NCBI GenBank assembly: GCA_030145365.1
Contig: JAQYVS010000101.1
Location: forward strand, 1 to 35,010
Direction: 5' to 3'
DNA: 35,010 nucleotides
DNA from: Desulfofustis sp.
GTDB lineage: Bacteria; Desulfobacterota; Desulfobulbia; Desulfobulbales; Desulfocapsaceae
In this document: piece by piece, positions 1 to 35,010 of the stretch
Layout of the letters: each line of letters begins with the position of its first letter
How positions within the stretch are numbered: position 1 is the stretch's first letter
Notes under the pieces: model-generated
Databases searched by the model: none
What the model was told of the DNA's origin: nothing
The model's input: the letters and a program-made list of their open reading frames with translations, nothing else
Made by a program: the position numbers and the translations under genes

Positions 1-7
1 GGTATGT

Positions 8-1252
8 ATGAGCGAGCAGAGCGTATTGGCCGTTAAGGCAAGGGGCTTATACAAAGCTATGTGCCAGACGGAATGGAACGCAACCGTCACCGGTATTGTT
101 GTCGGAGTTCTCTCGGTATTGATTATGGCCTGGTGGCGTCCCTGGGGAGCGGTCGGGGCTATACGTAACTGGGGCGATTGGTTGATGTACGGACTAACCT
201 CATTATTGGGAACCGATGTTGGTATTTTTGCCTATTATGAAGAGGCTCCTAGGGCCATTCTGGTCAGTTCCGGTTCTGTCATAGGAATCGGTTTTATCGT
301 GGGTGCTTTTGTTTCGGCCTGTTTGGGAAAAGAGTTCGCACTGCGAATTCCTCCTTATCGGGAAATGGTTAAAGCGGTTATCGCTGGTATCCTCATGGGT
401 ATTGGGGCAACATTGGCCGGCGGCTGCAACGTGGGTGGTTTTTATAACGCCATCGGAAATCTTGGCGCCAATGGTTTTGCGATGATGCTCGGCCTGGTTT
501 TTGGTGTGATTCTTGGGCTGAAACTGCTCTATTTGGAGATGGAACATATCAGCTGGGGAGACGGTGGTGCAAAAACCATTGATTTTCCAAACCCGATTGT
601 CTTCCTGCTTGGCTTGGCTGCCTTTCTGTTTCTGATTTTCAAGGCTTACGGTTACTCTGCCAATGAAGACAGCGACTATATCGCCTCGCTCAACGGGGTA
701 ATACTGATTGCCGCCGCTCTGGGATATGCGATGCAAAGGGGCCGCTGGTGCATGGTTCAGGGATTCAGGGAACCTCATATGACCGGCGACTGCACAATGG
801 CGAAGTCTGTCATGTTGTCCATGCTGGTGGTGGCGGTTGGTGCCGCTGTGTTAAAATACGAAGTTCCCATGCGAGCTGATGGGGAGGCGATACTGAACCC
901 GATCAACTACATTCGAGGAACCTTTGGCTGGGGCGGGGTTGTCGGTGGTTTTGTTTTTGGGCTTGGAGCAATGTTTGCCGGCGGCTGCGGATCCGGAACC
1001 CTGTGGAGGGTTGGCGAGGGGCAGGTCAAATTGATGATGGTGGTACCGTTTTTTGCGATAACCTCTTCAATTCTTACTGGCTGGTTCCGTGATATGGAAT
1101 TTGAAGCCGACGGCGTGCTTGGTAAGTACGTTTATTTACCCGATGCTATGGGCTATGGTCCGACTCTGCTGTTGATCGTGCTCTTTTTGCTGATCTGGTA
1201 TCTTGTTGTGACCTGGAATGAAGAAACAAACAAATTGATTGTTCCTATGTAA
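8..1252 (+). CDS. YeeE/YedE family sulfur-compound (thiosulfate-type) membrane transporter
   Basis: 414-aa multi-TM ORF with paired motifs GGCNVGGFYN and AGGCGSGTLWR typical of the YeeE/YedE family. Confidence 0.85.
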   Translation: MSEQSVLAVKARGLYKAMCQTEWNATVTGIVVGVLSVLIMAWWRPWGAVGAIRNWGDWLMYGLTSLLGTDVGIFAYYEEAPRAILVSSGSVIGIGFIVGAFVSACLGKEFALRIPPYREMVKAVIAGILMGIGATLAGGCNVGGFYNAIGNLGANGFAMMLGLVFGVILGLKLLYLEMEHISWGDGGAKTIDFPNPIVFLLGLAAFLFLIFKAYGYSANEDSDYIASLNGVILIAAALGYAMQRGRWCMVQGFREPHMTGDCTMAKSVMLSMLVVAVGAAVLKYEVPMRADGEAILNPINYIRGTFGWGGVVGGFVFGLGAMFAGGCGSGTLWRVGEGQVKLMMVVPFFAITSSILTGWFRDMEFEADGVLGKYVYLPDAMGYGPTLLLIVLFLLIWYLVVTWNEETNKLIVPM

Positions 1253-1273
1253 CGCGAACGTCACGCTGCTCAG

Positions 1274-1315
1274 AAAGGCCGAATTTTCCTTTTGGAGAAT
1301 CCGGCCTTTTTTTTT
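1274..1315 (+). terminator. Rho-independent terminator
   Basis: AAAGGCCGAATTTTCC-TTTT-GGAGAATCCGGCCTTT: long stem with one bulge on each arm, TTTT loop, then a run of T; just downstream of the transporter stop. Confidence 0.9.
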
Positions 1316-1414
1316 ATTATGTGCTTTATGCTCGATATATTGGTCACAAACGTTTAACACTTAGGGCTTAAAGCGGTTGTTTTGCCAAGCAATCCATATC
1401 ATGGGAGTTACGAT

Positions 1415-2482
1415 ATGAGAAAAACGGCGATATTCAAGAGCGATGTCTTTCTGATGCACGATCCTGGACCGAACCATCCGGAGCGCATTGATCGACTCAG
1501 AGTTATCTACGACTACATCAATAGAGCTGAGGTGAAAGATAAGTTTATCTTCCCCGATTTTGAACCGGCTGATATCTCAAGTATTGAAAGAAATCATAGC
1601 AGTTCCCTGGTTCAAAGGGTTTCCGAGACCTCAGGAAAGACCTATGATTTTCTGGACCAGGATACCGCCACATCGGCTCGATCTTATGAGGCGGCGCTGC
1701 TAGCCGCCGGTTCCGTAACCCGTGGTGTTGATTTGCTGTTGGATAACGAGATTGACAACGGATTTGCCCTGGTTCGTCCCCCGGGGCACCATGCAGAGAA
1801 AGAGCGTTCCATGGGATTCTGTTTGTTTAACAATGTGGCGGTTGCAGCCTTGTACGCGCAGGCCCGCCATGATTTACAACGGATCATGATCGTTGATTGG
1901 GACCTGCACCATGGAAACGGAACCCAGTTTTCATTTTATAATTCCCAGAAAGTACTCTACCTTTCAACCCATCAGTATCCATATTATCCTGGTACCGGTG
2001 CTCTGCAGGAGGTTGGTCTTGGTGACGGGGAGGGCTTTACTGTTAACGTTCCGTTACCTGGAGGATTGGGAGATAGCGAGTATGCTGCTATTTTTAACGA
2101 TATTGTAATTCCGGTGGGACGGGCGTATCAACCACAGCTTATCCTGGTGTCGGCCGGATTTGATATTTACCATGGTGATCCTCTGGGCTCCATGTCGGTG
2201 GGGCCGGCCGGTTTTGCTTATATGACCAGGTCCCTGGTCGAGCTCGCTGAAGAAATTTGTGACGGTCGGCTGCTGGTGACCCTGGAAGGGGGCTACAACC
2301 TGAAAGGCCAGCGCGAGGGGGCTCTGGCCGTGTTGGCTGAGCTTATTGGTGAGCCGTTGGATGGAGAGGGTACCGGTGGCTACCTTGATGAAGCGACGTT
2401 CGCAGCATTTGCTAATAATCATGACTCACACGAGGCCATAGAAAGGGCTCGTCAAACCGCAAATAAATATTGGAAGATATGA
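1415..2482 (+). CDS. Histone deacetylase-like (HDAC/AcuC/acetylpolyamine amidohydrolase) family protein
   Basis: RPPGHHAE, DWDLHHGNGT, SAGFDIYHGDPLG and LEGGYN motifs; ATG at 1415 (MRKTAIF) preferred over the ORF start at 1382. Confidence 0.88.
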   Translation: MRKTAIFKSDVFLMHDPGPNHPERIDRLRVIYDYINRAEVKDKFIFPDFEPADISSIERNHSSSLVQRVSETSGKTYDFLDQDTATSARSYEAALLAAGSVTRGVDLLLDNEIDNGFALVRPPGHHAEKERSMGFCLFNNVAVAALYAQARHDLQRIMIVDWDLHHGNGTQFSFYNSQKVLYLSTHQYPYYPGTGALQEVGLGDGEGFTVNVPLPGGLGDSEYAAIFNDIVIPVGRAYQPQLILVSAGFDIYHGDPLGSMSVGPAGFAYMTRSLVELAEEICDGRLLVTLEGGYNLKGQREGALAVLAELIGEPLDGEGTGGYLDEATFAAFANNHDSHEAIERARQTANKYWKI

Positions 2483-2521
2483 GAAGGGGTAGGCTTTGAT
2501 GTTTGCTGAAAAGAGGCTGTT

Positions 2522-3619
2522 TTGTTGACAGACAAGCCGGCAAAAATTTTGATTGCGGACGATGAGGCCTTGGTCTGCTCAACGATTGCAAAGATTTTGG
2601 GCACCTTTGGCTATACGACACAAATGGTTGAGGGGGGGCGGCAACTCCTTGAATGTGTTGATGATTCATACGACGTGATTTTACTCGACATCAATATGCC
2701 TGGTATGAATGGCTTTGAAACCCTCAATGAGTTGAATAAGAAGGGGCACGAAATACCGGTTTTGTTCTTGACCGGTGCCGGATCAATGGACCATGCGCTT
2801 AAGGCCATAAACATGGGGGTTTATGACTTCTTGACCAAACCGATTGAAGATCTTGATATCTTTAATGTAAAAATCCGCCGGGCCGTTGAAAAAAGGATGT
2901 ACGTTCTCCGGGAACGAAGGTATAAAGAAGCGCTTGAAGAGGATGTACAGAAAAAAACAAAGCAGTTAAAAGAGCAGAACAAATTATTACGCGCCTATAG
3001 CAATAGCCTGGAGAACGCCACTGTGCAATTGATGAGCAGCCTTCAAAACGCAATGGAAGAGAAGGATTATTATACTGCCGGTCATACCATGCGTGTTACC
3101 GAGTATGCTGTCAAGCTTGGAGCGGCCATGGAGCTGGAAAGCCGTGAACTTGTTGTACTCAGAAGGGCTGCCCAGTTTCACGATATCGGAAAACTGGTAA
3201 TTGATCTCTCCTGTATTCAGAAACCGGAATCACTCAGCAGCAAGGAGCTGGAGCTGATCAAAAAACACCCGACAGTTGGGGCCAATATCATAAAACCACT
3301 CGGCTTCATGGATCAGGAACTGTTTATTGTCAGGCACCATCATGAACGAATGGACGGATCGGGGTATCCGGACGGACTGACCGGGGATAAACTCGACGAT
3401 CTGACCAAAATAATCATGGTGGTTGACAGCTATGATGCGATGACTTCAAGCAGAAATTACCGGACCAATATGGACACACAAGAGGCACTGGAGGAGCTTA
3501 ACAACTGTTCCGGAAGCCTGTTCGACCCTGATGTTGTCAGGGTTTTTTCCGACAATGTTCAAGGATTTATTCCTGAGCAGATTGGCGTGCCGGAACCATC
3601 ACGTGAAATTTTGAGCTAA
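2522..3619 (+). CDS. Response regulator with REC and HD-GYP output domain (putative cyclic-di-GMP phosphodiesterase)
   Basis: REC: IADDEA, LLDINMPGMNG, FLTKPI; HD-GYP: HDIGK and HHHERMDGSGYP; TTG start. Confidence 0.92.
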   Translation: MLTDKPAKILIADDEALVCSTIAKILGTFGYTTQMVEGGRQLLECVDDSYDVILLDINMPGMNGFETLNELNKKGHEIPVLFLTGAGSMDHALKAINMGVYDFLTKPIEDLDIFNVKIRRAVEKRMYVLRERRYKEALEEDVQKKTKQLKEQNKLLRAYSNSLENATVQLMSSLQNAMEEKDYYTAGHTMRVTEYAVKLGAAMELESRELVVLRRAAQFHDIGKLVIDLSCIQKPESLSSKELELIKKHPTVGANIIKPLGFMDQELFIVRHHHERMDGSGYPDGLTGDKLDDLTKIIMVVDSYDAMTSSRNYRTNMDTQEALEELNNCSGSLFDPDVVRVFSDNVQGFIPEQIGVPEPSREILS

Positions 3620-3643
3620 TAATATAAAACGAGTTAAAAGCAA

Positions 3644-3928
3644 ATGAAAATCCGTCAGGAAGAAGTGGAGCATGTTGCTCATCTGGCCCGATTGAATCTG
3701 GACGCCGATGAACTTGCTCAAATGACCGAGCAGCTCGATATGATTCTTGGCTATGTGGCCAAACTTGATGAGTTGGACACAAAAGGCATCGAGCCGACAA
3801 CCCATGCTTTTTCCATAACCAATGCCTTTCGAGATGATAGCGCCAAAGAGTCGCTGGAGCAGGCCAAGGCTTTGGAAAATGGGCCGGAACAGAACGGGGA
3901 ATCTTTTATTGTACCTCGGATTATCTGA
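3644..3928 (+). CDS. gatC: Asp-tRNA(Asn)/Glu-tRNA(Gln) amidotransferase subunit C
   Basis: 94 aa, VEHVAHLARLNL and ELDTKGIEPTTHAF motifs; followed by gatA. Confidence 0.93.
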   Translation: MKIRQEEVEHVAHLARLNLDADELAQMTEQLDMILGYVAKLDELDTKGIEPTTHAFSITNAFRDDSAKESLEQAKALENGPEQNGESFIVPRII

Positions 3929-3966
3929 AACAGTTGTTATATGAGTTACTGAACCACTCGGTAAAA

Positions 3967-3993
3967 GAGGCCCTGAGGGGGCTCGTTTTTTTT
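3967..3993 (+). terminator. Terminator- or attenuator-like hairpin between gatC and gatA
   Basis: GAGGCCC-TGAG-GGGGCTC (GAG/CTC and CCC/GGG around a G.G mismatch) then C and GT8, immediately before the gatA ribosome binding site. Confidence 0.6.
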
Positions 3994-4003
3994 GAGGTAG
4001 TAG

Positions 4004-5461
4004 ATGGAGCCGTATGAGTTAAGCGTGACCGAAGCCCTGGATCAACTGAGCGCAAAAACATTATCTTCTGTGGAGCTGACTCAGAGCTGTCTGGATCGTA
4101 TAAACCGAACAGAAAAGTCGATTTCAGCCTTTATAACGATCGACTCCGAACAAGCGTTGCATCAAGCGCATGAGGCAGATCGAAAGCGGACACAGGGCAG
4201 TGGCGGATCATTGTGCGGAGTGCCGGTTTCCGTCAAGGACCTGATGTGTACCAAAGGCGTGAAAACAACGTGTGGGTCAAAAATTCTTGAGAATTTTATA
4301 CCGCCATACGATGCCACCGTTGTTGAAAAACTGCAGGAGCAGGGAGCTGTAATTGTCGGAAAAGCGGCAATGGATGAATTTGCCATGGGGTCCACTTCCG
4401 AGAACTGTGCCTTCGGCACTCCGGCAAACCCGTGGAATGTTGACTATATAGCTGGAGGTTCTTCAGGAGGCTCGGCAGCCTCGGTTGCCGCAGGCCAGGT
4501 GCTCGGATCTCTCGGGTCCGATACCGGTGGATCAATTCGCCAGCCGGCCTCGCTGTGCGGTATCGTCGGCATGAAACCGACCTACGGAAGGGTCTCGCGT
4601 TACGGTCTGGTCGCTTTTGCCTCTTCCCTTGACCAGATTGGGCCTTTGACTCGAGATGTGACGGATTGTGCCGTGATGATGGAAGTGATCAGCGGTTATG
4701 ACCGGCGTGACTCAACATCGGTCGACCTTCCCGTTGAAGATTATCGAGCTTTTTTGGTTGATGGACTTGATGGGGTCAGGGTAGGAGTTCCCCGGGAATA
4801 TTTCGGAGAAGGGCTCGATCCCGAAGTAAACCGGGTTGTGATGAACGGGGTCGAGGTGTTGAAATCAGCTGGTGCTGAGATTGTTGACGTATCGATACCC
4901 CATGTCAACTATTGTGTTGCCGTCTATTACCTGATTGCTCCGGCCGAGGCGAGCTCTAATCTTGCCCGCTACGACGGGGTGGCCTATGGACTCAGGGACA
5001 GCGGTAATGATGACCTTTTTGAGATGTATAAAGAGACACGCTCCCGGGGCTTTGGTCCGGAGGTGAAACGGCGGATTCTGATCGGTACGTACGCCCTTTC
5101 TTCTGGGTACTATGACGCCTACTACAAGAAAGCATCCCAAGTCAGGACCCTGATTTTGAACGACTTTAAAAAGGCGTGGGAGTCGTGTGATCTGCTTGTA
5201 TCACCGGTTACTCCGACACCGGCCTGGAAAATCGGAGAGAAGGTTGATGATCCATTGGCGATGTATTTATCGGATATATTCACCCTCTCAACCAACCTGG
5301 CCGGGTTACCGGGTCTATCCGTACCTGGCGGTTTCAGTGAAAACGGGCTGCCGATTGGAATACAGCTGCAAGGCATGCATTTCCAGGAAGGAGCACTACT
5401 TAGATGTGGATACAACCTGGAAAAAGGATTGAATCTTGAACGCAAAATACCATCGTTATAG
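4004..5461 (+). CDS. gatA: Asp-tRNA(Asn)/Glu-tRNA(Gln) amidotransferase subunit A
   Basis: Amidase signature GGSSGGSAASVAAGQVLGSLGSDTGGSIRQPASLCG. Confidence 0.96.
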   Translation: MEPYELSVTEALDQLSAKTLSSVELTQSCLDRINRTEKSISAFITIDSEQALHQAHEADRKRTQGSGGSLCGVPVSVKDLMCTKGVKTTCGSKILENFIPPYDATVVEKLQEQGAVIVGKAAMDEFAMGSTSENCAFGTPANPWNVDYIAGGSSGGSAASVAAGQVLGSLGSDTGGSIRQPASLCGIVGMKPTYGRVSRYGLVAFASSLDQIGPLTRDVTDCAVMMEVISGYDRRDSTSVDLPVEDYRAFLVDGLDGVRVGVPREYFGEGLDPEVNRVVMNGVEVLKSAGAEIVDVSIPHVNYCVAVYYLIAPAEASSNLARYDGVAYGLRDSGNDDLFEMYKETRSRGFGPEVKRRILIGTYALSSGYYDAYYKKASQVRTLILNDFKKAWESCDLLVSPVTPTPAWKIGEKVDDPLAMYLSDIFTLSTNLAGLPGLSVPGGFSENGLPIGIQLQGMHFQEGALLRCGYNLEKGLNLERKIPSL

Positions 5462-5511
5462 ATCTGGTATTACTCTTTCTGAATAGGCAAACTACACTAA
5501 GAGGCTGCGCC

Positions 5512-6624
5512 GTGAATCTGCAGGTACCTAACAACATTAGTGAAATAACCCCTTACCCACCCGGAAAACCCATTGAAGAACTTGAGCGGGAATACGGCAT
5601 AAGCGGTTCCATCAAACTTGCTTCCAATGAAAATCCGTTTGGACCTTCTCCAGTTGCACTTTCAGCCATGCAATCGGCGCTTGAGAAGCTGCATCGCTAT
5701 CCCGACGGTTCTTGCTATTACCTGAGCGAGTCTTTGAGCGCTCATCTGGGTGTGGATCAGGCCCAGATAGTGTTTGGCAACGGCTCCAATGAAATCATCG
5801 AATTTCTGGTCAAGGCTTTCGTTACTGAAAATGACGAGGTCATAACAAGCCATCCGTCTTTTTTAATGTACCAGAAGTTTGTGCAGGTCCGAGGTGGTAC
5901 CAATCAGGTGCTGCCGCTCAAAGGGATGGCCCACGATCTGGAGAAGATAGCCGTTCTGGCATCTGCCCGAACGAAGCTCATTTTCCTCGATAATCCAAAC
6001 AATCCAACCGGTACCTTAATTTCAGCGGACCAGCTTGAGTTGTTTTTGTCTCGGCTGCCTGAACATGTGATTGTGGTTCTCGATGAGGCCTATATAGACT
6101 TTGTTGAGGACGATAAAAAATACGACACCATATCTCTTATTAACGATGTGGCCGGCCGTTGCGGTGTTGTCTGCCTGAGAACCTTTTCTAAGGCCTATGG
6201 TCTTGCCGGGCTGCGCATCGGTTATGGGCTGATGAGCAAAGACATAGCAGCCTGTCTGCATAAAGTCAGACAGCCTTTCAATGTTAACCTGGTGGCCCAG
6301 GAGGGTGCCCGGGCAGCCCTTGCAGATCAAGCATTCTATGTAAAAACCTTGAAAATGACAGCAGACGGAAAGCGATATCTGATGTGTGAGGTTGAAAAAC
6401 TTGGCTGCACTGCCTACCCGTCTCAAACTAATTTTTTCTTGATCGACGTAAAAACCGATGCGACCAGCCTCTACGAAGAAATGCTGTTAAAGGGGGTCAT
6501 TATCAGATCCATGAAAGCCTATGGGTTTCCCCAGTTTATTAGAATTTCCATTGGCACAGATCAGGAAAACAGACGGTTTCTTGATTGTCTTCAGGGGGCA
6601 TTACAGGAGTGCGGCAATGTCTGA
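5512..6624 (+). CDS. hisC: Histidinol-phosphate aminotransferase
   Basis: Class I/II aminotransferase; LDNPNNPTGT, DEAYIDF, RTFSKAYGLAGLRIGYG; GTG start. Confidence 0.93.
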   Translation: MNLQVPNNISEITPYPPGKPIEELEREYGISGSIKLASNENPFGPSPVALSAMQSALEKLHRYPDGSCYYLSESLSAHLGVDQAQIVFGNGSNEIIEFLVKAFVTENDEVITSHPSFLMYQKFVQVRGGTNQVLPLKGMAHDLEKIAVLASARTKLIFLDNPNNPTGTLISADQLELFLSRLPEHVIVVLDEAYIDFVEDDKKYDTISLINDVAGRCGVVCLRTFSKAYGLAGLRIGYGLMSKDIAACLHKVRQPFNVNLVAQEGARAALADQAFYVKTLKMTADGKRYLMCEVEKLGCTAYPSQTNFFLIDVKTDATSLYEEMLLKGVIIRSMKAYGFPQFIRISIGTDQENRRFLDCLQGALQECGNV

Positions 6625-7297
6625 GAAGCAAACGGTTACCATTGCCATAGACGGACCGTCCGGGGTCGGTAAATCGACGATCAGTAGAAAGGTCGCCGCA
6701 AGATTTGGTTTTACCTATCTCGATACGGGGGCGATGTATCGGGCTGTGGCTTGGTATATCAAGAAACACCGGATAGATTTGGACGATAGCTCAGCAATTG
6801 AAACAGCCCTTGAACACATAGATATCGATCTGCTTCCTGCCAAACATGAAACCGAAGACGTCGGAGTTCTGCTCAACGACGAAGATGTGAGTGAGCTGAT
6901 TCGCAGTCCAGAAATGTCGATGCTGGCTTCGAGCGTATCAGCCATTCCTGCCGTCAGGGATAAACTGACGAGGGTGCAGCAAGAGCTTGGCAGGCGGGGA
7001 AATATCGTGGCCGAAGGAAGAGATACCGGCACCGTTGTTTTTCCCGGGGCCGAGTATAAGTTTTATCTCGATGCCCAGCCTCAGGAGCGATCCGGAAGAA
7101 GAGCACGGCAATTGCGGGCCAGGGGGGAAACGGTTGACGAAAAGAAGCTGTTGGAAATGACGATAGCCAGGGATAAGCAGGACAGTGAGCGCGATATTGC
7201 ACCGCTAAGAAAAGCAGATGATGCGGTCGTGATTGATACGACAGCGCTTGATATATCCCAGGTCCTTACCGTAATTACAGATAAAATCAGTTTGTAA
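6617..7297 (+). CDS. cmk: Cytidylate kinase
   Basis: IAIDGPSGVGKSTISRKVAARFGFTYLDTGAMYRA, AEGRDTGTVVFPGAEYKFYLDA; ATG at 6617 overlaps the hisC end by 8 nt. Confidence 0.93.
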   Translation: MSEKQTVTIAIDGPSGVGKSTISRKVAARFGFTYLDTGAMYRAVAWYIKKHRIDLDDSSAIETALEHIDIDLLPAKHETEDVGVLLNDEDVSELIRSPEMSMLASSVSAIPAVRDKLTRVQQELGRRGNIVAEGRDTGTVVFPGAEYKFYLDAQPQERSGRRARQLRARGETVDEKKLLEMTIARDKQDSERDIAPLRKADDAVVIDTTALDISQVLTVITDKISL

Positions 7298-7304
7298 GCG
7301 ATAC

Positions 7305-7337
7305 CCGGTGTTCAAGTAAGCGATACCTGAACACCGG
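7305..7337. terminator. Strong inverted repeat between convergent cmk and pal-like gene (possible bidirectional terminator)
   Basis: CCGGTGTTCA-N13-TGAACACCGG, perfect 10-bp arms; no clear T tract. Confidence 0.5.
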
Positions 7338-7356
7338 AGAAATCTGGAAACCGACT

Positions 7357-7968
7357 TTAGTCAATCACAAAATCTGCCCGTCTGTTCTGGCTTCGGGCAA
7401 AATCGGTCTGCTCGTAAAAGAGCGGTCGATCTTCACCATAGCTGACGGTTCGGATTCTGGTTGCTTCAACACCGAGATTAATCAGGTACTCACGGATGTT
7501 GATGGCCCGCTTTTCACCAAGGGCCAGGTTGTACTCCTTGGTTCCACTATCATCACAATTTCCCTCGACGATAACTGTGTTGGAAACCTGTTTCACATAT
7601 TCGGCATTTTGAATCATCCGATCGGCCATATCCGGACGAATGATCGCCTGATCAAAATCAAAATAGACCGGGGACAGCCCAGTGGTAGAACGACCGTGCA
7701 TCTGCTTGTATTCGTCACTCTGTTCTCCCGGGGTGCCGCTGCCTGAATCACTCGTTGATGTGGTATCGTCGAGTGTACCTTCAATGGCCAGGCTGTTTTC
7801 TGAATAAGCTCCGCTATCTGTCTGATAATCAGTGGAACTTGTCTGGCCGCTGACTTTTTTAGTCGAATCGGGTGGGATAACCGGCTTTTTGGAGCATCCT
7901 CCGGTAAACACGGCAACAAGAGCAGTGATTGCTACAACAACCAGGAGCCTCATGACGACCTTTTTCAT
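7357..7968 (-). CDS. pal: OmpA/Pal-family peptidoglycan-associated lipoprotein
   Basis: Lipobox TGGC after a signal peptide; OmpA domain VYFDFDQAIIRP ... NCDDSGTKEYNLALGEKRA ... SQNRRADFVID. Confidence 0.87.
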   Translation of the reverse strand: MKKVVMRLLVVVAITALVAVFTGGCSKKPVIPPDSTKKVSGQTSSTDYQTDSGAYSENSLAIEGTLDDTTSTSDSGSGTPGEQSDEYKQMHGRSTTGLSPVYFDFDQAIIRPDMADRMIQNAEYVKQVSNTVIVEGNCDDSGTKEYNLALGEKRAINIREYLINLGVEATRIRTVSYGEDRPLFYEQTDFARSQNRRADFVID

Positions 7969-8217
7969 ACCTTTTCCTCTTCCTCTGACGGTTCTTGTGG
8001 GTGACTGGATTTTGGACCGGTATTTTGCTACAAATCGGGTACAATCTCCCCAATACGTGCCTTTTTATCCGGTGAACCTATTCTAGCCGGATTGCAAAAG
8101 AGGTCAAGATTTTTATCGCAGTGAAACCTTTTGTTTCCAATAACAACTTGAGTACTGAGTCGGTATCCACCTGTTGGTTCCAGGCAACCCGGTTTATACC
8201 CCAAATGGTCAATTACT

Positions 8218-10344
8218 ATGAATTATATAAACACCTGTGCCGCCGGTCTTGAAAAGCTCGTTGCCGATGAGCTGATGACATGGAACGCGCAATCAAGTGA
8301 GGTCGGTAAAGGCTTCGTTAAGTGGTCGGGCAATCTGGAAGCCGGGTATCGGGCCTGCCTCTGGTCGCGTTTTTCATCCCGCGTTATTCTGGTGCTTGAT
8401 CAGTTTGCCGTGAGCAGCAGTAATGAATTGTATGAAGGAGCTCGGTCCATAGAGTGGGAGGAACACTTTTCCGAGCACAGCAGTTTTGCCGTAGATTGTT
8501 CTATTTCGGCTGATTCCCCGATCAAGAACTCTATGTTTGGGGCCCTGCGTATTAAAGATGCCATTGTTGACCGGTTTCGAGACCGCACCGGAGTTCGACC
8601 GACGGTACAGCTGCAGCGTCCCGAAATTCAGATCAGCAGTCATATTTCAGATAACAGAGCGCTGATCGGGCTCGATCTATCCGGTGAGAGCCTTCATCGT
8701 AGAGGATATCGGGTTGAAGGAGGAACTGCGCCGTTGAAAGAAAGCCTGGCAGCAGCAATCATCGCCTTGAGCGGCTGGAATGGCGATACCTTGGTGGACC
8801 CGTTTTGCGGTTCGGGGACATTGCTGATAGAAGCAGCATTGATATATGGCGACTCTGCACCCGGACTTGGCAGATCCTACTTTGGTGTGTTGGGCTGGCA
8901 TGCCCACCAGGAAAAGCTCTGGTCATCTCTGGTTGCGGAAGCAATAGAAAGAGAGAATGCAGCCCAGAACAAACCCTGGCCATCGCTGATTGGCTACGAT
9001 GCGGACAGATCAGCAATTCGGGCTGCTCGTAAAAACATTGCAGGGGCCGGGTTGGAAGAAAAAATCAGTGTCAGCCGCCAGGAAATTCACCAGCTGGACA
9101 ATACCTATGGAAGCGGCTGGATTGTCTGCAACCCACCGTATGGCGAACGGATGTCTGAAAAACAGTCGGTAAAGCACCTGTATCGCTTTTTAGGTAACCA
9201 TCTCCAGCAATACTTCGCGGGCTGGAAACTCGCACTTTTTACCGCCGTTCCCGATTATGCCGATCTGCTGAAAATTAAATGGCAGGCCAGCCATAAACTT
9301 TTTAACGGCCCGCTTTCCTGCAGACTGTTGTGCGGCTCACCTGTTCCCGGTTTATCTGACTCTCGAGACACTGACTGGCAAATTGCTCCTCAAACAGGCG
9401 GGGAGCAACCGGAAGAATTCGCCAATCGTTTGAAAAAGAATTTCAAGAAACTCATCTCATGGGCACGTAAACATCAACTTCAAAGCCTTCGAATCTATGA
9501 CAGGGATCTACCTCAATACAATGTTAGTGTTGATCTCTTTGGGGACCATGTGTATATCAAGGAATTTCAACCCCCTGCGAAAATAGATTCTCGTGTGGCA
9601 GATGAACGGTTCAAAGTCGTGATTCAGTCGGTTCGTTCACTCTTCAATGTCGGCAGAGATCGGGTTTCCATCAGCCGCTGGCAGAGAACCAGACCAACCG
9701 ATACAAAGAAAACGGGAAAAGAGAAACTCTATGAAGTGGGCGAACAACATTGCTTTTTCCTGGTTAGCTTGCCAGGGCATCCTGACACAGGATTTTTTCC
9801 GGACCAACGTTTTGTCAGGAAAAGAATCGCAGAATCGGCCGGACAGGCGTCTTTTTTAAGTATTTATGACACCAGCGGGGCAGCGACTGTGCAGGCGGTA
9901 CGAGGCAGGGCAAGAAAGACGGTTACTGCAGGCATATCAGCGAAAGACCAACTCAGAATAGCACAAAATTTCAACCGTAACGGTCTGGCGGTTGAGCAAC
10001 ACACATTAATCCAAGAACATGTCCTGCCCTGGCTGAGAACACATAAGGATCGGTATGATCTCATCTATATCAACCCACGTCGGATCGACTATTTTCGAGG
10101 TAAGTCGACACATTTCAATCTTGCTGCTGATCAAAAGGCTCTAATCAGGCTTGCGGTTAACCGGCTGAACCCGAAGGGACATCTACTGTTTTCAACGATG
10201 TTACCCTCTTTCACCTTGGATCCGGTAATACTCGAGAGATTTGACTGCAGAAACATCAGCAGTGAGATGGCTCCGGCCGATTTTCAGAAGCAGAGCAGAT
10301 GGTTCCAGTGCTGGGAGATCAGATCTAAGGTCGAAGATTGTTAG
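8218..10344 (+). CDS. rlmKL: RlmKL-type 23S rRNA (guanine) methyltransferase, THUMP-MTase-MTase architecture
   Basis: 708 aa; LVDPFCGSGTLLIEAA and NPPYGERM in the RlmL half; C-terminal RlmK-like half collinear but with altered motifs. Confidence 0.88.
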   Translation: MNYINTCAAGLEKLVADELMTWNAQSSEVGKGFVKWSGNLEAGYRACLWSRFSSRVILVLDQFAVSSSNELYEGARSIEWEEHFSEHSSFAVDCSISADSPIKNSMFGALRIKDAIVDRFRDRTGVRPTVQLQRPEIQISSHISDNRALIGLDLSGESLHRRGYRVEGGTAPLKESLAAAIIALSGWNGDTLVDPFCGSGTLLIEAALIYGDSAPGLGRSYFGVLGWHAHQEKLWSSLVAEAIERENAAQNKPWPSLIGYDADRSAIRAARKNIAGAGLEEKISVSRQEIHQLDNTYGSGWIVCNPPYGERMSEKQSVKHLYRFLGNHLQQYFAGWKLALFTAVPDYADLLKIKWQASHKLFNGPLSCRLLCGSPVPGLSDSRDTDWQIAPQTGGEQPEEFANRLKKNFKKLISWARKHQLQSLRIYDRDLPQYNVSVDLFGDHVYIKEFQPPAKIDSRVADERFKVVIQSVRSLFNVGRDRVSISRWQRTRPTDTKKTGKEKLYEVGEQHCFFLVSLPGHPDTGFFPDQRFVRKRIAESAGQASFLSIYDTSGAATVQAVRGRARKTVTAGISAKDQLRIAQNFNRNGLAVEQHTLIQEHVLPWLRTHKDRYDLIYINPRRIDYFRGKSTHFNLAADQKALIRLAVNRLNPKGHLLFSTMLPSFTLDPVILERFDCRNISSEMAPADFQKQSRWFQCWEIRSKVEDC

Positions 10345-10451
10345 CTTGTTCGGTATGAATTGCTTTTTCACCTATCTGTTGTCATAATGGCTTGACTAAA
10401 CCGATGGGAAGAAAAGAAGATAATGATGAACGGTAAAGGGAGAGGACTCTC

Positions 10452-12092
10452 TTGAAAAAACAGAGCGAAACAGAAAAAACAGTAGAACCTGATTCATTGC
10501 TTGCTCAGAAGGACAAACGCATTAACGAGCTTGAAAAAGAAATGCGCGAACTCCGAAGAGCCCTGGAAGAGGTGCAGAGAAGCAGCCAGGCAAAAACTGA
10601 GTTTCTGGTAAGCATGGGACATGAAATCAGGACCCCGATGAACGGCATCATGGGAATGACCAATCTAGTTCTGGAGACTGAGCTGGGTTCTGAACAGCGC
10701 CGCCAGCTGGAAATGGTTAATACCTCGGGTGATCGATTGCTCGATGTAGTCAACGATATCCTGGATTTCTGTAAGATGGAATCCGGTGCATTGCAGTTGA
10801 ATCACGAGGACTTTAAATTGACCGACAGTCTGGATTGCGATCTCTACCTGCTGAAACTGTCGGCCAAGCAAAAAAACATCGATCTGGTGTATCAGGTCGG
10901 CCGCGATGTTCCGGAATTTCTCAACAGTGATCCGGACCGGCTTGTTCAGGTTCTCGTCAACCTGGTCAATAATGCGATAAAATTTACCGAAAAAGGGACC
11001 ATTAAGGTTCTTGCCGAACATCTCGGCGACGACGATCAAGGCCGGATTATTCTCAAGTTTTCGGTGGCTGACACCGGAATTGGTATTTCTGAAGACAAAC
11101 AAAAGATTATCACCGACAGCTTCAAGCAGGATTATAGTGAGTATTCTGGGAAGTTCTGGGGTGGCGGACTTGGGTTGACCATCTCGGCACAGCTTGTCCA
11201 TCTTGCCGGGGGAGAAATAGGGCTGGAATCCGAATCCGGTGAAGGGGCAACGTTCTGGTTCACCTGGACATTTAATAAGACAGCAAAACAAGCAGCCAAG
11301 ACTGAATCTCCTGGTATCAGCGAAGAGTCCACGCAAGATATCACCTACAAGTTTGAAAACATGAGGGTACTGCTTGCTGAAGATGAACCAATAAGCCGGA
11401 TACTGATTGAAACCTTGCTTCAGCAGGTTGGACTGAGTGTCACCGCCCTGGAGAATGGGCGGCAGGCCCTGGATGAAGCGAAAGAAGGGGATTATCATGC
11501 TATCTTGATGGATGTTCAGATGCCGATTATGGATGGGCTTGAGGCAACGAGAAAAATCAGAGCTCATGAAACCATTCATGGAGGTCATGTGCCGATTATT
11601 GCTCTGACAGCCCATGCCATGCACGGAGACCGGGAAAAATGTCTGCAGGCCGGAATGGATGAATATCTGACGAAACCGTTGAGTAAAGCCGCGTTATATG
11701 ACGTCTTACACCACTATCTGACGAGTTATGCACTGGTGGTTGACGAGGACCCGGAAAGCAGGCAGGAAATCGTAGAGTTTCTGATTGAGTCCGGCTGGCA
11801 GGTGAGCCTGGCGGAAACTGGCAGATCGGCAATGTATGAAGCTTCACTGACTCATTTCGATTTGGTTATTATTGATATAGGGCAGGAATCTGGTGATGGT
11901 GCGGAAATGGCCAAGGTTATCCGCCGGCTGGAGGAGTATTCTGGACGCCGATCACTGATTCTTGGCCTGAGAAGCGATGCAGCATTAGACGAGTTCTTAC
12001 AGGCATGTCTTGATAGCGGGGTGGATGGTTTTATTTCGCGCCCTCTTGATCTGGAAGCTTTGAGGGATCAGATTGATCACCACACAGGTTAA
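10452..12092 (+). CDS. Hybrid sensor histidine kinase / response regulator (soluble; coiled coil-HisKA-HATPase-REC-REC-like)
   Basis: [73 protein letters not shown]; second REC-like domain at the C-terminus; TTG start. Confidence 0.9.
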
Positions 12093-12128
12093 ATTTCATC
12101 ACCCCTAATTTTTTAATTCTTTTACCCA

Positions 12129-13169
12129 ATGTCATCATTTTCACACGTCTGTTTGCATACTTTTGGATATGAAATCCCTCCCCGAATTCTGAGTTCCGAG
12201 TTTATCGAAAAGCGTCTTGCCTCGGTTTATGATCGTCTCAAATTGCCCGAGGGAAGATTGCAAATGATGAGTGGTATCCGCGAGCGAAGATTGTGGGAAG
12301 AGGGTACCAGACCCAGCCAGGCCGCAGCGATGGCAGGTAAGAAAACCATTACTGCCGCTGGTGTTGACCCGAAGCAGATTCAATGTCTGCTCTTTACTTC
12401 AGTTTCAAGGGACATGATGGAGCCGGCAACCGCATCTTTTGTCCATCACGAGCTCGGCCTGTCTCCGGGATGTCTGATCTTTGATATTTCAAATGCTTGC
12501 CTCGGGTTTCTCGATGGAATGATCATGCTGGGAAATATGATTGAACTTGGTCAGGTGGAAAACGGACTGGTGGTTTCTGGGGAAACTGCCGAGGGACTTG
12601 TTGAATCAACCATAAAGACTCTACAGGAAGATACTTCGCTGACCAGAAAAACCATTAAGAAAGCGTTTGCCTCTTTGACCATAGGTTCTGGAGCCGTTGG
12701 ACTCTATATGTGTCGCTGCACCTCAAAAGGTGAGGATAGGCCAAGGCTTGTTCATTGTTCATGGATGGCAAATACTGATTTTTCCGATCTCTGTCTGGGC
12801 GGGCAGAGTGCTCCGGAAACGACCCTGATGGCCACTAATTCCGAAGAACTTCTGGTTCAGGGGATAGAAACAGCTCATGAGACCTGGAGTGCGTTCTCAG
12901 CGTCGAGCAACTGGCAGGACAGAGATATTGATTGTTACTGCTGCCACCAGGTGGGTACGGCCCATGCCAAACTGCTTTTTGAGAAGCTGGGATTGGATGC
13001 TTCTAAGAATTTTGAGACACTTGAGTTTTTAGGAAATGTCGGCTCGGTTTCGGCTCCGATCACGATGGCCATGGCAATTGAACAGAACAGATTCCAGCGC
13101 GGTCATAAAGGAGCCATGCTGGGAATAGGAAGCGGGATCAATTGTATGATGCTTGGAATTGAGTGGTAG
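12129..13169 (+). CDS. OleA-like / 3-oxoacyl-ACP synthase III family thiolase-fold enzyme
   Basis: FDISNACLGFLDG (Cys), CCHQVGTAH (His), FLGNVGSVSAP (Asn), C-terminal LGIGSGINCMMLGIEW resembling OleA rather than housekeeping FabH. Confidence 0.82.
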   Translation: MSSFSHVCLHTFGYEIPPRILSSEFIEKRLASVYDRLKLPEGRLQMMSGIRERRLWEEGTRPSQAAAMAGKKTITAAGVDPKQIQCLLFTSVSRDMMEPATASFVHHELGLSPGCLIFDISNACLGFLDGMIMLGNMIELGQVENGLVVSGETAEGLVESTIKTLQEDTSLTRKTIKKAFASLTIGSGAVGLYMCRCTSKGEDRPRLVHCSWMANTDFSDLCLGGQSAPETTLMATNSEELLVQGIETAHETWSAFSASSNWQDRDIDCYCCHQVGTAHAKLLFEKLGLDASKNFETLEFLGNVGSVSAPITMAMAIEQNRFQRGHKGAMLGIGSGINCMMLGIEW

Positions 13170-13179
13170 AAGGTTGGCG

Positions 13180-13767
13180 ATGTCTGAGCATATAAACTCC
13201 ATTCTTGGATCCCGGCTACTGGCACTGGCCAGACAAAAAATCGGCCAGCGCCTCGGTCTGGTCGATGCCGTTGAGCAACCCGACCTGGCGGACAAGGCGC
13301 TGGACCAGTCCCTGGCCACCTTTGTTACCTTGAAAATAGATGGTCAATTGCGGGGGTGTATCGGCAATCTTGAACCAGTGGACTCGCTGCTTGAGTCGGT
13401 GACGCGTAATGGCCTGCAGGCTGCATTTCATGATCATAGATTTTCTCCGCTCAAACCAGAGGAATTTAACCGGATCAGCATAGATATCTCCATTCTCAGC
13501 AGCCCCGAAGCGCTTGACTACAAAGATGGTGATGATCTGCTCGCCAGACTGCAACCCGGGGTTGACGGTATTATTCTGAAGCTTGGCAAGGCCCGGGCCA
13601 CGTTTTTACCACAGGTCTGGGAGCAATTGCCTCAACCACACGCATTTATGGAACATCTCTGTCTGAAAGCCGGTCTGGCCCGTTCCGCCTGGCGGGATCA
13701 ACATCCGGACATTTTTATATATCAGGTGCAGAGTTTTAAGGAGGACCCCGATGCAGCTGATTCTTGA
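13180..13767 (+). CDS. AMMECR1 domain protein (AmmeMemoRadiSam system protein A-like)
   Basis: FVTLKIDGQLRGCIGNLEP, AAFHDHRFSPL, ISILSSPE, FLPQVWEQ motifs. Confidence 0.9.
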   Translation: MSEHINSILGSRLLALARQKIGQRLGLVDAVEQPDLADKALDQSLATFVTLKIDGQLRGCIGNLEPVDSLLESVTRNGLQAAFHDHRFSPLKPEEFNRISIDISILSSPEALDYKDGDDLLARLQPGVDGIILKLGKARATFLPQVWEQLPQPHAFMEHLCLKAGLARSAWRDQHPDIFIYQVQSFKEDPDAADS

Positions 13768-14380
13768 ACCGGAACTGGCGGAACAGCTCAGAATTTTATA
13801 TGAAGACATGGAACGGGCATACGATTCGGTTGCCGTCCAACTGGATCACAGCTGCAACGGCTGCCCGGATAATTGCTGTGATTCCTATTTTCTGCACCAC
13901 ACCTACCTTGAGTGGGCCTATTTGTGGCAGGGCTTGAGTCTTCTCAGTAAGGAACAAAGTACTGCAATCATGGAAAAAGCTTACCAGTACGAACGTGAAA
14001 GCAAAGCTATTATCGAGCAGGGAGAGAGGCCCGGTATCATGTGTCCGCTCAACGAGGCGGGGAAGTGTGTGCTCTATTCCCATCGATTCATGGTTTGTCG
14101 CACCCACGGTGTTCCTGCTTCCCTGACCAGGCCGGATGGGAAAACACTTAGATTTCCCGGCTGTTTCAGATGCCAGGAATCATTAGAGAAAATGGGGCTC
14201 AAAGAAGAAGCGGTTCCTGTAATGGAGCGTACACAATTGTTGCGACGGCTGGCCATGCTCGAACAACGATTTCTCGAAGGCAGGAGGCATCTGGCCCCGA
14301 GGGTAAAAAAAACCATTGCCTCGATGTTGACCAGTGGTCCGCCGGAACTTTCTCATTGCTCTGATCTAAAAGATAAGTAG
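13751..14380 (+). CDS. YkgJ-like cysteine-cluster protein
   Basis: CNGCPDNCCDSYFL ... CPLNEAGKCVLYSHRFMVCRTHGVP ... FPGCFRC; start overlaps the previous gene by 17 nt. Confidence 0.75.
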   Translation: MQLILEPELAEQLRILYEDMERAYDSVAVQLDHSCNGCPDNCCDSYFLHHTYLEWAYLWQGLSLLSKEQSTAIMEKAYQYERESKAIIEQGERPGIMCPLNEAGKCVLYSHRFMVCRTHGVPASLTRPDGKTLRFPGCFRCQESLEKMGLKEEAVPVMERTQLLRRLAMLEQRFLEGRRHLAPRVKKTIASMLTSGPPELSHCSDLKDK

Positions 14381-14394
14381 AACAGGAGTCAGCA

Positions 14395-14901
14395 TTGAAA
14401 CTTAAAGTAACAGGCAAGCAGCCGAACTCCAAAAGTTGCTTTGTCTGCGGCCTGGAAAATGGCTATGGCCTAAATAGTCGATTTTATGAGTTGGAAAACG
14501 GTGAAATCATGGCTCGTTTCTCGCCTTCTGATGAACATCAGGGATATCCCGGGCGATTGCACGGAGGGCTTGCCGCTACAATTCTAGATGAAACGATTGC
14601 CAGGGCAATGATGAATCATGAGGAAAGTGCGGTATGGGGAGTAACCGTCGAGTTTTCGATGAAACTCAGGAAACCGGTGCCGCTGGATCGTGAGGTGATC
14701 GTCATTGCCAGAATAACAGAGGAAAATAGACGGACATTTCACGGAACCGGTGAAATTGTTTTGGATGATGGCAGTGTTGCCGTCGAGGGAAGTGGACGAT
14801 ATTTAAAAATGGCCCTGCCCAAAATCACTGATTTTGATTTTGACGGCGAAGGTTGGCAAGTTGTTGAACAGGAAGATGATCCAGTTGAAGTTGATCGCTA
14901 G
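14395..14901 (+). CDS. PaaI/hotdog-fold thioesterase family protein
   Basis: GYPGRLHGGLAATILDETIARAM motif, hotdog-length ORF with N-terminal CFVCGLEN; TTG start. Confidence 0.83.
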   Translation: MKLKVTGKQPNSKSCFVCGLENGYGLNSRFYELENGEIMARFSPSDEHQGYPGRLHGGLAATILDETIARAMMNHEESAVWGVTVEFSMKLRKPVPLDREVIVIARITEENRRTFHGTGEIVLDDGSVAVEGSGRYLKMALPKITDFDFDGEGWQVVEQEDDPVEVDR

Positions 14902-17900
14902 CACCAGCGTCTGTAGTGGAAGAAGCATTGATTGGCAGGTGGATGGTAAATGTCGATCCCTCACTGGTCGCCGATGTGAATGTTATGTCTCCACCATGGC
15001 TTTTGACAATTGAGTAAGCGATAGCCAATCCCAGGCCAGTTCCGTCCATTTCCTCCTTTGTGGAAAAGAAAGGTTCAAAGATATGCCCCTGATTTTCAGG
15101 GGTAATTCCATGACCGGTGTCAGACATCTTCAAGGTAACTAGATTCCTGTCATGGGTGGTTTTTACCGACAAAATACCTCCCTGTTTTGCCATCGCATCA
15201 CCACCGTTAATGGCCATATTAACGATTACCTGCGTGATCTGGTCCTCGATCGCGACAATATCGGGGAGGTTGTCGGCCAACTCGGTTATCACGGACACCC
15301 CGGAATTTTTAAAACTTTTCCGTTGAAAAAGCAGTACGTTTTTCACCGACTCATTAAGGTTGAACCTGCTCTTGAGGCCGCTGGAAGGCCTGTGCAGATC
15401 GTGCAGGTCGTCCATCAACTTTTTCATACGGTCACACTCTTCAAGTCCGACTTCGATTAGAAGGTGATCTTCGTCACTTAAATGTGAGCGATTGGTGAGA
15501 TCGTCCAAAAGATATTTGATTCCTATCAGGGGATTTCCGAACTCATGGGCAATTGAGGCTGAAATACGCCCCATTGCCGAAAGTTTATCGGCATGCAAGA
15601 GTTGAATCTGGGCCTGTTTTCTTTTGGCAGTTTCCGCGTGCAGGGCCTGGACGGTTCCTTCCAATTCTTCATAGAGCATAGAATTTTTGATAGAGATGGC
15701 AGCTTGCGAGGCCATCAACTTCAGAATCTCAAGTTTGTCTGAATGAAAGGCCCCAGCTGTAAGGTTGTTTTCCAAATACATCAGGCAGACTATCTCCCCG
15801 TGATGGACAACTGGCATACAGAGAATCGATTTAGATCTGTTTTTTCTGACATATTCATCAGAGGTAAAGAGACCCTGTTCATGGGCGTTATGGAGGACAA
15901 CGGTTTTCTGCGATCTAATCACATAGTTTACAATTTTTTGAGATAACTCACCCGAAGTGTCATTGAGATTGTAATCAACAATTTCAACATGGTGTCCATC
16001 GATCTTGGCTTTGACTTTAAGCATCCATTCATTTTCAATATCCAATAAAAGGCAGCCTTTTTGAGCGCCGCTATTTTCAATCAGAATGGCTATCATCTTC
16101 TTGAGCAATTCATTCAGTTCAACTTCTCCGATAAAAGCTCTCGATGCTTTGACCATGCTTAAGATATCGAAACGATTCGTGTCTTCTGCAATGATAGATG
16201 ATCGGTGAAATCCTGTATTATGGTGAACCGGTTGGCTTTTCTCAAAATCCTGTGCCGAGTATTTCCTGGTGATATAATCGATCAGTTGTGTTGCCCCCCA
16301 ATCTGAATAGCATGAGAGCGCTTCATTCAGATATGGCTTGGCAATGTGGAGCCGGCCGAGTTCAAAATAAAAATGAGCGGCACGCTCATAGATGAGCCCT
16401 TCTTCCTGGAGGTAACCATTTTTTGCGGCCAATTTAATGGCCCGGTCGTAGTGTTCAGCAGCCTCGTCTTTTTTGTTCAGAACCCTGTTGCGTTCGGCAA
16501 CCAGCAAATGATATTTATGTTGGTAATTTTCGGGTGCCGTTGAAGCCCATAGCCTCATGTTTTTCAGTCCGGCATCAATTTTTCTTAATAATGTTTTTCG
16601 GCCTAAGGTGCTTTGGGAGTGATACATACCAAGCAGACTCAGACCGTGGTAGAAATAAAAATTTGGTATATAAACTGAAGCCACAGCGTTATTGACCAAT
16701 TTCAGAGCTTTCGAACCCTGGGAGACGGCCATGTCATATTCTCCAAAGAGATAGGCGTGCATCATACTCATGGAGTGAAACATAAATAATGTGGTGTAGT
16801 CGCGAGTATTTCTATGAACCGACAACAGCTTGGCACTATCGTAAAATTCTCCGTCCACTATGGATGGGTTTTTATTTTTACCAAGCAGATTGGCAATACT
16901 TTGTTGGAAGATCATGAGCCGATAGAGAGGAATTTGTTGTTTCAAGGCCGCAATTGTGTCGTGTTGCCTCATCAGTTCCAGCTCAAGATTGGTCAAATTC
17001 TGTCCTAAAAAGAAGAGACGGACGCAGTAATTGTATGCGCTACTGGCGGCTAATTCCCTGTTACCGATGTCCTTGCTGAGGTGAAATGATTTGATAAGAG
17101 GGGCAAGGGTGGAATTCAGGTGCTTTTTCCAGTGAACCACCAGATTGTTGATCAGAAAGATTGTAATAGCAGAGCTTTTGTACCTGTTCTGCTTTTGTAT
17201 ACCGAGCACGAGTTGGCCGAGCTCATAGCCTCTATCAATATTGGTTCCATTCAGGCCGCACAATAAAAAACTGTAGATAGTATAGCCCATTATTCCGATA
17301 GCCTTGTGGCTGCCGTATTTAAACCATTTTTGTATTATCTGATGACTAATGATTGGCAGCAGGTTTTGTCGTGTATAATATGCCGCACTGACCATTTCCA
17401 ACAGAATATCCATTACTGCTCGCTGGTGCGGATCTGTCATTTCCGGAAGATGAGTGAGATCGGTGGCTTTTTTTCCCTGCAGCATAAATTTTAGGCAAAG
17501 CATGGCTCTGCGAGCACTTGTTTTTGTTGGGTAATTGGGGATTTTTACCCCGAGTTTGGAAAGTACTTCCCGCCCGGTTAAAATTACATCGTTGAGACGA
17601 TTTGCACTTTTATAGCTCTGTATTCTGATGAGGCAGGCTGGTGTTTTGTCGAGTATGCTTTGAGCTTTATTGTTTATTTCTGCAAAAATTAATTCTGTTT
17701 CCTCACTGATATTTTTATATGATGCAGCCTTGAGGAGTTCTGTGTGAACAGCAAGGGTCAGCGCGTAGCGATTTTCCCAATCGGTTTCGTCTGAAAGCAG
17801 CCCCACAGCGGTTTGGGCAAACTGGTAATGATAATCGGAGCCGGCTGAGGTTCCGGCTTTCTTCGCCAGCAGTAGGTTCAGTTCGGCAAGCTCAAACCGA

Positions 17901-20086
17901 TCCTTATCCTTGGTGGCAAGTGAGCGGCCTTTATTGAGATGCGTGACGATATCGTAGATTTTATCGCTTCTGGTTTTATCGGATAAGGTTCGCAGCATAG
18001 CCTGACCTATCCGCCAATGGAGATGGGGGTGGTCTTGAACTGGAATCAACAGATACGTTGCTTTATGAATTTGATCATGGCTAAATTGAAATGTTTTTTC
18101 ATGGCCCAACCACCTTCTGGGGGAAGTGTGCGCATCTGTCACGATTATCAGACCGTCTGCAATCGGGTCCGCCAGTTCGTTGAGAATTTCTTCCTCAGTT
18201 TTTCCGGTGATCGCTTTAAGCAGTTTCAGGCTGAAACGTTGGCCAATACAGGAAGCAGGTTTAAGCGTCGACAGTGTATTCTTGTTGTACTGGTAAAGGT
18301 GTTTAACCAGCATCTCACCAACATTGGACATAACCTTTGCGGTTTCCAGGTATTCAAGATCAATTGTCCATTTGGAATTGCTGTGATCAAAGGTGAGATG
18401 TCTGGTTTTGTATAATTTACGAAGCAGCTGTTTCAGAAAGAAAGGATTTCCTGCAGTTTTGTTCAGGCATAGCTCCGAGGCCAGGGATGTGGATTCGAAT
18501 GAACTGCCAAGAAATTCGCTTAATAGTGATGAAATATCACCTCTGGTCAATGAAGCCAGGTTTAGTGTCTGTGTAGCGGTTGTTTCTCCGGGTTTGAGTT
18601 TTTGTTCATATGCGGCCAGGCGCTCTAAGGTGCTCCCCGGTATACAGCCGATAAAAAGGCCAATCGAAGATGTTCCAATCAATTCGGAGATGAGTTCCTG
18701 CGACTCCTGATCGGCCCAATGCAAATCATCTATGAAAAACACCAGAGTGGAAAGCTGATCGGCGAATGCAGTTATGAAACTTTGAAGAAGGTGTCCGAAT
18801 CCATCTGTCTTTACTCCAGTGTAGCCTGCAACCTGTTTCTGTTTTCCGATGATCAGTTCCATCTCTGGAATGACGTTAACTATATCGTATGCCCGGTTGC
18901 CCATGGACTTCAAAAAAACGCCTTGCCAGCGGCTGATTTCTTCGTTGTTTGATAGAAGAAGCCTTCTGGCCAAATCCTGGAGGCCATCGATGACTGCATT
19001 GTAGGGAATGATATTGTTTTTCTGCGCCGTACTGCGCAAAACAGTCCCACCGTCAGCTTCTATGAACGCAAGAACCTCATTGACCAGCGAGGTCTTTCCT
19101 ATTCCCGCTTCTCCGGTAATCAGAAAAATCTGCTGACCACCTTTTTTTACTTTGTCGTAGGTATCAAGAATCGCCGCCCGTTCTGCCCCTCTTCCACAAA
19201 ATGATTCGGGAAGCGGCAGGTCAAGATGATCTTTTTGTCCTATTGGAAAATCAACGATTGACCGTGTGTCTTTCATCTCGATCAGGCATCTCATCAGATC
19301 AGAGGTGAGTCCGCTACTGCTCTGATATCGTTTTTCAGTAGACTTATCCAATAGTTTCAGGATTATTCTAGAGATACTGACAGGGATTGTTGCATCGAGT
19401 TCATGGGGTGGGACCACTGTGCGGGCCAAATGACTGTGCATCTGTTCAACCGGATCGTCAGTTGAGAAAGGTACCGATCCCAAGAGTAATTGATACAGGG
19501 TCGCCCCTAGTGAGTAGAAGTCGCTTCGATAATCCAGTGCCTGATTGAGCCTACCCGTCTGTTCCGGCGAAATGTAGGGTAATGATTCTTCAGGTAGTTG
19601 GTTTACTGAATAAAGAGAGGAAACCTTTTCAGCGGATGAGGCAAGGCTGAAATCAATCAGCTTGATCCGTCCAGTATTCGGTCGGTAAAGGATATTGGCA
19701 GGATTGAGATTATTATAGATAATCTGCTGGGTGTGGATAGCCTGCAGGGCACTAGTTAATTGCACGCCGATGTCAAGGAACCAGACAAGGTCGTGTGCTC
19801 CCCGACCGTTTTCTTCGGTAAGATCACTACTGTTGAAATCCTCGAGAATCAGCGCCAAGCTGCGATTATGGGGCTCGAGACCAATGGGAGATACGATCTT
19901 ATTGTGACGGAAAAGGCTGTATATCTCGTATTCGTGTCTGATTCGATCAAGATCGGAAGAAGAAGGGTGGGTTTGTCTCGGCAGCTTCAATGCAGCCGTT
20001 TCTCCTGTTTTCTTCGATCCGCGGTATACGATCGAACGCTGAGATTCACTCAGTTTTTCGGTTATGCTGTATCCGCAGATTTCCAT
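14825..20086 (-). CDS. Giant multidomain signalling protein: Ser/Thr kinase-like domain - AAA ATPase - helical repeats - GAF - HisKA - HATPase_c (HstK-like multi-kinase family)
   Basis: 1753 aa; kinase-like IDFSLAS and SPEQTGRLNQALDYRSDFYSLG; Walker A GEAGIGKTS, Walker B FFIDDLHWAD; GAF KGCLLLD; AHEFGNPLIGI; DTGHGI; GTGLGLAI. Confidence 0.93.
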   Translation of the reverse strand: MEICGYSITEKLSESQRSIVYRGSKKTGETAALKLPRQTHPSSSDLDRIRHEYEIYSLFRHNKIVSPIGLEPHNRSLALILEDFNSSDLTEENGRGAHDLVWFLDIGVQLTSALQAIHTQQIIYNNLNPANILYRPNTGRIKLIDFSLASSAEKVSSLYSVNQLPEESLPYISPEQTGRLNQALDYRSDFYSLGATLYQLLLGSVPFSTDDPVEQMHSHLARTVVPPHELDATIPVSISRIILKLLDKSTEKRYQSSSGLTSDLMRCLIEMKDTRSIVDFPIGQKDHLDLPLPESFCGRGAERAAILDTYDKVKKGGQQIFLITGEAGIGKTSLVNEVLAFIEADGGTVLRSTAQKNNIIPYNAVIDGLQDLARRLLLSNNEEISRWQGVFLKSMGNRAYDIVNVIPEMELIIGKQKQVAGYTGVKTDGFGHLLQSFITAFADQLSTLVFFIDDLHWADQESQELISELIGTSSIGLFIGCIPGSTLERLAAYEQKLKPGETTATQTLNLASLTRGDISSLLSEFLGSSFESTSLASELCLNKTAGNPFFLKQLLRKLYKTRHLTFDHSNSKWTIDLEYLETAKVMSNVGEMLVKHLYQYNKNTLSTLKPASCIGQRFSLKLLKAITGKTEEEILNELADPIADGLIIVTDAHTSPRRWLGHEKTFQFSHDQIHKATYLLIPVQDHPHLHWRIGQAMLRTLSDKTRSDKIYDIVTHLNKGRSLATKDKDRFELAELNLLLAKKAGTSAGSDYHYQFAQTAVGLLSDETDWENRYALTLAVHTELLKAASYKNISEETELIFAEINNKAQSILDKTPACLIRIQSYKSANRLNDVILTGREVLSKLGVKIPNYPTKTSARRAMLCLKFMLQGKKATDLTHLPEMTDPHQRAVMDILLEMVSAAYYTRQNLLPIISHQIIQKWFKYGSHKAIGIMGYTIYSFLLCGLNGTNIDRGYELGQLVLGIQKQNRYKSSAITIFLINNLVVHWKKHLNSTLAPLIKSFHLSKDIGNRELAASSAYNYCVRLFFLGQNLTNLELELMRQHDTIAALKQQIPLYRLMIFQQSIANLLGKNKNPSIVDGEFYDSAKLLSVHRNTRDYTTLFMFHSMSMMHAYLFGEYDMAVSQGSKALKLVNNAVASVYIPNFYFYHGLSLLGMYHSQSTLGRKTLLRKIDAGLKNMRLWASTAPENYQHKYHLLVAERNRVLNKKDEAAEHYDRAIKLAAKNGYLQEEGLIYERAAHFYFELGRLHIAKPYLNEALSCYSDWGATQLIDYITRKYSAQDFEKSQPVHHNTGFHRSSIIAEDTNRFDILSMVKASRAFIGEVELNELLKKMIAILIENSGAQKGCLLLDIENEWMLKVKAKIDGHHVEIVDYNLNDTSGELSQKIVNYVIRSQKTVVLHNAHEQGLFTSDEYVRKNRSKSILCMPVVHHGEIVCLMYLENNLTAGAFHSDKLEILKLMASQAAISIKNSMLYEELEGTVQALHAETAKRKQAQIQLLHADKLSAMGRISASIAHEFGNPLIGIKYLLDDLTNRSHLSDEDHLLIEVGLEECDRMKKLMDDLHDLHRPSSGLKSRFNLNESVKNVLLFQRKSFKNSGVSVITELADNLPDIVAIEDQITQVIVNMAINGGDAMAKQGGILSVKTTHDRNLVTLKMSDTGHGITPENQGHIFEPFFSTKEEMDGTGLGLAIAYSIVKSHGGDITFTSATSEGSTFTIHLPINASSTTDAGASDQLQLDHLPVQQLANLRRQNQNQ

Positions 20087-20225
20087 AACTTGCTTCTTGT
20101 CGACCGTATGAAGTTAACCGGATCCCCACATTGATGCGTCTTAATGATAGGCATCATACAATAAAATAATTGATAAGCGTTGTAGATTATCAAATCGATC
20201 ACTTTCTTTGTGGCATGGCAGCCAC

Positions 20226-21290
20226 TTACAGCAGGGAACAGATATAGGCTGCCGCTTGCTCGCCGCCGTTGATGGGGATCGGGGCTCTTTTTCTGTTCAA
20301 TAGGTCGGGCAGTGTGGAAAGCCAGTCTGCAGCGAAAAAACTCTGTTGATCAAGGATTGTTCCGTTCATCGTCTCAACAATGAAATTTTCAAGTATGCTT
20401 GATTCTGCAAACCGCTCTCTGGTGATACAACAGATAGGGGTGTCCGATTGCAGGCACTCGGCCACGGTTGAGTAGCCGCTCTTGCAGATAAGGAGATCAC
20501 TGGCTCTTATCAGGTCCGGATGATGCAATGAATCCGTGGAGGAAAGAAACCGTACATTAGTTCCATACCGGCCGTTCCGGGAGTGACCAGCTATAACAAA
20601 CAGGTAATCGTCGTAGTGAGCCAAACGATCGATAAACGGCAGGTCAAGCCCTATGCCGCCCATAGAAATCAGGACTATTTTTCTGTTTCCGCTGTCGATA
20701 AGCTCACGGGTTTTCTTTCTGGACATGATCCATTTTCTGGCAATGGGTAGACAGCTCAAATCACAGTCTTGTCGATTACAGACAGGTTCGGTCTGAATAC
20801 GATAATCAGCTTTTTCATAATAGGCGGCAAAGAGATCGACATATGCCAGTAATCTCTCTGGTGCTTCGGGCAGCCTGGAGTAGATCCAGTCCCAGGTAAA
20901 ATTTTCCACCAATACGGAAGGAATTCCCATCCGGTGGGCTACTTCGATGCCGAGACAGCTGATATCGCAGAGAATCAACTGACAGGAGCTGCATCGATCA
21001 GCACAGAGCTGAATCAGAGATTCTTTGAACGGTAGGAGTTTCCCCAATTTTTCCAGGGTGAGATCAAGATCTTCGGTGAAGGCGTCGCGTTGAATCAGCC
21101 CTACATCGGTGATGGTGTGGTGGTAGGTGAAGGTAATACCGGAGTTACTAAACAATGACTCCGGAACCGAAGTAAAGATTGTTGTTTTGAGATCCGGTAT
21201 TTTCTGCTGTAATGCCTGCAGCACGCCAATAGTTCTTGTTGCGTGCCCGTATCCGTGGGCCGAGACAAAGCAGGCCAGTTCGGTGTTCAT
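20226..21290 (-). CDS. GT-B-fold glycosyltransferase-like protein (MurG/GT28-like; also resembles the L-arabinokinase N-terminal region)
   Basis: N-terminal FVSAHGYGHATRTIGVLQAL; C-terminal RASDLLICKSGYSTVAECLQSDTPICCITRERFAE acceptor/donor-type motifs. Confidence 0.7.
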   Translation of the reverse strand: MNTELACFVSAHGYGHATRTIGVLQALQQKIPDLKTTIFTSVPESLFSNSGITFTYHHTITDVGLIQRDAFTEDLDLTLEKLGKLLPFKESLIQLCADRCSSCQLILCDISCLGIEVAHRMGIPSVLVENFTWDWIYSRLPEAPERLLAYVDLFAAYYEKADYRIQTEPVCNRQDCDLSCLPIARKWIMSRKKTRELIDSGNRKIVLISMGGIGLDLPFIDRLAHYDDYLFVIAGHSRNGRYGTNVRFLSSTDSLHHPDLIRASDLLICKSGYSTVAECLQSDTPICCITRERFAESSILENFIVETMNGTILDQQSFFAADWLSTLPDLLNRKRAPIPINGGEQAAAYICSLL

Positions 21291-21330
21291 CGATTCCCCT
21301 GTAGTGCAATCAGGTGAGAAGTACCATTGA

Positions 21331-21741
21331 TCAGTGCAGGTCGCGGCCGGTGGTACTCATGGCCAGATTGCAGTTTCTCACCCCCCGAAGCGAGCGGAGA
21401 CGGTCCGACAACTCATTGACAGAACCGGCTTTGCCTTTGACAATGACAACTTCCAGACAATTGTGGTGGTCCATGTGGATATGGGTGGCTGAGACGATCT
21501 GCTGGTGGTAGCCATGTTGAATTTCAGTGACTTTCTCCTGTAAATTGGGCTGGTGATGATCGTATACCATTGAAATGACGCCAATGACATCTTTGTCTGC
21601 CTGCCATTCTTCTTCGACAAACGAAGAGCGTATCAAATCGCGGATTGCCTCAGAGCGGTTAACGTACTTCTGTTGTTTGATAAATGTATCGAACTTATCA
21701 AGAAGTTTTTCGTCCAGTGATATGGTAAAGCGTTTCAGCAT
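21331..21741 (-). CDS. nikR: Nickel-responsive ribbon-helix-helix regulator NikR
   Basis: MLKRFTISLDEKLLDKFD RHH domain and ACT-like metal site SATHIHMDHHNCLEVVIVKG; ATG at 21741 preferred over the longer ORF. Confidence 0.92.
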   Translation of the reverse strand: MLKRFTISLDEKLLDKFDTFIKQQKYVNRSEAIRDLIRSSFVEEEWQADKDVIGVISMVYDHHQPNLQEKVTEIQHGYHQQIVSATHIHMDHHNCLEVVIVKGKAGSVNELSDRLRSLRGVRNCNLAMSTTGRDLH

Positions 21742-21883
21742 GGCCTTTCCCTTATGGTTTGAAAATAGCTGTTGAAACAGGATATGAACTACGTTAGCGT
21801 GCAACCTCGTTCGCGTCAACAGGTTTCGCCCGGTGGAAAAACCGGTAAAAAACGCTCCTTTAGTCAGGTTCCCAGGCAAGCCA

Positions 21884-22594
21884 ATGAAACAATTGAGTAC
21901 AACGATAGAAGTAATCGGATTTATCCGTTCCTGTTTCACCGAAAAATTCGGTATCCCCCGGCAGCCCGGTCTTGCACCTTCGGCCGTTGCCAGGCTCCAA
22001 CTGATTGAGCCATTTAACCGCAGGGAGATGGTGCGTGGCCTGGAAGCCTTCAGCCATGTCTGGGTTCAGTTTCTGTTTCATCAGGCTGTGGCCGATGGCT
22101 GGAAGGCGACGGTGCGGCCGCCGCGCCTTGGGGGTAGCCAAAGAAAAGGGATATTTGCCACCAGAAGCCCGCACAGGCCGAACTTTATCGGATTATCAGC
22201 TGTCAAGCTGGAGAAAATTACGTTCGTCGATGGCGTTATTTTGGAGTTGAGCGGTGTTGATCTGCTTGATGGCACGCCGGTGCTCGATATCAAGCCCTAC
22301 CTGGTCAGTGGTGATCGGATAGAAGATGCAAATGATGGCTGGGTACCGCAAAAATCTGTAGACTTTACGGTGAGGTTTGTAAAAGAGGCGGCAATGTTTT
22401 GTGAAAGATATCAAGAGAATACCGGCAATTGCCTCAGCGCTCTGATTAGAGAAGTGTTAGTGCAAGATCCACGTCCTTCGAGCCAGCGGGAACATAAGGA
22501 TGAGTTCGGTATGCTGCTTTTTGGTGTTAATGTTCGCTGGCGAATCGAAAATGATATCTGTACAGTGCTTTCCTGTGAGCAAAAGCTTAGTTGA
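21884..22594 (+). CDS. trmO: tRNA (N6-threonylcarbamoyladenosine) methyltransferase TrmO (TsaA/YaeB family)
   Basis: VIGFIRSCFTEKFGIPRQPGL, FSHVWVQFLFH, ATRSPHRPNFIGLS, DLLDGTPVLDIKPY. Confidence 0.92.
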   Translation: MKQLSTTIEVIGFIRSCFTEKFGIPRQPGLAPSAVARLQLIEPFNRREMVRGLEAFSHVWVQFLFHQAVADGWKATVRPPRLGGSQRKGIFATRSPHRPNFIGLSAVKLEKITFVDGVILELSGVDLLDGTPVLDIKPYLVSGDRIEDANDGWVPQKSVDFTVRFVKEAAMFCERYQENTGNCLSALIREVLVQDPRPSSQREHKDEFGMLLFGVNVRWRIENDICTVLSCEQKLS

Positions 22595-22602
22595 GCGGGC
22601 GA

Positions 22603-23178
22603 TCACTCTGAGCCGAGAACACAATAGACCCGGCCGCCAATCATGTACTGGGCGGTAACGATATCGTAATGGAGGCTGCCCCCGGTAATCTCCGCCTGGT
22701 TACTGACCATTTTGGTTTTACCGGGTGAGTCGATGATTCGTTCGTCATCATAATAGTGCAACAATTCTGAATAGAGCTGTTGATTCTGGAAGACCCGGTT
22801 AACAACTACGTTGTCAGATAAAACAAGGTGGCGTGTTTTTTTATTGTAAATGCCTGCATTGGCACGGACATTTATCAGCTCTCCCTGTTCGTCGAACAGA
22901 TCTGCATCCACCAGGGTCAAAATAAATTCGTCCGGTTTCTCGCTGGTTAAAGCCTGCTTGGCTCTGATTTCGGCCGTTTTCCGTTCTTCCTGGTTCTGGG
23001 TGATCATCACTTTTTGCATGACGAAATTGTGATGGTCCTGATTCCCGGCTAAAGAATTGTACTCCAGGCTCCCCCGTGGTTGTAGAAACAAGCTGACCGG
23101 TATACGCCAGAAGGGAAAGGTGACGATAAGCAATGCTGGAATAAGCCAAAGCAGATTTCGACGATTGAGCGTCAACAT
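22603..23178 (-). CDS. lptC: LPS export system periplasmic/membrane protein LptC
   Basis: N-terminal TM anchor, OstA-like beta-repeat features (ADLFDEQGELINVRANAGIYNKKTRHLVLSDNV), position after kdsA-kdsC. Confidence 0.8.
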   Translation of the reverse strand: MLTLNRRNLLWLIPALLIVTFPFWRIPVSLFLQPRGSLEYNSLAGNQDHHNFVMQKVMITQNQEERKTAEIRAKQALTSEKPDEFILTLVDADLFDEQGELINVRANAGIYNKKTRHLVLSDNVVVNRVFQNQQLYSELLHYYDDERIIDSPGKTKMVSNQAEITGGSLHYDIVTAQYMIGGRVYCVLGSE

Positions 23179-23810
23179 AAAAACTCTTGCAGCAACGAGT
23201 CCTGAACCCCTTTGGCCCGAACCAGAAGGTCGCAGACCTGTCTTACGGCACCAAAGCCGCCAGAACGATCGGTAACCATGTGGCAGATTCCTTTAACTTC
23301 ACTAACTGCATTAGCAGGGCAGGCGGCAAGACCGACCCGGCTCAGCAGACCAAGATCTATCCAGTCATCACCCATGTAACAGACCTGGTAAGGTTTCAGA
23401 CCAGCCTGTGCAATGATCGTTTTGAAGGCTTCATATTTGTTTCCACCACCCTGACTGATATATTTCATCGTCAGTTCCTCAGCTCGCCGCTGGACAAGGT
23501 TTGAGCTGCGGGCGGTGATGATGCCAACATCAATCTTGCACCTCTGCACCAGTCTGATACCAAGGCCGTCCTGGGTATTAAAGGCCTTAGCCTCAATACC
23601 GTCCTCAGTGTAAAGAAGAGAGCCGTCGGTCAAAACACCGTCTACGTCAAGCAGCAGCAAGCGAATGGGTTCGGCCTTGGCAAGCAGCAGCCGCTCTTCA
23701 TCACTCGGTTTCTCCTGCATCCGTTCCCGCACACGGGTCCGATAGCCTTCCAGGATTTCACAATCTGACGGATGCGATCCGTTTGAGCAGGATGAGGTTG
23801 AATCACTCAT
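23172..23810 (-). CDS. kdsC: 3-deoxy-D-manno-octulosonate 8-phosphate phosphatase KdsC
   Basis: HAD motif LLLDVDGVLTDGSL, TARSSNLVQRRAEEL, YMGDDWIDLGLL. Confidence 0.92.
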   Translation of the reverse strand: MSDSTSSCSNGSHPSDCEILEGYRTRVRERMQEKPSDEERLLLAKAEPIRLLLLDVDGVLTDGSLLYTEDGIEAKAFNTQDGLGIRLVQRCKIDVGIITARSSNLVQRRAEELTMKYISQGGGNKYEAFKTIIAQAGLKPYQVCYMGDDWIDLGLLSRVGLAACPANAVSEVKGICHMVTDRSGGFGAVRQVCDLLVRAKGVQDSLLQEFLC

Positions 23811-23824
23811 GGCTATAGTCTGTT

Positions 23825-24661
23825 TTATGATAAGCTTGTGCGAATTGAGACAAGCTGATTCAGGATTGTCTCAATTTCAGCAAGGGCAATGGAGTTTGGG
23901 CCGTCGCACAACGCCTTGTCCGGGGCCGGATGCACTTCCATAAAGAGTCCGTCTATGCCTGCTGCAACTGCTGCCCTGGAGAGCGGGGCAATAAATTCCC
24001 GTTGCCCCCCCGACGATCCTCCAGCTCCTCCCGGAAGCTGCACCGAGTGGGTTGCATCGTATATGACCGGGCAGTCGAAACTGTGCATCACCGAAAAGGA
24101 GCGCATATCAACAACCAGATTGTTATAGCCAAAGCTGGCTCCCCGCTCAACGAGCATCACCTGGCTCGTACCTCCGCTGCGGACTTTATCCACCGCATTT
24201 TTCATATCCCAGGGTGAGACAAATTGACCTTTTTTCAAGTTAATTGGTTTACCGGTCCTGGAAACGGCGGTAAGTAGATCGGTTTGCCTGCATAAAAAGG
24301 CAGGGATCTGGATAATGTCCAGAACATCGGCAACCATTTCGGCTTGATTGGGTTCATGGATATCTGAGATTACCGGGACATCCAGCTCTTCTCTGATCCG
24401 TCCGAGAATCTCCAATCCTTTATCCAGGCCGGGACCCCGAAAAGAGGTTAAGGAGGTGCGATTGGCCTTATCAAATGACGCCTTGAATATGTAGGAAATG
24501 TTCAGCTTGCTGCAGATTTCCTGCATGGTTCCGGCAACCTGCCGGGCCAATTCCTCCGATTCGAGCACACAGGGGCCGGCGATCAATAAAAGGGGCTGGT
24601 CGTTTCCAACCAAGATCTTGGAACCATCGGGACAGCCAACCGATACGGGGGTAATACTCAT
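23825..24661 (-). CDS. kdsA: 3-deoxy-8-phosphooctulonate synthase KdsA
   Basis: [45 protein letters not shown]. Confidence 0.96.
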
Positions 24662-26319
24662 CTATTATTCTGGTTGTAAGTAAGTGCTGCTTTAATGAAG
24701 TCTTTAAACAGCGGGTGAGGCCTCATGGGCTTGGATTTGAATTCAGGGTGAAACTGACAGCCAAGAAACCAGGGATGATCTGCCAGTTCAACTATCTCGA
24801 CCAAATTGTTATCGGGAGATGTGCCGGAAACGACTAAGCCGCCGGATTCCAGCTGTTCACGATAGGCGTTGTTGAATTCATAACGATGCCGGTGTCTTTC
24901 GGATATCTCTTCGGTTTTGTAGGCAACCGAGGCCAGGGTATCGGGAATTAAGGTGCAGGGGTAGGCTCCAAGACGCAGGGTGCCTCCCATATCTGAATTC
25001 TCGTCACGCACCTGGACTTTATCGTTACGGTAATCATACCATTCCTTGCACAGATAAATCACCGGATCGGGGGTTGCTGGATCAAGTTCGGAAGAATGAG
25101 CTGTCCTAATACCGACCACCAAGCGGCTGTATTCAACAACTGCCAGCTGCATACCAAGACATATTCCGAAGAACGGAATCTTGTTTTCCCGGGCAAAGGT
25201 GATGGCGGAGATTTTACCTTCTGCACCGCGCTTGCCAAAACCACCCGGAACGAGTATCCCATCGCAGCCTTCCAGCAACTCGGCAGGGTTACCGGTTTCC
25301 AGTTCTTCAGCGTTCAGATAGCGTAGCTCTACCTTGCTCAGGTTGGAGATTCCTCCATGAATCAGAGCCTCGTGTAAACTCTTGTAGGACTCTGTCAAAT
25401 CGACATATTTACCGGTGATGGCGATAGTCACCTTATGCTTCGGGTTTTTCAGGTTTTTTACCAGATTCTGCCACGGCTTGATATTGGGTTGACCTGTCCA
25501 GACGTTGAGCAGCTCAAGAATTTTATTGTCGAGTCCTTCTTTATGCAGGTTTAACGGTACTTCGTAAATGGAATCAACGTCACGGGCGGTAACTACTGCA
25601 TCTTGAGGCACACTGCAAAACAGGGAAATCTTTGCTTTCAGCTCAGATGTAAGTGGGACCTCACTTCGACAGACCAGAATATCTGGCTGAATACCGTCTG
25701 CCCGAAGTTCTTTGACGGAGTGCTGGGTGGGTTTGGTCTTTACTTCACCGGCGGTTTTTATATAGGGCACCAGTGTGAGGTGGATAAACAGTGAGTATTC
25801 TTTGCCGAGATCTCCCCGAAGTTGTCTGATTGCTTCCACAAAGGGCAGGCCTTCAATATCGCCGATGGTTCCGCCAATTTCAATGATAGCGATATCGACA
25901 CTGCCATCCAACTGGAGTACAGCTGCCTTGATTTCATCCGTAATATGGGGGATGACCTGAACGGTCCCGCCGAGATACTCGCCCCTCCGTTCTTTTGTTA
26001 TGACCGAATAGTAAATTCGGCCAGAGGTATAATTGTTAATCTGGGTCATGACAGCATCGGTATAGCGCTCGTAATGACCCATATCAAGATCGGTTTCGGC
26101 ACCATCATCGGTAACGTATACTTCGCCATGCTGAAACGGGTTCATGGTGCCTGGATCGACATTGATATAGGGATCAAGCTTCTGGAATGTGACGGTTAAC
26201 CCCCGACATTCAAGCAGTGCCCCGATTGATGCGGCGGTAAGCCCTTTGCCGAGGGAGGAAAGAACACCACCGGTGATAAATATAAACTTAGTTCTTTTGG
26301 TATTGCTTGCTGTTTTCAT
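24658..26319 (-). CDS. pyrG: CTP synthase
   Basis: [26 protein letters not shown]; glutamine amidotransferase [20 protein letters not shown] at 26319 ([14 protein letters not shown]); 4-nt overlap with kdsA. Confidence 0.97.
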
Positions 26320-26410
26320 GCGGGGGCCCCATGGGAGAAAGTTATGTCCGGTCTTTTTATACACCTTATTTCTACCGGTGGCAACCGCCCATCGGGCCAA
26401 AGTAAGATCG

Positions 26411-26440
26411 AAGGGCTCAGCCCTTGTAACTCTTTACAAG
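26411..26440. promoter_or_regulatory. Two overlapping inverted repeats in the divergent pyrG/msrAB promoter region
   Basis: AAGGGCT-C-AGCCCTT (26411-26425) and CTTGTAA-CTCT-TTACAAG (26423-26440); TATACT at 26445-26450 just downstream on the + strand. Confidence 0.5.
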
Positions 26441-26489
26441 CATGTATACTTTTAAGTGAAATAAGAATCATTCCCAAGAGGGATCTATT

Positions 26490-27542
26490 ATGAATTATCT
26501 ATTGATTACAACAATCTTGTCAGTATTTGGTCTTGCTGTTTTTTCGTCGACAACAACTTTTGCAGCCGAAGAAACGGCTGTTTTTGGAGGAGGTTGTTTC
26601 TGGTGTATGGAACCGCCCTTTGAACAACTTGACGGAGTTGTTGAGGTTATGGCCGGATATAGCGGTGGAACAGAAAAAGACGCAGTTTATGAAAAGGTTT
26701 CTTCGGGTGTAACCGATCATTATGAAGCGGTGCAGGTCAGATATAACCCAGAGAAGGTTTCTTATAAAACGCTGGTGGAAACATTCTGGCGCCAAATTGA
26801 TCCGACCGATAATGGCGGACAATTTGCCGACCGGGGGGCACATTATCGGACTGCTATATTTTTCACTACAGAACAACAGAAAAAGATTGCCGAACAATCT
26901 AAAAAAGAACTGGACGATTCGGGTATATTTGAGCGCCCCGTTGTCACCGACATACTTCCGACCAAACCATTTTATCCTGCCGAAGAGTACCATCAGGATT
27001 ATTACCTGAAAAATGTGGCGCACTATTCGATGTACAAGAAAGGATCAGGTAGACAGCCTTTTATTGATAGGGTCTGGAAAGACAACGAAGTGATTGGCAA
27101 AAGTTATACGAAACCCAGTGATTCCGAACTGAAACAGCAATTGACCCCATTGCAGTACCAGGTAACGCAGAAGGATGCAACAGAGCAGCCGTTTAATAAT
27201 GAGTATTGGGATAATAAGGGCGAAGGGATTTATGTGGATAGCGTTTCCGGAGAACCGCTGTTCAGTTCACTGGACAAATTTAAATCAGGGACAGGCTGGC
27301 CCAGTTTTACCCGCCCCCTGGAGTCTGCAAATATTGTAGAGCATAAGGACCGGTCCTTGTTCATGGTTCGGGTCGAGGTTCGCAGCAAAGGTGCAGATTC
27401 CCATCTCGGCCATGTTTTTGATGACGGCCCGCCTCCAACCAATCTACGTTATTGCCTCAACTCCGCCTCCCTTCGCTTTGTTGCAGCACCTGATCTTGAA
27501 GCCCAGGGCTATGGGGATTATCTGAAGATTTTTGAAAAATAG
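26490..27542 (+). CDS. msrAB: Exported bifunctional peptide methionine sulfoxide reductase MsrA-MsrB
   Basis: Signal peptide ending TTFAA; Msr[16 protein letters not shown]; MsrB TGWPSF ... SHLGHVF ... [11 protein letters not shown]. Confidence 0.94.
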
Positions 27543-27576
27543 ATAGCTGGTTCCAGGAGTTTATTGTGGGAGATGT

Positions 27577-28299
27577 TTATCTGTTATTGAGAATATCTTC
27601 AATGGTTCGGCCCTTAACCAATGTTTGGAAGATCGTTTCGATTAACGGGACAACAATTTCCGCTTCTTCTTCACCGATTAAAAAACCTGGGAGCGGTTGA
27701 GCCGTAAGACAAGAGTCTCGAATTGCAGACCGATCGTGTTTGCTCCTCAGGTGTAGCCCCTCTGACTCATCTGCCAGGAGATAGAGGATGTGCAGCATAT
27801 TGCCCCAGGGGTTGAATTGATCAAGGTGTTCAATTATCTGGGAGAGGGTCGTTGCCGCAGAAAGGTGAGAAGTAGGCAACAGGGCGCTTTGCCCTTGAGA
27901 ACAGGTGATTGTTGAGGCAAAACAACGGCAGGCAAATGGCCGGGCCGGATATACCGCACACAGTTTGTTTTCTAAAAACGGACAGACAGCATCAAATGTA
28001 CCTTCTGCTATTTCCGTCTCCTCCCCGCTAAGGCAGGCCTTAGCAAACTCGTTGGTCGTCTGCTGGACCTTGGTATCCGGCAGCAACTCCAGTTTTTCCG
28101 AAAGCCACGATTCTTTTTTGTTCTCTTTTATGAAATTAAATAGAAGTGCACCCTCGACAGTGGTCATGGTGACGTTCTGGGTGCAGCATACGGCACAGCC
28201 TTTACCGCAGGCAACGGAGAATTGCTGTGACCAGTCATCAAAGTGATCGAAAATCTTTTGAAGTATTTGTTGTTTCATATCGGTTTGCCCACTATACAA
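27577..28299 (-). CDS. YkgJ-like cysteine-cluster protein (putative Fe-S/metal binding)
   Basis: CGKGCAVCCTQN ... CPFLENKLCAVYPARPFACRCF; true start may be ATG at 28278. Confidence 0.82.
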   Translation of the reverse strand: MYSGQTDMKQQILQKIFDHFDDWSQQFSVACGKGCAVCCTQNVTMTTVEGALLFNFIKENKKESWLSEKLELLPDTKVQQTTNEFAKACLSGEETEIAEGTFDAVCPFLENKLCAVYPARPFACRCFASTITCSQGQSALLPTSHLSAATTLSQIIEHLDQFNPWGNMLHILYLLADESEGLHLRSKHDRSAIRDSCLTAQPLPGFLIGEEEAEIVVPLIETIFQTLVKGRTIEDILNNR

Positions 28300-28439
28300 C
28301 TATACCGAAAAGAATCGAAAGAAAAGGGTGGGATACAGAACACCTTGCCACTTGTGTCGCCCGGTGCAGTATTGTAAGATGCGGCCTCAGTTGACAAGAA
28401 GACAAGCTTAAAACGCTGCACACTGCCCAAATACACGAT

Positions 28440-29252
28440 ATGGATTATCTCAACATCTCCGGTAAATGCTTTGTAGTTTTTGGTCTGGCAAATAAAAAAT
28501 CCATTGCCGCCGCCATTTCCAAAACCTTGATTGAACATGGTGGCGAGGTGCTGCTGGTGGTACGCTCCAAAGAGCGAAAGAAAACCACTGAAAAGCTTTT
28601 TCCCGGATGCCCTGTTTTTGTCTGTGACGTTGAAGAGGAAGAGCAGATAATCCGAGTACAGAAAGAGATTGCAGCAAATTTACAGGCCCGTGGAAAGACG
28701 TCTGTGCACGGCCTTGTTCACTCTATTGCCTTTGCCAATTACAGTGATGGAATCAAGCCGTTTCATGAGACACGTAAAAATGATTTCTTACAGGCGGTTG
28801 ACATTTCCTGTTTCTCATTTGTTTCCATTGCAAATCATTTCAAGGAGATCATTGATCCCGATGGATCGGTTGTGACCATTTCCATATCCACGACCCGGAT
28901 GGCGGCAACAAACTATGGGTATATGGCACCGATCAAAGCTGCCCTTGACTCATCACTCTGTTTTCTGGCAAAAAGTTTTTCAGATTTTTCCCGTATTCGT
29001 TTTAACGCCGTAGCCCCGTCATTGTTGAAAACATCTGCATCTGCAGGAATTCCAGGTTACATCGACAGCTATTTGTTTGCCGAGAAGGCCATGCTGCGCA
29101 AAAAAGCCCTGACAACTCAGGAGGCCGCTAACGCCGCTGTTTTTCTGCTCTCGGAGCGTTCTTCGGGAATCAATTGTCAGACTATGGTGGTGGACGGTGG
29201 TATGGGGGTTAACTATTTTGATAGTGAAATCATAAATAAATCAGTGAGCTGA
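28440..29252 (+). CDS. Enoyl-ACP reductase (FabI-like) short-chain dehydrogenase
   Basis: [34 protein letters not shown] (Y-x6-K), [25 protein letters not shown]. Confidence 0.85.
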
Positions 29253-29262
29253 GAAATCAGAA

Positions 29263-30108
29263 GTGTTTATGCAGCCACCAGCCAAGCATCAATTTCGAGT
29301 CGACTCAGAACGTTGTATTCGGTGTGGAGAATGCGTTAACGACTGCCCGGTCAATATTCTGGTAATCGGAGAACATAACCCCACGGTTGCAGAGGGGAGG
29401 GAACAAGACTGCATAGGATGTCAGCACTGTCTGGCCGTTTGTCCCACCGGAGCGGTTTCTGTTCTGGGTCTGCGATCCGAAAATTCCTATCTGCTTGATA
29501 GCGTTGGCTTACCATCTTTAGAGCAGTGTGAGCGCTTACTCAAAGGCCGTCGCTCGGTCAGGCGATATCTGGATGAGGATATCGATCCTGCCCGTATCCG
29601 GCAATTGCTGGAATTTGCCTATCACGGTCCTTCGGGAAGAAATGCGCGAGAATTGTCGTTTTCAGTTGTTGATAATCGACTGGTGATGCACAGGATCCGC
29701 GAGCAAACCATGGAGGGGCTGTCCGCGCTGGCAAAAAAAAATCAATTGCCACCAGGTTTTGAATTCTTCACTGATATTGTCAATGGCTGGAATACCTATC
29801 AGGCCGATGTGCTTTTTCGCTGGGCACCTCACCTGCTGGTAGTTTCGGCACCCGAAGACAGTGCTTCGCCGGAGCAGGACGGGATTATTGCTCTGAGCCA
29901 TTTTGAGATTGCAGCCCAATGTGCCGGTATCGGGACACTGTGGAACGGTCTGGTTAAAATGGCGGTGAGCCTGATTCCTGAACTGCCCACCGCACTCAAT
30001 GTACCGGATGGTAATCTGATTGTTTTTACGATGAGCTTTGGTAGGCCCGAGGTCAGTTATACCAGAGGTGCGCAGTATGAGACTATTCCAATCAGAATTG
30101 TAGAATAG
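29263..30108 (+). CDS. Nitroreductase-family protein with N-terminal 2[4Fe-4S] ferredoxin domain
   Basis: CIRCGECVNDCPVN and CIGCQHCLAVCPTGA; nitroreductase RRSVRRYLDEDIDPARIRQLLEFAYHGPSGRNAREL. Confidence 0.92.
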   Translation: MFMQPPAKHQFRVDSERCIRCGECVNDCPVNILVIGEHNPTVAEGREQDCIGCQHCLAVCPTGAVSVLGLRSENSYLLDSVGLPSLEQCERLLKGRRSVRRYLDEDIDPARIRQLLEFAYHGPSGRNARELSFSVVDNRLVMHRIREQTMEGLSALAKKNQLPPGFEFFTDIVNGWNTYQADVLFRWAPHLLVVSAPEDSASPEQDGIIALSHFEIAAQCAGIGTLWNGLVKMAVSLIPELPTALNVPDGNLIVFTMSFGRPEVSYTRGAQYETIPIRIVE

Positions 30109-30129
30109 CCTGACATTTTAGAACACATA

Positions 30130-30444
30130 TCAGAAATTGATCGGAACCTTCGGTTTGATCAAGAAACCGCTGCCGCTTGCTCCGCCGCAGGTTCCCTGGG
30201 TGCCGATGGTAAAATTGATGGAGATGGATTGGCAATAGCGCATCAGGCTGCCCTCGACTATGAGCGGAACCCCATGTGTTTCATCGACGAAATCCGTATC
30301 ACTGGATTCATCTATGATTAGCCCGAGGCTCGGCCCCTGATTTCCACCTCCCATTACAGCAATGCGTATGGCTGATTTTTCACCGCCCTCAGCTGCGAAA
30401 AACTCCTCAAGTTTTATCAGGGCTTCAGAACTTACTTCAAGCAT
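30130..30444 (-). CDS. HesB/IscA-like protein (HesB-related, selenoprotein-type subfamily, Cys form)
   Basis: 104 aa; VMGGGNQGPSLGLIIDE and GTCGGASGSGF; canonical IscA three-Cys set not conserved. Confidence 0.75.
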   Translation of the reverse strand: MLEVSSEALIKLEEFFAAEGGEKSAIRIAVMGGGNQGPSLGLIIDESSDTDFVDETHGVPLIVEGSLMRYCQSISINFTIGTQGTCGGASGSGFLIKPKVPINF

Positions 30445-30470
30445 ATTCTACTCTGGATTGGCTAAAAAAT

Positions 30471-30503
30471 AAAGAGCCTGAAGCGATATGCTCCAGGCTC
30501 TTT
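30471..30503 (-). terminator. Rho-independent terminator downstream of oadB
   Basis: AAAGAGCCTG-N13-CAGGCTCTTT, perfect 10-bp arms; on the minus strand followed by ATTTTTT. Confidence 0.88.
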
Positions 30504-30524
30504 ATCAATCTACAGGTATGGTGA

Positions 30525-32039
30525 TTAAAGCAGTGCCAGGAGAACACCCGCTGCCACAGCAGAGCCGATAACGCCAGAAACATTGGCTCCCATGGCGTGC
30601 ATGATCAGGTGGTTCTGCGGGTTGGCTTCCAGTCCCACTTTGTTGACAACCCGGGCTGCCATGGGAACTGCGGATACGCCTGCCGCACCGATAAGCGGAT
30701 TGACCGGGGTTTTGGAAAGTTTGTTCATCAACTTCGCCATCAGCACACCACCGGCGGTTCCGATACAGAAGGCAATCATACCAAGGGCCAGGATGCCAAG
30801 CGTTTCCATATTAAGGAACTTGTCCGCCGACAGCTTACTGCCGACTCCAAGCCCGAGAAAAATGGTGACGGTATACATCAAGGCGCCTTTGATATTGTCG
30901 GAAAGACGATCAACAACGCCACATTCTTTTGCCAGGTTGCCCAGCATGAACATCCCGATCAGCGGTGCTGCTGTGGGCAGCAGGAATGCACAGATGCCAA
31001 GGACCAGCAGTGGGAGCATCATTTTTTCAAGCTTTGATACGTGGCGAAGCTGGACCATTTTAATCTTGCGTTCTTCTTCGCTGGTCAGCCATTTCATAAT
31101 CGGTGGCTGAATGATTGGCACCAGGGCCATATAAGAATAGGCGGCAATGGCAATAGAGCCGAGCAGGCGCGGAGACAATTTACTGGAAAGAAAGATTGCC
31201 GTAGGCCCGTCGGCGCCGCCGATGATGCCGATTGAGGCAGCGTCGCGCAGTGAAAAGTTTATTCCCGGTACCAGATCTGACAGAAACAAGGCTCCCAGCA
31301 GGGTGACAAATATACCGATCTGAGCGGCACCGCCGAGCAGAATCGTTTTCGGGTTGGCGATCATCGGTCCGAAATCAGTGAGCGCTCCGACACCCATGAA
31401 AATCAGCAGCGGAAAAATACCGGTGACAATGCCGACTTCATAAATGTAGTACAAAATACCACCTGGCTCAGATATACCGGCTAGCGGGATATTTGCGAGG
31501 ATGGCGCCGTAACCGATCGGAATTAACAGCAGCGGTTCAAACTGTTTGAAAATCCCCAGATAAAGCAAGCCTAAACCGACGCAGATCATCAGGATTCGGC
31601 CAATGCCGACGGTCCAGTCTTTGCTGGTTTGACCGTCGATGATGCCGTAGACACCGGTGGTTTTAAAAAGGTTTCCTATCAGGGCTCCGATGCTTGGCAG
31701 TTCCTGGCTTTCAGAAGCCAGGGGACGGTCGGCAATAATGGATGCCGTATTGATTGCACCCACTTGAGCATCTTTCTTGATTTTCTGATAGGAGTGGACG
31801 TCTATGGATGATACCGTGCCTGAGACGCCGGCCTTAAGAATGATCGTGGTGCCGTCGTCAGCTTTTACTATGGCCAGTGTATCGCCGCTGAAAACCTTGT
31901 CTCCGGGAGCAACATCGAGACGAATGATTTTACCGTCAGACGGTGAGACGATCGAAACACTTTCTCCGGCTGCCTGGGCGAAAGAAATTGCAGCCAAGCA
32001 GAAACCGATAAGCACGAACAGAATAGTCTTCGTTTTCAT
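30525..32039 (-). CDS. oadB: Na+-translocating decarboxylase beta subunit with signal peptide and N-terminal biotinyl/lipoyl-like domain
   Basis: OadB core ([45 protein letters not shown]) preceded by [25 protein letters not shown] and a biotinyl-like domain; ATG at 32039 preferred over the 32204 ORF start. Confidence 0.93.
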
Positions 32040-32065
32040 AGTGATTCCATCATTGAAACGAGATC

Positions 32066-32098
32066 TGTCGTCAAACCGGTAACACCGATTTGACGACA
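32066..32098 (-). other. Strong intercistronic hairpin between oadA and oadB
   Basis: TGTCGTCAAA-C-CGGT-AAC-ACCG-A-TTTGACGACA: 14 bp with one C.A mismatch and AAC loop; no T tract. Confidence 0.85.
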
Positions 32099-32124
32099 AA
32101 GGGTAAAGCAGTAACCTGCGTATA

Positions 32125-33921
32125 TTAACCGAGGGTGAAAAGCGAATCCGATGCCTGCACGGTGTCACCGGCAGAGATATGAATCGCCAGAATCTTGCCG
32201 TCACTTGGAGACTTAACCTCGGACTCCATTTTCATAGCTTCCAGAACCAGAAGCGGCTGATCTTTTTTGACGGAATCACCAACATTAACCATTATCTTGA
32301 CTACGTTACCCGGAGTTGGTGCTTCGATTTCAGTACCGCCGGTTACCGGAGCCTCAGCAGCAGGGGCAGCCGCCTGAACAGGTGTTGCCTGAACAGCTCC
32401 GTTTCCTTCTGCTACGGTGACATCGTAAATTCGGTTATTAACCGTGATAGAGTATGACCTCGGGCCTGCCGAAACGGTTGCAGCTGGGGTAGCCTTGGCA
32501 GCCGGCTTGGCCGGAGCAGTATCTTCATCGGTTTTCTTTCGTACGTTTATCTTGCCGTTACCAAGCAGAAAATCGAGACCTTTCTGTTCGCAGCTGGCGA
32601 TGATAAAGAGGTTTTCGTCATTTACCGTTAAGTTGTTTTCTTCCAGGATCTTCGTTGCTTTGGGAATACCCGGCTCGAGAATGTCCAACGGATTTTCGGT
32701 GAAAACCGGTTTGCCCAGTTGTTCCGATGCCAGCTTTACAATTTCTGGATCGGCCGGGACCGGGGTCCTGCCGAAGTAACCAAGCACCATGTTGCCATAG
32801 GCCGGGTTGATCTTCTTCCATTTCCCTTCAGTGACATTGAGATATGCCTGCTGGAAGTAAAATTGTGATACCGGTGTAACAGAAGAGCCGAAACCACCCA
32901 ATCTGACGACCTCTGACATCTCTTTGATGACTTGTGGGTAGAGATGCAGCGTTCCCGTGTCACGCATCATCATCGTGTTGGCTGTCAGAGCTCCCCCTGG
33001 CATTGGCGACAGGGTAATGGTGGGAGACACCATTTTCGCTTCAGGCGGAAAAAAGTAATCCTTCATTGCATCTTCAAAGCTCTCTTCGGCAGCCAGGACT
33101 TTCTCATAGTCAAGGTCGAGTGTAAAGTCGGTTCCTTTAAGGACATGCATCATTGACAGGATGTCTGGCTGGCAGGTTCCTCCACTGACAGGACTTTTTG
33201 AAAGGTCGATTCCGGTTGTTCCACCCTCGATTGCCGCCAGGTTTTGGGAGATGCCAATTCCTGCTGTATCATGGGTATGGAACCAAAGTATCGTGTCTTC
33301 CGGGACCATCTTCCGGGCACCCTTAAAGGTGTCATACACTTTTCTGGGATTGGCAGTACCGCTGGCATCTTTGAAACAAATTGAGTGAAAAGGAATATTA
33401 GAGTCCAGAATCTGCTGCAGCCGCTCAAGATAAAATTCAGCAGTATGGGCACCGGTACACCCCGGGGGCAGGTCCATAAGGGTAACAACGACTTGATGGT
33501 TGAGGCCGTGATGGGCAATTCGCTCGCCTGAATATTCCAGGTTTCTTACGTCGTTGAGAGCATCGAAGTTACGAATGGTTGTCATGCCGTGTTTCTTAAA
33601 CATCTTGGCATGCAGATCGATCATGTCTCTGGGCTGCTGACTTAAGGCGACGACATTAATACCACGGGCGAGTGTTTGCAGGTCAGCATCGGGCCCAACC
33701 TCAGCCCGGAAACGATCCATCATGTCAAAAGCCGATTCATTGCAGTAGAAAATTTGACTCTGGAAGCGAGCACCACCACCGGCTTCTAGGTGCATGATTC
33801 CGGCATCAATGGTCGCCTGCAGTGCAGGAAGGAAATCGTCGGTTAAGACTCGTGTGCCGAATACTGACTGAAAACCGTCCCGAAAGGACGTATCCATAAA
33901 CTTGATTACTTTTTTACCCAC
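32125..33921 (-). CDS. oadA: Oxaloacetate decarboxylase alpha subunit / pyruvate carboxylase subunit B-like, with C-terminal biotinyl domain
   Basis: [17 protein letters not shown] carboxyltransferase start, ...[14 protein letters not shown]-terminal biotin site [11 protein letters not shown]. Confidence 0.94.
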
Positions 33922-33994
33922 AACACTTCTCCTTGCGTTAGTTTAGGTCAACCCGACAGGATGACTAATAGCGTTTTGTTCCGTTTCTTTGCTT

Positions 33995-34258
33995 TTAAAC
34001 GGCTGCACGCTCCGCTTCAAAAGCGGCGATTGCGGCAGTAATGACAACAATATCGTTATCGTCTCCTTCCGCTGCCAACTTTTCCATTTTCCTCATCTGT
34101 TTCAAGAGCTCTTTTTCATCTTCGATTGCCTTAAGCTCTCGAGCGGTGACGTTCTTGGTCAGCCAAGCGGCAATCTGGATGAGAAGAATCATGAGCATCA
34201 GAAACAGCAATACGGTCGTCATACCGACAACCATTAATTTCAAACCTTCAACAATCAT
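33995..34258 (-). CDS. oadG: OadG-family small membrane subunit
   Basis: 87 aa, single N-terminal TM (LMVVGMTTVLLFLMLMILLIQ), position upstream of oadA-oadB. Confidence 0.8.
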   Translation of the reverse strand: MIVEGLKLMVVGMTTVLLFLMLMILLIQIAAWLTKNVTARELKAIEDEKELLKQMRKMEKLAAEGDDNDIVVITAAIAAFEAERAAV

Positions 34259-34295
34259 TATAGATCCCTGTCTTTATTAATCAGATCGTTAATTC

Positions 34296-34586
34296 TTACT
34301 CTTCAAAAATTGCGTATTCCGTATCTTCGCCAAGAAGCAAATCTATTTCACTTTGAATGGATCTGCGCTCTTCATTCTCGAACCATTCCTCCCAGTCCGC
34401 AAGTGACCGCCAGGTTGAAATGACCATGCATTCATCGGATCGATCAATCCTTCGTAGCGTTTCGCCATAGATATAACCCGGCTGATTGAGAGTGAGCGCA
34501 CGCATCCTCTTTAAAAGGACTGTGAGTTCGATGATATTTTTATCGACACTTTTTCGTTTGATAAATATTTTTACAGCCATGTACAA
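34296..34586 (-). CDS. Antibiotic biosynthesis monooxygenase (ABM)-domain protein
   Basis: MAVKIFIKR ... QPGYIYGETLRRIDRSDECMVISTWRSLADWEEWFENEER; ATG at 34580 also possible. Confidence 0.78.
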   Translation of the reverse strand: MYMAVKIFIKRKSVDKNIIELTVLLKRMRALTLNQPGYIYGETLRRIDRSDECMVISTWRSLADWEEWFENEERRSIQSEIDLLLGEDTEYAIFEE

Positions 34587-35010
34587 CTCCCTTGGTCTTT
34601 TGTTAACCAGTCTTTAAATACGCGTTGCACTCTGTCTCATGAGGCTGGTTTATACCTGAGACGACAACAAGAAATAGCGTGATTAAAACAGATCTACAGG
34701 CAACTTGATTAAGGGCTAGTTTTTTGTCGCATTAGAGTATATGTGAAGAATTTTATTTGTAAAGATAAATTGAGGACCGCTTACTCCGAGTGAAATATAA
34801 AAATTATTAATAAATTAAGGAATAATTCGGACGCGGCGCCTAACATCTGAAATTTATTGTAAAAAGAAAATTCTGGATTGTTGGTCAAGCCAGATATGAT
34901 CATTTCATTTTAGCGATGTTATCATCATTAATGATTAAGGATTCAAGCAAAAATAGCAAGAATAAACAGATGCTCTTTTCCAGATTTTCCCACTGTGTGA
35001 GTTGTTACAG

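Follow-up and report, generated by a model that had tools for sequence, protein, structure and literature searches.

An oleA gene of Desulfofustis sp. as a probable piece of a hydrocarbon pathway with scattered genes and a probably polyunsaturated product

Genes at the locus

The DNA analysed here, called the window, is a stretch of 35,010 nucleotides from Desulfofustis sp. and contains four genes arranged head to tail on the plus strand, which encode an OleA-type synthase, AMMECR1, a YkgJ-like Cys-cluster protein (YKG) and a hotdog thioesterase. These genes and two others to which the analysis refers are as follows:

10452–12092, plus strand, hybrid histidine kinase/response regulator, gene ends 36 nt before oleA (two response-regulator matches)
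12129–13169, plus strand, OleA-type thiolase, an acyl-CoA head-to-head condensing enzyme (NF006720, residue mapping, tree)
13180–13767, plus strand, AMMECR1, AmmeMemoRadiSam component A (TIGR04335; AMMECR1 family, 4e-46)
13751–14380, plus strand, YkgJ-like Cys-cluster protein, YKG (cysteine motif; PF03692 weak)
14395–14901, plus strand, hotdog-fold (4HBT) acyl-CoA thioesterase, THEM2/THEM4-like (PF03061, 1e-10; PDB matches to THEM2/THEM4)
28440–29252, plus strand, FabI-like enoyl reductase, FabI' (15 kb from OleA; co-occurs with OleA)

The tight same-strand packing noted in the preliminary description was confirmed, with a 10-nt gap between the OleA and AMMECR1 genes, a 17-nt overlap between those of AMMECR1 and YKG and a 14-nt gap between those of YKG and the thioesterase. 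The best start of AMMECR1 is the ATG at 13180; the listed TTG at 13153 would overlap OleA. The thioesterase gene starts with TTG, and Shine-Dalgarno-like sites are found before YKG (AAGGAGG) and before the thioesterase gene (AGGAG). The hybrid histidine kinase gene adjoins oleA in part of the family, and the two genes are possibly on the same transcript. On the other side, a minus-strand gene for a 1753-aa protein (14825–20086) runs convergently into the thioesterase gene, its 3' end overlapping that gene by 77 nt; from its sequence, the protein looks like a fusion of kinase, ATPase, GAF and histidine kinase parts.

None of oleB, oleC and oleD was present among the window genes scanned, a family scan that ran rightward from about 6.5 kb and passed over the 1753-aa protein, which agrees with the preliminary description that they are not nearby. 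The region 29263–32204, considered as an oleBCD candidate by its length, turned out to encode a ferredoxin-nitroreductase and an OadB-type decarboxylase subunit. The ferredoxin-nitroreductase gene (29263–30108) follows FabI', and 30525–33921 encodes two oxaloacetate-decarboxylase-like subunits, alpha and beta, of which beta has an N-terminal biotinyl/lipoyl-like domain. No RNA family scored over threshold in the window or in locus L162.

The order OleA-AMMECR1-YKG was kept in 65 of the 70 related loci that had enough downstream flank, and hence this arrangement is not due to chance. The thioesterase was found in only 26 of these 70 loci and is an optional member of the block; a contig of Desulfofustis glycolicus DSM 9705 (L060) carries it together with OleA, AMMECR1 and YKG. 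Gene order is thus conserved as far as YKG, and the four-gene block by itself is an ordinary conserved neighbourhood.

Identity of the synthase and the genes that track it

The synthase scored 432.5 bits with the NCBIfam OleA-type model NF006720 (cut-off 285), matched the PDB 3row/4ku5 family with an E value of 6e-61 and shared 35% identity with X. campestris OleA in an alignment spanning its full length. The Cys-His-Asn triad ascribed earlier to this thiolase-fold protein is retained as C124/H273/N303 by residue mapping. In addition, E98-P99 aligned with the catalytic Glu117-Pro of X. campestris OleA; Glu followed by Pro at the catalytic Glu site is a published mark of OleA (PMC7064751), and the Glu117-equivalent was E in 22 of 22 OleA rows and M in 5 of 5 FabH rows. 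A FabH identity was rejected on the scores (95.8 vs 292 for TIGR00747 and 109 vs 249 for NF006829) and on the tree, where 22 OleA rows split at 100/100 from 5 FabH rows belonging to the same order and the synthase fell with OleA, outside housekeeping FabH. The tree was restricted to OleA and FabH, with PqsD/ChlB-type proteins left out, as was the FabH locus L179, which yielded no usable frame. The X. campestris row formed a long branch in this tree. By these sequence measures the window synthase is a true OleA, the enzyme that opens the head-to-head hydrocarbon pathway of the Ole type, and its condensing activity is predicted.

The genes accompanying OleA were counted in 58 genomes of the order, of which 49 were OleA-positive (46 over cut-off and three with fragments) and 9 lacked OleA; the counts are raw and made over related genomes, and P values from them are not literal. 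FabI' was present in 47/49 OleA-positive vs 0/9 OleA-lacking genomes, the CrtI-like dehydrogenase Crt2 in 46/49 vs 0/9 and OleC in 48/49 vs 1/9. When FabI' and OleA were counted by family, the split was 9 to 6 with no exception. By contrast, YKG is a single-copy gene found across the order in 57 of the 58 genomes, including 9/9 without OleA and 48/49 with it, and AMMECR1 was present in 48/49 and 8/9, respectively. Thus, OleA is tracked by FabI', OleC and Crt2, and not by YKG or AMMECR1. One sister-family genome (G055) has OleC without OleA or Crt2.

The genes that track OleA are found side by side in sister families, where KAS-ACP-Crt1-Crt2-FabG-FabZ-FabI'-OleA-OleB-OleC-OleD form a contiguous block (L104, L111, L168, L169, L170, L205 and L206), either complete or short of one or two members, which are absent or went undetected. 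FabI' lies directly upstream of oleA in several of these families and adjoins it in L104, L111, L168, L170, L205 and L206. Furthermore, a locus of the same phylum but outside the order (L203, G086:C4:2500-22400) has the set differently arranged, with oleABCD lying between its Crt1 and Crt2 genes. In the family of the window, KAS-ACP-Crt1-Crt2-FabG-FabZ were found about 10 kb from oleBCD across the tol genes, within about 20 kb (L162–L167 and L171; the L171 stretch ends before KAS and ACP). The genes of the block are scattered in this family: KAS, ACP, two CrtI-like proteins, FabG and FabZ lie near oleBCD, which are convergent, OleA is found elsewhere next to AMMECR1-YKG, and FabI' has been relocated 15 kb from OleA. 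OleA and FabI' are the two pieces in the window. A second Cys-cluster protein, over the PF03692 cut-off, is encoded in the window at 27577–28299, and a ferredoxin-nitroreductase gene lies on the other side of FabI' as given above.

The gene content is best read as that of OleA in a scattered, probably polyunsaturated, hydrocarbon pathway, and we consider this reading probable. OleA would join two acyl-CoA chains head to head, giving a beta-keto acid that OleD would reduce; OleC would then make a beta-lactone, and OleB would remove CO2 to give a long alkene. The acyl chains would probably be polyunsaturated and made by the FAS/CrtI-like set with neither oxygen nor a Pfa synthase, and C31-type polyenes would be the expected product. 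For the complete scheme, in which a divergent FabF, ACP, two CrtI-like dehydrogenases, FabG, FabZ and FabI' supply polyunsaturated acyl groups, oxygen-free and Pfa-free, to OleABCD for C31 polyenes across the Desulfobulbales, with OleA and FabI' of the window as two scattered pieces, we see the chances as about even.

A parallel is Desulfotalea psychrophila, for which C31:8 and C31:9 hydrocarbons have been reported, along with FASII clusters that include phytoene-dehydrogenase-like genes and a lack of polyketide PUFA synthases (PMC2649909). No genome among the 58 had PfaA over cut-off, and the own genome of the window (85% complete) gave only a malonyltransferase-like match. Multidomain synthases resembling Pfa were seen in four sister-family genomes (G043, G045, G054 and G055), all scoring below the cut-off for PfaA. 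The CrtI-like proteins matched carotenoid desaturase/isomerase models below cut-off only, and anammox relatives of these proteins gave no detectable polyunsaturated products in E. coli (PMC4790861); we thus take the polyunsaturated product as a fair inference and not as a result. The OleA reaction in this organism and the action of the CrtI-like proteins as desaturases are put forward in the same conditional sense.

The pathway could instead run as proposed on ordinary saturated or monounsaturated acyl chains, with the CrtI/FAS set making something else. X. campestris condenses both saturated and unsaturated chains (PMC7064751), and four loci outside the order (L199, L200, L202 and L204) carry the set in whole or part with no ole genes nearby. 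However, sister families have the set and oleABCD joined in a single block, L203 has them joined in a different arrangement, and the C31:8 and C31:9 reported for D. psychrophila in the source cited above point the same way, which makes ordinary chains a possible but rather unlikely alternative. The supply of polyunsaturated chains to OleA remains our preferred reading, and it is the scatter of the genes together with the likely oxygen-free and Pfa-free precursor supply that makes the gene set unusual, OleA itself being ordinary.

Neighbours of oleA and the oleBCD genes of relatives

AMMECR1 of the window scored 198.6 bits with TIGR04335 (cut-off 99), and the radical SAM partner family TIGR04337 was over cut-off elsewhere in the own genome (G000:C264). 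The match of YKG to PF03692 was below cut-off (16.6 bits vs the gathering score of 23; E = 0.013), and the label "YkgJ-type" in the preliminary description therefore rests on the cysteine motif. Comparison of YKG with solved structures gave nothing meaningful.

It was considered whether AMMECR1, YKG or both serve OleA or the Ole pathway as genuine accessory factors, for instance in a metal- or radical-SAM-linked maturation step, because of their adjacency to OleA in 65 of 70 loci from many genera. The adjacency is also seen beyond the family, in family f4 (L008) and at L099, L107, L109 and L110, L017 and L041 keep OleA next to YKG with AMMECR1 absent from the spot, and a PF03692 gene occurs in the ole region of X. 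campestris as well (PMC7064751). Against this, nearly all OleA-lacking genomes have both AMMECR1 and YKG, the two genes are paired away from OleA in L185 (f12), and in L184 AMMECR1 sits in a trio with a radical SAM gene and a Memo-like gene; with only 40% identity to the window protein, this L184 AMMECR1 may not be the window gene moved. A role as accessory factors is thus improbable in our judgement. As AMMECR1 and YKG are about equally present without OleA, they are probably neighbours and not members of the ole pathway, and these two and the thioesterase would be co-transcribed neighbours of oleA with other jobs.

The claim that OleA is an orphan did not hold in its family. OleC was found once in each of the 36 other family genomes searched, and oleB and oleD adjoin oleC in every family oleC locus fetched (L162–L167 and L171), of which L162 and L163 belong to the same genus as the window. 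OleC of these relatives passes the NF006754 cut-off, its next matches being olefin beta-lactone synthetase models, and the best matches of their OleD are 2-alkyl-3-oxoalkanoate reductase models, below the cut-offs of these models. Thus, OleA is not an orphan, at least in its family.

The genome search for oleBCD had a divided outcome, the genes being found in the family genomes but neither OleC and Crt2 nor any oleBCD in the own assembly (G000), a 2.87-Mb MAG that is 85% complete and has its closest matches in Desulfofustis. The core gene TolB, which lies between OleC and Crt2 in relatives, was also not found in this assembly, and its contig C215 opens partway through an aminopeptidase gene, the one next to oleB in relatives. 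Because TolB is missing too and C215 breaks where oleB should begin, the absence of oleBCD is best explained by an unassembled region, and we infer that oleBCD are present in the real genome of this organism. Contig C84 also matched the oleB flank, but over a short stretch and in a contig with other genes, and was uninformative. The opposite view, a real loss of oleBCD in this species with OleA feeding a ketone or beta-keto acid or decaying, takes its strength from the finding that G000 is without OleC and Crt2, which 36/36 and 35/36 of the other family genomes possess. It is very improbable, given that TolB is missing as well, that the flanking contig stops where expected, that OleA is intact with all catalytic residues and that FabI' has been kept. 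Least probable of all is the idea in the preliminary description that the thioesterase, together with AMMECR1 and YKG, releases or modifies the beta-keto product in place of OleBCD, which would suit the tight one-strand packing, the conserved OleA-AMMECR1-YKG order, the acyl-CoA type of the thioesterase and an own assembly with no oleC match, but is opposed by the lack of a thioesterase at most loci, by relatives that carry both thioesterase and oleBCD, by the occurrence of AMMECR1 and YKG without OleA and by the position of the own absence in an assembly gap.

Taken as a piece of a scattered and probably polyunsaturated hydrocarbon pathway, this OleA leads to the question of where the double bonds come from in strict anaerobes that are reported to make C31:9 without a Pfa synthase. 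A similar question exists for ladderane lipids, among whose proposed genes are ones for comparable FabF and phytoene-dehydrogenase-like proteins. The FAS/CrtI-like set, joined to oleABCD in several lineages, offers a defined list of genes that could be co-expressed with hydrocarbons as the read-out.

Comparison with known systems

The nearest known system is OleABCD of X. campestris and Shewanella, with which the present genes share the OleA family and its Glu-Pro, Cys, His and Asn residues, as well as OleB, OleC and OleD homologues in relatives. Unlike that system, the genes here are dispersed, oleA is found away from the others next to AMMECR1 and YKG, it is co-inherited with a FabI-like reductase, and oleBCD were not found in the own assembly. 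AMMECR1 of the window is component A of AmmeMemoRadiSam, and the radical SAM family of that system is encoded elsewhere in the own genome, but in the window component A is found alone beside oleA.

As in the present set, the FASII clusters of D. psychrophila combine unusual genes for FabF, ACP and phytoene-dehydrogenase-like proteins, and the host is likewise an anaerobe that lacks a polyketide PUFA synthase; the likeness to the DP2405/DP2406 set is drawn from the published description and not gene by gene. In the part of that publication used here (PMC2649909), the cluster is not tied to ole genes, whereas the present set is linked with oleABCD in sister families. The Pfa and Ole systems that make C31:9 in Shewanella and Geobacter bemidjiensis (PMC4882568; PMC3098273) are similar in the dedicated supply of precursors to Ole and in the expected class of product. 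They differ in the source of these precursors, which here would be CrtI-like proteins together with a type II FAS, in an order where the 58 genomes searched had no PfaA over cut-off.
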